Shown: in pieces, positions 1 to 64,000 of the stretch | Position numbering within the stretch: position 1 is the first letter of the stretch | Layout of the letters: each line of letters begins with the position of its first letter | Assembly (NCBI GenBank): GCA_018058095.1 | Contig: JAGPCO010000002.1 | Location: 1-64,000 of the forward strand | Source of the DNA: Kofleriaceae bacterium | GTDB taxonomy: Bacteria; Myxococcota_A; Polyangia; Haliangiales; Haliangiaceae | Length of the DNA stretch: 64,000 nt | Direction: 5' to 3' | The notes under the pieces: model-generated | Told to the model about the DNA's origin: nothing | What the model saw: only the letters and a program-made list of their open reading frames with translations | The model's database searches: none | Position numbers and translations under genes: made by a program

Positions 1-308
1 TCGAGGGCATGCGGGCGGCGCTGGTCACCGCCTTGCGCGGGGTCGACACCGTCGTCTACGACACCCACTACCTGCCGGAGGAGTACGAGCGCTTCCCGCA
101 CTACGGCCACTCCACCCCCGATCACGCGCTCGAGCTGTGCGGCGAGGCCGGGGTCAAGCGCCTGGTCCTGTACCACCACGCGCCGTCGCACAACGACGAC
201 CAGATGGACCAGATCGCCATGTCGTACGCGGTGCGCGGGCGCGAGCTCGGCATCGAGGTGGTGACCTCGCACGAGGGCATGTCGCTGCCGATCGGGGCGG
301 GGTCGTGA
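1..308 (+). CDS. MBL-fold metallo-hydrolase, 3' part only
   Basis: The reading frame is open from the left edge, so the 5' part lies outside the window. About 101 C-terminal residues are visible. They align by eye with the last third of the next gene: a V/L-[VL]-[IY]-[DH] strand followed by Asp, an EEY, a GHS motif with the usual final metal-binding His region, then a V-KRLVLYHH-P strand and a DQM helix. This is the C-terminal layout of metallo-beta-lactamase-fold hydrolases. The TGA stop overlaps the GTG start of the next gene (GTGA), so the two paralogues are probably translated together. The substrate cannot be told. Confidence 0.75.
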   Translation, partial: EGMRAALVTALRGVDTVVYDTHYLPEEYERFPHYGHSTPDHALELCGEAGVKRLVLYHHAPSHNDDQMDQIAMSYAVRGRELGIEVVTSHEGMSLPIGAGS

Positions 309-1141
309 AGCTGCGCTACTGGGGCGCCCGCGGCTCGTTCGCGATGTGCGGGCGCGACTTCCTGCGTTATGGCGGCAACACCACGTCGGTCGAGCTGGTC
401 ACCTCGCGCGGTGGGCGCCTGCTCATCGACCTCGGCACCGGCGCGACCGAGCTGGCCAAGCTGCTCATGACCGTCGAGTTCGGCCAGGGCCGCGGTCACC
501 TGCCGGTGCTGCTGTCGCACACCCACCTCGATCACATCCAGGGCCTGCCGTTCTTCACGCCGTTCTTCGTCAAGGGCAACCAGATCCGCATCCTCGGCGC
601 CAACCCGGCCGGGACCTCGCTCGAGGCGACGCTGCAGAACCAGCTGCAGCCGCACTACAGCCCGCTCAACGGCCTGGAGAACCTGGCCGCCGGCGTCAGC
701 ATCGAGGCCTTCGTGCCCGGCCAGACCCTGCAGGTCGACGACTTCCAGATCGCCACCGCCGCGGTGCCGCACGGCAGCATGTGGACCACCGCCTTCCGCA
801 TCAGCGCCGAGGGCAAGACGGTCACGTTCCTGTCCGACGTCGAGTACCCGGCGCCCGACCAGCCGACCGCCGAGGCGGTGGCGCTGGCGCGCGGCGCCGA
901 CCTGCTGATCCACGACGCGATGTGCGGCAGCGAGGAGTACGAGCTGCGCCGCGGCTGGGGCCACTCGCCGGTCGCGGCCGCGGTCCACGTCGCCCGCGCC
1001 GCGGGCGTGCGCCAGCTCGCGCTGTTCCACCACAGCCCGGACGCGACCGACGACATGATCGACGTCCAGGTCGCCGAGGCGCAGCGCCAGCTCGACATCC
1101 CGGTGGTCGGCGCCGCCGAGGGCGCGTACCGCGAGCTGTAG
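305..1141 (+). CDS. MBL-fold metallo-hydrolase
   Basis: A 278-residue metallo-beta-lactamase-fold protein. The GTG at 305 overlaps the previous stop. It is chosen because the family's N-terminal strand (KLRYWGARGSF) begins there. The metal-binding HxHxDH is present as SHTHLDHIQG at about residues 75-84, followed by later HGS and HDA segments and a terminal ALFHHSP-D strand. No signal peptide is seen, so it is probably cytoplasmic. The N-terminal GxRGS-(~13 residues)-YGGNT pattern is typical of RNase Z/PhnP-like stand-alone hydrolases, some found near signalling genes. Whether it acts on a phosphodiester or another ester is unknown. Confidence 0.88.
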   Translation: MKLRYWGARGSFAMCGRDFLRYGGNTTSVELVTSRGGRLLIDLGTGATELAKLLMTVEFGQGRGHLPVLLSHTHLDHIQGLPFFTPFFVKGNQIRILGANPAGTSLEATLQNQLQPHYSPLNGLENLAAGVSIEAFVPGQTLQVDDFQIATAAVPHGSMWTTAFRISAEGKTVTFLSDVEYPAPDQPTAEAVALARGADLLIHDAMCGSEEYELRRGWGHSPVAAAVHVARAAGVRQLALFHHSPDATDDMIDVQVAEAQRQLDIPVVGAAEGAYREL

Positions 1142-1142
1142 C

Positions 1143-1181
1143 CGGTGCCGTCACGACGCCGCAGGCGTCGCGCCGGCACCG
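1143..1181. terminator. two-part hairpin between convergent genes
   Basis: CGGTGCC (1143-1149) pairs with GGCACCG (1175-1181). Inside it, CGACGCC (1154-1160) pairs with GGCGTCG (1164-1170) around a 3-nt loop. It lies just after the MBL stop and before the 3' end of the minus-strand ferritin-like gene. No U-tract is seen, so a role as terminator or RNA stabiliser for either side is inferred. Confidence 0.5.
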
Positions 1182-1204
1182 TGTCCGCGCCGTCCGGGCC
1201 GGCG

Positions 1205-2197
<993 letters not shown>

Positions 2198-2216
2198 GGT
2201 CCCTCCAGATCAAAAG

Positions 2217-2230
2217 TGAAACTAGTTTCA
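2217..2230. promoter_or_regulatory. 14-bp palindrome, candidate TetR operator
   Basis: TGAAACTAGTTTCA is a perfect palindrome in the divergent region between the diiron gene (start 2197) and the TetR gene (start 2334). An AGTTT half-motif recurs just to its right (CAGTTT). It is AT-rich against a very GC-rich background and lies immediately upstream of the diiron gene's ribosome-binding site, where a bound repressor would block transcription. Confidence 0.6.
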
Positions 2231-2316
2231 GTTTGAGGGAGGGCCGGGACGGCGTCAAGCGGAACCTGGCCCGTCGGCCGGCTCCGGCCGCGGCCATGGA
2301 CAGGCCGGCCCTGCCG

Positions 2317-2322
2317 TAGAAT
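2317..2322 (+). promoter_or_regulatory. -10-like TAGAAT
   Basis: TAGAAT lies 11 bases before the TetR ATG. It is one of a window-wide set of TAnnnT hexamers at this distance from start codons. The implied transcript would have a leader of only a few bases. Confidence 0.45.
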
Positions 2323-2333
2323 GGTGCGCCGGC

Positions 2334-3038
2334 ATGCCCCGCCGCAGTCGACCCGTCTCCGCCGTCCGGGCTCGCCCGGCCGATGGCCCCGTCCGGGCCC
2401 GCCCGGTCGCGGCCCGCCGTGGCCGGCGTCTCGATCCGGGCGCGTTCCCGCAGGAGCGCGCGCGCCGGACCTACGAGGCCCTGGTCAGCGCGGCCAGCCG
2501 GCAGTTCGGAGAGCGCGGCTACGACGGGGTCGGCACGCCGGAGATCGCCCGCGCCGCCAAGGTCTCGGTCGGCAGCTTCTATCGCTACTTCGACGACAAG
2601 AAGCAGATCTACCTGGAGGTCGTGCGGCGCCTGACCGAGCGGGCGTTCGAGGAGACCATGGCCGGGCTATCGGCCGAGCGGTTCCTCGGCGTGGCCCGCC
2701 ACCAGACCATCAGCATGGCCATCGACGTGCTGTTCGCGCACGCGACCCGCAACACCGGCCTCCTGCGCAGCTTCCTCGAGATGAGCTTCCGCGACCCGGA
2801 CGTGGCCGAGATCCAGCGCCAGATCGAGCGCGACACGGTGCGCCGGCTCGGCCTCCTGCTCGAGCTGGTGACGACGCGTGATCGGGTGACCGACCCGGCC
2901 GCGACCGCCCACGTCGTCTACGCGGCGTGTCACCAGTGCGGCCTGATCGCCGCCGGGGTGGTCGGCGACGGCGCGGTCGACTCCGGGCCGCTGCGCGCGG
3001 CGCTGGTCGCCTTCATCGAGCGCTCCTTGTTCCCGTAG
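2334..3038 (+). CDS. TetR-family transcriptional regulator
   Basis: A 234-residue regulator. A basic N-terminal tail of about 35 residues precedes the TetR DNA-binding domain (about residues 40-95). The HTH is clear in GTPEIARAAKVSVGSFYRYF, followed by DDKKQIYLEV. The rest is an all-helical ligand/dimer domain with no recognised ligand signature. The ATG at 2334 is preferred because a TAGAAT -10-like element lies 11 bases upstream, but a start further in would keep the HTH. It is divergent from the diiron protein, and the palindrome at 2217-2230 is its probable operator. The inducer is unknown. Confidence 0.88.
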   Translation: MPRRSRPVSAVRARPADGPVRARPVAARRGRRLDPGAFPQERARRTYEALVSAASRQFGERGYDGVGTPEIARAAKVSVGSFYRYFDDKKQIYLEVVRRLTERAFEETMAGLSAERFLGVARHQTISMAIDVLFAHATRNTGLLRSFLEMSFRDPDVAEIQRQIERDTVRRLGLLLELVTTRDRVTDPAATAHVVYAACHQCGLIAAGVVGDGAVDSGPLRAALVAFIERSLFP

Positions 3039-3055
3039 GTCCGGTCGGCGCGTAG

Positions 3056-3061
3056 TAGGCT
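3056..3061 (+). promoter_or_regulatory. -10-like TAGGCT
   Basis: TAGGCT lies 6 bases before the ATG of the cupredoxin lipoprotein, matching the TAnnnT set seen across the window. Confidence 0.4.
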
Positions 3062-3067
3062 CGCGCC

Positions 3068-3481
3068 ATGGGTTCGTGGTCCTGGCTCGGGTGTGTGCTG
3101 CTGGTCCTGCTGCTCGGGTGTGACCAGGGCCAGACCGGCGGCAAGGCCAAGCCAGGCGGCGCCGGCGCCCCGGGCGTGAGCGGGCCCGCTGGCGCCGCGG
3201 CGGTGGCGCCGGCGGCACGTCGCCGCGTCGCCGTCGAGGCCGGGCCGCGGGGCTTCGTGCCCGATCGCATCGCCGCGCGTCCCGGCGAGGTGCTCCTCCT
3301 GGTGGTGACCCGGACCGAGGAGAGCGACTGCCTGAGTCAGCTCGCGGTGGGCGGGGCCGCGCCGGTGGCGCTGCCGATGAACAGCCCGGTCGAGATCGCG
3401 GTCACCGCGCCGAGCTCGGGCACGCTGACGTTCGCGTGCGGGATGGACATGTTCCGCGGCGCGATCGTCGTCGACGGGTGA
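3068..3481 (+). CDS. cupredoxin-like lipoprotein
   Basis: A 137-residue exported lipoprotein. A hydrophobic N-terminus ends in the lipobox LLLGC (Cys at about residue 18), followed by a Gly/Ala/Pro-rich linker and a domain of about 90 residues. The domain has the strand pattern of EfeO-type cupredoxins (GFVPDRI-ARPGEVLLLVVTR) and ends in FACGMDMFRG. That Cys-Gly-Met-x-Met cluster is typical of periplasmic copper-binding cupredoxin-like proteins. It probably binds copper at the envelope. Its stop codon directly abuts the 3' end of the convergent kinase gene, leaving no intergenic space. Confidence 0.72.
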   Translation: MGSWSWLGCVLLVLLLGCDQGQTGGKAKPGGAGAPGVSGPAGAAAVAPAARRRVAVEAGPRGFVPDRIAARPGEVLLLVVTRTEESDCLSQLAVGGAAPVALPMNSPVEIAVTAPSSGTLTFACGMDMFRGAIVVDG

Positions 3482-6283
3482 TCAGCGGGTCGAGCGAGGC
3501 GAGGCCTTGCCGAGCGCGAACGTGGTGACGAAGCAGGCCGGCGTCGCCACACCGTCACGCTGGTACGGCTGGTAGGTCCAGGTCCGGATCGCCGCGGCGA
3601 GCGGCGTGCGCACCTCGGCGCTGGCCTTGCCCAGGATGTCGACCCGGGTGACCCGTCCACCGGCGCCGATGCAGATCTTGGCGCTGACCGCGCTGGCGGT
3701 GCCGACGGCACGGCTGTCGAACGAGGGCACCGCCCCGGTCAGGCGCGCCACCGTGTTGGGCGGGACGGTCACCGGCCCGCTCACGCTGAGCGAGCCGGCG
3801 CGCGGTGGCGACGGCACCCGGCTCGGGGCCACGCGCTCGGCTGGCGGCTGCGATCCGGCCGGCGGAGGGGTGGTGGTCGCCACCGGTGGCGCCGCTGGCT
3901 GGGCCGGTCCCCCGTCGGTGGTCGAGGTCGACGGCGAGGCCCTGGTCGCCGGCATGGCCGCGTCCGGCAACCGAACCACGAAGGCGTCCTGCTCGTCGGG
4001 CCGCGCCGCCTCGGACTGGGCCCGGTGCGCGGCGCGCTCGCGCCGCTTCTGGTCGGAGAAGGACGGCGTGAACACGTTGTTCTGGTCGGCCCGGCCGAGG
4101 AAGGCGGTGGCGTAGACCTCGCGCCCGTCCTGCAGCAGGCGGAGCTGATGGGGGCCGGGCGCGATCGGGTGCTCGAACGCGCCGGTCGCGGGCGTGCGGT
4201 CGGGCAGGACCTCGCCGTCGAGCTCGACCTCGAGGCCGGCCACCGTCTCGATCACCAGGGCGCCGGTCGGTGTGGACGGGTCCGTCGCCGTCGCGTCGCC
4301 CGCCGCCACCAGGTCCGGCCGATCGAGGCGGTCGAGCCGGATCTGGAACGAGTGGGTCTCGTTGGCGGACAGCTCGACGCCATGGACGGTGCCGCGGTAG
4401 CCGTCGCGCCGGATCTCGACCTGGTGTGGCCCGGGCGCCACCTCGACCTGCCAGTCGCCGCCGAGGTGCGGCTCGCCGTCGTCGATCCGGATCGACACGT
4501 CGGCCGGCTCGACCTTGAACTTGAGGAGGGCGCGCGCCGGCGCGGCCAGCACCGCGCTGGCCCCAGGGGGTGGGCGGGCCGCCGGCGGGGTGCGCAGGGT
4601 CCACACCAGTCCACCGACGGCCAGCGCCACGCCGGCTCCGGCGATCAACAGGTTGCGGCGCGCCGGCCCGGCGCGCCTGGCCAGGCTGGTCCCCATCGGC
4701 GGCGGCTGCGACGGCAGCGGGCGCGGCCGGGTCGGCGACGCCGGACGTGGCGTCGAGGCGGGGCCGTCGACGGCGGGCACCTCGACGCCGACGCCGACCA
4801 GCGTCGGCCGGCGCGGGCCGGCGACCAGCGCCTGCGACTCGCGCTGCAGCCGGGCCCGCGCCTCGGCCCGCCGATCGGGGCCAGGTCGGAGGTCGCCCTG
4901 GCCGGCCGGCTCTGGCAGCGGCGGCACCGCCACGCCGTACGGAGGCGCGGTGGTCGAGCGGGGGCTGGCCGACACCGCCGGCCAGGCGTGCGGCAGCGCC
5001 GGGCCGTCGTCGAGCGACGCCGGGTTGACCCGGGTCGGGGCGTCTTCCGGGAAGGCGGCGTCGGCCTCGAGGTCGCCGGCCGATGGCGCCAGCACGTCCG
5101 GGCCGAGGGTCGGGATGCGCTGGCTGACGTCGGGCACCTCGTCGAGCGCGACCGGCGTGGCCCGGTCGCCGTCGGCGCCCCACGCCAGCTCGATGATCTC
5201 GTCGTCGTCGCTGCCCTGGGCCGGGGTGCCGGCCGGTGGCGGCGTGGAGTCTGGCCGGGCCGACACCATGGCCGCCCGCAGCGAGCTCCCGCCGGTGCCG
5301 AACCCGGGCAGCGACGGGCGTTCGCCGTTGGCGGCCGGCGCGGGCCGGCTCCAGGCCCAGCGGATCCAGTCGCCGACCCGGCCAGGGCTGGTCGGTAGCT
5401 GTTGCTGGGCCAGGAACGCGGCCAGGGCCCGGCCCATGTCGCCCGCGCTGGGCCAGCGGTCGTCGGGATCCTTGGCCAGGGCGCGCAGGATCAGGGCGTC
5501 GAGCTCGGGCCGGACCGCGGGGTTGAACGCCGACGGCGGGGCGACCTCGCCGCGCTGGACCTGGAGCAGGGTCTGGTACTCGTTCTTCTGCGCGAACAGC
5601 GGGCGCGCCGTCATCAGCTCGTGCGCGACCACGCCGAGCGAGAACACGTCGGACCGGCGATCGAGCGGCTTGCCGGCGATCGACTCCGGCGCCATGTACG
5701 CCAGCTTGCCCTTGACCCGGCCGGTCTGCGTCCGCAGGTGCGCCGACTGGGCGCGGGCGATGCCGAAGTCGATCACCTTGAGCACGCCGGCGCCGTTGAC
5801 GATGAGGTTCGACGGCGAGATGTCGCGGTGCACCAGCTCGAGCGGCTGGCCGTCGGCGTCGCAGCACTGGTGGGCGTACTCGAGCGCGGCGCAGGCCTGG
5901 CTGAGCAGCGACAGCGACACCGGCAGCGGCGGCGGCCCGGTCACGCGCCGGGCGTGGCGCAGGATCTGCCGCAGATCCTTGCCCTCGATGTACTCCATCG
6001 AGATGAAGTAGGTGGTGCCGACGCGGCCGAGCTCGAACAGGCGGACGACGTTGGGGTGGGTCAGCAGCGAGGCCAGCTTGGCCTCGCGCACGAACGACTT
6101 CACGAACGAGGCGTCCTCGGCCAGGTGCGGCAGCAGCCGCTTGAGCGCGACGACGCGCCCGAGCTCCGTCCCGGCCCGCTCCTCGGCACGGTGCACCGTG
6201 GCCATGCCGCCGACGCCGAGCCGCTCGTACACGAGGTACGGCCCGAACACCTCCGGCTCCACCGCAGCCTGATCCTGCGCCAT
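3482..6283 (-). CDS. Ser/Thr kinase with PEGA-like and TonB-C-like domains
   Basis: A 933-residue Hanks-type kinase from the ATG at 6283 (an ATG four codons upstream is possible). The kinase domain spans about residues 14-290: Gly loop GVGGMA, Lys48, HRD at 152-154, DFG at 172-174 and an APE-like MAPES. A long Pro/Asp/Glu-rich linker leads to one membrane helix (LLIAGAGVALAVGGLVW, about residue 540). After it come PEGA-like beta repeats (APGPHQVEIRRDGY and APGPHQLRLLQDG) and a Pro/Thr-rich stretch. The last ~90 residues resemble the TonB C-terminal domain (TWTYQPYQRDGV). The kinase would be cytoplasmic and the rest periplasmic. The HRDIS form replaces the usual HRDLK. Confidence 0.9.
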   Translation of the reverse strand: MAQDQAAVEPEVFGPYLVYERLGVGGMATVHRAEERAGTELGRVVALKRLLPHLAEDASFVKSFVREAKLASLLTHPNVVRLFELGRVGTTYFISMEYIEGKDLRQILRHARRVTGPPPLPVSLSLLSQACAALEYAHQCCDADGQPLELVHRDISPSNLIVNGAGVLKVIDFGIARAQSAHLRTQTGRVKGKLAYMAPESIAGKPLDRRSDVFSLGVVAHELMTARPLFAQKNEYQTLLQVQRGEVAPPSAFNPAVRPELDALILRALAKDPDDRWPSAGDMGRALAAFLAQQQLPTSPGRVGDWIRWAWSRPAPAANGERPSLPGFGTGGSSLRAAMVSARPDSTPPPAGTPAQGSDDDEIIELAWGADGDRATPVALDEVPDVSQRIPTLGPDVLAPSAGDLEADAAFPEDAPTRVNPASLDDGPALPHAWPAVSASPRSTTAPPYGVAVPPLPEPAGQGDLRPGPDRRAEARARLQRESQALVAGPRRPTLVGVGVEVPAVDGPASTPRPASPTRPRPLPSQPPPMGTSLARRAGPARRNLLIAGAGVALAVGGLVWTLRTPPAARPPPGASAVLAAPARALLKFKVEPADVSIRIDDGEPHLGGDWQVEVAPGPHQVEIRRDGYRGTVHGVELSANETHSFQIRLDRLDRPDLVAAGDATATDPSTPTGALVIETVAGLEVELDGEVLPDRTPATGAFEHPIAPGPHQLRLLQDGREVYATAFLGRADQNNVFTPSFSDQKRRERAAHRAQSEAARPDEQDAFVVRLPDAAMPATRASPSTSTTDGGPAQPAAPPVATTTPPPAGSQPPAERVAPSRVPSPPRAGSLSVSGPVTVPPNTVARLTGAVPSFDSRAVGTASAVSAKICIGAGGRVTRVDILGKASAEVRTPLAAAIRTWTYQPYQRDGVATPACFVTTFALGKASPRSTR

Positions 6284-6293
6284 CCCGCCTCGC

Positions 6294-6299
6294 ACCTTA
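6294..6299 (-). promoter_or_regulatory. -10-like TAAGGT
   Basis: On the minus strand TAAGGT lies 10 bases before the kinase ATG at 6283. The same hexamer precedes the gene starting at 11968. Confidence 0.4.
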
Positions 6300-6306
6300 G
6301 CAAAAG

Positions 6307-6561
6307 TCAGGGGGCGGCGGCCTCGTCCGGCGTGAGCAGCTCCATGGTCAGCGCGTGGATCGGCCCGCGCAGGGGCTCGGCCAGGGCCTGGTTGACCAGG
6401 CGGTGGCGGGCCAGGGGCCCCAGGCCGGCGAACCCGGCGCTGACGATGCGGGCCTTCCAGTGGTCGGAGGTCCCGGTCAGGTCCTCGAGGGCGACCTCGG
6501 CGTCGGGCAACGCCGCCCGCACCGCGGCGGTGATCTGAGCGGCGGTCATGGGGCCGGGCAT
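6307..6561 (-). CDS. bolA: BolA-family protein
   Basis: About 84 residues from the ATG at 6561 (an inner ATG at 6549 gives 80). The BolA fold is recognisable: a beta strand ending DLTGTSDHWKARIVS, then the FAGLGPLARHRLVN segment with the family's conserved His, and IHALTMELLTP at the end. BolA proteins work with monothiol glutaredoxins in Fe-S handling or act as regulators. The start lies 4 bases past the kbl stop, so it is the last gene of a tdh-kbl-bolA run. No glutaredoxin partner is in the window. Confidence 0.85.
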   Translation of the reverse strand: MPGPMTAAQITAAVRAALPDAEVALEDLTGTSDHWKARIVSAGFAGLGPLARHRLVNQALAEPLRGPIHALTMELLTPDEAAAP

Positions 6562-6565
6562 GGCG

Positions 6566-7753
<1,188 letters not shown>

Positions 7754-7801
7754 GGCGTCCTCGCTCGCCGCGGCCGGTGGCCGTCGGCGCCAGCAACAGG
7801 G

Positions 7802-8767
<966 letters not shown>

Positions 8768-8842
8768 GGGCGCCGGCATCATGGCCGCCCCGGCCCGGCC
8801 CGGCAAGGGGCCCGGGCCGCCGTCGATCCCTGCGGTTCGCGA

Positions 8843-8848
8843 TATCAT
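8843..8848 (+). promoter_or_regulatory. -10-like TATCAT
   Basis: TATCAT lies 6 bases ahead of the GTG start of the PEGA kinase. It is the clearest AT-rich element in the 87-bp divergent spacer between tdh and the kinase. Confidence 0.45.
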
Positions 8849-8854
8849 CCGACG

Positions 8855-10486
8855 GTGAGCGTCGGGCCGCGCGATCACCTGCTCGGACGCCTGGTCGGCA
8901 AGTACCGCGTCGAGGCCGTGCTGGGCCGGGGCGGGATGGGCACGGTGTACAAGGCGGTCCACACCGAGATCGGCGCCCGCGTCGCGCTCAAGGTGCTGTC
9001 GGCCTCGATCGCCGGCGATCCCTCCGCGGTCCAGCGCCTGCTGCGCGAGGCGCAGCTGGTCAACCGCATCGAGCACGACGGCGTGGTCAAGGTCAGCGAC
9101 GCCGGCCGCCTCGACGACGACCGACCCTACCTGGTGATGCAGTTCGTCGACGGGCAGCCGCTGTCGGCGCTGATCGGGCAGGGACGGCGCCGAAGCCTGG
9201 CCGAGACCACCCGCTGGGGCGCGGACCTGCTCGACGCGGTCGCCGCGGCCCACGCGGTCGGCGTCGTGCACCGTGACCTCAAGCCCGGCAACGTGATGCT
9301 GACCCGGTCCGGGCGGATCATCGTGCTCGACTTCGGGGTGGCCAAGCTGCTGGCGGCCGACTCGCCGGCGCGCCTGACGGTGACCGGGGCGACCATCGGC
9401 ACCCCGGAGTACATGGCGCCGGAGCAGCTGCGTGGGCAGGCGGTCGGGCCGGCCGCCGACCTGTACGCGGTCGGCGCCATCCTGTTCGAGATGCTGTGTG
9501 GCCGCCGCCCGTTCCTCGACGGTGGGCCGCTCGGGGTGATCGAGGGCCACGTGCACCGGCGACCGCCGCCGCCGCGCGCGCTGCGCCCCGAGACGCCGAT
9601 GCCGCTGCAGGAGATCATCCTGGCCGCGCTGGCCAAGGACCCGGCGCGTCGCCCGGCCAGCGCGGCGGTGATGCGCGACGCGGTGCGGGCCGTGGTCGCG
9701 GGTGGTGGTGACGCTGGCGCGCGCATCGACGAGGCGGCGCTCGCCGACCCCGCGCTGGAGCACATGCCGCCCGCGCTCGACGGCCCGCCGACGGTGCCGT
9801 CGCGGCCGTTGCAGATCGCGTCCGATCCCGGGGCGCCGACGGAGGTCGCGCGCCGCGGCCGGCCGGCCAGGGCCGCGGCCGCCCCGGACCGCGCGGCGGC
9901 GGCGGCGAGGCCCGATCTCGCACCCCGCGTGGAGGCCGGCCGGGGTCCGAACCGGCGCGGTGGCCCGACCGGGCGTCGGCGGGGCGTGGTGCTGGCGGCC
10001 GCGATCGCGACCCTCGCCGTCGTGGCGACCGCGCTGGTGTGGTGGCTGCGCCGGCCCGAGGACGCGCGGCCCACGCCGCCGCCGGCCGCGCCCCGCCCCG
10101 CGGTCGTGCTCGCGCCCAGCCCGGTCGTCGCCACCACGGACGCCGCGCCGCCGGTCGATCTCAGCGCTGGCGCCCTGGTCCAGGTGGTGACGGTGCCGAC
10201 CGGCGCGGCCGTGGTCGTCAACGGCGCTCCGGCCGGGCGCACCCCCTATCGCGTGGTGCTGGCGCCCGGCCCGCACAACCTCGAGGTGTCGCTCGAGGGG
10301 CGCGAGGTCGTCACCCGGCGCCTGGTGGTCGGGGTCGGCGAGACCGTCATGCTCGAGGTGGAGCTGCCGGAGCTGCCGGAGCGGCCGGCCCGCCGGCGGC
10401 CGGCCGGGCGCACCCGGGCGCGGGACCGCCAGGACCCCGGCGGCAAGGCCGTCAAGCTCAAGGATCCGTTCGCCGAGCTGGAGTGA
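8855..10486 (+). CDS. membrane Ser/Thr kinase with PEGA domain
   Basis: A 543-residue kinase from the GTG at 8855, chosen for the TATCAT 6 bases upstream and because the kinase fold starts at about residue 17. Kinase domain about 17-275: GRGGMGTVY, Lys46, HRDLKPGN (Asp141), DFG (159-161) and MAPEQ. An Arg/Ala/Pro linker leads to one membrane helix at about 377-395. A periplasmic PEGA domain (about 439-505) has PTGAAVVVNGAPAGRTPYRV and LAPGPHNLEV. This is the standard all-motif-intact layout. The substrate and the ligand of the PEGA domain are unknown. Its 3' end overlaps the convergent ferritin-like gene by 29 bases. Confidence 0.92.
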   Translation: MSVGPRDHLLGRLVGKYRVEAVLGRGGMGTVYKAVHTEIGARVALKVLSASIAGDPSAVQRLLREAQLVNRIEHDGVVKVSDAGRLDDDRPYLVMQFVDGQPLSALIGQGRRRSLAETTRWGADLLDAVAAAHAVGVVHRDLKPGNVMLTRSGRIIVLDFGVAKLLAADSPARLTVTGATIGTPEYMAPEQLRGQAVGPAADLYAVGAILFEMLCGRRPFLDGGPLGVIEGHVHRRPPPPRALRPETPMPLQEIILAALAKDPARRPASAAVMRDAVRAVVAGGGDAGARIDEAALADPALEHMPPALDGPPTVPSRPLQIASDPGAPTEVARRGRPARAAAAPDRAAAAARPDLAPRVEAGRGPNRRGGPTGRRRGVVLAAAIATLAVVATALVWWLRRPEDARPTPPPAAPRPAVVLAPSPVVATTDAAPPVDLSAGALVQVVTVPTGAAVVVNGAPAGRTPYRVVLAPGPHNLEVSLEGREVVTRRLVVGVGETVMLEVELPELPERPARRRPAGRTRARDRQDPGGKAVKLKDPFAELE

Positions 10487-11207
10487 GCGCGCGCGCCCAC
10501 GCCGCGGCGGCGCCGATGCCACGGGCGGCGAAACGCGGCGCCCAGTCGCGCGCGAAGGTCCGGGTCAGGATGTCGGCGTAGTCGCGCGGCGGTGCCAGGC
10601 CCCAGGCCCGGTCGGCCATCGCCATCGCTCCGTCGTCGCCGGCGACCACCTGGTTGCCGACGCCGTAGCTCTGTTGCATCAGCCCGAACATCGACGGCAG
10701 CAGGCCCTCGGCCAGGGCCGGCACCTGCGGCCCCAGCGGCGATTGCACCAGCCAGTCGAGCAGGTCCCAGCCGAAGTCGCGGTGGCGGACCTCGTCGCGC
10801 AAGATCCGGTCGAGCGCGGCGCGGGCGCCGGGCTCGGTGCAGCCGGCCCGCAGGTGCTGGAACAGCGGCACCGCCACCGTCTCGTTCAGGCAGAAGTTGA
10901 GCAGCGCGCTGGTCAAGATGTCGACCAAGAGGCCGTCGCCGCTGGCGCGTAGTCCGAGCTGGTCCTGGTCGATAGCCGGGGCGGCCTCGCCCCCGGCGGC
11001 GAGGTACACCTCGTGGGCCAGGCGCGAGTGGGTCAGCTCGTCACCGACGATGACCAGGCCAGCGTCGATCAGGTCAGGTGGGGCGCCGGCCTGGATCAGC
11101 CACAGCACCAGGTGCTGGCAGATCGCCGCCGAGGTGTACTCGGCGGCGATCCGGTTGCGCCACTCGGTCCGGACCAGCTCGCTGGCGCGGTCGTCGGCGC
11201 CGGGCAT
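10458..11207 (-). CDS. ferritin-like protein
   Basis: A 249-residue helical protein with a diiron ligand pattern in the usual order: AAEYTSAA, GDELTHSRLAHE, LNETVAVPLF and RDEVRHRDFGWD. This supports a ferritin-like di-metal fold of unknown substrate. Several Myxococcota have similar stand-alone proteins beside Pro-rich lipoproteins. The ATG overlaps the stop of the upstream lipoprotein gene (TGATG), so the two are probably co-translated. It differs from the diiron proteins at 1205 and 33047 in sequence and ligand spacing. Confidence 0.75.
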   Translation of the reverse strand: MPGADDRASELVRTEWRNRIAAEYTSAAICQHLVLWLIQAGAPPDLIDAGLVIVGDELTHSRLAHEVYLAAGGEAAPAIDQDQLGLRASGDGLLVDILTSALLNFCLNETVAVPLFQHLRAGCTEPGARAALDRILRDEVRHRDFGWDLLDWLVQSPLGPQVPALAEGLLPSMFGLMQQSYGVGNQVVAGDDGAMAMADRAWGLAPPRDYADILTRTFARDWAPRFAARGIGAAAAWARALTPARRTDP

Positions 11208-11968
11208 CAGCGCGACGGGCAGGCCACCTTGGTCGGCGGCGGTGGGTTGCAGGCGGCCCCCTTGGGGCAGCTGGTCGGCGCTGGCACGACGAAGCACTCG
11301 GTGCCGCCGGCGGCGCGCATGACCTGGACCGAGGTCCCGGCCTTCATGCCGCTGGGGCAGGTCGTGGCCACCGGCGGCGGCGGGTTGCAGGTCGCGCCGG
11401 CCGGGCAGGTCGCCACCCGCGCCGCCTTGCACACGCCGTCCTTGCCGGCGCTGACGTTCCAGCGCGCCTCGACACCAGCCGGGCCGGTCGGGCCGGGCGC
11501 CTGCGACTTGTCGGGTGCGACCGCGCCCGGGTCCATCGGCTTGCCGGTGCCGCCGGCGACGGTGCTGCCGCCCGGGGCCATGGCGTCACCGGGGCGGATG
11601 CCCTTGCCGCCGCCGGTCGGCGGCGCGTTGGTGGTCGGGGTGGGCGCGACCGCGCCGCCCGGCCGGATCGGGCCGGCCGGCGGCGGCGCCGTGGTCGTCG
11701 GCGTGGCGGCGACGGTGCCGGGCCGCGGCGGGTTGGTCACCGCCCCGGTCGCGGGGCCGCCGTCCTGGCCCCGGTTGTCGGTCACCGTCGTGCCGCCGCT
11801 GGCCGGCGGCGGGGTGGTCGCCTGGCCGCGGTTGTCGGTCACGGTGGTGCCGCCGCTGGCGGGCGGGGCGATCGGGGCCGGCTTGGCCACGACCAGGCAG
11901 CCAGCGGCGCCGGCCAGGGTGACGACGAACGGGGTGGCGAAGCGGAGGCGAGGGGCTCGTGCGGACAT
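11207..11968 (-). CDS. Pro/Thr/Gly-rich repeat lipoprotein
   Basis: A 253-residue exported protein. The N-terminal hydrophobic stretch ends in a lipobox-like LAGAAGC (Cys at about 24). A long low-complexity region follows, with PPASGGTTVTDNRGQ twice in tandem and several APTPTT-type units. The C-terminus contains two related cysteine motifs, CPAGATCNPPPP and CPKGAACNPPPP, plus CPSGMKAG. It is probably a surface lipoprotein with an unstructured stalk. No enzymatic motif is seen. The start at 11968 is supported by TAAGGT 7 bases upstream. It is coupled to the ferritin-like gene by an overlapping stop/start. Confidence 0.68.
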   Translation of the reverse strand: MSARAPRLRFATPFVVTLAGAAGCLVVAKPAPIAPPASGGTTVTDNRGQATTPPPASGGTTVTDNRGQDGGPATGAVTNPPRPGTVAATPTTTAPPPAGPIRPGGAVAPTPTTNAPPTGGGKGIRPGDAMAPGGSTVAGGTGKPMDPGAVAPDKSQAPGPTGPAGVEARWNVSAGKDGVCKAARVATCPAGATCNPPPPVATTCPSGMKAGTSVQVMRAAGGTECFVVPAPTSCPKGAACNPPPPTKVACPSR

Positions 11969-11975
11969 GGCGCCG

Positions 11976-11981
11976 ACCTTA
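11976..11981 (-). promoter_or_regulatory. -10-like TAAGGT
   Basis: Minus-strand TAAGGT lies 7 bases ahead of the lipoprotein ATG at 11968, identical to the element at 6294-6299. Confidence 0.4.
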
Positions 11982-12081
11982 GGGCCCCGGAGTGGACAAA
12001 TCAACGCCCGCCCGGGCGGGGCCACCTCCCCGGGCCTGACCGGCGTCGTGTGCAGGTTGGACGTGGCCGAGGTGCGGCGAT

Positions 12082-12438
12082 TCAGCCGCGCGAGTGTGGC
12101 GGCCGGGGCGTCCGCACCACCAGCGAACTCGGCAACACGCCGGCGCGCTCGAGCCGGCGGATCTCGTCGCCGATGGGCCGCAGCGCCGCCAGCCGCGCCG
12201 GCGCCGCCCGGTACTCGTCGAGCAGCTCGCCGTAGCGCTCGCGGATGCGGTCGTCGTGGTCGGTGTCGGCGTGCAGCAGCAGGGCGCGCAGCTCGACCAC
12301 CTGCCAGCGGAAGCGCAGCTCGGGGTCGGCGAGGACGTGTGGCCCCAGCGCGGCCGCCAGCTCGTCGACCCGGGCCGGGTCGCGTTCGCAGGCGTCCAGC
12401 TGATCTCCGACCGAAGGTTCGGGCCGGGCCGAGGTCAC
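12082..12438 (-). CDS. small hypothetical protein
   Basis: 118 residues from a GTG at 12438. It is helical and charged (Leu/Arg/Asp/Glu-rich) with no signal peptide, membrane segment or recognised motif. Support for its being real is the TACCTT 6 bases before the GTG and a non-repetitive composition unlike the Arg/Pro/Ala-rich shadow frames. It stands alone on the minus strand between two exported-protein genes. No function is offered. Confidence 0.5.
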   Translation of the reverse strand: MTSARPEPSVGDQLDACERDPARVDELAAALGPHVLADPELRFRWQVVELRALLLHADTDHDDRIRERYGELLDEYRAAPARLAALRPIGDEIRRLERAGVLPSSLVVRTPRPPHSRG

Positions 12439-12444
12439 CCGGTG

Positions 12445-12450
12445 AAGGTA
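12445..12450 (-). promoter_or_regulatory. -10-like TACCTT
   Basis: Minus-strand TACCTT lies 6 bases before the GTG at 12438. It favours that GTG as the start of the small hypothetical gene. Confidence 0.38.
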
Positions 12451-12515
12451 GCACTCACCGGCAGGCCAGGCCCGGATCGGGCGCGGTCAGATCTCGTCGG
12501 CCCGAGCGCGCCGGG

Positions 12516-13376
12516 TCACAGGTCGCGTCGCACGCCCGCGATGATCACCAGGTCGGTCCGTTCGTCCCCGATCAGGCGAAGCGCGCCGCCGAGCTCGCCG
12601 CGGAAGGGCCCGAACACGCGCCAGTGTCCGGCAAACCGGACGAGCAGGTGGTCGAACCCGCCCCGCCATCCGGCCTGGGCATCGACGCCGGCGCCGAGGT
12701 CGAGCCAGGACCAGGTGTTGACGACGAGGTCGGCCCCGGCGGCGACGGCGGCGGCGCGGGTCCGCCCGGCCAGCGAGCCGGTGATCCAGCCCAGCGCGTG
12801 GGTCCGTACGTGCAGGGTGAGGCGGCGCTGTGGCACCACGCTGAGAGTGGCGCCGAGCTGGCCACCGCCGCCGGCGAGGTCGAGATCGTCCTCGCTGTAG
12901 GGCAACCAGCCGGCCAGCGCGAGCGCCCAGCGGCCACGCAGGCGCTGGCCGACGCGGCCCGGCACCGCCCCGGTCCGGGCCAGGTGGACGTGGATCGGGC
13001 CCAGCCGAGACATCGTCGCCTTGATGACCGCGTTCTGGGCGAACGTGACGTCGAGGACGTCGGCGCCCACGCCCCACTCCCAGGCGGCGCGGGTGAAGCG
13101 CGCGTCGATGCTCAGGCCCCCGCCGAGGGCGCCGTAGAACGCGGGGGTGTCGATCGCGGCGCGGCCGCCGAGCCGGATCCGGACCTCATCGCGCCCGCAC
13201 GCGCCGCGCCCGAGATCGAGGCCGGCGTCGCGGACCCCGATGCCGATCGGGTCGTGGATGCTGTCGGCGCAGGCTGGCTCGTCGCCCGGGGCGTCGGCCC
13301 GGGCCGGCCGCGCGCCCGGCGCCAGCGCCAGCAGGGCGACGAGCCCCGCCGCCACGCCCCACCTCCGCCTCAGCAT
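12516..13376 (-). CDS. exported beta-rich protein, possible outer-membrane barrel
   Basis: 286 residues. A signal peptide (RRRWGVAAGLVALLALAPG, cleavage near ARADA) precedes alternating amphipathic strands (LHVRTHALGWITG, ADLVVNTWSWLDLGAGV, LVIIAGVRRDL). The C-terminus ends in Leu, not the classical Phe. Such strand-rich proteins are commonly outer-membrane barrels, which is inferred, not shown. The start overlaps the end of the upstream PHP-domain gene by 7 bases, so they form an operon, and the pair may act together at the envelope. Confidence 0.6.
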   Translation of the reverse strand: MLRRRWGVAAGLVALLALAPGARPARADAPGDEPACADSIHDPIGIGVRDAGLDLGRGACGRDEVRIRLGGRAAIDTPAFYGALGGGLSIDARFTRAAWEWGVGADVLDVTFAQNAVIKATMSRLGPIHVHLARTGAVPGRVGQRLRGRWALALAGWLPYSEDDLDLAGGGGQLGATLSVVPQRRLTLHVRTHALGWITGSLAGRTRAAAVAAGADLVVNTWSWLDLGAGVDAQAGWRGGFDHLLVRFAGHWRVFGPFRGELGGALRLIGDERTDLVIIAGVRRDL

Positions 13377-16342
13377 CCGGCCAGCCCCGGCGCCTGCCAG
13401 CCATCGCCGGCGCGGTCGATGAAGATCGGGCTGGCCACGCCGATGGGGTAGCCCAGCGGTACCACCCGCGTCATCGGCCAGCGTGGGTCGGCCGGATCGA
13501 TGGGATCGGGCGGCGTGTGCAGCGGCCCGACGTCCTCACCCGCCTCGACGTCGCGCCGGTCGACCACGCCGTCGCCGTTGTTGTCGCTGGTGTCGACCAC
13601 GTGGTCGCCGTCGAGGTCGCCCATGAGCGGCGCCGGAAGGCCGGCCTCGACCACGATCCAGTCGTCGCGATCGATCTGGTCGGCCAGCGCCAGCTCGCCG
13701 TGGTAGCGCAGCGTGGCGGCCGTCGGCGCGAACGGATCGGCCGGCGAGGTCAGGTCGGCGCCGCCGGCGATGACCCGGGTGCCGCGTGAGGTGGCGAGGC
13801 GGACCTCGGTCACCGGCACCCACGGCGGCGCGTACACGTCGACGATCAACACGTCGCCGCTGGCCGGGACGTACGGCGTTCGTCCTGGGCCGCGGGTGGC
13901 GCCCGCCGGCGGGCCGACCCGGACGTGGACGAACACGCCGGTGCCGGCGACGATCTGGCCGTCCTTGAGCGCGCGGTCGAAGGCGGCGACGTCGAGCGGC
14001 TGCCCGACCGGCCGGTCGAGCGCGACCCAGGTCCGGGCCCATCCGAGCTGGGCGTCCGACAGGCCGTGCGAGTCGCTGTTGCCGGCGCCCGGGGCGGCGA
14101 AGCCCTGGCTCAGCAGCGCGAACCACAGCGGCCGGGCCCGGGCCCACTCGTCGACGCCAGCGTTGTTGAGGATCTCGATCACGTCCCAGTCGCCGTTGCG
14201 GGCGCCGCCGCCGGGCCGGCGCTGCAAGAGCGCGTTGTTGGAGGCCGTCAGGTCGCCCGGGTCTTCGGGGATCGGTGCGCACGGATCGAACTCGATCGCG
14301 CGCAGGTAGCCGAGGTCGCGCCCGGTCTGCGGCGCCGCCCACGGGTGGTTGAGCATCCGCACGCCGTGTTCGGGCAGGAGCGGCGCCATGCGGTCGAACA
14401 GGGCGCCGGGCTCGAGCCGCTCGTCCCACGGCGCGCCGCCGCGCGGCGCCGACGGCACCGGGGTCAGCGGCCAGAAGTTGAAGTGGCCGATGACCCGCGG
14501 CAGGTCGGCCCCGGGCACGTCGAGGAACGGCAAGAGCGGCGTGGTCTCGAGCCCGCCGAGCACGGTGACCCGGTCGGCCACACCGAGGCGGGCCACCGCG
14601 TTGGCGTAGTCGGCGATGGCGTCGTGGTCGGTCGCGGCGATGACCTCGACGCCAGCGGCGACGAACGAGCGGACCCGATCGTCGTCGGGGATGGACGCGT
14701 CGAAGCTGGCCTGGCCATGGACGTGCAGGTCGGCGCTGATCCAGCCCGGCGGCGTCAGCGCGAGCGGGCTGACGGTCAAGGTGATCGGCGTGGTCTCACC
14801 CGCGATCAGCGTGACCTCGGTCCGGGCCAGCGAGCCGGCCGGGCCGATGGTGGCGAACACCTGGTAGCGGCCGGCCGGCACCTCGACGTCGGTGCCGGCC
14901 GGGTCGACCAGGACCCGGTTACACGCCGGTGAGGCGCCGTGGGGCGGGCCCAGCCATGGCGCGCACGCCTGCCACAGCCCGTGGAACGTGCCGGTCACGG
15001 CGGCGCGGGTCGCCTCGTCGGCTGGGTGCAGCACCACCAGCGCCTCGGTCGGGCTGGGTGGGCCGACCTCGGCGGTGCGGTCGACCCGGAGCTGGGCCAG
15101 GGCCGGCGCCGGCACCGGGATGACGCCGACGTCGACGGTGTCGATCGGCACTGGCACGGTCGCGACTGGCCGTCCGAAGCTCCACACCGTCAGCGTGAGC
15201 GGTCGGTCGGACGGCGCGCTCACCGTGAACGTGCCATCGGCGGCCGGCACCACCGCGGTCAGCGGCGTGGCGGTGGTGCCGGCGCCAGCCTCAACCGCGA
15301 TCGAGGCGCGTCGGCTGTCGCCGCCGAAGCCCAGGCCGCCGGCCTCGATCCGGCCACTCACCAGCCGAGGCGTGGGCTGGCCACGCAGCTGGGCCTGGGC
15401 GCCGAGCAGCACGTCGGTCGCCGCCGCCGGCCCGGTCGCGCGGTCGATCGCGACCCCGCCGGCCGCGACCAGCAGGCGCTCGAACACCACCGACTGGCCG
15501 GGCCGGACGACCTCGAGCGCGGTGCCGGTGGCCGACACCTCGAGATCGTGGACGCCGGCCAGGCGGGCGGCGCTGCAGGCGACGATGCCGTAGGCCGGCG
15601 CGCCCGGGGCGGCGGCGGCGCCGGCGGCGTAGTCGGCCTCGTTCCACAGCGCGGTCAGCTCGAGCAGGTCGAGCTCCGGGTGCAGATAGCCCTCACCCGG
15701 CAGTGGCGCGTACGGCGCGACCCGGCGGTTGCCCCAGTGCGCGCCGTCGGCCACCGTCAGCGCGATCGGATCGCGGCTGCCGTTCCACAGCTCGCTGCGC
15801 ATGCGCACGCCCGGATCACACGGGCCGAGCTCGTAGTGGGTCACCACCTCGACCTCGGGCCAGCCGTCGAGGCTGCCGCGCACGGTGATGGCGGCGCGCT
15901 CGGGCTCCTGGGTCAGCTCGACGGTGCGATAGCTGAAGGTGTCCTCGGGCAGGATGCCGGCCAGCTGGTAGATCGCGGTGACGTCGTCGCGACCGCCGGT
16001 CGGGGCCAGGTCGATGATGTAGCCGCCGGTGGTGGCCAGGTCGCCCGGGGCGTCGAGCGCGGCGATGACCGCGTGGACCTGGGCGTTGCGCAGGACCAGG
16101 TCGCCAGCCCCGCCTTGCCCGCCGGTGGGGATGGCGCCCGGGCCGAGGTCGGCGACCCGGCCGACCGTGACCTCGGTCAGGTCGCAGGCGAAGGCCACCG
16201 CTGGGCACGGGGTGCGGCACTCGCCGCGCAGGCAGCTCGGGCCCTCGCAGCCGGCGCCGAGCGCGCTCAGCGCGGCCAGCGCGGCCAGCGGGAGCCCACG
16301 GGCCGGCCCGGGCCGGGCCACGGCCACTTCCGCGCGCGCCAT
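13370..16342 (-). CDS. PHP-domain lipoprotein with EF-hand-like loops
   Basis: A 990-residue protein from the ATG at 16342 (20 codons inside the longest frame). A hydrophobic stretch ends in ALGAGC, a lipobox. The first ~560 residues are beta-rich (carbohydrate-binding or Ig-like by appearance). A PHP-type metallohydrolase domain follows: ADLHVHGQASFD, EVIAATDHDAIADYA, MLNHPW and GNSDSHGLSDAQLGWART, as in CehA/McbA-like proteins. Near the C-terminus, DLDGDHVVDTSDNNGDGVVD looks like paired calcium-binding loops. It is probably an exported metal-dependent esterase or phosphoesterase on the cell surface. It overlaps the barrel-like gene downstream. Confidence 0.8.
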   Translation of the reverse strand: MARAEVAVARPGPARGLPLAALAALSALGAGCEGPSCLRGECRTPCPAVAFACDLTEVTVGRVADLGPGAIPTGGQGGAGDLVLRNAQVHAVIAALDAPGDLATTGGYIIDLAPTGGRDDVTAIYQLAGILPEDTFSYRTVELTQEPERAAITVRGSLDGWPEVEVVTHYELGPCDPGVRMRSELWNGSRDPIALTVADGAHWGNRRVAPYAPLPGEGYLHPELDLLELTALWNEADYAAGAAAAPGAPAYGIVACSAARLAGVHDLEVSATGTALEVVRPGQSVVFERLLVAAGGVAIDRATGPAAATDVLLGAQAQLRGQPTPRLVSGRIEAGGLGFGGDSRRASIAVEAGAGTTATPLTAVVPAADGTFTVSAPSDRPLTLTVWSFGRPVATVPVPIDTVDVGVIPVPAPALAQLRVDRTAEVGPPSPTEALVVLHPADEATRAAVTGTFHGLWQACAPWLGPPHGASPACNRVLVDPAGTDVEVPAGRYQVFATIGPAGSLARTEVTLIAGETTPITLTVSPLALTPPGWISADLHVHGQASFDASIPDDDRVRSFVAAGVEVIAATDHDAIADYANAVARLGVADRVTVLGGLETTPLLPFLDVPGADLPRVIGHFNFWPLTPVPSAPRGGAPWDERLEPGALFDRMAPLLPEHGVRMLNHPWAAPQTGRDLGYLRAIEFDPCAPIPEDPGDLTASNNALLQRRPGGGARNGDWDVIEILNNAGVDEWARARPLWFALLSQGFAAPGAGNSDSHGLSDAQLGWARTWVALDRPVGQPLDVAAFDRALKDGQIVAGTGVFVHVRVGPPAGATRGPGRTPYVPASGDVLIVDVYAPPWVPVTEVRLATSRGTRVIAGGADLTSPADPFAPTAATLRYHGELALADQIDRDDWIVVEAGLPAPLMGDLDGDHVVDTSDNNGDGVVDRRDVEAGEDVGPLHTPPDPIDPADPRWPMTRVVPLGYPIGVASPIFIDRAGDGWQAPGLAGC

Positions 16343-16434
16343 CACCGCCCGAGTATGGCACGAGGCCCGGGCCGGCCACCGGCGCGGCCGGCGTGGTTTC
16401 AACCGGGGCCCCGCCGTGGTAGACCGCAGCCGCC

Positions 16435-18492
<2,058 letters not shown>

Positions 18493-18539
18493 CCGGGACG
18501 ACCCGGGCTCACGGCGTGGCCGCGGCCGATCCGGTCGGC

Positions 18540-18545
18540 TACGAT
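18540..18545 (+). promoter_or_regulatory. -10-like TACGAT
   Basis: TACGAT lies 6 bases ahead of the ATG at 18552 and supports that start over the ATG 12 codons upstream. Confidence 0.42.
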
Positions 18546-18551
18546 GGACCG

Positions 18552-19040
18552 ATGATCGACCGCGTGGTGCTGGGAGTCCTGCTGGCGACGGGCCTCGGCT
18601 GCTCGAGCGGCGCGACGCCGGCGCCGACCACCACCGCGGGCTCGGCCGTGGCGCCCGGGCCGAGCCCGACCATCACCGACGCGCCGGCGCCTGGCCCGGC
18701 CGCGGCGGCCTCGTCGCCGGTGCAGCAGCTGGTGACCTCGCCCGAGCTGGCACCCTACTGGCACGCCGATCAGCCCGGCCGCGTCCCGGTCCGGCTCGTC
18801 GTCAACCCGGCCTCGAGCGATCGCCCGGTGTTCGCGATGTTCGGCCAGCCAGTGGTGTGGATCGAGCGCGCCGCCGCCACCGCCGGCACCGCCTTCGTCG
18901 AGGTCCAGTTCGTGCTGGTCGACGGCCTGCTCGAGCTGTCGCTGCACTACCCGATCGAGGGCGTCGTCGCCCGGGCCACCTTCGTGCCCGTCGGCGACGG
19001 CTGGCGCCGCGAGGGTGCGATCCGCGTCGTCGAGCGGTAG
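18552..19040 (+). CDS. hypothetical lipoprotein
   Basis: 162 residues from the ATG at 18552. A signal with lipobox (VLLATGLGC, Cys at about 15) is followed by an Ala/Pro/Thr-rich linker of about 40 residues and a compact C-terminal domain of alternating strands (VRLVVNPASSDRPVFAMFG, FVEVQFVLVDGLLELSLHY). No known family is recognised. It faces the apaH operon across a short hairpin. It is probably a monocistronic outer-membrane or periplasmic lipoprotein. Confidence 0.65.
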   Translation: MIDRVVLGVLLATGLGCSSGATPAPTTTAGSAVAPGPSPTITDAPAPGPAAAASSPVQQLVTSPELAPYWHADQPGRVPVRLVVNPASSDRPVFAMFGQPVVWIERAAATAGTAFVEVQFVLVDGLLELSLHYPIEGVVARATFVPVGDGWRREGAIRVVER

Positions 19041-19048
19041 CAGGGTGC

Positions 19049-19075
19049 GACAAGCGCGGCTACGTCGCGCCTGTC
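19049..19075. terminator. hairpin between convergent genes
   Basis: GACAAGCGCG (19049-19058) and CGCGCCTGTC (19066-19075) pair, apart from one mismatch, around a 7-nt loop. They fill the 44-bp space between the plus-strand lipoprotein and the 3' end of apaH. It could end both transcripts, though no T-run follows. Confidence 0.42.
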
Positions 19076-19084
19076 AGCGTCCGC

Positions 19085-19891
19085 CTACTCCGCGTCGACC
19101 GCGTCGACCTGGAACAGCGCGCGGTCGTCGAGGCGGACCGCGCTCAGCTGGTGGCCCCAGACGCAGCCCGAGTCGAGCCCGAGGTGACCCGGGCCGAGCG
19201 CGAGGCCGAGCGCGGCCCAGTGCCCGAACACCGGCACGTGATCGGCCCAGGCCGGGGCCGGGGCGCGGAACCACGGATGGTAGCCGCGGGGCGCCTCGGC
19301 GGGCGCGCCGTCGAAGTCGGCGTTGGCGTGGCCGGCGTCGTCGATGGTGCGGACCCGGACCAGGTACGAAAGGATCGCGCGGGCGCGCGCGCCGCCGCGC
19401 AGGCTGGCCGACCAGGCCGGGGCCGGCCCGACCCACTCGGCCAGGGCCGCCTTCCAGTCGGGCCCGCGCAGGGCCCGCTCGAGCTCGCCGGCGAGGAGCG
19501 CGGCCTGCGCCACCGACCAGGCCGGGTGCAGCCCGGCGTGGACCAGGACGAACCCGTCCTCGGCGTGCAGCAGCGGGCGGTGCCGCAGCCAGTCGAGCAG
19601 CTCGTCGCGATCCGGCGCGGCCAGCACGTCGTCGAGGGTGTCGCGCTTCTTGGCGGCCGCGACCCCGGCGGCGCGGGCCAGCAGGTGCAGGTCGTGATTG
19701 CCGAGCACCACCGTGGCGGCGTCACCGAGGTCGCGGGCCCAGCGCAGCACGTCGAGCGAGCGTGGGCCGCGGTTGACCAGATCGCCGACCAGCCACAGGT
19801 GATCGGTCCCGGGCCGGAACTCGATGCGCTCGAGCAGCCGGTCGAGGCTGGCCTTGCAGCCCTGCAGGTCGCCGATGCCGTAGCGCGCCAT
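19085..19891 (-). CDS. apaH: bis(5'-nucleosyl)-tetraphosphatase, symmetrical (ApaH)
   Basis: 268 residues, matching the ~270-280 usual for ApaH, which hydrolyses Ap4A to two ADP. The calcineurin-like metallophosphatase motifs appear in order: IGDLQGC near the N-terminus, LVGDLVNRGP, LGNHDLHLL, LVHAGLHPAWS, FGHWAALG and GLDSGCVWGHQLSAV. These are the ApaH-specific forms (GDLQG, HAGxHP, GLDSGCVWG). The ATG overlaps the stop of the upstream M14 peptidase gene (ATGA), so the two are co-translated. That pairing is not the usual apaH context. Confidence 0.95.
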   Translation of the reverse strand: MARYGIGDLQGCKASLDRLLERIEFRPGTDHLWLVGDLVNRGPRSLDVLRWARDLGDAATVVLGNHDLHLLARAAGVAAAKKRDTLDDVLAAPDRDELLDWLRHRPLLHAEDGFVLVHAGLHPAWSVAQAALLAGELERALRGPDWKAALAEWVGPAPAWSASLRGGARARAILSYLVRVRTIDDAGHANADFDGAPAEAPRGYHPWFRAPAPAWADHVPVFGHWAALGLALGPGHLGLDSGCVWGHQLSAVRLDDRALFQVDAVDAE

Positions 19892-21603
19892 CAGACCGCG
19901 ACCACCTCGTCGAGGAACCCGATGCGGACCGCGCCGACGCGCAGGTGCAGCGCGCCGGTGCCGCGCACCAGGTAGGTCGCCACCGCCGCGTTGCTGCTGC
20001 CGCGGGTGCGCTGGTGCGCCGGCAGGTTGTTGCCGGTGAACAGGCCGCGACCCCAGCCGTCGAGGTGGCCGAGCACCTGGTGCGCGCTGCCCGGGTCGAC
20101 CAGCTCGCAGCCATCGGCGCGAACGGCGGCGTGGACCGGCTCGTTGAAGCTCAGCTTCTTGGCCGAGGCCAGTCCGTAGCTGCCGAGGTAGCCGTGGTTC
20201 TCGATCCGGATCTCGACCCGGGTCAGCCCGCCGGGCAGCTCGTGGCGGGTCACCGCGCCGATGCGAAGGGCCGGCGCCAGGGCGGCGACCCGGAGCAGGG
20301 CCGCGCTCTGCTGCTCGCACATGGGCGGCAGGGCGCCGAGCGGCGGGTTCCAGATGCCAAAGCGCGGGTCGGGCCCGCCGATCTCGACCAGCCCCAGCTG
20401 CGGGTGCAGGTGCTCGGTCCACGGCTGGAAGATCTGGCCGCCGTTCTCGTGCCGGTCCCACCAGGCCAGGCGCACCGCGTCGTCGCGGCTGAAGCGGTCG
20501 TAGTGGTCGACGAAGCGCTTGGGCCGAGGCAGCCCGAGCTGGGCGAACAGGTCCCACAGCTCGACCACGAAGGCCATCGCCCCGCGCTGGTTGTAGGCGT
20601 AGTCGGTCAGGTCACCGTGCAGCGGCTTGTCGGGCTCGTACAGGAACTCCTCGTAGCCCGACACCGTCGGGTAGCCGGTCAGCTCGGTCATCCACGCCTC
20701 GAGCTGGCGGAACACCGCCAGGTCGGCCTGGTCCATCTTGCTGTCGGGCCCGTGGCCGAGCGGGCGGATGACCACGCCGCCGAAGGTGTGCAGGTTGAGC
20801 CAGGCGAAGATCTCCGGGTGCCGGCTGGCGAACGCGACCACCGCGCGCGCCTCGGGTTCGCTGGTCGGGAACGGGCCGGCGCCGACCTGCTCGTGGTCGG
20901 GGCTCCACGACCACGGGAAGTTGCGATTGAGATCGATCGGGTTGTCGCCCAGGAAGTTGGGGCTCGGCACCCGCTTGCCGTCGAAGTTGGCGATCGTGCC
21001 CTCGGGGTACAGCTTGTAGAACGGGCCGACGTCGTCGACCGTGCGCTCGACCAGGAGGCCGGGGAAGCTGGGCGCCTCGACCAGCTCGCCGCCGGGGTCG
21101 CGCACCCGCATGGTCAGGATGCGGCCGTCGCCATCGACGTCGCCGGCGACCCAGCGCGGCTCGCCGCGCTCGACCCGCTCGTCCCGGGGCACCGAGCGCA
21201 CGAACCGGCCGCTGGTCAGCACGGCCTCGGCGCCGTCGGGCGAGATGCGCGGCACCAGGTAGAACAGCACGTCGCGCAGGCGCTCGACCACCGGCGGCGG
21301 CAGCTCGGATGGGGCCAGGTGCAGCCGCAGCACGTCCTCGGCGATGGCCAGCGCCACCGACGAGCCGGCCAGCTCGCTGGCGTGCATGTTGCCGTCGACC
21401 CACACCGCCGGGCGGCGCCGATCCGGGTCGCGCCCGATCGTCGCGATCCAGACCTCGCGGCCCTCGGCGGTCGTCACCAGGGACTCGAGCCGGCACAGCG
21501 CCGGGTAGGCCTCGGCCCAGGCGCGCAGCTGGGCGGTCATCGCGTCGTAGTCGAGGTACGTCCGGCGGAAGCCACGATCGAGGTCGGCGAGGGCAGGGGG
21601 CAT
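19891..21603 (-). CDS. M14-family metallocarboxypeptidase
   Basis: 570 residues from the ATG at 21603, with TACCCT 10 bases upstream. The peptidase domain (about 15-340) shows the zinc motif HxxE in GNMHASELAG, the third ligand His in LNLHTFGG, and substrate-side residues in DLNRNFPW. The catalytic Glu is probably the one in FVVELWD. The C-terminal ~150 residues are a beta-sandwich-like domain. No signal peptide is evident, so it may be cytoplasmic or exported by another route. It is upstream of and overlapping with apaH. Its substrate (peptide tail or cell-wall peptide) is unknown. Confidence 0.86.
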   Translation of the reverse strand: MPPALADLDRGFRRTYLDYDAMTAQLRAWAEAYPALCRLESLVTTAEGREVWIATIGRDPDRRRPAVWVDGNMHASELAGSSVALAIAEDVLRLHLAPSELPPPVVERLRDVLFYLVPRISPDGAEAVLTSGRFVRSVPRDERVERGEPRWVAGDVDGDGRILTMRVRDPGGELVEAPSFPGLLVERTVDDVGPFYKLYPEGTIANFDGKRVPSPNFLGDNPIDLNRNFPWSWSPDHEQVGAGPFPTSEPEARAVVAFASRHPEIFAWLNLHTFGGVVIRPLGHGPDSKMDQADLAVFRQLEAWMTELTGYPTVSGYEEFLYEPDKPLHGDLTDYAYNQRGAMAFVVELWDLFAQLGLPRPKRFVDHYDRFSRDDAVRLAWWDRHENGGQIFQPWTEHLHPQLGLVEIGGPDPRFGIWNPPLGALPPMCEQQSAALLRVAALAPALRIGAVTRHELPGGLTRVEIRIENHGYLGSYGLASAKKLSFNEPVHAAVRADGCELVDPGSAHQVLGHLDGWGRGLFTGNNLPAHQRTRGSSNAAVATYLVRGTGALHLRVGAVRIGFLDEVVAV

Positions 21604-21613
21604 GGCGGGGCCC

Positions 21614-21619
21614 AGGGTA
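21614..21619 (-). promoter_or_regulatory. -10-like TACCCT
   Basis: Minus-strand TACCCT lies 10 bases ahead of the M14 peptidase ATG at 21603. It would drive the M14-apaH operon. Confidence 0.4.
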
Positions 21620-21778
21620 GCGGAAGCGGACGGCCACCGAGCGCCTGGGCGGGATCTCCGGCCGGCCGCCTCGACGCGCGGCGTCGAAGCCGCGGCGGAC
21701 GTGGCGGAGGTCTCACCGCGACCCCGGGTGTGCGATCCGTCCCTCGTCAACTCGGCGCCGAGGTCGAATACTGGCGTC

Positions 21779-22024
21779 ATGAGCACGCCACACGGATGGG
21801 CCAGCCACGGGGAGGTGCCGGCGGCGCGGGTCGTGCGCCAGGGCGGCGCGGCGGTCGCGCCACCCCGGGTGCCCCTGGCCGAACGGGCGCGGTCGGTCGC
21901 TCGCCCGATCCGCCCTCACCTCCACGCCGCGCTGACCACCGCGGTCGGCCTGTGGCCGCTGACCGCGATCATGCTGCTCGGCGTCGCCTTGCTCGTCGCC
22001 GCCGGCCAGGGCCCGGGGACCTGA
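21779..22024 (+). CDS. possible small membrane protein
   Basis: 81 residues from an ATG at 21779. An Arg/Pro-rich first half precedes one C-terminal hydrophobic helix (LTTAVGLWPLTAIMLLGVALL), giving a single-pass architecture with a very short tail. There is no homology cue. It fills a 530-bp space between the divergent M14 peptidase and the next gene. A TACTGG sequence 4 bases before the ATG is only a partial match to the -10-like motif. It may be real but could be chance. Confidence 0.35.
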   Translation: MSTPHGWASHGEVPAARVVRQGGAAVAPPRVPLAERARSVARPIRPHLHAALTTAVGLWPLTAIMLLGVALLVAAGQGPGT

Positions 22025-22122
22025 CCCAGGGGCCGGGCCACGGAGCCCAGGTCAGCGAACTTCGTAGCAGGCTGCCCCAGGGCTACCCCGCGCCCGGCCG
22101 CAGGGCGTGCGCAGGCCCGTGA

Positions 22123-22128
22123 TAGGGT
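22123..22128 (+). promoter_or_regulatory. -10-like TAGGGT
   Basis: TAGGGT lies 7 bases before the ATG at 22136. It would drive the hypothetical gene and ppa as one unit. Confidence 0.4.
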
Positions 22129-22135
22129 CGGCCCG

Positions 22136-23020
22136 ATGTTCGGCACCAAGGTCTATCACTACCGGGAGCCCGCCGGGGTGATCCTCGGCCTGCGCGAGCT
22201 CCGCAAGCAGGGGCTGACCCCGCGCGGCATCCTGTTCGTCGCCCTCGATCCGCGCGGCGAGACCTACGTGGTCGTGCCCGAGGATCTCGACGCCGTCGCC
22301 AACATCAAGGTCGGCGACAAGCTCAGCCTGGTGTCGCCGCTCGAGGGCCGGTACTTCCACCTCGACGCCATCCATCGCCTGCCGGGCGACACCGTGATGT
22401 GGAACGGCGATCGCCGCCTGGCTGACACCGGCAGCGCTCCAGAGGTCGCCTGCTCGATCGCGCAGTGGCTCAAGGGCTCGTCGGCCAAGAACGTCTTCCT
22501 CGGCTGCACCTCGCACGTGCCCGGCTGCTGGTGGACCGTCGATCACCTGTCGCCGGTGGTCGACCTGCATGCGCGTGGCCTGGTCGACTGCGTGGTCACC
22601 ACGTCGGGCCTCCTGGCCCGCAAGATCAACGAGCCGACCCTCTATCACATCGACTTCGCCAGCCTGGCCTCGCCCGAGGGGCCACGCAGCGGCTGGAGCG
22701 AGGTGTTCAAGAGCGAGCTCGGCAACGTGCTGCTGGTCGAGCGGCGGGTCCTCAACTACCGCCTGGTCCTGACCTGCGAGCGCGGCCTCATCGAGATCGA
22801 CGTCAGCCACCTGCCCGACCTGGTGATCGAGACGGCGCGGGCCGAGCTGCGCAGCGGCTTCGGCGTGGTCGGCCGCATCGACCGCGGCGGCTTCGCGGTC
22901 ACCGCCGGCACCATCGAGCCGTGGGGCCTGGCCAACCTGAGCCCGGCGGTGATCGTCGGTGGGCCCAACGAGAGCATCGCCGACCTGCCGGGCGCGCTGC
23001 GCTCGCTCGAGCAGCCGTAG
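22136..23020 (+). CDS. conserved-looking protein of unknown function
   Basis: 294 residues, no signal peptide or clear membrane helix. Composition and strand/helix alternation look like a folded cytoplasmic protein. Two Cys- and His-containing stretches stand out (LGCTSHVPGCWWTVDHLSPVV and DLHARGLVDCVV). There is also a glycine-rich end (VIVGGPNESIADLPGAL). I do not recognise a family. It is 13 bases upstream of ppa on the same strand, so it is probably co-transcribed with inorganic pyrophosphatase. Confidence 0.7.
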   Translation: MFGTKVYHYREPAGVILGLRELRKQGLTPRGILFVALDPRGETYVVVPEDLDAVANIKVGDKLSLVSPLEGRYFHLDAIHRLPGDTVMWNGDRRLADTGSAPEVACSIAQWLKGSSAKNVFLGCTSHVPGCWWTVDHLSPVVDLHARGLVDCVVTTSGLLARKINEPTLYHIDFASLASPEGPRSGWSEVFKSELGNVLLVERRVLNYRLVLTCERGLIEIDVSHLPDLVIETARAELRSGFGVVGRIDRGGFAVTAGTIEPWGLANLSPAVIVGGPNESIADLPGALRSLEQP

Positions 23021-23033
23021 CCGCCGCCGCGCC

Positions 23034-23570
23034 ATGCACCCGGTCCACGACCTCGAGGTCCCCGCCGACGTCGCCGCGTTCGTCCCGGCGGTCATCGAGA
23101 TCCCACGCGGGTCGCGCCTCAAGTACGAGGTCGACAAGCCGACCGGCCTGCTCCGGCTCGACCGGGTGCTGTACTCGGCCGTGCACTACCCGGCCAACTA
23201 CGGCTTCATCCCACGCACCCACGCCGACGACGGCGACCCGCTCGACATCCTGGTCCTGATGCAGGAGCCGGTCGAGCCCCTGACCATCGTCCGGGCCCGG
23301 CCCCTGGGTGGCCTGCGCATGTCCGACGACAAGGGCGGCGATGACAAGATCGTCGCGGTGTGTGTCGACGATCCGGCCTACGCCCACTACGACCGGCTCG
23401 ACGCCTTGCCGCCGCACCTGATGCGCGAGCTCGACCGGTTCTTCCGCGACTACAAGGTGCTCGAGGGCAAGGGCGGGCAGGTCGACGTCGGCGCCATGTA
23501 CGGCCTGGACGAGGCGCTGGCGGTCATCACCGCGTCGCGCGTCGCCTACGAGCGGGGCGACTGGAAGTAA
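23034..23570 (+). CDS. ppa: inorganic pyrophosphatase, soluble family I
   Basis: 178 residues, the normal length. It hydrolyses PPi to two phosphates with Mg2+. Family I signatures are complete: VIEIPRGSRLKYEVDK, YPANYGFIPRT, the metal-binding DDGDPLDILV and DDKIVAV, plus HYKxxE-like FFRDYKVLEGK. ATG at 23034 follows the upstream gene by 13 bases. The 3' end faces the convergent kinase with 14 bases between. It is cytoplasmic housekeeping that drives biosynthetic reactions forward. Confidence 0.96.
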   Translation: MHPVHDLEVPADVAAFVPAVIEIPRGSRLKYEVDKPTGLLRLDRVLYSAVHYPANYGFIPRTHADDGDPLDILVLMQEPVEPLTIVRARPLGGLRMSDDKGGDDKIVAVCVDDPAYAHYDRLDALPPHLMRELDRFFRDYKVLEGKGGQVDVGAMYGLDEALAVITASRVAYERGDWK

Positions 23571-23584
23571 GGCTCGCGCCGGCC

Positions 23585-24703
<1,119 letters not shown>

Positions 24704-24712
24704 CGCCACCCC

Positions 24713-24718
24713 ATTATG
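24713..24718 (-). promoter_or_regulatory. -10-like CATAAT
   Basis: Minus-strand CATAAT lies 9 bases before the kinase ATG at 24703, close to the sigma-70 consensus TATAAT. Confidence 0.45.
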
Positions 24719-24737
24719 GACCCGGGCCCAGCCCTCC

Positions 24738-25616
24738 TCAACCGTGGCGGCCCGGGATCCCTGGCTGCGGCGCGTGCGCCAGCAGGAGCACGCGCAGGGC
24801 CGCCGCCGCCGGCGGTAGCCGGTCGTCGCCGCGGTGGCGCACGGCCAGGCGGCGGCGCAGCGGGGTGAACCGCTGGGGCGCCACCACCAGGGCGCCGCGA
24901 GCCAGGTCGGCCGCGGCCGCGGCCCGGCTCACCAGCGCCAGGCCGAGCCCGGCCCGGGCGTGGCCGAGCACGGCGGCGATCGAGGCCAGCTCCATGACGA
25001 TCGACGTGGCTGGCACGTGGCGCAGCAACATGGCGCGGGTCGGCGAGCCGTCGGCGAAGGCGATCCACGGCGCGGCGGCGGCGCTGACGCCCGCGCCGAC
25101 CTGGTCGGGGGCGCCAACGGCGATCAGCTCGTCGCTGCCCCATGGATCGGCCGGCCCGGTCAAGCGGGTCCGGGTCCGGGTGACGATGGCCAGATCGAGC
25201 TGGCCGGTCGCGACCTGCTGGTCGAGGTCGTCGGTGAAGGCCTCGCGCAGCGACAGGTGCAGGCCGGGGTGGGCCCGACGAAACCGGGCCAGCAGGGCGG
25301 GCAGGAAGTAGGTGCAGGCGGTCGCCCCGGCGCCGATCCGCACGTGGCCGGCGCGCAACCCGGCCACCTCGGCCACCGCGCGTCGCCCGTCCTCGACCGC
25401 GGCCAGGGCGGCGCGCGCGCGCGGCAACAAGGCCGCGCCGGCCGCGGTCAGCTCGGCGCCGCGCCGGCCACGCGTCAGCAGCGCCGCGCCGGCCCAGGCC
25501 TCCAGGCGCTGGACCGACGCGGTCAGCGCCGGCTGCGACAGGTGGGCCCGCCCGGCCGCGGCGGTGAAGGTGCCGAGCTCGGCGATGAGGGCGAAGTGGG
25601 ACAGCTCGGCCAGCAC
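24738..25616 (-). CDS. LysR-family transcriptional regulator
   Basis: 292 residues. The N-terminal winged HTH (about 1-60) reads FALIAELGTFTAAAGRAHLSQPALTASVQRLE, a standard LysR fold in a typical length, followed by the periplasmic-binding-protein-like effector domain (GHVRIGAGATACTYFLPALL to the end). GTG at 25616 is supported by TATCGT 6 bases upstream. It is divergent from a TSUP-family exporter gene, which it probably controls. The effector is unknown, though sulfur or organic anions are likely given the TSUP neighbour. Confidence 0.9.
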   Translation of the reverse strand: MLAELSHFALIAELGTFTAAAGRAHLSQPALTASVQRLEAWAGAALLTRGRRGAELTAAGAALLPRARAALAAVEDGRRAVAEVAGLRAGHVRIGAGATACTYFLPALLARFRRAHPGLHLSLREAFTDDLDQQVATGQLDLAIVTRTRTRLTGPADPWGSDELIAVGAPDQVGAGVSAAAAPWIAFADGSPTRAMLLRHVPATSIVMELASIAAVLGHARAGLGLALVSRAAAAADLARGALVVAPQRFTPLRRRLAVRHRGDDRLPPAAAALRVLLLAHAPQPGIPGRHG

Positions 25617-25622
25617 CTCGTC

Positions 25623-25642
25623 ACGATATCAAGAACGGTGAT
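25623..25642. promoter_or_regulatory. LysR promoter and T-N11-A operator
   Basis: TATCGT (minus strand, 25623-25628) lies 6 bases before the LysR GTG. Overlapping its edge, ATCA-N7-TGAT (25628-25642) is an inverted repeat of the T-N11-A type bound by LysR proteins. The outer GATA/TATC (25625-25648) adds a second, looser symmetry. The placement fits autorepression plus control of the divergent exporter. Confidence 0.55.
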
Positions 25643-25699
25643 GGTATCTATAGAAACATTCCATTGGACGGAAGGAAACTGGGTCGGCATCGTGGCCGC

Positions 25700-26407
25700 A
25701 TGACGTGGCTGCTCCTGATCGGCGTGCTGGCCGGTGTCGTCACCACCCTGTCTGGCTTCGGCGGCGGCCTGCTCGCGCTGCTGGCGGTCTCGCTGTGGAT
25801 GGGCCCGCACGCGGCGCTGGCGGTCACCACGCCGGCGATGCTGGTCGGCAACCTCGACCGCTGGTGGCGCTACCGGGCCGACCTCGACCGCGTCACGCTG
25901 GGCCGCCTCAGCCTGGGCCTGGTCCCGGGCGCGCTGGTCGGAGGCCTGTTCGCGGTGCGGGTGCCGGCCGCGGTCCTGCACGGCGTCATGCTGGGCGTGG
26001 TCGCGCTGTCGCTGTGGCGGGCCTGGGGCGGGCGGGCGGTGCGGCTGCCGGCGGGGGCGCTGGTCGGATCGGGCCTGGTCATCGGCGTGCTGGTCGCCAC
26101 CGCCGGTGGCGCCGGGGTCCTGGCCGGGCCGCTCTTGCTCGCGCTCGGCCTGACCGGGCCGCGCTACCTGGCGACGATGTCGGCCGGCGCCGTCGTCATG
26201 CACGTGACCCGCATGGTCGGGTACGGCGCGACCGGCCTGCTCGCGCCGCGCTACCTGCCGGCCGCGGCGGTGCTGGCGCTGGCGGTGGTGGCGGGCAACC
26301 TGCTGGGCGACCGCCTGCGCGGCCGCCTCGGCCCCCGGGTGTTGCGGGCGGCCGAGCTGGCGGCGCCAGTGCTCGCGGCCGGTTTGGTCATCGCCGGTGC
26401 GGTGTGA
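25700..26407 (+). CDS. TSUP (TauE/SafE) family membrane transporter
   Basis: 235 residues with about seven or eight hydrophobic helices. The TSUP pattern LAGVVTTLSGFGGGLLALLAVSL near the N-terminus and the repeat later (VLVATAGGAGVLAGPLLLALGL) are the family's two half-domains. It is probably an anion or sulfonate exporter in the inner membrane. ATG at 25700 is chosen. A TTG at 25664 would add 12 residues and sits closer to the AT-rich promoter area. It is divergent from LysR, and its 3' end leads into a hairpin and a palindromic repeat. Confidence 0.82.
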   Translation: MTWLLLIGVLAGVVTTLSGFGGGLLALLAVSLWMGPHAALAVTTPAMLVGNLDRWWRYRADLDRVTLGRLSLGLVPGALVGGLFAVRVPAAVLHGVMLGVVALSLWRAWGGRAVRLPAGALVGSGLVIGVLVATAGGAGVLAGPLLLALGLTGPRYLATMSAGAVVMHVTRMVGYGATGLLAPRYLPAAAVLALAVVAGNLLGDRLRGRLGPRVLRAAELAAPVLAAGLVIAGAV

Positions 26408-26419
26408 GCGGAGGGCTTA

Positions 26420-26489
26420 GCAGGCTGCTGAAAAACCCGTGCCGGCGGCTCCGGCCGACGGGACGGGCTCCGTGTTTTCAGCAGGCTGC
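26420..26489. terminator. long stem-loop after the TSUP gene
   Basis: GCAGGCTGCTGAAAAAC (26420-26436) pairs with GTTTTCAGCAGGCTGC (26474-26489) apart from one base difference and a 1-nt bulge. A GC-rich loop of about 37 nt lies between. It starts 13 bases after the transporter stop codon, as expected for a terminator. The core GCAGGCTGCTG recurs after the SCO gene at 44033. Confidence 0.5.
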
Positions 26490-26502
26490 GAGATCGAAAA
26501 TG

Positions 26503-26535
26503 CCTAGCAGGATGCCTCTTCAGCATCCTGCTAGG
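26503..26535 (-). terminator. perfect 13-bp hairpin with T-run on minus strand
   Basis: CCTAGCAGGATGC (26503-26515) and GCATCCTGCTAGG (26523-26535) are perfect inverted repeats with a 7-nt loop. Read on the minus strand the stem is followed within 2 bases by TTTTC, so it resembles an intrinsic terminator for mgtE transcripts that pass the adjacent repeat. Confidence 0.52.
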
Positions 26536-26632
26536 GCCCGGGAAAGGGCAACTCAATCGTTCTCCCTCGTCGCGCCTTGCCCGCGGGGCGGCTCGTTCGC
26601 GAGCTCCGATCGAGTTGCCCCTTCCCGGGCCC
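26534..26632. repeat. palindromic repeat, copy 1 (99 bp)
   Basis: Both ends carry an imperfect 26-bp inverted repeat beginning GGGCCCGGGAA(A/G)GGGCAAC (26534-26559 and 26607-26632). The core includes GGCGGCTCGTTCGCGAGC. The right end touches the mgtE stop codon at 26633. A second copy, inverted and longer, is at 31822-31980. Both lie between convergent genes. No coding capacity is seen. Confidence 0.82.
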
Positions 26633-28201
26633 TTACAGCACCACGCCGACCAGCAGCAGGTTGGCGATGGTGAAGTAGATGAGCAGGCCAGTGACGTCGG
26701 ACAGGGTGGCGACGAACGGGGCCGAGGCCGAGGCCGGGTCGGCGCCGAAGCGGCGCAGCAGGAACGGCAACATGGCGCCGAGGAAGGTGCCGAACAGGAC
26801 CACGCCGACCAGCGACGCGCCGACGGTGAGGCCGATCAGCGCGTAGTGCGGCCCGTACGAGCTGCTCGCGGTCGGCCACAGCACCACCCGGAGCAGGCCG
26901 ATCACGCCCATGCCCACCCCGAGCGCCAGCCCGGTCAGCAGCTCGCGCCGGACCACGCGCCACCAGTCGGCCGCGCGCAGCTCACCCAGGGCCATGGCGC
27001 GGATGACCAGGGTCGAGGCCTGCGAGCCCGAGTTGCCGCCGGAGGAGATCACCAGCGGCATGAAGATCGACAGCACCGCGGCCTTCTCGATCTGGCCCTG
27101 GAAGTGGCCGATCACCGTGGCCGTCAGCATCTGCCCGAACAGCAGCACGGTCAGCCAGACCCCGCGTTTCCTCACCATGTCGCCCAGGCCCGACTGCAGG
27201 TACGGCTGCTCGAGGGCGGCCATACCGCCGAACTTCTGGATGTCCTCGGTCGCCTCTTCCTGCACCACGTCGACGATGTCGTCGACGGTGACGATGCCCT
27301 TCATGCGCCCGGCCTCGTCGACGACGGGGATGGCGTTGAGGTCGTGCTCGGCGAAGATGTGGGACAGGCTCTCCTGGTCGGTGCCCTCGCCGACCCGGAC
27401 CACCTCGGTCTCCATGATGTCGGCCACGGTCGTGGCCGGCGCCGCCGCGAACAGGTCGCGGAACGAGACCACGCCGAGCAGGTGCAGCTGCGGGTCGAGC
27501 ACGTAGGCGATGTAGATGGTCTCGAGCTTGGCCTGGGCCTGCCGGCGCAGGTAGCTGATGGCCTCGTCCACGGTCATCTGCGGCCGCAGGTGGGCGTAGC
27601 GGGTGTTCATCAGGCCGCCGGCCTCGTCCTCGGCGTAGGCCAGGAGGGCGGTGACCTCCTTGCGGGTCGGCTCGTCGAGCAGGGCCAGCAGGGGGCCGCG
27701 GGCGTCGTCGCCGGCCTCCTGGATCACGTCGGCCACGTCGTCGGGCTCGAGCAGGCGCATCCACTGCCGGCGCTGGCCACCCGGCCAGTGCAGGATCAGC
27801 TTGGCCTGGTCGGCCGCGGGCAGGCCGATGAAGAGGTCCTCGGCGTCCTCGCGCGGCAGGATGCGCAGGCCATCGGAGCGTTCGCCGAGGTCGAGCAGCG
27901 GCCAGGCGTCGCGCAGATCGTCGGCCGACAGCGGCTCGTCGGCGGTGGCCGGGCCGGGCGCCGGCTCGGCCAGGTCGCTGATCGACACCACCTGGGAGTC
28001 GTCGCCACGGCTGTCGGCGACCGCCTTGATCTCGGCCGCGACCTCACGCGCCTCGGCCGGGTCGAGGCGGTGCGCCTCGGCCGAACCGTCGAGGGCCCAG
28101 CCGTCGCCGCCGAGGTCGGCGTCGCGCCCGGCCACGCCGGCGCCATCCGCCCGTGGGGCGTCGGCGCGGTCGCTCGGCCGGCTGGGATCGTCGTCGACCA
28201 T
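26633..28201 (-). CDS. mgtE: MgtE-family Mg2+ transporter/channel
   Basis: 522 residues. An Asp/Ala-rich N-terminal extension (~85 residues) precedes the cytosolic N domain (PREDAEDLFIGLPAADQAKLI), two CBS domains (about 200-330; VVSFRDLFAAAP and MKGIVTVDDIVDVVQEE) and five C-terminal membrane helices. The selectivity segment PLVISSGGNSGSQASTLVIRA is intact. It imports Mg2+ (perhaps Co2+) across the inner membrane, gated by Mg2+ binding to the N/CBS domains. No M-box leader is visible in the 61 bases upstream. Its stop abuts the palindromic repeat. Confidence 0.96.
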   Translation of the reverse strand: MVDDDPSRPSDRADAPRADGAGVAGRDADLGGDGWALDGSAEAHRLDPAEAREVAAEIKAVADSRGDDSQVVSISDLAEPAPGPATADEPLSADDLRDAWPLLDLGERSDGLRILPREDAEDLFIGLPAADQAKLILHWPGGQRRQWMRLLEPDDVADVIQEAGDDARGPLLALLDEPTRKEVTALLAYAEDEAGGLMNTRYAHLRPQMTVDEAISYLRRQAQAKLETIYIAYVLDPQLHLLGVVSFRDLFAAAPATTVADIMETEVVRVGEGTDQESLSHIFAEHDLNAIPVVDEAGRMKGIVTVDDIVDVVQEEATEDIQKFGGMAALEQPYLQSGLGDMVRKRGVWLTVLLFGQMLTATVIGHFQGQIEKAAVLSIFMPLVISSGGNSGSQASTLVIRAMALGELRAADWWRVVRRELLTGLALGVGMGVIGLLRVVLWPTASSSYGPHYALIGLTVGASLVGVVLFGTFLGAMLPFLLRRFGADPASASAPFVATLSDVTGLLIYFTIANLLLVGVVL

Positions 28202-28262
28202 GCAGCGCCCACCCTGCCGAATCCGCGCCGGGATTTCCAGGCCCGAGGCGCCCGATCCCGGG

Positions 28263-28946
28263 CTACTCGGCCGCGGTCGGGGCGGGGGGCTGACGATTTC
28301 CGACCGCGACCTGGAGCGGCTGGCCTGGGCAACACGTGCGGGCGCCGTCGATGGCGCGGACCGCGTCGGCCCACTGCATGTCGGGGTCGAGCAGCGCGGT
28401 CACGTTGGTGAGCTGGTAGGCCTTCACGGCCTCGCGCAGGGTCTCGCGCACGAACGCGCGCGGGATGTGGCCGCCCGCGCCCTGCACGCAGTAGGCCTCG
28501 GCCGACTCCGGCGGGCGGATGCAGAACTGGCCGTTGCCGTAGGCCCGGAGCTCGATGCTCGGCTGGTCGCCGACCGGCTGCGACAGCACGAAGGTGCGGA
28601 CGTCATCGCGGTTGCCGACCAGCAGCTGGTACGGCACCGCGCCACCGTCGAGGCGGTGCAGCAGGGCCCGGACCCGGCGCCACGGCACCTGGCGCTCGAT
28701 GGCGACCCGGACCGGGCCGGTCGTGGGCAGCGCGAGCGCGGCGTCATCGCCGGCCTCGCGCACCACCAGGCGCGGCCCTGGCTGGGCCGGGCCGACCTGG
28801 TCGGCGTCGGCCAGCATCACGCCGCCCTCGTAGGCGACCAGGCGGTTCTCGCAGCCGGCGCCGAGCAGGAGCACGAGTGGCACCAGCGCGCGCGAGCCAC
28901 GCGCACGCCGCGGAGCTCGTCCGGATCGACCCAGGTTGCCGCGCAT
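28263..28946 (-). CDS. hypothetical lipoprotein
   Basis: 227 residues from the ATG at 28946 (another ATG at 28964). A basic N-terminus and hydrophobic stretch end in LLLGAGC, a lipobox. The mature part is a mixed alpha/beta domain with VPWRRVRALLHRLDGG and VPYQLLVGN, faintly like ExbD/TolR periplasmic domains, and a Cys pair near the end (ARTCCPGQP). No firm family. It is 41 bases downstream of the metallophosphoesterase gene on the same strand, the last of three envelope genes. Confidence 0.62.
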   Translation of the reverse strand: MRGNLGRSGRAPRRARGSRALVPLVLLLGAGCENRLVAYEGGVMLADADQVGPAQPGPRLVVREAGDDAALALPTTGPVRVAIERQVPWRRVRALLHRLDGGAVPYQLLVGNRDDVRTFVLSQPVGDQPSIELRAYGNGQFCIRPPESAEAYCVQGAGGHIPRAFVRETLREAVKAYQLTNVTALLDPDMQWADAVRAIDGARTCCPGQPLQVAVGNRQPPAPTAAE

Positions 28947-28987
28947 GAGCGCAGCTTGCCGCATGCGCCGCCGCCTGGCCAGGTCGA

Positions 28988-30079
28988 TCAATCGACCCGG
29001 GCCACGCCGACCTGATCGATGGCGCCGCGCGCGGGATCGAGGTCGACCACCAGGACGTGGCGGCCGATGCCGTCCCACCGCACCGGCACCGCCCCGCCGC
29101 CGCCGGAGATGTAGGCCGGGATGCCGGCGTTCTCGTAGGCCAGGAAGGTGTGGACGTGGCCGTACAGGGTGAGGTCGACGCCGCCCTCCGACAGCCGGGC
29201 CAGCAGCTGGTGGGCCTGGCGCCGGCTGCGGAACGACCCGGCCCGCACCCCGACCGGGTCGATCGGGGGGTAGTGGGTCAGGAACAGATGCAGGTCGTCG
29301 GCGCCGTCGGCCAGCCAGCCGTCGAGCCAGCCCTCCACGGTGGGGTCGAGGCCGCCGTCGCCGCTATCGGCGAACGTGAAGGCCGCGCCCTTGAAGCGAG
29401 CCTGGAAGCTGGCGCGCCCGAAGCGGCGGAAGTAGTTGTCGGCCTCGGTCCACAGCTCGTGGTTGCCGAGCGTCGTGTAGTAGGGCACCGGCAGGTACGC
29501 CAGCTGCGCCTCGAACAGGTCGTACTCCTCCTCGAGCGCGCGTTCGGTCAGGTCGCCCATCGACACCACGAAGCGCACGTCGGGTACGCCGGCGATGCGC
29601 GCGAACACCTCGTCGACGGTCGGCAACGCGGTCTGGATGTCGGCCATGGCCACCACCCGGAACCGGCCGACCTCGTCGGCGTCGGGCGCGGCGACCCGGA
29701 GGCGGTGAGCGCCGGCCGGGATGACCGCGCTGACCGTGCGATCGGTGACCCGCGCGCCGGTGGTGGTCGCGCCGAGCGCCACGGTCGGGCTGGTGATCTC
29801 GGCGTCGGGCACCGCGTTGTGGATGATCACCGTCAGCGAGGTGGTGACCTCGGCCCCGAGCGTGAGCTCGATCGTCGGCGCCCCGGCCCACACCTCGAGC
29901 ACGGCCGGGTCGAGCCGCCGCACGGCGCCGAGCCCGTCGTCGATGGCGACGGTCCAGCCCGCGGCGGCGGCCTGACCGACCGCGAGCTCGGCCGCCGCCC
30001 GATCGGCGCCGGGCTGGGTGCAGCCGGCGCCGGCCGCGATCACGACGGTCGTGGCGACGATCGCGCTTGTGCCCCTCAT
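28988..30079 (-). CDS. calcineurin-like phosphoesterase lipoprotein
   Basis: 363 residues from the ATG at 30079. Signal plus lipobox IAAGAGC (Cys at about 20) is followed by an N-terminal beta domain of about 120 residues (purple-acid-phosphatase-like Fn3 by appearance) and a metallophosphoesterase core. Metal ligands appear as MADIQ (first Asp), MGDLTER, LGNHELW, LFLTHYPP and LYGHVHTF. The first motif is DxQ, not DxH. It is probably an exported phosphatase or phosphodiesterase. It overlaps the upstream barrel-like gene by 4 bases (ATGA). Confidence 0.83.
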   Translation of the reverse strand: MRGTSAIVATTVVIAAGAGCTQPGADRAAAELAVGQAAAAGWTVAIDDGLGAVRRLDPAVLEVWAGAPTIELTLGAEVTTSLTVIIHNAVPDAEITSPTVALGATTTGARVTDRTVSAVIPAGAHRLRVAAPDADEVGRFRVVAMADIQTALPTVDEVFARIAGVPDVRFVVSMGDLTERALEEEYDLFEAQLAYLPVPYYTTLGNHELWTEADNYFRRFGRASFQARFKGAAFTFADSGDGGLDPTVEGWLDGWLADGADDLHLFLTHYPPIDPVGVRAGSFRSRRQAHQLLARLSEGGVDLTLYGHVHTFLAYENAGIPAYISGGGGAVPVRWDGIGRHVLVVDLDPARGAIDQVGVARVD

Positions 30080-31200
30080 CGGCGTCCTCCGCGCCAGCCC
30101 ACGGCCAGGCTGCCGAGCCAGGCCGAGCCGTACTCGACGCCGGCGCGCAGGGCCCAGCGCGAGCCCAGGCTGGCGCTGACACTGGCGCCGACGCTGCCGA
30201 AGAAGCCGTCGGCCGGCCCGGCCACCGCGCCACCGACGAGCTGATCGCGCCGGTGATCGTAGTGGAGCGCGAGCTCGTGGCCGGCGCCGCCCCCGGCCGG
30301 GCCCGACCAGGTCGCGCCGAGGGTGATGCGGCCGAGCGCGAGGTCGGTCACGTCCCAGCGCGGCCCGGTGGCGGCGGCGCCCTGGTAGCGCGCCAGCTCC
30401 AGCCCGGCGCCGAGCTCGAGCTCGGCGAACAGCCCGGCCAGCGTCGGCGCCAGCACGTGGCCGTCGGCCCGGCCGGCCACCGTGAGCTCGCCGGTCAGGG
30501 TGGTCACGGTCGGGCGGGCGAACCGATCGACGCCGCCATGGGCACGGACCTCGAGCCAGGTCGCGCCGCCGTCGCGTCGGTGGGTTCGCCAGGCCAGCGT
30601 GGTCCGGCTGCGCTGGGTGTCGCCGTCGACGGCGACCAGGGCGCCGGTCTCGACCCGGCCGCGCCCGCGCGCCAGCGCAGCGCCGAGCGTGGTGAAGGTG
30701 TGGCTGTCGGCCAGCACCGGGTCGGTCAGCACGGCGGCGCCGACCTCGAGCTGCCAGGCCGGCTCGGACGGCGCCCGCCAGGTCGCCGGCGCCGCCCCGG
30801 TCGCGACCCACAGATCACCGGCCCACGCCGCCAGCGTGGCGCCGGCGCCACCGACCGCGAGCGGGATGCCGATCCAGGTGACCCGCTCGGAGCCGCGCAG
30901 GACCCCGACCGGGACCCCGCCGACCACCAGCGCGCCCAGCCCGGCGACCGACAGCCAGAACAGGCGCCGGCTGGCCACGGGGGCGCCGGCCAGCGCCGCG
31001 CCCAGGCCACGCGGCCACGGCCCTGGCACGGCGGCGACGGCGATCGCGGCCGGGCGGCGCTGCGGCGGGGGCGGGGCCGCGGTCGGGTGCCAGCTCCACG
31101 GCGACGGCACGGCCTGGGCTGGTGGCTCCTCGGCCCTGGCCGGGGCGGCGACGATCGCCGCTGTGGCCACGAGGGCGAGGGTGGACAGCGAGCGCCGCAC
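30076..31200 (-). CDS. exported beta-rich envelope protein
   Basis: 374 residues from a GTG at 31200, with TAGGGT 9 bases upstream. The signal peptide (LSTLALVATAAIVAAPARA) and a Pro-rich segment are followed by two hydrophobic helices (about 80-130: LFWLSVAGLGALVVGGVPVGVL) and about 220 residues of alternating amphipathic strands ending AVGWRGGRR. It is either an outer-membrane barrel or a membrane-anchored periplasmic protein. It is first of a three-gene unit with the phosphoesterase and a lipoprotein. Confidence 0.62.
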   Translation of the reverse strand: MRRSLSTLALVATAAIVAAPARAEEPPAQAVPSPWSWHPTAAPPPPQRRPAAIAVAAVPGPWPRGLGAALAGAPVASRRLFWLSVAGLGALVVGGVPVGVLRGSERVTWIGIPLAVGGAGATLAAWAGDLWVATGAAPATWRAPSEPAWQLEVGAAVLTDPVLADSHTFTTLGAALARGRGRVETGALVAVDGDTQRSRTTLAWRTHRRDGGATWLEVRAHGGVDRFARPTVTTLTGELTVAGRADGHVLAPTLAGLFAELELGAGLELARYQGAAATGPRWDVTDLALGRITLGATWSGPAGGGAGHELALHYDHRRDQLVGGAVAGPADGFFGSVGASVSASLGSRWALRAGVEYGSAWLGSLAVGWRGGRR

Positions 31201-31209
31201 GAGCCGGGG

Positions 31210-31215
31210 ACCCTA
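31210..31215 (-). promoter_or_regulatory. -10-like TAGGGT
   Basis: Minus-strand TAGGGT lies 9 bases before the GTG at 31200, in the 98-bp divergent spacer shared with the lipoprotein at 31299. Confidence 0.4.
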
Positions 31216-31286
31216 GCAGGTCGCCCCCGGCGGTGGCTGGCCCGGGCGGTTTCGATCGCCTGCTGGCGAGCCCGTCGGCTTCGGGC

Positions 31287-31292
31287 TACCGT
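31287..31292 (+). promoter_or_regulatory. -10-like TACCGT
   Basis: TACCGT lies 6 bases before the ATG at 31299. Identical TACCGT hexamers stand 5-6 bases before the starts at 44146, 45953 and 53965. Confidence 0.48.
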
Positions 31293-31298
31293 GACCCC

Positions 31299-31814
31299 AT
31301 GGCGACGTGGCGGATGCTGACGGCGGTGGTCCTGGCGGCCGGCCTCGGCTGTGCCAAGGCCAGCGACGACGCCGCGGCCCGGCGAACACCCGCGGTGCCG
31401 CCGCCCGGGGAGGTCGCCATCCCGCGCACGCTGCGCCTGCCGGTCAGCATCGACGGCCGCGACGCCGGCGTGATCGACGCCGAGCGGCTCGGCGCGGTCC
31501 CGCCGGCGTTCGCCGACGAGGAGCGCCGGGCCTGGAAGGTCGCCCAGGTCATCCCCGAGGCGGCCGCGGCCGACGCCGTGGTCGAGGCGCGCAGCGCCAG
31601 CGGCGTGTCGATGCGGATGGACCGCCCGCCCGACGGGCGCCACCTCGAGCCCGTGCTGTTCCTGACCCGCCGCGGCGACGTGGTGGTGTCCCTGGTCGAT
31701 CCGACCGACCCGTTCCCCGACTACCACGGCCAGGGCGGCCGGCTGCGCCGGCAGGGTGACCCGCTGCCGCGCCTGGCCCAGGTCACCGCGCTGGCCATCG
31801 TCCGCGCGCGCTGA
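31299..31814 (+). CDS. hypothetical lipoprotein
   Basis: 171 residues. The signal with lipobox (VVLAAGLGC, Cys at about 18) is followed by a short Ala/Pro linker and a compact domain with IDGRDAGVIDAERLGAV and VLFLTRRGDVVVSLVD. No family recognised. TACCGT 6 bases upstream supports the ATG at 31299. It is convergent with the ATP-grasp operon, and the second palindromic repeat fills the space between. Confidence 0.6.
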   Translation: MATWRMLTAVVLAAGLGCAKASDDAAARRTPAVPPPGEVAIPRTLRLPVSIDGRDAGVIDAERLGAVPPAFADEERRAWKVAQVIPEAAAADAVVEARSASGVSMRMDRPPDGRHLEPVLFLTRRGDVVVSLVDPTDPFPDYHGQGGRLRRQGDPLPRLAQVTALAIVRAR

Positions 31815-31821
31815 GCCCTCA

Positions 31822-31980
31822 GGGCCCGGGAAGGGGCAACTCGATCGGAGCTCGCGAACGAGCCGCCCCGCGGGCAAGGCGCGACGAGGGAGCATACCCG
31901 TCGGTACGTGACCGAGGAGCAACGCAGCCCCCGGGGATGGATCGTTCGCGAGAGCGATTGAGTTGCCCCTTCCCGGGCCC
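31822..31980. repeat. palindromic repeat, copy 2 (159 bp)
   Basis: Same 26-bp terminal inverted repeats as the copy at 26534 (31822-31847 and 31955-31980; copy 2 ends differ at one position). The element is in the opposite orientation and carries about 60 extra bases between the GGGAG of the core and the right-hand repeat. Its right end touches the stop codon of the ATP-grasp gene at 31981. It contains its own short palindromes (TCGTTCGCGAGAGCGA). Non-coding. Confidence 0.82.
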
Positions 31981-33030
31981 TCAGTCCTCGAGCCAGGCCG
32001 CGACCGGCTCGTCGGTGCCGGGCGCCACCAGGACGAGGGCGCCGTCGGGCGCGGCCGGGCCGACCCGCAGGTGGGCCCGTCCGAGCCGCCGCGCCAGCGC
32101 CCACGCCACCGTGCCGAAGGTCAGGCGCGGGTTGATCTCGACCAGCGGCAGCATCACCACGGCGCCGGTGGGGTCGCGATGGAGCAGGGCGTCGAGGCCG
32201 AACGGGCCGAGGTGGCCGTCGGCGGCGAGCGCGGCGCCGACCTCGGCCGCCACCGCCACCAGCGCGGCGCGGGCGGCCGTGGGGAGCCCATCGTCGTCGG
32301 TGTCGACGCCGCGGAAGCCGCCGCGCTCGTCGCACCACAGCCGGTGCGGCGGCATCAGCTCGACCCGGCCGTCGGCGGCGATGGCGCCGACGATGCCGGC
32401 GTCGCCGACGCGATCGAGCCACGGCTCGACCACCAGCGCACGCTGGCCGGCCAGGAGGCGGGTCACGCGGGCGGCCAGCTCGCCGTCGACGACGGGGCCG
32501 GTGCCGTGGACGCGGTCGCGCCCGGCCGCGGTCCACGGCGCCTTGCCGACCCAGCGGCCGCCGGGGCCGAGCGCGCCGGGCCTGGCCAGGTGCGCGCGCA
32601 GACCGGCGAGGTCGGTCACCACGTCGCGGCCGGGCAGGGCGACGCCGAGCCGCTCGGCCAGGGCCGCGGCCCAGCGACGATCACCGAGCTGGCGCGCCCG
32701 CGCGCGCGCCGGCGCCAGCGCGTAGGCCGGGCCGAGCAGGCACGGGACCCCGGCGGTCACGGCGCGATCGTCGAGCGCGCCCCACACCAGCGCCGGCCGG
32801 CCGGTCGGCGCGCTGGACGGCTCGATGGTGAGCGCCGGCAGCCCGGGCACCGGCGGGATCCGGGCCGGCTCGACCGCGGCGTCGGTGAACACGGCACACG
32901 CCGGCGCGTCGACCAGCGCCCGCATCAGCGTGGCCAGCGCCGCGGCCCGGCGCCGCACCGGCGCCGGCAGCGGGCCGAGGCCGGCCCAGGCCCGCTCGCA
33001 GCCGAGGTTCCCCACACACGCGATCGTCAT
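31981..33030 (-). CDS. ATP-grasp-like ligase
   Basis: 349 residues from the ATG at 33030. The fold cues are a central Lys segment (GRWVGKAPWTAAGRDRVHG), a hinge ALVVEPWLDRVGD, LWCDERGGFRGVD and the Mg-binding VEINPRLTFGTVAWAL near the end, all typical of ATP-grasp carboxylate-amine or -thiol ligases. It resembles neither D-Ala ligase nor RimK closely. It is 16 bases downstream of the DUF455 ferritin-like gene and last in an operon with two MYXO-CTERM proteins. The substrate may be a small acid or peptide; unknown. Confidence 0.75.
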   Translation of the reverse strand: MTIACVGNLGCERAWAGLGPLPAPVRRRAAALATLMRALVDAPACAVFTDAAVEPARIPPVPGLPALTIEPSSAPTGRPALVWGALDDRAVTAGVPCLLGPAYALAPARARARQLGDRRWAAALAERLGVALPGRDVVTDLAGLRAHLARPGALGPGGRWVGKAPWTAAGRDRVHGTGPVVDGELAARVTRLLAGQRALVVEPWLDRVGDAGIVGAIAADGRVELMPPHRLWCDERGGFRGVDTDDDGLPTAARAALVAVAAEVGAALAADGHLGPFGLDALLHRDPTGAVVMLPLVEINPRLTFGTVAWALARRLGRAHLRVGPAAPDGALVLVAPGTDEPVAAWLED

Positions 33031-33046
33031 CGGCGCGCCCCGACGC

Positions 33047-33895
33047 TCACGGCCGCTGGCGCGGCGGCCCCGCGCCCTGGGGCACGGCCGGCCGTCGCGG
33101 GGCGCCGCTGGCCTGGGTCGCGCGTGCGGCCTCCAGCCCGGCGATGAACTCGTCGTCGAGGCCGGCCTTGCGACGGGCGTCGGCGTCGAACGTGAGGCCG
33201 CGGGCCCGGGCCGGGCCGAGCGGGAACTGAACCGTGTCGCAGTACACCTGCCAGGGCGAGCGGTCAGGCGCCAGCCGGCCGACCTGGGTGAACGCGAAGC
33301 GGACGTGGCGGATCTCGTCGGCGTGGACCTGGTCCAGCACGTCGGCGGTGGCGTCGTCACCGACCGCACGCGCCGCCTGCGCGTACTCCTGGGCGAAGTC
33401 GAGGTTGGCGTTCTCGAAGGTCAGGCCCATCGCGCACGAAAACGCCAGCGGCGTGGCCATGGCGTCGAGCTTGCCCCAGAAGTGCCCGGTGACCGGGAAG
33501 TCCCCGAACTCGACGCCGTGTGCGTGCAGGCGCGACCGGTACAGCGCGAGGTGGCGCTGCTCGTCGGCCAGGATGGCGACCAGCCCGGTCCGGAACGGCC
33601 GCGGCGCGTGCGGGAAGGCGAGCAGGGCCCAGGCGAACAGCTCGGCCGCCTGCAGCTCGTGGTTGGCCAGCGCGTGCACGATGCGGGCGCGCTGGTGGCG
33701 GTCGCGCATGCCGGTCAGGGGCGGGACGCGCCCGGCCCGCCCGGGCTGGATCGCCAGGTTGCTCGGTCGCGATGGCGCCGCCACCCACAGCGGCGCCTCG
33801 TCGTCGTCGAGCTCGAGCCCGTCGGGCGGCGGCGCCAGCTTGTCGGCCAGGCGATCGCTGGCCAGGAGCTGGCGCGCGTAGTCGCGCGCGCGCAT
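33047..33895 (-). CDS. DUF455 ferritin-like protein
   Basis: 282 residues from the ATG at 33895. An all-helical protein with the DUF455 look: ALANHELQAAELFAWALLAF, ADEQRHLALYRSRL, GLTFENANLDFAQEYAQ and ADEIRHVRFAF, supplying E/ExxH metal ligands in two pairs. The DUF455 family is diiron and related to MiaE-like hydroxylases, but the substrate here is unknown. It is 4 bases after the MYXO-CTERM gene and 16 bases before the ATP-grasp gene, so the operon order is secreted paralogues, diiron protein, ligase. Confidence 0.82.
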   Translation of the reverse strand: MRARDYARQLLASDRLADKLAPPPDGLELDDDEAPLWVAAPSRPSNLAIQPGRAGRVPPLTGMRDRHQRARIVHALANHELQAAELFAWALLAFPHAPRPFRTGLVAILADEQRHLALYRSRLHAHGVEFGDFPVTGHFWGKLDAMATPLAFSCAMGLTFENANLDFAQEYAQAARAVGDDATADVLDQVHADEIRHVRFAFTQVGRLAPDRSPWQVYCDTVQFPLGPARARGLTFDADARRKAGLDDEFIAGLEAARATQASGAPRRPAVPQGAGPPRQRP

Positions 33896-33899
33896 CGGC

Positions 33900-35357
33900 T
33901 CAGCCCCGCCGCCGCCGCCGCCGTCGTCCGAGCAGCCCGAGGCCGGCCGCGGCCACCACCAGGTGGGCTCCGCCGCCGGCGCTGGCGCAGCCGCCGCCGC
34001 CGGCCAGGGTGGCGTCGACCGGCCAGCACGCCCCGACCGCGTCGGAGGTCTGCACGCACGCGAACCCGCGCGGGCAGCCCTCGCCGCCGGCGCCGTCGCA
34101 TGCCTCGGTGCAGCGCTGCTCGTCCCCGGATCGATCACACTGCTGCGACGCGCACGTGCTGGCGTCGGCGCAGGCCTGGCCCAGCCCGCCGGCCAGGTCC
34201 GGTCCGGCGGTGCAGCGGCCCTCGACGCAGACCTGGCCGCTGGCGCAGCCCACGCCGGGCGCCGCCGCCGGGTCACAGGCGGCGCCGAGGGTGACCGCCA
34301 CGGCCTGCCGCCCGACCCCGCGCTGGTCGTCGACCACGCGGACCTCGACCCGGTGCGGCCCGCTCGCCAGCGTCAGCGGGGCGCGCAGCGGGTACGGCGG
34401 CGTCGTGCTGGTCGCGACCACCACGTCGTCGATGGCCAGCTCGACGCGTCGGATGGCGCGGTCGTCGAGGTAGCGCCCGCGCACCAGGAAGCCCGGCTGG
34501 ACCTGGGCCCCATCGACCGGCTCGGTCAGCGCCACCGCCGGCGGCGTCCCCGGGCCGAGCCCGAGCGTGCGCACCAGGTCGTCGAAGCTGTTCTGCTCGT
34601 TCCCGCCGCACAGGCAGTCGCGCGCCACGCTCTCGCCGCACGGGGCCCAGGCGTCGATGAACCGCTTGACGTCCGGGTACCACAGGTACGACTGCGCGTC
34701 GGCCGCGAGCAGCTCGTGGTCGAGGCCGAAGGCGTGGGCCGACTCCTGCGCCCCGACCGAGCACAGCGCCTTGACGGTCGGGCCCCACACGTCGAACACG
34801 AAGGTGATGGCGTTGGGGATGACGCCACACGCGAACGGCGACACCCCGCCGACGCCGAGGCCGATGAAGTCGTTGTTGAGGGACAGCGGCGAGCCGCCGA
34901 ACATCGTCTCGAAGTGCGGGCGATCGCCCGGGTCCTGGTCGGTGACCTCGATCGCGAACGGGGCGTAGGTCTCGCGCAGGCACGCCACCACCTCGGCCCA
35001 GGTCGCGTCGTCGACCTCGAGCGGCGCGATGCGGGCCGCCCCCCCGACCAGGCTCGACCGGTTGGTGCGGCTGTCGTCCTCGCCCGAGCGCAGCTCGCAG
35101 TCGCCGGCGCAGCGGTTGAGGTACAGGACCTGGTCCGGCTGCGGGCCCGGCCCGGCGGCGGCGTGGGGTCCCTGCCAGACCAGGGCGCCGCGGGGCCCGG
35201 CGTCGCCGCGGTCGGCGCCGGTCGGCACCAGCGTGCCCGGGCGTGCCGGCGGCGCGGCGGTGGCGGGCGGGCTGGCGGTAGCGCTGGCGAGCGCGAGCGC
35301 GAGCGCGCCGGCGGGGGCGGCCCGGCGAACGCGGCGATGGGCGGTCGTGTGGGCCAC
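33900..35357 (-). CDS. metzincin-like MYXO-CTERM protein, copy 2
   Basis: 485 residues from a GTG 5 bases after the upstream stop. Signal peptide (Ala/Leu-rich, cleaved near ATAAP), then a metzincin-like domain with AQESAHAFGLDHE, in which Gln204 replaces the first zinc His (Glu205, His208 and His214 remain). Next come an Ig-like segment (VDGAQVQPGFLVRGRYLDD), a Cys-rich module (CASGQVCVEGRCT to CWPVD) and the tail GGGCASAGGG, helix, GLLGRRRRRRRG. It is paralogous to the preceding gene throughout. The tail predicts sorting to the outer surface. Confidence 0.82.
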   Translation of the reverse strand: MAHTTAHRRVRRAAPAGALALALASATASPPATAAPPARPGTLVPTGADRGDAGPRGALVWQGPHAAAGPGPQPDQVLYLNRCAGDCELRSGEDDSRTNRSSLVGGAARIAPLEVDDATWAEVVACLRETYAPFAIEVTDQDPGDRPHFETMFGGSPLSLNNDFIGLGVGGVSPFACGVIPNAITFVFDVWGPTVKALCSVGAQESAHAFGLDHELLAADAQSYLWYPDVKRFIDAWAPCGESVARDCLCGGNEQNSFDDLVRTLGLGPGTPPAVALTEPVDGAQVQPGFLVRGRYLDDRAIRRVELAIDDVVVATSTTPPYPLRAPLTLASGPHRVEVRVVDDQRGVGRQAVAVTLGAACDPAAAPGVGCASGQVCVEGRCTAGPDLAGGLGQACADASTCASQQCDRSGDEQRCTEACDGAGGEGCPRGFACVQTSDAVGACWPVDATLAGGGGCASAGGGAHLVVAAAGLGLLGRRRRRRRG

Positions 35358-35362
35358 GGCGC

Positions 35363-36814
35363 TCAGCGCTGGCGCCGGCGGCGCGGCCACAACACGGCCA
35401 GGCCGAGGCCGAGCACCACCGGCAGCGCGCCCGCCCCGGTCGAGGTGGCGCAGATGCCGCCCGACTCCTCGCCGCTGCCGTCGTCGACGCCAGGCCAGCA
35501 CACGCCCTGGGTGTCGGTGGTGGCGACGCAGCCGAACCCGCCCGGGCACTCGGCGCCGCCGAGGTCGCACACCTCGACGCAGACCATGTCGATGCCGTCG
35601 GACGCGCACTGACCGGACGAGCACTCGGGGTCCATCGTGCACGGCTCGCCCAGGCCGCCTGGGGCGCCCGGGCCCTGCACGCAGCGGCCCCCGACGCAGG
35701 TGAAGGTCTCGCCCTGCTCGGCGCAGTCCGACGGGCGCTCGCACGGGGCGCCGATGACCACCTCGACCGAGGACTTGCCCATGGTGCCGACCAGGTCGTA
35801 GCCGCGCACCTCGACCAGGTGCACGCCGTCACCGAGGTCGTCGGGCGCGTTGAACACCCACGGCGTCCCGGTGATCTCGTCGACGAGCTGGTTGTCGATG
35901 TACAGCGCGACCTTGGTCACCGCGGTGTCGTCGACCACGTCGGCCCGGACCGGGAAGCCGGGGTTGACCGAGGCGCCCTCGACCGGCGCGGTGATGGTCA
36001 CCGTCGGTGGGGTCGGGGTCGAGCCGCCGAAGACGCTGGTGATCTCGGCGTGGCTGTTCTGGGTGGTGGCGTTGCCGCAGTCGGATCGGCGCGGGCTGAA
36101 CTCGCCGATGTTGGCGGCCTGGTTCTGGAAGCGCCGGCGCCCGTTGAAGTCGAGGTACGTCATCGGGTCGCTCGCCAGCATCTCGTGCTCGAGGCCCCAG
36201 GTGTGCGCCACCTCCTGGCCGATGACGGCGCACAGCTCGTCGACGTCGCCGCCGTAGATGTTGGCGAACGCATAGGAGATGGAGTTGGGGATGTAGCCGC
36301 ACGTGAACGGGGCGACGCCGCCGACGTTGTTGGCCATGCCGATCTCGGTCGGTCGGCCGGCGACCATCACCTCCATGTGCGGGGTGGCGCCCGGGTCGGT
36401 GGTCAGGACCTCGACCGCGTAGGGGCTGAAGATCTCGCGCACGCAGGCCGCGACCTGCTCCCAGTTGGCATCGGAGAAGGCGAACGCGGTCAGCCGGCGC
36501 GTGCCGGTGATGATGCTCGACCGGTTCGACGACGAGTCCTCGCCGTTGCCGGTGATGGTGCAGCCGTTGGGCTTGCAGTTGTTGATGAAGATCTTGTTGG
36601 AGAAGCCGCCGGCGACCACCGTGGGTGGCTCGACGATCTGGAAGCCGGAGACCGGGCGATCGGCGCGCTCCGGCATGACGACGGTGCCGGCCGGTCGGGT
36701 CGGACGGCGCACGGTCGTCGCGGCGCCATCGTGGCGTTCGGCCCGGGCCACGGAGGCCACGCTGAGGAGGGCGAAGGCGGGCAGGGCGAGGTGGGCGAAG
36801 GGCCGCATCGTCAT
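35363..36814 (-). CDS. metzincin-like MYXO-CTERM protein, copy 1
   Basis: 483 residues. Signal peptide (LALPAFALLSVASVARA), N-terminal domain with IFINNCKPNGCTITG, metzincin-like core GQEVAHTWGLEHEML with Gln200 in place of the first His (Glu201, His204, His210 kept), Ig-like segment (VEGASVNPGFPVRADVVDD), Cys-rich module (CERPSDCAEQ to CVEVCD), and MYXO-CTERM tail GGICATSTGAG, helix, WPRRRRQR. Surface-located. Copy 2 follows after 5 bases. It is the first gene of the operon with DUF455 and ATP-grasp. A hairpin-rich 5' leader precedes it. Confidence 0.85.
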   Translation of the reverse strand: MTMRPFAHLALPAFALLSVASVARAERHDGAATTVRRPTRPAGTVVMPERADRPVSGFQIVEPPTVVAGGFSNKIFINNCKPNGCTITGNGEDSSSNRSSIITGTRRLTAFAFSDANWEQVAACVREIFSPYAVEVLTTDPGATPHMEVMVAGRPTEIGMANNVGGVAPFTCGYIPNSISYAFANIYGGDVDELCAVIGQEVAHTWGLEHEMLASDPMTYLDFNGRRRFQNQAANIGEFSPRRSDCGNATTQNSHAEITSVFGGSTPTPPTVTITAPVEGASVNPGFPVRADVVDDTAVTKVALYIDNQLVDEITGTPWVFNAPDDLGDGVHLVEVRGYDLVGTMGKSSVEVVIGAPCERPSDCAEQGETFTCVGGRCVQGPGAPGGLGEPCTMDPECSSGQCASDGIDMVCVEVCDLGGAECPGGFGCVATTDTQGVCWPGVDDGSGEESGGICATSTGAGALPVVLGLGLAVLWPRRRRQR

Positions 36815-36838
36815 TGGGTCTTTCTACCTTCCCGGGGC

Positions 36839-36907
36839 GCCGCGGGTGATCGCGGCGACCTGTCTTCCGCTGAGCGGGGCTGCGTGGCCGGTGTCTCAGC
36901 CACCGAC
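36839..36907 (-). other. structured 5' leader of the MYXO-CTERM operon
   Basis: Read on the minus strand, a 7-bp hairpin GUCGGUG/CACCGGC (36901-36907 with 36887-36893) is followed by ACGCAGCC (36885-36878), GGAAGACAGG (36868-36859) and a perfect GCCGCG/CGCGGC hairpin (36851-36856 with 36839-36844). It ends 24 bases before the ATG at 36814. Parts recall a GEMM-I c-di-GMP riboswitch, but the ACGCAAAGCC core is two bases short. Confidence 0.25.
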
Positions 36908-37011
36908 GCTGCGGACTTATGCCCCGGGCCCCGGCCCGAGAGCTAGCTGAAAATGATTCACCGCTGGTCGCGCGAGGCGCGGGTTCGCGTAAGTGGTCGA
37001 AACAAAGAGGA

Positions 37012-38064
<1,053 letters not shown>

Positions 38065-38075
38065 GCCGAGGGCGC

Positions 38076-38081
38076 ATCGTA
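38076..38081 (-). promoter_or_regulatory. -10-like TACGAT
   Basis: Minus-strand TACGAT lies 11 bases before the antiporter GTG at 38064. Confidence 0.38.
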
Positions 38082-38200
38082 CACAGGCAGGGCGCGGCGC
38101 GGGGTGGTGTGGGCGCCGCCATCGGGCCGGCGCCGCCGAATCCGCGTCGGCGCGGTGCGGGATCCGCTGGCCCGGGCCGGCCGCCGCCAGCGATCCCGGC

Positions 38201-38206
38201 TACAAT
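38201..38206 (+). promoter_or_regulatory. -10-like TACAAT with a longer leader
   Basis: TACAAT is close to the sigma-70 consensus but sits 53 bases before the kinase ATG at 38260. This gene therefore seems to have a conventional leader, unlike most leading genes in the window. Confidence 0.42.
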
Positions 38207-38259
38207 GTCGGCTCGCTCGGGACGGCATACCCGCCGGCCCGCTGGCGGCCCAAGGCGGC

Positions 38260-41200
38260 ATGGAGCAGTTCGGCAAATACACGCTGGTCAAGAAGATCGG
38301 CACCGGCGGCATGGCCGAGGTGTTCCTGGCCCGGACCACCGTGGCGCAGGGCCTCAACAAGACCCTGGTCATCAAGAAGATCCACCCGGCCTACGCGCGC
38401 TCGCGCCAGTTCGTGACGATGTTCATCGACGAGGCCAAGATCGCGCTCGGCCTCAACCACCCCAACATCATCCAGGTGTTCGACTTCGGCGCCGTCGGCG
38501 ACACCTACTTCCTGGCCATGGAGTACGTCGAGGGCGGCGACCTCCTGCGCCTGCTGCAGGACTGCGCGCACCAGCGCCGCCGCATCCCGTACGGCCTGTC
38601 GGCCTACGTGGCCCAGCAGGTGGCCAAGGGGCTCGACTACGCCCACCGCAAGTGCGACGAGTTCGGCGAGCCCCTCGCCATCGTCCACCGCGACATCTCC
38701 CCGCAGAACGTCCTCTTGTCGTGGGACGGCTCGGTCAAGATCGTCGACTTCGGCATCGCCCGCGCGCGCGACGTGCACGAGGACGAGGGCGTCATCAAGG
38801 GCAAGTTCTCGTACATGTCGCCCGAGCAGGCGCGGGGCGAGCCGGTCGACCGCCGCAGCGACGTGTTCGCCGCCGGCATCGTCCTGTTCGAGATGGTGTG
38901 CGCGCGCCCGTTGTTCCCGGGCAAGGGCAAGGAGGCGCTCGAGCTGGTCCGATCGGGCGCGCTGCCGCGGCCGCGCGACTTCGCGCCGGAGCTGCCCGAC
39001 ACGCTCGAGCGCATCATCCTGCGCGCGCTCGCGTTCAACCGCGACGATCGCTTCCTGACCGCGCGCGACCTGCAGACCGACCTGGCCCGGTTCCAGGTCG
39101 AACACGCCCAGCGCACCGGCGAGCTGCCCGACTCCGGCACGCTGGCGCAGTTCCTGGCCGCGGTGGTCCCGGCCGAGCGGCGGCAGCAGGCGTCGCGCCT
39201 GCCCGACGGCGAGCACAGCGGCCGGGTGGTGGCGCAGGCCGCGCCGACGCCATCGGCGGCGATGGCGGCCGCGCCCGCGCCGGCGCTGGCCACCCCCATC
39301 CCGGGCGAGCGGGTCGAGTCGCCGGCGGCCAGCCCGTCGCGCAGCACCGACGTGCGCGAGCGCAAGTACGTCTACGTGCTGGCCGGGGTGGTGCGCGGCG
39401 CGGCCCAGCTCGAGCGCCGGCTCGGCAAGGAGGCGGCGCACCGCCTGCTCGCCGAGTTCCAGACGGTGGCGCGCGACGTCGCGTTCAAGCACGACGCGTT
39501 GATCGATCCGCTCGACGACGACGGCGACGGCACGGTCCGGCTGGTGGTCGGCCTGCCGACGGCGAGCGAGGACGACGCCGGCCGCGCCATCCGGGTCGCG
39601 CTGGCCCTGGTCGACACCCTCGACGGCATCGGCTCCGACGTCGACCCCGAGCTGCGGCTGGCGGTCGGGATCCAGCGCGGCGTCGCCCTGGTCACGCGCA
39701 AGGCCGGGGCCAAGTTCGAGGTCGAGGAGGCCACCGCGGCGTTCGCGCACCGCCTGGCCCGGCAGGCCCGCGGCGCCGAGATCCTCGTCGGCGGGCGGGT
39801 CTTCCGCGCCGCCCGCGCCGACTGGACCTTCGAGGCCCTGCCGGCCATCGACCTGCCGTCCGAGACCGACGCCGGCACCCTCAAGGTCGACGACGAGACC
39901 GACCCCGGGGTCAAGCGGGCCCGGGTGTTCCGCCTGCGCGGGCCCAAGGAGCGGGCCCAGCGCCTGCGCGAGCGCGCGCGCGGCGAGGGCCGCACCCACG
40001 GCCGCGCGCTCGAGCTCAAGGCCCTGCGCGACGCCTACCGCGACACCCTCCTGACCCGGCGCAAGCGCCAGGTCATGGTCGTCGGCGACACCGGGGTCGG
40101 CAAGCGCACCCTGGTGGCCGAGTTCGTCGACGGCATCCCGGCCAGCGAGGCGTTCGTGGTGCGGACCTCGACCCGGGTCGGCACCTCCCTCACGCCGTTC
40201 TCGGTCATCGCCGACCTGGCGCGCGACGTGCTCGGCCTGGCCGAGGACGCCGAGCCGCACGAGGTCGAGCGCCGGCTGCTGCGTGGCCTGCCGCTCATCT
40301 ACCCCGGCACCAGCGCCGACGAGCAGCACGCGGCCCGGGCCGCGCTGCAGACCATGGGCATGCTGCTGGGCGCGCGAGGCTTGACCGGGCTGGGCGAACA
40401 CGACGGCGACGAGCGGCGGCAGTGCCTGCTCGACCTGATGCGGCGGGTCGAGCGCATGCTCGAGTCGGACCGGCCGCTGGTCATCGTCGGTGAGGACGTG
40501 CACTGGGCCGACCAGGAGTCGATGGACCTGTTCCTGGCCCTGCTGCGCGAGCCCAACACCCGACCCATCTTCGGGGTCATGACCGCCCGGCCCGAGCCGC
40601 GCGTGCTGCGCGCCGCCAAGGACGCCGGGGCCGAGGTGCTGCACCTCGACGAGCTGCCGCCCGAGGCGCGCCGGCAGATGATCCTCGACCGCTTCGTCGC
40701 CGGCCACGACGCCGCCGAGCTGGTCGATCAGCTGGTCGAGCGTGCCGGCGGCAACCCGTTCTTCATCAACGAGCTGATCGACTCGCTGATCGAGCGCGGC
40801 GTGGTCGCGGCCGACGGCGACAGCGACGATCACCCCGGCCAGCTGCGCTGGATCAAGCGCGACGCCGTGCTGACCATCCCCAGCTCGGTCGAGGACGCGC
40901 TGGTGACCCGGTTCGACCGCCTGCCGCCGGCCGAGAAGGACGTGCTGCTGTTCGCCTCGGTGCTCGGCCGCACGGTGTCGGCCAGCGCGGTGGCGGCGCT
41001 GCTGGGCCGGCCGGCCCGGCTCGAGCTCGACGAGCTGGTCCGGCGCGGCATCCTCGCCCCCGACGAGGGCGGCGAGTATCGCTTCAAGAACGACATGGCC
41101 ATGACCGTGGCCTACGGCCTCATCGCGCCGGAGGTGCGGACCCGGCTGCACCGCGAGGCGGCGGCCCGGATCGGCGACGCCGCGACCTACAAGCCAGGCG

Positions 41201-42678
41201 CCGACGACGCGATCATCGCCCGTCACCTCGAGCTGGCCGGGGACGCCCGCGCCGCGGCCGAGCGCTACCTGCGCGCGGCCGACCACGCCATCGACGTCGG
41301 CGGCAACACCGACGCCTTCCGCCAGCTGTCGCGCGCGCTCAAGCTGCTCGGCGAGGACGACCACGCGGCCCGCTTCACCGCCCACAAGCACCGCGAGGAG
41401 ATCCTGCGCCGGATGGCGCGTCGCCCGCAGCAGCTGCGCGAGCTGCACGCCATGCGCAAGCACGCCGAGGCGCTGGCCGAGCCGTCGCGCCTGGCCAGCG
41501 CCCACGCCGCGCTGGCCCAGTTCTACATCGACGTCGGCAAGGCGCCGGCGGCGTCGCGCGCGGTCGAGCCGGCGCTGCGCTTCGCGCGCGAGTCGGGCGA
41601 CAAGCTGGCCGAGGCCGAGGCGCTGCGCCTGCGCGCGGTCATCGCCCGCCTGGTCGGCAGCAACGACGAGTCGCTCCGCCTGACCGACCAGGGCATGGCG
41701 CTGGCCGACGAGGCGGCAGCGGCGGCGACGGGCGCACGCGGCGAGCCGACCGATCCGCGCCGGGCCGGCCCGGCCTTCATGGCCCGGGCCACCCTGCTCA
41801 ACAACCGCGGCACCGTGCTGTGGAGCATGGGCCGGCTCGAGCAGGCCATCGAGGCCTACGCCGAGTCCCTGGTCATCTACCGCGGCCTCGGCATGCCGCG
41901 GCTCGAGGCCAAGGCGCTCAACAACATGGGTATCGTGTTCGCGGCGCTGGGCGAGTACGAGGAGGCGCTGGCGCACTACAAGAGCGCGCTCAAGATCGAT
42001 CAGCAGCTTGGTGATCGCGCCAGCGTCGCGCTCAAGCTCGGCAACATCGGCCAGTGTTACGCCGACCTCGGCGACGTCGACCGCGCCGACGCCTACCTCG
42101 GCAAGGCCCTGCAGCTGGCCGAGCAGACCGACGACCGCTCGGCCGCGGCCGACGCCGCCATCTCGCTGGCCCAGGCCAAGCTGCAGCGCCGGCGTATCGA
42201 CGAGGCGCTGACGCTGCTCGAGCGCGGCCTGGGCTTTGCCACCGACAACCGGGAGCGCTACCAGGAGATCCGCGCGCTCGAGTACATCGCCCTGGCCCAG
42301 CTGCTGGGTGGGCAGCCGCCCGACGGCGCGCTCGACCTGGCCCGCTCGGCCACCGAGCTGGCGCGCAAGATGCCGATGGAGGTCGGGGTCATCTACGGGC
42401 TGGCGTTCCAGGGCCTGGCCCTGTCGAAGATGGGCCGGCACGACGACGCCACCGCCGCCACCGCCGAGGCCCTGCGCCTGGTCGACGCCGGCAGCCGGCC
42501 GCAGGGGGCCGAGCAGATCCTGCGCTGGCACGCCGACGTGTGCGAGGCGGCCGGCCGGGTCGACCAGGCCGCGGCCGCGCGCAGCCGAGCCCAGACCGTC
42601 GTCGCCGACAAGGCGGCGCACCTGCGCGACGCCGGCCTGCGCGCCTCGTACCTCGGCTCGCGCGACCGCGCCGTGTAG
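38260..42678 (+). CDS. giant Ser/Thr kinase with cyclase-like, AAA and TPR domains
   Basis: 1472 residues. Kinase about 7-270: GTGGMAEVF, Lys40 within VIKK, HRDISPQN (His143), DFGIARA, SPEQARG. Residues about 367-530 have the beta-alpha layout of a class III nucleotide cyclase but lack the metal-binding Asp (LAGVVRG), so this part is probably non-catalytic. An AAA/STAND-type ATPase follows (about 590-880): VVGDTGVGKRTLV Walker A near 607 and LVIVGEDVHWAD Walker B near 740. TPR repeats fill about 990-1450 (LNNRGTVLWSMGRLEQAIEAY). No membrane helix. A large cytosolic signal integrator; inputs unknown. Confidence 0.93.
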   Translation: MEQFGKYTLVKKIGTGGMAEVFLARTTVAQGLNKTLVIKKIHPAYARSRQFVTMFIDEAKIALGLNHPNIIQVFDFGAVGDTYFLAMEYVEGGDLLRLLQDCAHQRRRIPYGLSAYVAQQVAKGLDYAHRKCDEFGEPLAIVHRDISPQNVLLSWDGSVKIVDFGIARARDVHEDEGVIKGKFSYMSPEQARGEPVDRRSDVFAAGIVLFEMVCARPLFPGKGKEALELVRSGALPRPRDFAPELPDTLERIILRALAFNRDDRFLTARDLQTDLARFQVEHAQRTGELPDSGTLAQFLAAVVPAERRQQASRLPDGEHSGRVVAQAAPTPSAAMAAAPAPALATPIPGERVESPAASPSRSTDVRERKYVYVLAGVVRGAAQLERRLGKEAAHRLLAEFQTVARDVAFKHDALIDPLDDDGDGTVRLVVGLPTASEDDAGRAIRVALALVDTLDGIGSDVDPELRLAVGIQRGVALVTRKAGAKFEVEEATAAFAHRLARQARGAEILVGGRVFRAARADWTFEALPAIDLPSETDAGTLKVDDETDPGVKRARVFRLRGPKERAQRLRERARGEGRTHGRALELKALRDAYRDTLLTRRKRQVMVVGDTGVGKRTLVAEFVDGIPASEAFVVRTSTRVGTSLTPFSVIADLARDVLGLAEDAEPHEVERRLLRGLPLIYPGTSADEQHAARAALQTMGMLLGARGLTGLGEHDGDERRQCLLDLMRRVERMLESDRPLVIVGEDVHWADQESMDLFLALLREPNTRPIFGVMTARPEPRVLRAAKDAGAEVLHLDELPPEARRQMILDRFVAGHDAAELVDQLVERAGGNPFFINELIDSLIERGVVAADGDSDDHPGQLRWIKRDAVLTIPSSVEDALVTRFDRLPPAEKDVLLFASVLGRTVSASAVAALLGRPARLELDELVRRGILAPDEGGEYRFKNDMAMTVAYGLIAPEVRTRLHREAAARIGDAATYKPGADDAIIARHLELAGDARAAAERYLRAADHAIDVGGNTDAFRQLSRALKLLGEDDHAARFTAHKHREEILRRMARRPQQLRELHAMRKHAEALAEPSRLASAHAALAQFYIDVGKAPAASRAVEPALRFARESGDKLAEAEALRLRAVIARLVGSNDESLRLTDQGMALADEAAAAATGARGEPTDPRRAGPAFMARATLLNNRGTVLWSMGRLEQAIEAYAESLVIYRGLGMPRLEAKALNNMGIVFAALGEYEEALAHYKSALKIDQQLGDRASVALKLGNIGQCYADLGDVDRADAYLGKALQLAEQTDDRSAAADAAISLAQAKLQRRRIDEALTLLERGLGFATDNRERYQEIRALEYIALAQLLGGQPPDGALDLARSATELARKMPMEVGVIYGLAFQGLALSKMGRHDDATAATAEALRLVDAGSRPQGAEQILRWHADVCEAAGRVDQAAAARSRAQTVVADKAAHLRDAGLRASYLGSRDRAV

Positions 42679-42683
42679 CGCAC

Positions 42684-43229
42684 TCAGCGCAGCGGGTAGG
42701 TGATGCGAACCTGGTCGCGTCCGCGGGTGTGGCACTGCACGCACAGCGCGAGGCCCTGACCGGCGTAGTCCGGGCCGGCGCCGGGGCTGGTCGAGAACAC
42801 CTCGTACCAGTACCAGCCCGCGCCGTCAGCGCTGGGTGCAGTGCGGACCGCGACGGCCCAGCCGGTCAGAGTTCCGTCGGTGAACAGCTCCTTGACGGCG
42901 GCCGCGCCGACCGGGTGCTGGGCCGCGCCATCGGCCAGCGAGCGGTCGAGCGGCGCGTTGAGGAAGGTGCGGACCTGGCCGTGCGGGCCGGCCGACGCGT
43001 GCGGCGCGCTCTCGCCCGCGAAGGCGCGGTAGCTGTCGGCGGCGAGCCAGGTCTGCAGGGCCGCGGGCTCGGTCGGCACCACCTGGGCCGGATCGATGGG
43101 GGCGGCGTCGGCGCTGGCGCTGGCGCCGGCGTCGACCGATCGGTCGGCCGGGGTGGGCTCGGCGCAGGCCGCGGACAGGGCGAGCCCGACGGCGACCGCG
43201 AGCAGGGGCATGGCTGCAGGTGCGTGCAT
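42684..43229 (-). CDS. c-type haem lipoprotein (cytochrome P460-like)
   Basis: 181 residues from the ATG at 43229 (or 175 from 43211). Signal with lipobox ALSAAC, an Ala/Asp-rich linker, then a domain with LFTDGTLTGWAVAV and GWYWYEVFSTSP ahead of a single haem-binding CVQCH (Cys163, Cys166, His167) near the C-terminus. That order, a beta domain then CxxCH, resembles cytochrome P460-like or monohaem periplasmic proteins. It is divergent from a SCO protein gene, and the two probably share copper/haem redox work at the envelope. The 3' end faces the giant kinase with 5 bases between. Confidence 0.72.
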   Translation of the reverse strand: MHAPAAMPLLAVAVGLALSAACAEPTPADRSVDAGASASADAAPIDPAQVVPTEPAALQTWLAADSYRAFAGESAPHASAGPHGQVRTFLNAPLDRSLADGAAQHPVGAAAVKELFTDGTLTGWAVAVRTAPSADGAGWYWYEVFSTSPGAGPDYAGQGLALCVQCHTRGRDQVRITYPLR

Positions 43230-43284
43230 GGGGCCACTACCGAGGCGCGGCCGGGTGGTTACCGCGTGGTGGTGAGGGTCACCT

Positions 43285-43297
43285 GACAGGCCCTGTC
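43285..43297. promoter_or_regulatory. 13-bp inverted repeat in divergent spacer
   Basis: GACAGG-C-CCTGTC is a perfect inverted repeat in the 137-bp region between the haem lipoprotein and the SCO gene. It is the only strong palindrome in the spacer, hence a candidate operator for coordinated control of both genes. Confidence 0.4.
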
Positions 43298-43366
43298 CGA
43301 TCGCACGCAGGCGGCCGCGACCGCTTGCCGCGTGCGCGCCGCGCCGAGTTCTGGCAAGGTGCGCGC

Positions 43367-44032
43367 GTGCCGACCGCGACCACACCTCCCGGCCGCCGCG
43401 CCGCCCGTTCGGGCAAGGTGGTGCTGTTGCTCGTGCTGGGCGTGCTGCTGATGGTGTTCGTGCCTGCGGTCGTGGTGCCGACCTTGCTGTCGCGGCCAAC
43501 CCCGCCCAAGCTCGACGACTTCGGGCCGCTGCCGGCGCTGAGCCTGGTCGACGAGGAGGGCCGGGTGGTCACCGCCGACGACCTGCGCGGCACGGTCATC
43601 ATCGTCGGCCTCATCTTCACCCGGTGCGACAGCGTGTGCCCGGTGGTGTCGATGAAGATGCAGCGTATCCAGCAGGCCACCGCCGACGCCGGGGCCCGCA
43701 TCAAGCTGCTGTCCATCACCGTCGACCCTGAGTTCGACACCCCGGCGGTGCTGGCCGAGTATGCCCGCCGGTTCGAGGCCGACCCGCGGCGCTGGCGCTT
43801 CTTGACCGGTCCGCTCGACCAGGTCAAGGCCCTGGTCGAGGGCCCGCTCATGACCGGGATGGAGCGGCGCGGCGTCACGGCGACCGGGGCGCCCGACCTC
43901 CAGCACGGCCAGCACTTCGTGCTGCTCGACGGCGACCTCCACGTCCGTCAGGTCTACGACAGCACCGTGCCCGAGCGCATCGACGACCTCGTCCGCGCCG
44001 CCCGCTGGTTATCGCGCCGGCTGCGCCGCTAG
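43367..44032 (+). CDS. SCO1/SenC-family copper chaperone
   Basis: 221 residues from a GTG at 43367. One N-terminal membrane helix (VVLLLVLGVLLMVFVPAVV) is followed by a thioredoxin-like domain with the SCO copper site: Cys87 and Cys91 in FTRCDSVCP and a conserved His (His183, HGQHFVLLDGD). LLSITVDPEFDTPAVLAEYA is the family hallmark. It is anchored in the inner membrane facing the periplasm. SCO proteins load copper into the CuA site of cytochrome oxidase or act as redox proteins. No oxidase gene is nearby. The divergent haem lipoprotein is a possible partner. Confidence 0.9.
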   Translation: MPTATTPPGRRAARSGKVVLLLVLGVLLMVFVPAVVVPTLLSRPTPPKLDDFGPLPALSLVDEEGRVVTADDLRGTVIIVGLIFTRCDSVCPVVSMKMQRIQQATADAGARIKLLSITVDPEFDTPAVLAEYARRFEADPRRWRFLTGPLDQVKALVEGPLMTGMERRGVTATGAPDLQHGQHFVLLDGDLHVRQVYDSTVPERIDDLVRAARWLSRRLRR

Positions 44033-44035
44033 CAG

Positions 44036-44052
44036 GCTGCTGGTCCAGCAGC
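44036..44052 (+). terminator. GCTGCTGG hairpin after SCO gene
   Basis: GCTGCTGG-T-CCAGCAGC is an uninterrupted 8-bp inverted repeat 3 bases past the SCO stop. The sequence entering it (AGCAGGCTGCTG) matches the start of the stem after the TSUP gene at 26419. Confidence 0.4.
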
Positions 44053-44133
44053 TCGACGCGGAGCTGTCGAAGTTGCGCTGAACGCTCGCGAGCGACCCAG
44101 GCCGGTACCTCCCCCGACGCACCGGATCCAGCA

Positions 44134-44139
44134 TACCGT
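44134..44139 (+). promoter_or_regulatory. -10-like TACCGT
   Basis: TACCGT lies 6 bases before the ATG of the Cys-rich repeat lipoprotein at 44146. Confidence 0.48.
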
Positions 44140-44145
44140 CTGCAA

Positions 44146-44580
44146 ATGAAGGTGCTGATGCTCCTGACGGTCCTCGCTGCGTGCGGAACGTCGAACGACC
44201 CTGACAACTCAGCCTCCTCGGCTTCCGCCGGCTCCGCGGCGTCCGCAACGTGCGCCGCCGGCGACGAGATCCCCTGCAAGCAAGCCGGGTACGCATGGAC
44301 CGGCAAGGTGTGCTGCGCACCAGCAAACCACCGCTGCGTTGGTGGAGCGGAGCTCCCGTGTAAGCAAGCCGGGTACGCATGGACCGGCAAGCAGTGCTGC
44401 ACCCCCATGGCCTTGGTCTGTGTGCCGGGGAAGGAGATCCCGTGCCATCAGAGCGGCGGCAACTGGACCGGCGAGCTGTGTTGCCTCGAAGGCGCTCCCA
44501 CCTGCACAGACGGCGAACAGATCCCGTGCTCGCAGAACGGCGGCCGGTGGACGGGCGCCACGTGCTGCGTGAAGGGCTGA
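44146..44580 (+). CDS. four-repeat cysteine-rich lipoprotein
   Basis: 144 residues. Signal with lipobox LTVLAAC (Cys at about 13), a Ser/Ala linker, then four tandem modules of about 26-28 residues, each of the form C-x2-G-x-[EQ]-[IL]-P-C-x-Q-x-G-x2-W-T-G-x2-CC (second modules vary slightly). Sixteen cysteines lie in the four repeats, four per module, a pattern expected to form disulfides or bind metal. The first two repeats are nearly identical in DNA. No known domain is recognised. Codon GC is lower than in its neighbours. It is monocistronic, between the SCO gene and a decayed fragment. Confidence 0.78.
   Translation: MKVLMLLTVLAACGTSNDPDNSASSASAGSAASATCAAGDEIPCKQAGYAWTGKVCCAPANHRCVGGAELPCKQAGYAWTGKQCCTPMALVCVPGKEIPCHQSGGNWTGELCCLEGAPTCTDGEQIPCSQNGGRWTGATCCVKG
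44278..44391 (+). repeat. 30-bp direct repeat inside the Cys-rich gene
   Basis: The 30 bases at 44278-44307 recur exactly at 44362-44391, 84 bp (28 codons) apart, and encode the KQAGYAWTGK part of modules 1 and 2. Modules 3 and 4 keep the protein pattern but not the DNA, so the first pair looks like a recent duplication or conversion. Confidence 0.8.
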
Positions 44581-44583
44581 ACG

Positions 44584-44642
44584 GTTGTTGAAGCCGAGGT
44601 ACTCGTGGCCGGGGCCCTCGAACGGCGGACGATCCGCCACTG
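44584..44642 (-). pseudogene. decayed fragment of the 45254 lipoprotein gene
   Basis: 44584-44625 is identical over 42 bases to 45302-45343, which encodes FEGPGHEYLGFNN near the C-terminus of the lipoprotein at 45254. The next 18 bases (44625-44642) match 45413-45430 (encoding QWRIVR) with one difference, so 69 bases between are missing and the frame is shifted. No start or signal sequence remains. It is in the same orientation as the intact gene and lies on the far side of DUF2239. Confidence 0.85.
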
Positions 44643-44646
44643 CACG

Positions 44647-45192
44647 TCAGCCCGTGGCCTGGGCCAGCGCGAAGGCGCGGATGTCCTTGGGCCAGCCGGC
44701 GATCAGCTCGGCGAACTGGTCGAGCTCGCCGCGGTACAGCGCCCGGGTCGCGTCCTCGTAGCGCGGGCGATCGCCGGCCAGCGCCGACAGCACGCGCACC
44801 AGGGCGTCGCGCCGGGCGCGCGCGGCCTGGGCGTCGGGCGCGGCGCGGGCGGCGGCGTCGACCAGGCGGCGCAGCGCGGCCGAGGCGCCGCCGGGCTGAG
44901 CGTCGAGCCACTGCCAGTGCCGCGGCAGCAAGGTGACCTCGCGCCCGCTCACCCCCAGGCGCGGCCGGCCCGGCCCGGTCCGGCGCGGCGGCGTCGCCCG
45001 CACCAGCACGTCGTCGAGCGTGCCGCGCAGGTCGAAGTCGACCTGGCGCCCGGTCTCCACCTCGAACACCAGCGGCAGGTCGGCCCGGTCGGCGTCGAAC
45101 CGGCGCTTGAGGACCGGCAGGACCTCATCGAGGCGCCCGGCCGCGATCTGACGGGGCCCGGCGAAGGCGACGTAGGTGGTGGTCGACGGCAT
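44647..45192 (-). CDS. DUF2239-family protein
   Basis: 181 residues. It begins TTTYVAFAGPRQIAAGRL, has a strand block (PLVFEVETGRQVDFDLRGT) and the family's most conserved part VSGREVTLLPRHWQWLDAQPGGASAALRRLVD, so I assign DUF2239 from memory of the family. Cytoplasmic, no catalytic motif evident. The function is unknown. The ATG is 6 bases after a TAATAT -10-like element buried in a strong palindrome (45193-45241), so regulated expression is likely. It is flanked by the lipoprotein gene and by a decayed copy of its 3' end. Confidence 0.82.
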   Translation of the reverse strand: MPSTTTYVAFAGPRQIAAGRLDEVLPVLKRRFDADRADLPLVFEVETGRQVDFDLRGTLDDVLVRATPPRRTGPGRPRLGVSGREVTLLPRHWQWLDAQPGGASAALRRLVDAAARAAPDAQAARARRDALVRVLSALAGDRPRYEDATRALYRGELDQFAELIAGWPKDIRAFALAQATG

Positions 45193-45241
45193 CCGGGAAT
45201 ATTACCCGGATGTTATCGGCCTGGCAATAATGTCCGGGTAA
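45193..45241. promoter_or_regulatory. CCGGGTAA palindrome array over the DUF2239 promoter
   Basis: TTACCCGGATGTTAT (45202-45216) and ATAATGTCCGGGTAA (45227-45241) form an imperfect inverted repeat around a 10-nt spacer. A third, near-symmetrical arm CCGGGAAT (45193-45200) creates CCGGGAATATTACCCGG. The minus-strand -10-like TAATAT (45199-45204) lies inside it, 6 bases from the DUF2239 ATG. AT-rich for this genome. A repressor site is the simplest reading; a terminator for the upstream gene is the alternative. Confidence 0.6.
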
Positions 45242-45253
45242 AATTCAGCGGGC

Positions 45254-45913
45254 TCACAACGCGGTGATGCGCAGGTCGTCGAACCACGAGTCCGACTCCC
45301 AGTTGTTGAAGCCGAGGTACTCGTGGCCGGGGCCCTCGAACGGGCGCGGGTCGTCGTACTCGAGGAACGGCGTGGTCAGGTCGTCGACGTACCAGGTCAG
45401 CTTCTTGCCCTTGCGGACGATGCGCCACTGGTACTTCTGGCCGACGACGACCCGCGGCAGCGTGCGCTCGACCAGCTCCTTGCCGTGCTCGTCGCCGCGG
45501 GCGATCATCGACTTCGAGTTGTTCCAGCCGCCGAAGATGACGACGTAGCCGGTCGACGTGTAACCGCCGCGGTCGGGGTCGTACGAGCGGCCATCGCCGA
45601 ACACCTCGAGCTTGATGTCGCCGGCCGGGCTGTTGGACCAGGCGGTCACGTCGATCTGGACGTCGCGCGGCAGCTTCTTGCGCAGCCACAGCGGCTTGTT
45701 GTAGCTGCCCTTGGTCGACAGCGCGCCCTTGGCGACGCGGTGGCCGCCGCCGGTCTTGTAGTAGTTGCCGCCGATGGTGTCGCGCTCGAACAGGTCGCTC
45801 CACTCCTGGTCGATCGGCGGCGGGTCGCGCACCTTGCAGCCAGCGCTGGCGAGGAGGCCGGGCCCGACGCCCAGGGTGGTGCACAGGATGATGGCCACGG
45901 TCGTCGCGCGCAT
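45254..45913 (-). CDS. concanavalin-like lipoprotein
   Basis: 219 residues from the ATG at 45913. A hydrophobic N-terminus ends in LLASAGC (lipobox), followed by a single domain resembling LamG/DUF1080-type jelly rolls: EWSDLFERDTIGGNYYKTGG, NKPLWLRKKLPRDVQIDVTA, GDIKLEVFGDGRSY, YQWRIVRKGKKLTWYVDD, EYLGFNNWESDSWFDDLRI. Such folds often bind or hydrolyse sugars, but no catalytic residues are identified. It is divergent from the HExxH protein with 39 bases between. A truncated copy of its 3' end lies at 44584-44642. Confidence 0.78.
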   Translation of the reverse strand: MRATTVAIILCTTLGVGPGLLASAGCKVRDPPPIDQEWSDLFERDTIGGNYYKTGGGHRVAKGALSTKGSYNKPLWLRKKLPRDVQIDVTAWSNSPAGDIKLEVFGDGRSYDPDRGGYTSTGYVVIFGGWNNSKSMIARGDEHGKELVERTLPRVVVGQKYQWRIVRKGKKLTWYVDDLTTPFLEYDDPRPFEGPGHEYLGFNNWESDSWFDDLRITAL

Positions 45914-45941
45914 CGCCGGTGTTGGTACCACGACCGGCTGG

Positions 45942-45947
45942 TACCGT
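45942..45947 (+). promoter_or_regulatory. -10-like TACCGT within GGTACC repeats
   Basis: TACCGT lies 5 bases before the ATG at 45953. Two GGTACC palindromes (starting at 45925 and 45941) about 10 bases apart occupy the 39-bp divergent spacer and could be a shared operator. Confidence 0.45.
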
Positions 45948-45952
45948 GCGGC

Positions 45953-46771
45953 ATGGCCCGGCCCGGCTGGAACCCGACGCGACGCAACCGCCACCAGGGC
46001 ACGGCGGCGCGCGGCCACGGCCAGGACAACCGGCTGACCATCCCCGACTCGTGGCTCGACACGCGGATGTACTGGGAGCGGCTGCGCCTCGCGGTGGTGG
46101 TGCGGCGCGATCTCGACGGCCAGCCGCTGACGGTCCTGGTCGAGCCACCCGCGCCGGGGTTCGTGCACGCCTGCACCGTCGACGACGTCGTCGCGGTCTG
46201 GGCCCTCATCCCCGCCGACGAGCGGCGCGGGCTCGAGCTCGTCGCGCTGCGGCAGCCGACCCGCAAGGAGCGCACCCTGGCGGCCAGCTGGGGCCGGCTC
46301 GGCTACGCCAGCGAGCTGGCGCCCGGGGGCGGCCCTGCCATCTTCCTGCACGCAGTCCGAGCCCGCGGCGTCGTCCTGCGCTGGCCGCGGTCGATGACCC
46401 CGGCCGACACGCAGGAGTTCGAGCGCCTGCGATCGGACGGCTTCGCGGCGACGGAGTCGCGGCGGTGGATCGAGCTGGTCGGCGGCGTCGACGTGGTGCG
46501 CGCGACGCTGCTGTACCGGACGCTGTTGCACGAGGTCGGCCACTACGTCGACTGGTGCACCAGCGTGCTGGCCCACGTCGGGACGGCCGAGGAAGACGAA
46601 CGCTGGCGCGCATACGACGGCAAGCCGGGTCACGACAAGGAGGCCTTCGCCCACGCCTACGCGACGCGGCTGGCGGCGGCGCTGCGGGCGGGTGGGCACC
46701 TGCCCGTGCCGAGGCGACGAGATGAGGCGGGCATGATCGCGGATGGGCTGGACCCGGCGTGGTTTGCGTGA
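45953..46771 (+). CDS. protein with HExxH zinc-peptidase-like motif
   Basis: 272 residues, no signal peptide. A basic N-terminus precedes a beta-rich middle (LRLAVVVRRDLDGQPLTVLV, GPAIFLHAVRARGVVLRW). At residues 193-197 LLHEVGHYVDW supplies an intact zincin motif HEVGH. A third ligand may be in GHDKEAFAHAYATRLAAAL. Cytoplasmic metallopeptidase-like, possibly of the toxin or ImmA-like broad type, but no firm family. It is divergent from the concanavalin-like lipoprotein. The start at 45953 is set by the adjacent TACCGT. Confidence 0.68.
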   Translation: MARPGWNPTRRNRHQGTAARGHGQDNRLTIPDSWLDTRMYWERLRLAVVVRRDLDGQPLTVLVEPPAPGFVHACTVDDVVAVWALIPADERRGLELVALRQPTRKERTLAASWGRLGYASELAPGGGPAIFLHAVRARGVVLRWPRSMTPADTQEFERLRSDGFAATESRRWIELVGGVDVVRATLLYRTLLHEVGHYVDWCTSVLAHVGTAEEDERWRAYDGKPGHDKEAFAHAYATRLAAALRAGGHLPVPRRRDEAGMIADGLDPAWFA

Positions 46772-46780
46772 GCCCCCGCG

Positions 46781-46798
46781 CCCGCGCGATCTCGCGGG
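46781..46798. terminator. short CCCGCG hairpin
   Basis: CCCGCG-CGATCT-CGCGGG begins 9 bases past the stop of the HExxH gene. The stem is only 6 bp and has no T-run; weak support. Confidence 0.32.
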
Positions 46799-46879
46799 GC
46801 CGAGCAAATTCGATCGCTTAGCCCCATGTCCCCGGATCTGCTCGGGATCTGTCCGCGGCTGGATGTCAGAGGGCGGGGC

Positions 46880-46885
46880 TAGCGT
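46880..46885 (+). promoter_or_regulatory. -10-like TAGCGT
   Basis: TAGCGT lies 12 bases before the GTG of the exonuclease gene at 46898. Confidence 0.35.
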
Positions 46886-46897
46886 GGACGCGTCACC

Positions 46898-48112
<1,215 letters not shown>

Positions 48113-48146
48113 GGCGCGGGGCACGGGGCGCTGGGCGCCGGGCACC

Positions 48147-49610
<1,464 letters not shown>

Positions 49611-49629
49611 GCCGGGGATCCTGGGCCGG

Positions 49630-50835
49630 TCACGGCGCCACCTCGAGCGGCTCGCCATCGATGACCAGGCGATCGCCGCGGATGAGCTGGACCCGGCCGG
49701 CGCCGAGCGGCTCGCCGCCGAACTCGGCGGCGCCGGCCTGGCCACGCCCGAGGTAGGGCCGGCCGCTGGCGAAGACCACGTCACACGCCAGGCCGGCCGC
49801 GTCGAGCGACAGCAGCTCGCCGTCGCCGCCGGCGACCAGCACGGTGCCGCGATCGAGCCCGCCGGTCACGGTCAGGCGCAGGATGGTGGGCTCGCCATCG
49901 GCGACGAAGTCGACCCGGCAGTCCTCGCCCAGGCCGAACGTGCCGGCGCCGACCAGCGGCACCGCGCCCGCCAGCGGCAGCCCGGCCAGCGTCGTGCCGT
50001 TGCGCGAGCCGTCGTCGCGCAGCGTGAAGCGCGGGCCGGGGCCGGCGGCCGGCCCGACCTCGATGACGGCGTGGCTGCGCGAGATGCCGGTGGTGCGCAG
50101 CGGCAGGTCGGCCAGGGCGTCGCGGCCGAGCACCAGGCGCGGCACCGCGCAGGCGATGACCGCGGCCTTGGCGCGCCGGCGCAGCTCGAGCCGACCGCCG
50201 GTGAGCAGGGCGGCCTCGAGCTGGTCGAGCAGGCGCCGGTAGTCGCCCGGGCTGGCGGCGGCGGCCAGGGCGCGCTGCAGGTCGGCCCGGGCGTCGTCGC
50301 GCCGGCCGACCCGCAGGTGGGTCTCGTACTCGGCGAACGCCTCGCGTTCGGCCCGGACGCGGTCGCTCACCGCCTCGTCACGCGCCAGCGCCTGCTCGAG
50401 CCGCTCGACCAGGCCGCCGGCCGAGAAGGCGGCGGCGGCGGCGGTCAGGTCGCCGATCTTCTCGAGCGCGTCGCCGGCGGCGCGGTGGTCGCCGGCGGCG
50501 GCGAGCAGGGCGGCGGCCTCGCGCACCCGCTCGCGGTCGCGCTCGACCGCGATGCCCTCGGCGGTGGCCTTGGCCAGCAGCGCGCGGCCGAGCGCGCCCG
50601 CGGCCTGGCGGCGCAAGGACGGCTCGTCGCCGGCCCAGTGCACCGCGTCGCGCAGCGCGGCGATCTCGGCGCCGCGGTCGACCGCCCGCGCGGCCCGCGC
50701 CAGGTGCATCCGCACCGCGCCCTCGCGATCGCCGGCCAGGCCGTACCGCTCGGCCGCCAGATCGACGTTGCCGGCGGCCTCGGCGGCGACGGCGGAGCGG
50801 AGGTCGCCCGACAGCAGGCGGCGGAGGAAACCCAT
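49630..50835 (-). CDS. FHA-domain protein with TPR-like N-terminus
   Basis: 401 residues. The first ~210 are helical, TPR-like (NVDLAAERYGLAGDREGAVRMHLAR). The FHA domain at about 230-300 has the phosphothreonine-binding marks LVLGRD, ISRSHAVI and DDGSRNGT. A second strand-rich segment to the C-terminus (YLGRGQAGAAEFGGEPLGAGRV) may be a degenerate second FHA. It is cytoplasmic and 19 bases upstream of the kinase, an operonic reader/writer pair. ATG at 50835 is supported by TACACT 10 bases upstream. Confidence 0.9.
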   Translation of the reverse strand: MGFLRRLLSGDLRSAVAAEAAGNVDLAAERYGLAGDREGAVRMHLARAARAVDRGAEIAALRDAVHWAGDEPSLRRQAAGALGRALLAKATAEGIAVERDRERVREAAALLAAAGDHRAAGDALEKIGDLTAAAAAFSAGGLVERLEQALARDEAVSDRVRAEREAFAEYETHLRVGRRDDARADLQRALAAAASPGDYRRLLDQLEAALLTGGRLELRRRAKAAVIACAVPRLVLGRDALADLPLRTTGISRSHAVIEVGPAAGPGPRFTLRDDGSRNGTTLAGLPLAGAVPLVGAGTFGLGEDCRVDFVADGEPTILRLTVTGGLDRGTVLVAGGDGELLSLDAAGLACDVVFASGRPYLGRGQAGAAEFGGEPLGAGRVQLIRGDRLVIDGEPLEVAP

Positions 50836-50845
50836 GGACGCGGCC

Positions 50846-50851
50846 AGTGTA
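50846..50851 (-). promoter_or_regulatory. -10-like TACACT
   Basis: Minus-strand TACACT lies 10 bases before the FHA gene ATG at 50835 and would drive the FHA-kinase operon. Confidence 0.4.
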
Positions 50852-50976
50852 GCGCGGGCGGCGGCGCCGGCGTGGTGGTCCGGGCATCCACGTCGACGCG
50901 CCCCATCGACGCCCTTCCCGACGTGCCGGGCCCGACGTCAACGTGATCGCGATCGTCGACGTGTTCGTGGCCGCCC

Positions 50977-51079
50977 CCGTGGCCGTGGCCGTGCACCTCA
51001 ACGGGAACGACACCGTGGTGGTGGACGATCCCCGTGTCCGCCCACGCCCACGACCACGGCCACGGCCACGGCCACGGCC
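50977..51079. repeat. GGCCAC hexamer arms forming a large hairpin
   Basis: CCGTGGCCGTGGCCGTG (50977-50993) is the perfect reverse complement of CACGGCCACGGCCACGG at 51055-51071, within a run of tandem CCACGG units (51054-51079). The arms enclose about 60 nt. The 267-bp space between the FHA gene and the 3' end of the gene at 51103 holds nothing else that looks coding. Confidence 0.6.
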
Positions 51080-51102
51080 CGGAGGCGCCGGTCGCGCGCT
51101 CG

Positions 51103-52956
51103 CTACTCGAGCGCTTGCCCGAACCGGGCCTGGTAGTCGATCCGGAGCTGGGCCAGCTCGGCGTCGCGCTGGCCACGCGCCAGCGCCTTGCCGAGCGCGC
51201 GCCAGGCCTGACCCAGATCGGGGTCGCTGGCGATGGCGCCGCGCAGGTGGGCCAGCCCGGGGTCGAGCTTGGCGCCGCCGGTGACGCCGCGCAGGGCGAT
51301 GATGCCGAGCAGGTAACGCGGCCACGACGCGTCGGGGTAGATGGCCAGCGCGCGCTCGCACTCGGCCTTGGCCTGGGCGATGCGGTTCTTGCGCAGCTCG
51401 AGGTCACATAGCGCGCCGCCCGGGCCGGCCGCCTTGGGCCAGCGCTTGCGCGCGGCGGCGATGGCCTTGGCCGCCTCGGCCAGCTTGTCCTTGTAGATGA
51501 GCTCGAGCGCGCCGCGCACCGCGGCCACCAGCTCGCCCTCGTCGGCCGGCGCCACCGCGCCCGGGGTCACGCCGTAACGCACGCGCTGGGTGCGCGCGGT
51601 CAGGGCGATGGGGTGATCGGCGCGGCCGGTGTTGATGGCCGCGCGCTCGGCCAGGCTGAGCGCGCCGAGCTGGGCGTAGGCGTCGGCCAGCGCGGCCCAG
51701 CCGCGCGGCGGGTCGGCGCTGGCGACCACCTTGGGCTCGGCCGCGGCCAGCTCGGCCAGCGCGCCGGCCTTGTCCTGGTGGGCGGCCAGCGCGCCGGCCA
51801 GGAGCAGGTGCGGTCGGGCGTCGCCGCCGGCGAGCGCGGTGACCCGGCGGCACCGCTGCAGCGCGGTGTCGGGCAGCGCGGCGTCGGCCGGCGCCGCGCG
51901 CAGCGCGAGCTCGCAGTCGAGCAGGCGCAGGCTGGCCTGGGCCGGGTAGGCGGCGAGCAGCGGCTCGAGCTCGGCCGCGGCCTCGGCCAGCTTGCCGCCG
52001 CGGGCCAGGGCCTGGGCGCGCTGGAACTGGTCGTAGATCTCCGTCGGCACGTCGCTGGCCGCCTTGCCGGCGCGAGCGGCGTCGATGATCGCCCGCAGCT
52101 GGATCACCACGTCGTCGTGATCGCGCTCGACCCAGCCGCCCCAGGCCGAGGCCTCGATCGATCCGAGCATGGCGCTGGCCAGCTCGGCCCCGGCGGCGTC
52201 GGCGCTGCGCACGCGCGCGTCGGCGCCGAGCTGGACCACGGCGCGGTTGCGGTCGGACAGGCCGGCCTGGCTCGGCGCGTACGCCGTCGCCATCAGCCAC
52301 GCCGGGTCGGTCTCGGTGATGGCGCCGAGCGAGCGCAGGAGGTGGTGCAGCAGGACCACGGCCTGCTTGTGTCGCCGGTGTGCGCCCAGGACCTCGCCCC
52401 GCGCCGCCGGCTTCACGCCGGCGACCCGCGCCGCCAGCACCTCGGTCTCGACGGCGTCGCCCCACGCTCGCACCACCACGTGTTTACCCAGCAGCGCGCT
52501 CTCGCCGAGCGCGACCTGGGCCGCGGTCGGCTTGTCGGGGCCGTCGACCACGCCGATGACCCAGGCCGCGCCGGCGCCAGGGTCGGTCGCGGCCAGCTCG
52601 GCGCGAGCGCCGCCGAGGTCGCCGCGCCGGTCCCAGTCCTTGATCTCGGTCACCTCCAGCTGGATCCCGACCAGCTGGGCCAGGAACTGGCTGGCGTAGT
52701 CGACCTCGTCGACGATGCGCTCGCGCCAGCCGGTGCGGGCCCGCACCTCGGGCGCGGCCCACACCCGCACCGTCAGCGGGCGCGGCTCACCGGCACGTGG
52801 CTCCGGCACCTCGAGGGTGACCGGCACCGCCGCCCCGATCTCGTCGCGCTCGGTCTCCGTGCTGGTGGAGAGCGACGGCCCGCAGCCCGGCCCGGCCAGC
52901 GCGGCGATCAGCAGGGCGAGGCGAGCGGGCCACGAGCGGAGCCGGGAGGTGCACAC
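51103..52956 (-). CDS. lipoprotein with degenerate metzincin-like domain and TPRs
   Basis: 617 residues from a GTG at 52956. Signal with lipobox LAGPGC. The N-terminal ~230 residues follow a metzincin-like plan (VRVWAAPEVRARTGWRERIV, LVGIQLEVTEIKDW), but the helix that should hold HExxH reads LLHHLLRSLGA, that is His204-His205-Leu-Leu-Arg208, so the catalytic Glu and second His are gone. About 300-600 are TPR-like repeats (KLAEAAAELEPLLAAYP; RALAIYPDASWPRYLLGIIAL). Probably a non-enzymatic envelope scaffold. Separated from the FHA-kinase genes by a large hairpin. Confidence 0.75.
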   Translation of the reverse strand: MCTSRLRSWPARLALLIAALAGPGCGPSLSTSTETERDEIGAAVPVTLEVPEPRAGEPRPLTVRVWAAPEVRARTGWRERIVDEVDYASQFLAQLVGIQLEVTEIKDWDRRGDLGGARAELAATDPGAGAAWVIGVVDGPDKPTAAQVALGESALLGKHVVVRAWGDAVETEVLAARVAGVKPAARGEVLGAHRRHKQAVVLLHHLLRSLGAITETDPAWLMATAYAPSQAGLSDRNRAVVQLGADARVRSADAAGAELASAMLGSIEASAWGGWVERDHDDVVIQLRAIIDAARAGKAASDVPTEIYDQFQRAQALARGGKLAEAAAELEPLLAAYPAQASLRLLDCELALRAAPADAALPDTALQRCRRVTALAGGDARPHLLLAGALAAHQDKAGALAELAAAEPKVVASADPPRGWAALADAYAQLGALSLAERAAINTGRADHPIALTARTQRVRYGVTPGAVAPADEGELVAAVRGALELIYKDKLAEAAKAIAAARKRWPKAAGPGGALCDLELRKNRIAQAKAECERALAIYPDASWPRYLLGIIALRGVTGGAKLDPGLAHLRGAIASDPDLGQAWRALGKALARGQRDAELAQLRIDYQARFGQALE

Positions 52957-52975
52957 GGCGCGAGGATGGCGCGGG

Positions 52976-53046
52976 CCGGCACCCGGCGCAACGCCGCCGG
53001 CACCAGGCGCGACGCCGCCGGCACCAGGCGCGACGCCGCCGGCCCC
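52976..53046. repeat. 21-bp tandem repeat, about 3.4 units
   Basis: Three consecutive 21-bp units (52976-52996, 52997-53017, 53018-53038), each CCGGCACC(A/C)GGCGC(A/G)ACGCCG, plus a partial fourth to 53046. They fill most of the space between the start of the metzincin-like lipoprotein gene and the stop at 53056. Confidence 0.85.
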
Positions 53047-53055
53047 GCGGGCCGC

Positions 53056-53700
53056 CTACTTCAGGCGGCCGAGCGCTTCGACGCGGTACTTGCCGCTGCG
53101 CGGGACCTGCCAGACCACGTAGTAGTAGGCGCGGTTGACCCGGTCGACGTCGAACTCGACCACCTCGCCCGCGACCTTGCCGGTGGCCTGGAAGTAGGTC
53201 TCGCGGGCGTCGAGCTTGACCGGGGCCTTGGGGTTGAACGTCGCCGGTGGCTTGACGCCGCGGTGGGCGCCGAGGCCGTTGTTGCCGACCAGATCCAGGA
53301 CGACGGGCTGGCCGGTCAGGTTCATGAACACGGCCCGGCTGGCCTCGGCCGCGACGGTGTACGTGCCGGCGAACACGCCGGACACGCCGTCGCCCTTGGG
53401 GATCAGGAGGTAGACGTCGTTGTCCTTGACCTTGGCCGACCACCGCGCCTGCCCGGCGTCGTCGAGCACGCGGATCGTCAGCTGCTTGATGCCCGGTCCG
53501 ACGGAGAACAGGCTCGAGTCGAGGCTGTCGGTGTTGGCCGAGAGGGTGTCGGCCTTGACCGCACCGTTGGGGTAGACCACCTCGACCCGGAGCTCGCCGG
53601 TCGTCGCGTTGTGGACACGCACGTCCGCCAGCGCCGACGACCCGAGGCCCACGAGCGCCCCCACCAGCACGACCGACTTCACCATGATTGCGTTGTTCAT
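53056..53700 (-). CDS. exported hypothetical protein
   Basis: 214 residues with a strong Shine-Dalgarno GAGGAGG ahead of the ATG. Signal peptide (VKSVVLVGALVGLGSSALA) then a beta-rich mature part: DVRVHNATTGELRVEVVYPNG, NDVYLLIPKGDG, AVFMNLTGQPVVLDLVGNN and the end YYYVVWQVPRSGKYRVEALG. No family recognised. It is probably a periplasmic or surface protein. Divergent from the lipoprotein at 53965 across a 264-bp space. The 21-bp tandem repeat lies just past its stop. Confidence 0.68.
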   Translation of the reverse strand: MNNAIMVKSVVLVGALVGLGSSALADVRVHNATTGELRVEVVYPNGAVKADTLSANTDSLDSSLFSVGPGIKQLTIRVLDDAGQARWSAKVKDNDVYLLIPKGDGVSGVFAGTYTVAAEASRAVFMNLTGQPVVLDLVGNNGLGAHRGVKPPATFNPKAPVKLDARETYFQATGKVAGEVVEFDVDRVNRAYYYVVWQVPRSGKYRVEALGRLK

Positions 53701-53930
53701 CGATTCCTCCTCGGGGGAGCGTCAGTGCACCGGCCATGCCAGCGCGGCCCGGCCGTAACCGGCCGCCCCGGCACGTGGCTCGTGCGCCGGGCGTCGCCTG
53801 GGAGGCGACAGCGAGCCCACCGGAGCGACAGGCGCACCGTGGCCCGGCGGTGAGTGGCTTGCCCGGGCCGCCGCTGCTGGCGCCGCGGAGCAAGCGCTGT
53901 GCGCGCCGTCGCGCGCTCGTGCCCGCGGCA

Positions 53931-53958
53931 TTGACTCGAACCGGCGTGCGCGTACCGT
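53931..53958 (+). promoter_or_regulatory. TTGACT-16-TACCGT promoter
   Basis: TTGACT (53931-53936), a 16-base spacer and TACCGT (53953-53958) form the one place where both promoter elements are clear; the ATG follows 6 bases later at 53965. The rest of the 264-bp divergent space (53701-53964) holds no other feature I can name. Confidence 0.55.
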
Positions 53959-53964
53959 CGACGC

Positions 53965-54543
53965 ATGTCGAACCTCCGCTGGCCGTGTGTCCCGCTGGTG
54001 TGCCTGCTGGGCGCGGGTTGCGCGGCCGGCGTCACCGGGGGCCGCCGCGCCGAGTGGTCCATCCCGCCCGCGCTCGCGGTCGGCACCGCGTCGTGGCTGG
54101 TCGCCGGCGTGATCGCCGGCGAGCCGAGCAACCGCCTGGCCGCGACCAGCCCGGCGGCGCTCGCGGCCGGGGTCGCCGGGGCCGCCGCCGGGACCGCCGC
54201 CGGGTACTACTTGATGCCCGACGACGCCAAGGGCCACGGGTTCTCGGCCGGGCTCCCGCTGTCCGGCGCCACCCTGGGGGCGGGGCTGGCCTTCCTCGCC
54301 GCCATCCGCTTCGTGCGCGGCAGCGGCGGTGGCCCGGAGCTCGCCGAGGGGGCGGGCCCCAAGATCCGCCGCGACATGTACCTGGGGGCCGCTGCTGGCC
54401 TGGTGCTGGGCAGCGGCGCCGCGATCCTCATCGGTCGCGTCCGCGCCGGCCGCCAGGACGGCGGCTCGACCGCGGCCAGCGCCGCGGCCGGGACCGCCCT
54501 GAGCGTTGGTCCCGCCGGCCTGAGCGTCTCGGGCCAGTTCTGA
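53965..54543 (+). CDS. hypothetical glycine/alanine-rich lipoprotein
   Basis: 192 residues. Signal with lipobox CLLGAGC (Cys at about 19). The rest is Ala/Gly-rich with several hydrophobic helices (LAVGTASWLVAGVIAG, AAGVAGAAAGTAAGYYLM, LSGATLGAGLAFLAAIRF, LGAAAGLVLGSGAAILIG), so it may embed in a membrane or form glycine-zipper helices. No family recognised. Monocistronic, convergent with rlmN. Confidence 0.62.
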   Translation: MSNLRWPCVPLVCLLGAGCAAGVTGGRRAEWSIPPALAVGTASWLVAGVIAGEPSNRLAATSPAALAAGVAGAAAGTAAGYYLMPDDAKGHGFSAGLPLSGATLGAGLAFLAAIRFVRGSGGGPELAEGAGPKIRRDMYLGAAAGLVLGSGAAILIGRVRAGRQDGGSTAASAAAGTALSVGPAGLSVSGQF

Positions 54544-54560
54544 TCCACCACCTCCGAGCC

Positions 54561-54613
54561 GCGACGGTGGCCGCCCTCGCGCTCGCGCTCGCGCGCGGGA
54601 ACGTCCCCGTCGC
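54561..54613. terminator. GCGACGG hairpin between convergent genes
   Basis: GCGACGG (54561-54567) pairs with CCGTCGC (54607-54613) around a GC-rich loop that includes a CGCGCT triplication. It sits 17 bases past the lipoprotein stop and 54 bases from the rlmN stop. Confidence 0.4.
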
Positions 54614-54667
54614 GGTGACCCGCTGCTAGCCAGGCCTTTACATGTCCCGCGCGCGCTGTGCCGTCGC

Positions 54668-55861
<1,194 letters not shown>

Positions 55862-55952
55862 GGCAGCCGACGGGTACCATGGCCCGGCCGCCTTGCCTAT
55901 CGCCGTGTGGGGCGGGGGTATCTGCGAGAGGGACCGCCCCCGGACGCCAACC

Positions 55953-56759
55953 TCAGAAGCCTCCGAGCGGAAAGGGCCGGGCGGTGCCATGCAGCTCCGT
56001 GCCGCCCGGGAAGCTGGCCTGGAACTCCAGGATCAGCCCGGACAGGTCGGCGTCACCGGTTGGCATCCGCGACAGTCGCACCGTGCCGCTGTTCGCGCAG
56101 ATCGGATCCCGGTGCCATGCCGGTGGACAGGAGTTGTCGTAGACGTCGAAGCTTCGATACGCGCAGACCCTGGCGGTCATCGCGACCGGATCGACCTCGA
56201 TGAAGGGCATCCACGGCAAGCGATTGGTGAGGTTGACGACGAAGGTGACGGTGTCGCGTACGGTCATCTTGAACGGCAGTGACATGCCACACACGGTCTG
56301 ACCTTGTGACGGTTCGTTCGTGATCGGCTCCGGGCCCACGCACTCCAGCGGAACCTCGACCGGAACGGGCCCAAGCGTCACGGCCAGGTTGTGATGCTGG
56401 CCCCGGGTCCAGGGCAGGGTTCCCAGCGGGGTGATGAACGGGTCGACGCCGAACGGGATCGGGGCTTCGACAAAGGGCCGGTTGTCGTGGCAGCAGAGGT
56501 CCTCGGCCGGGCAGTCGCTGGCGACGTAGCCGGTGGCGACGCACCCGGTGAACCACGCGCAATCGGCGCGATCGGGCGAACAGGCGAAGCGAGGCTCGAC
56601 CTGGGCGTTCGGGCTGTCGAGCGCACACTCGGCGAAGTAGTAGCCTCGATAACAGTCGTCGATCGACACGCACGACTCGCCCGCCTGGTCGCACGCTAGG
56701 AGCGGCGCGAAGCAGAATCCGACCAGTAGAGAGGCTCTCGAATAGTCAATTCGCGGCAT
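55953..56759 (-). CDS. lipoprotein, lower-GC island
   Basis: 268 residues from the ATG at 56759, which overlaps the upstream gene by 14 bases. Signal with lipobox PLLAC, then a Cys-rich N-terminal part (CVSIDDCYRGYYFAECALDS, CAWFTGCVATGYVASDCPAEDLCC) and a beta-rich rest (VTFVVNLTNRLPWMPFIEVD). No family recognised. It is last in a three-gene unit with the metzincin-like protein and another lipoprotein. GC content is visibly lower than in flanking genes. Confidence 0.7.
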   Translation of the reverse strand: MPRIDYSRASLLVGFCFAPLLACDQAGESCVSIDDCYRGYYFAECALDSPNAQVEPRFACSPDRADCAWFTGCVATGYVASDCPAEDLCCHDNRPFVEAPIPFGVDPFITPLGTLPWTRGQHHNLAVTLGPVPVEVPLECVGPEPITNEPSQGQTVCGMSLPFKMTVRDTVTFVVNLTNRLPWMPFIEVDPVAMTARVCAYRSFDVYDNSCPPAWHRDPICANSGTVRLSRMPTGDADLSGLILEFQASFPGGTELHGTARPFPLGGF

Positions 56760-58488
56760 TGTATTGCACCCAAGCCTGAGCGTAGTTGTCTGCAGCACCG
56801 AGAAGTGGAGGTCCAATGAACTTGGGACTGCCCGAACAGTGCGTGCCTCCGACGCCGAATCCGCTCGTGGCTCCGACCGCCTTCTGTAGAGTGTAGTAGC
56901 AGTGCCCAGGGTTGTGCCATGCGACAACGAAGGCTGACGCGGAACCAGGTGGGCCCTTGTACACGACAGAAGGGGGACCATACATTGTGTAGCCATTGCC
57001 GTACATGTTGGCGAACGAGAAGTTGACACCGTTGAAGGTGAATTGGACCCATCGCATCGTGTGAGTCCGCTGCCCAGATCCTTCTGCGCCCGCGGTTGCC
57101 CAAACCATAATGCAGTTGTATGAGATGGATGAGTCTCCACAGGCGATACTAGGCGTGTAGGCCGCGCGGTTCTCCGCACCGTTGACAACTGAAATCGACG
57201 TCGAAATGGCCGATCCAGGTGTCGCCGAAGTCAGCAGGATCTCATTGTCGGGCCCGCGGAACACGAACACAAGCTTGCCCGACTTCGGATCGTAAGCTCC
57301 TGTCACGCCGTGTCTGTCCGCCACGATAGCGGATGACACAACCGTCCAGTTACTGGCGCTTGGGGCATAGGCGTAGTGAACAGTCTTGCTGACGTCGGTT
57401 GGATTTTGCCCCAGCGCGAAGAAGGCGAATAGCATTCCAGACTTGTAGCCTGCACCAATCTGTCCATGCTGGGTCCCGTATGAATACGGCGTGCCCCAGT
57501 CTTGAATCTGCGCCGTACTTCGTTCCCATCGATAGAAATGGAGATCTTGTGTTGTCGGGTTAGTTGCAACTATCGGCAACAGAGTGCTGGTCGATGACCA
57601 TGCCGAGCTCCAAATCGGGCCACTCAGAATCGCTGGAGCCGCTAGTGTCGTCCACAGAGAGCCACCTTGACTCTCTCTCCGGAATCGCCCTTTGTTCTCC
57701 CAGCTTCCATACACAGACAGAATCGCATCAAAGTCGCTTCGCTCGAGCTCGTAGAGTTCAGACGTAACACCATGATGCATCTGGCTACAGAAGTCGCCCA
57801 TGCTGCCGTTGTCGATGCACACAGGTGGGATGGTATTGCACGTATCCCAGTGGTCGAATCCCAGCGCGTGAAACAGTTCGCTTGCAATCTGCCCCCCGAA
57901 CCCCTCCCGTTGTTGTGGATTGAAGAAGTTCCAGACAGGTGTCCTCTTGAGTCCACATGTCTGGTTGTCCGTAGCCACAATTCTCATGCCTGTCGCGGGA
58001 CTGCCCTGCTGGAAGTTGCCGCACCCATTTTCGTTCCACCGGACCGCGATCTTGCCAGCACCAGGCAGAGAGAATGGTGGAGTCCCGGCCGGCTCGAAGC
58101 CGGCAAAGCGGAGCGGCGGCATCCCTGAAGGCGCCTGCATCATGAAGCGTTCGAGCATGAACTCGACTTCATTCCGAATCTCAGTATCAGTCCACGCAGT
58201 CCCATCGGGGAACAGCACGTGGTCGTTAAGATCTGGATGAACATAGACAGGGATCTCGGTATAACCGAGCCAATTCCAGCCCTCCGGTATTGCGCACCAC
58301 CAGTCGCCGGCCGCAGCATTCGCCCGCGGAACGCGACTCAGCAAGCAAGCCGCGAGGATCACAAGCGTCGCAAGGAACTTCGCCGGTCGTTGACCGCTAC
58401 TTGGTCCGAGACCCATGGGCTCGACTCGATTCGCTTCTTCGATTGTCAGTCGGGTGATATTGAGGTCGCTGAGTGAGTGCGCCTTCAT
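56746..58488 (-). CDS. exported metzincin-like protein, lower-GC island
   Basis: 580 residues. A signal (FLATLVILAACLLSRVPRANA) starts well in from the N-terminus; an ATG at 58416 would shorten it by 24 residues. The matrixin-like domain (about 60-270) carries SELFHALGFDH, in which Ser203 stands where the first zinc His should be while Glu204, His207 and His213 remain. The C-terminal ~300 residues look like a beta-propeller or lectin-type repeat (LHFYRWERSTAQIQDWG, VHYAYAPSASNWTVVSS). Markedly AT-richer than the genome. It overlaps both neighbours by a few bases. Confidence 0.78.
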   Translation of the reverse strand: MKAHSLSDLNITRLTIEEANRVEPMGLGPSSGQRPAKFLATLVILAACLLSRVPRANAAAGDWWCAIPEGWNWLGYTEIPVYVHPDLNDHVLFPDGTAWTDTEIRNEVEFMLERFMMQAPSGMPPLRFAGFEPAGTPPFSLPGAGKIAVRWNENGCGNFQQGSPATGMRIVATDNQTCGLKRTPVWNFFNPQQREGFGGQIASELFHALGFDHWDTCNTIPPVCIDNGSMGDFCSQMHHGVTSELYELERSDFDAILSVYGSWENKGRFRRESQGGSLWTTLAAPAILSGPIWSSAWSSTSTLLPIVATNPTTQDLHFYRWERSTAQIQDWGTPYSYGTQHGQIGAGYKSGMLFAFFALGQNPTDVSKTVHYAYAPSASNWTVVSSAIVADRHGVTGAYDPKSGKLVFVFRGPDNEILLTSATPGSAISTSISVVNGAENRAAYTPSIACGDSSISYNCIMVWATAGAEGSGQRTHTMRWVQFTFNGVNFSFANMYGNGYTMYGPPSVVYKGPPGSASAFVVAWHNPGHCYYTLQKAVGATSGFGVGGTHCSGSPKFIGPPLLGAADNYAQAWVQYNAAN

Positions 58489-59249
58489 TGGTTCTGATCC
58501 TGGCCATTCTGGCTTGGAGGCAAGGTCATCGTTCGAACTAGATCCCGGACTCCGTCAGCGGACAACTCTGGCCCAGAGTGCAAGACTGCTCTGTCGCTAT
58601 TGGTTAGGTAGATGACGCCTGGACCCGCAAGGTCAGAGTGGTTAAGCAGGTTCACGTCTGCTCGCCGTTCGATGAATAGCAATGCCCGCATTCCTACAGA
58701 TCCCTTCACCGTACTTGAGGTCACCGCCACAGCGTCTCCGTTCCCTGCTCTCTGCAGGACAAGAAACGTCTCCCCGATTGCGTACTCCAAGCCTGCGGCG
58801 TTGCGGAGGTAGGCGTCCAGCCGCCAAGGGGTCCGGACCTCAATACGGTCAAGCGGACCAACTTGCGTTGCTTCGACCACTGCCACAGAATCCGCAGTAC
58901 CGTGCAACAATGACTCGACCAGTGCCTCTGGGCTTACTCGGGGCGAGCCGGCGGCGAGTGACGCACGAAGCGCGCTGTGCTCCCATACAGTGACATCGGG
59001 TGGGGGTTCGACAAAGTAGCCTGGCACGCCCTCGGACTGGCGGGGTGGCGTTCCGTCGGAAGGCCAGGAGAAGTCAGGCGGGTCGAGTACGGTTGCCTGC
59101 TCGACCTGTAGGATCTCAGTTTGGGCAACGTTGTCCATGTCGGGCGCGTCAACGCAAGAACCCAACAGTACTTGACTCGCCAGCAGTGGGATTGCAGGTC
59201 CCGTAACGAGTGCGGAAAGCGTGGGCCACTTGAGGCTGTGCCGAATCAT
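58485..59249 (-). CDS. lipoprotein, lower-GC island
   Basis: 254 residues from the ATG at 59249. Signal with lipobox VLLGSC (Cys at about 32), then a mixed domain without recognised family (EQATVLDPPDFSWPSDGTPP, AVVEATQVGPLDRIEVRTPW, ALLFIERRADVNLLNHSDL). Its stop overlaps the start of the metzincin-like gene (ATGA). First gene of the lower-GC unit. No TAnnnT element was found at its start (CAGGCT is nearest), unlike the host-like genes. Confidence 0.68.
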   Translation of the reverse strand: MIRHSLKWPTLSALVTGPAIPLLASQVLLGSCVDAPDMDNVAQTEILQVEQATVLDPPDFSWPSDGTPPRQSEGVPGYFVEPPPDVTVWEHSALRASLAAGSPRVSPEALVESLLHGTADSVAVVEATQVGPLDRIEVRTPWRLDAYLRNAAGLEYAIGETFLVLQRAGNGDAVAVTSSTVKGSVGMRALLFIERRADVNLLNHSDLAGPGVIYLTNSDRAVLHSGPELSADGVRDLVRTMTLPPSQNGQDQNQ

Positions 59250-59329
59250 GCAGGAAGCCTGCCACGCGTGACCGCACAGTTACAATTGCAATCGACCGAG
59301 CGGTGTGACGGTGGTCAAATCAATAGCCG

Positions 59330-60265
59330 CTACTCGATGCGGACGGTCAGCTTGGTGGTGAAGCTGCTCTGCAGGCCCTCGACCTTCTTGACGGCGGCGT
59401 CGACGGCGGCGCGGACGCAGGCGTCGGCGTCGGCGGCCGGGCCGGGGGCGACGGTGCCGGCCGGCTCGAGGCGGACGTCGGCCTTGCCGGGCTCGTCCTC
59501 GTACGGCTGGACGAAGCGGACCTTGAGGGTGGAGGCGGCCACCAGCGAGGCCGCGCCGGTGGCGGTGCGGTGGGCCTGCCAGCACACCAGCAGCGGGCCG
59601 CGGGTCTCGGCGTCGCCGATGCGGGCCAGGACGGCGGGGAAGGCGCGGGTGGTCGGGGTCGGCTCGGCGCTGACGCTGACCTTGAGGGCGTCGAGGCTGG
59701 GCCCGGCCGGCGGCCGCGACAGGTAGACGTCGGCGGCCTCGGCGCGGGCCAGGTGCGCCGGGTCGAGGCCGTCGTCGGTGAGCTGAGCCAGGTCAGCCAG
59801 CGCGCCCTCGCGCAGCTGCGAGCCGACCGGCGTGTTGCCGAGGCAGCGGTGCAGCACACGCGCGGCCAGCTCGGCCCGCTCCTTGCCGCCGCGCGCCTTG
59901 CCCTGGCCGAGGGCGCGGCCGTAGGCGCAGTCGAGCTCGACCGGCAGCGGTACGCCCTCCTTCTCGTAGGTGGCCAGCGCCTCGGCGTAGGCGGCGATGG
60001 CGTCGGCGTCCTTGCCGGCGGCGAGGGCGCGCTCGGCGCTGGCGGCCTGGAAGTCGCCCAGCACCGAGCGGCTGGTGCGGCGGCAGGTGTGGTCGAAGCA
60101 GCGCAGGCCGTCCTGGCAGTGCATCGACGCGCCGCAGCTCTCGTGCTCGCGTGACTTCTGCTCGGCCCGGGCCGGCGCGGCCTGCGGGTCGGTCGGGGTG
60201 GCGCGGGCATCGCAGGCGGCGCCGGCCACGGCGGCCGACCACAGGAGGAGCAGGGCGCGGGTCAT
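59330..60265 (-). CDS. hypothetical lipoprotein
   Basis: 311 residues from the ATG at 60265. TACGAT 7 bases upstream overlaps the alternative ATG at 60274, which makes 60265 the better start. Signal with lipobox AVAGAAC. The mature part has an early Cys-rich stretch (CGASMHCQDGLRCFDHTCRR), helical TPR-like repeats (DADAIAAYAEALATYEKEG) and a beta C-terminal domain with LKVRFVQPYEDE. No family recognised. It is downstream of the HEAT-repeat gene on the same strand but has its own promoter-like element. Confidence 0.68.
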   Translation of the reverse strand: MTRALLLLWSAAVAGAACDARATPTDPQAAPARAEQKSREHESCGASMHCQDGLRCFDHTCRRTSRSVLGDFQAASAERALAAGKDADAIAAYAEALATYEKEGVPLPVELDCAYGRALGQGKARGGKERAELAARVLHRCLGNTPVGSQLREGALADLAQLTDDGLDPAHLARAEAADVYLSRPPAGPSLDALKVSVSAEPTPTTRAFPAVLARIGDAETRGPLLVCWQAHRTATGAASLVAASTLKVRFVQPYEDEPGKADVRLEPAGTVAPGPAADADACVRAAVDAAVKKVEGLQSSFTTKLTVRIE

Positions 60266-60272
60266 GGGTGGC

Positions 60273-60278
60273 ATCGTA
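60273..60278 (-). promoter_or_regulatory. -10-like TACGAT
   Basis: Minus-strand TACGAT lies 7 bases ahead of the ATG at 60265 and overlaps an alternative upstream ATG. Confidence 0.42.
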
Positions 60279-60387
60279 CCCTCGGGATCGGGCCGATGGG
60301 CTGCCGGCGGCGCCGTTGCTGCGGCCGGGGCCGGCGCCTCGTTGCCCTCGCAGTCGAGGTTGACGTCGACGGGGACGTCGGTAGGGC

Positions 60388-62208
<1,821 letters not shown>

Positions 62209-62211
62209 GGC

Positions 62212-63690
<1,479 letters not shown>

Positions 63691-63711
63691 GGCGGGTCGG
63701 TCGCGGCCCGA

Positions 63712-64000
63712 CTACAGGCCAAACTTCGACGAGGCGAACACCGTCTCGAGCAGCTGGTCGACCTCGCGCACCATCCGCGCCGCGCTGTCGTTGCTGGGCA
63801 TCGCGACCAGCGCGCTCTTGATCTCGTTGAGGTTCTTGAGCTGGGAGAACAGCTGGATGTCCGACATCTCGGTCGACGAGGTCAGCAGCTCGCGGATGAG
63901 GCCGAGCTCGGATAGCAGGTCGTCCAGGCTGGCCTGCGGGCCGATGAAGCGGCGCTCGGCCGGGTGCTCGCGGAAGTAGGCGTCGACCACCGGGCCGACG
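63712..64000 (-). CDS. unidentified protein, C-terminal part
   Basis: The frame is open to the right edge, so the N-terminus is outside. The visible ~95 C-terminal residues are helical: VDAYFREHPAERRFIGPQ, LLSELGLIRELLTSSTEM, RMVREVDQLLETVFASSKFGL. They do not show Walker or other diagnostic motifs. Same strand as and 21 bases upstream of the VWA gene, so it probably belongs to that operon. A MoxR-type ATPase is one guess from context only. Confidence 0.6.
   Translation of the reverse strand, partial: VGPVVDAYFREHPAERRFIGPQASLDDLLSELGLIRELLTSSTEMSDIQLFSQLKNLNEIKSALVAMPSNDSAARMVREVDQLLETVFASSKFGL

Follow-up and report, generated by a model that had tools for sequence, protein, structure and literature searches.

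Two E1 copies between convergent genes

The window, i.e., the whole stretch of 64,000 nucleotides analyzed here, contains two copies of a palindromic repeat, termed E1, in opposite orientation (Table 1). Copy 1 is located between a TauE-like gene and the MgtE gene, and copy 2 between two genes without a Pfam match. Gene calls, obtained with a simple codon-usage script, confirmed that both copies lie between convergent genes. Each copy ends immediately next to a minus-strand stop codon, TTA for MgtE and TCA for the gene beyond copy 2, as the first-pass annotation had reported along with the positions and the opposite orientation of the palindromes. The 21-bp end GGGCCCGGGAAGGGGCAACTC occurs four times in the window with three or fewer mismatches and in none of 100 shuffles. 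Throughout, the plus strand of E1 is the strand with the GA mismatches in the core.

Table 1. Positions of the E1 copies, their target sites, and neighboring features in the window.
Feature	Position	Strand	Remarks
TauE-like gene	25700-26407	+	flanks copy 1
Probable second TTA of copy 1	26417..26419	.	probably split off later by E2 insertion at TA (from sequence; E2 copies elsewhere TA-flanked)
E2, unrelated high-copy palindromic repeat	26420..26531	+	adjoins E1 copy 1; no R2 or R3 match
E1 copy 1	26534..26632	-	inverted; 60-bp internal deletion at GAG microhomology
Target-site duplication of copy 1, TTA	26633..26635	.	stop TAA of mgtE
MgtE gene (mgtE)	26633-28201	-	flanks copy 1
Gene without Pfam match	31233-31814	+	flanks copy 2
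Left target-site duplication of copy 2, TCA	31819..31821	.	
E1 copy 2, full-length 159-bp element	31822..31980	+	reads GGGCCC...GGGCCC
Conserved folded core of copy 2 (model positions 1-101)	31852..31952	+	R1 116.8 bits; R2 103.1 bits, E=2.4e-20
Right target-site duplication of copy 2, TCA	31981..31983	.	stop TGA of minus-strand gene 31981-33030
Gene without Pfam match	31981-33030	-	flanks copy 2

A blastn search of the host genome (a draft assembly of 7.57 Mb in 227 contigs, hereafter G000) against E1 located it at about 40-44 places, approximately 20 of them with both ends, and further copies are present in relatives. Full-length copies with 97-99% identity to copy 2 occur on four other contigs. 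The earlier view that copy 2 carries about 60 extra core bases is thus reversed: copy 2 represents the full-length form, present about 20 times in G000, from which copy 1 derives by deletion. The deletion removes most of the conserved core, and copy 1 gives no match to the core model. With their flanks, the E1 ends read (T-N-A)GGGCCC...GGGCCC, and the copies in G000 fall by sequence into three subfamilies, with GGGCCCGGGAAGGGG, GGGGCCGGGAACGGG, and GGGCCC[CG]CGAA ends. An Rfam scan assigned E1 to no family, the single chance match being mir-3180 at 26.9 bits (gathering score 99), and comparison of E1 ends and whole elements with plasmids and phages yielded no relevant match.

Target-site duplication

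The flanking 3-bp T-N-A direct repeats indicate that E1 is an inserted element. Among the 20 two-ended copies, 11 are flanked by exact 3-bp repeats, so that N is identical left and right: eight have TAA/TAA, two TCA/TCA, and one TTA/TTA (shuffle p = 0.002). The other nine carry no exact repeat. E2 interrupts the left TTA of copy 1 and of copy C31, and both copies would also be of the TTA/TTA type if E2 is read as a later insertion into TA. Relative G007 has the same convergent gene pair as that around copy 2, with no element and a single TCA 5 bp past the TGA, i.e., TGA-5nt-TCA versus TGA-4nt-TCA, E1, TCA in the window. Likewise, MgtE orthologues in relatives stop, without an element, at the codon homologous to that where copy 1 begins. 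The TCA/TCA and TTA/TTA flanks favor a 3-bp TNA duplication for the window family, while a 2-bp TA duplication fits the GTG-ended branches. E1 has terminal inverted repeats, a target-site duplication, and no ORF, which are the features of a MITE. The initial description of a repetitive, palindromic, MITE-like mobile element at stop codons is supported.

Position relative to stop codons and gene starts

When the copies in G000 were tabulated against gene ends, the flanking trinucleotide coincided with the stop codon of the neighboring gene in 21 of 41 copies. For TAA-type flanks, the ratio of stop to non-stop was 16:17, compared with 12:137 in the background derived from 534 kb of genome loci (p = 3e-7); that is, stops account for 8% of non-coding TAA/TTA, versus 16/33 of the TAA-type E1 flanks. 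TAA is rare as a stop codon in this genome, accounting for 12 of about 450 stops outside E1 sites. Since the target is duplicated, the stop codon persists on the gene side and the gene remains intact. Convergent gaps hold 16 of the 38 classifiable copies, versus 20% of gaps, an approximately 2-fold enrichment (p = 0.002). About ten copies are located upstream of gene starts. Hence, the copies are not scattered without relation to gene ends, and the proposal that they sit exactly at convergent stops holds as an enrichment, with a stop codon frequently at the boundary, but not as a rule. The convergent-stop pattern is one consequence of a wider insertion rule.

A similar tendency was found outside G000. 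In G019, a genome from another genus of the same family, approximately 7 of 17 copies lie at stop codons, and the pattern was also seen in TA-flanked relatives such as Cupriavidus. A reading-phase test for stop codons in 20 TA-flanked elements gave p = 0.065, which is suggestive only.

The second class of sites concerns promoters. In 11 copies, about a quarter, TAANNT adjoins the right end, and all 11 have a close gene start; none of seven copies without such a start shows it. The right flank of these copies is TAA[GC][GC]T, with the gene start shortly downstream. The hexamer TTGAGT is located inside the element exactly 17 bp upstream of TAANNT in 11/11 of them, compared with 8/21 of the other copies. 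The E1 end together with its flank thus reads as a putative -35/-10 pair.

Folded core and covariation

The whole of E1 is predicted to form a single hairpin, with a folding energy of -120 kcal/mol compared with -69 in shuffles (z -12.4). In relatives the ends differ and the interior aligns readily. In an alignment of 20 cores with a hand-written structure (A1), 90.9% of pairs are standard, and both sides have changed in 17 of the 34 pairs. The covariation score was 0.291, versus 0.104 in shuffles and no more than 0.066 when the structure was slid. The center of the core consists of an apical hairpin below which 5'-GA/5'-GA tandem mismatches stack, with one or two pairs between them; one of the intervening pairs is C-G in half of the 20 sequences and G-C in the other half. 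Because a G-A mismatch becomes T-C on the opposite strand, the conservation of the core is strand-specific. A larger alignment (A2, 74 sequences), fitted to the model and with more than half of its source sequences picked by a degenerate pattern, contains 582 double-change cells, compared with 161 ± 10 in shuffles. The core may act as folded single-stranded DNA, as a cruciform, or as RNA, most likely during mobilization.

Distribution across phyla

Three covariance models, all with shortened calibration, were used for the comparisons. Of 235 genomes from the host's phylum, 58 gave a core match with the narrow model R1. Among the matches listed for the degenerate pattern, for which we calculated about two chance matches in the whole collection, are Acidobacteriota, alpha-, beta-, and gammaproteobacteria (Pseudomonadota), Elusimicrobiota, Actinomycetota, Planctomycetota, Verrucomicrobiota, and one Bacteroidota MAG. 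Single loci may stem from MAG contamination. Where the model confirmed a sampled pattern locus, the pattern site scored 35-96 bits, and the confirmed loci include those of the isolates Cupriavidus, Massilia, Lysobacter, Novosphingobium, Pseudomonas protegens, and Sorangium. From target to target, the element measures 159-160 bp in most relatives, although the terminal repeats are unrelated. The exceptions are a variant of 176-178 bp, in which both arms are longer, and double-core inverted dimers. The window family is TNA-flanked, and TA-flanked branches are found in other phyla. Collectively, these elements probably form a widespread superfamily that keeps a length of about 159 bp and one strand-specific folded core, with terminal repeats that vary freely.

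Relation to ERIC

ERIC repeats, first described in 1990-91, are in wide use for strain typing; we know of no established origin or mobilizing enzyme for them. ERIC (also IRU or RU-1) and E1 are both single long hairpins, intergenic and non-coding, and they have in common the core motif GGCAAGGC.GCGA ... GGAGC.TA ... TA.GTGAC ... GAGC..ACGCAGCC. Model R1 gave a non-significant 8.4 bits on the ERIC of E. coli. Model R2, built from A2 without any Enterobacterales sequence, matched the ERIC copies of Klebsiella aerogenes with 24.8 bits (E = 0.001), Citrobacter with 24.1 bits (E = 0.0015), and K. pneumoniae with 19.7 bits (E = 0.014). Five other ERIC copies (E. coli, Vibrio, Proteus) scored 9.7-13.1 bits, singly not significant. 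In eight ERIC loci, the best or near-best R2 match was ERIC itself, at full length and on the same strand. In a 425-kb Citrobacter record, the only candidate, found unguided, was an ERIC-like element; in a 770-kb K. aerogenes record, the known ERIC escaped a fast initial scan, the one candidate of which was weak and unrelated.

The reverse comparison used R3, for which nine ERIC copies were the sole source. When it was run on 402 kb of E1-type loci, 16 of its 18 best matches coincided with the elements, each on the GA strand, versus an expectation of 0.2 (binomial 2.5e-30). In a control of 29 loci with the unrelated palindrome E2, there was no R3 match, nor did R2 match E2; therefore, the ERIC matches are not explained by hairpin shape alone. 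From these sequence comparisons we conclude that E1 and ERIC probably share the core by descent, or else by very tight convergence.

Yet, E1 is not classed as ERIC because the length, the ends, and the host range differ. ERIC measures 127 bp versus 159 bp for E1, and its TATAC..GTATA ends with a TA duplication are unrelated in sequence to the terminal repeats of E1, which has TNA. ERIC is known from Enterobacterales and Vibrio, whereas E1-type elements occur in many phyla. ERIC/IRU would then be a shorter (127-bp), divergent branch of the E1-type superfamily. No account of a link between E1 and ERIC emerged from the open-access literature, which was searched both by topic and for the sequence in print.

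Proposed mechanism of mobilization

E1 is probably a non-autonomous fold-back mobile hairpin that inserts at TNA and belongs to a widespread ERIC-like superfamily. It inserts at the DNA level into short T-N-A targets, mostly TAA/TTA, and duplicates them with a 3-bp stagger, or 2 bp (TA) in other branches; a trans-acting enzyme would move it. In this GC-rich genome, stop codons and the -10 boxes of promoters offer such targets. Insertion at stops is tolerated because the duplicated trinucleotide keeps the stop codon; in TA-flanked branches, the first base of the element completes the stop, TA plus G. At -10 boxes, insertion would be tolerated because the element places TTGAGT 17 bp away, where the -35 box belongs.

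As for the enzyme, E1 resembles IS5-family and other bacterial MITEs (Correia/NEMIS, RUP), which are likewise non-autonomous, about 100-200 bp long, and bounded by terminal inverted repeats and TA/TNA duplications. Subgroups of IS5 use TNA targets. E1 could accordingly be an ordinary MITE, an internally deleted IS5-like IS with a TNA/TA target, mobilized by a DDE transposase specific to the terminal repeats alone, with the core passive. This is a serious possibility, somewhat short of probable. The terminal inverted repeats, the 2-3 bp TNA/TA duplications, and the lack of coding capacity fit it, but the core and the length of about 159 bp are kept across phyla while the terminal repeats differ completely, and end recognition demands neither. 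Moreover, neither G000 nor G019 yielded an IS with ends like those of E1: pairs of E1 ends at the kilobase distance of an IS were absent from both, an absence that is not final in a fragmented assembly, and the only DDE_Tnp_1 (PF01609) matches in G000 were three remnants. A search for DDE_3 (PF13358) found none. Unpaired E1 ends in G019 were considered as IS ends and rejected; they are truncated copies at stop codons.

The free ends, the fixed length, and the strand-specific core suggest that something reads the folded strand. We tentatively propose that ERIC and E1-type elements constitute one bacteria-wide superfamily, the putative enzyme of which would recognize the folded, strand-specific G-A-mismatch core (as single-stranded DNA, cruciform, or RNA) and not the terminal repeats. 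Integron attC sites offer an analogy only: these imperfect hairpins keep their structure and unpaired bases while the sequence drifts, but E1 has a target duplication and neither an integrase nor a cassette array.

Alternatively, E1 might be a regulatory hairpin that serves the host, as a 3'-UTR RNA stabilizer, an RNase target, or a terminator, and owes its spread to a benefit at gene ends. Both the stop-codon association and the effect of ERIC on mRNA stability in Yersinia (review PMC2229807) are consistent with this. Against it, the element lies in both orientations with respect to the stop gene (14:7 in G000 and approximately 3:4 in G019), which speaks for a role in mobilization more than for a 3'-UTR function, and the copies upstream of gene starts are not at 3' ends. 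The bidirectional terminator suggested by the first-pass annotation is not borne out, as the hairpin lacks a T-run and a terminator scan gave two matches, both in E2 and none in E1. We regard a host-serving function as unlikely.

The other initial suggestion, a REP/REPIN-type element that depends on a RAYT (Y1 HUH) transposase for its movement, is largely refuted and highly improbable: E1 is, like REP, BIME, and REPIN sequences, a high-copy extragenic palindrome, and G000 has 34 Y1_Tnp genes, but E1 is 159 bp long with 3-bp target duplications instead of a 20-40 bp palindrome with a GTAG/CGTC tag, no such tag is present at its ends, E2, the one repeat that directly adjoins it, is another element, and Y1_Tnp gave no match in the copy-rich relatives G019 and G051, although each carries at least 15 E1 matches.

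Implications

On this reading, ERIC belongs to a widespread superfamily with one folded core, for which an alignment and a covariance model are provided. The stop-codon and -10-box pattern illustrates how a gene-dense, GC-rich genome can take up a short element while the neighboring genes are spared. Genomes such as G019, Cupriavidus, and Pseudomonas protegens are suited to seeking near-identical recent copies and partner genes. If an enzyme does recognize the core, this would explain the drifting ends, the fixed length, and the conserved core, as well as the long-missing ERIC transposase.

Variants of E1 and of the superfamily core

Besides E1, the ERIC-like mobile hairpin element, the host genome houses elements that share its core and have terminal repeats of a second type (..GGAGCACTA). 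An E1 fragment is amplified in tandem, in units of 67–73 bp. Among superfamily elements, double-core forms consist of one larger palindrome enclosing two cores inverted relative to each other, and a longer variant carries a matching extension of ~10 nt on each arm of the core. R2, the covariance model of this core built without Enterobacterales sequences, gave a weak match in the window at 51149–51214 (−) (21 bits, E = 0.03; 80% GC), probably by chance.

A second palindromic repeat, E2

E2, whose ends and flanks read TA|GCAGGCTGCTGAAAAA...CAGCATCCTGC|TA, targets CTAG-like sites and has more than 40 copies in the host genome (203 candidates at first look); three E1 copies have an E2 nested in their flank. 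The same genome encodes 34 Y1_Tnp genes (IS200/RAYT-like, ~272 aa), located inside units of ~1.2–1.4 kb that are 77–88% identical. E2 was absent from the ends of the four units inspected. Y1_Tnp is a possible candidate partner of E2.

Locations of the repeats, variants and genes
Feature	Location	Remark
E2	window 26420–26531	distinct from E1
Y1_Tnp examples	L365:3789–4610, L366:2555–3355	own genome
Second terminal-repeat type	L116 (C67:76574), L125, L128	own genome
Tandem E1 fragment	L117:5070–5429 (C210)	
Double-core elements	L392, L394 (Pseudomonas protegens), L197, L226	
176–178 bp variant	L140, L142, L146, L159, L161
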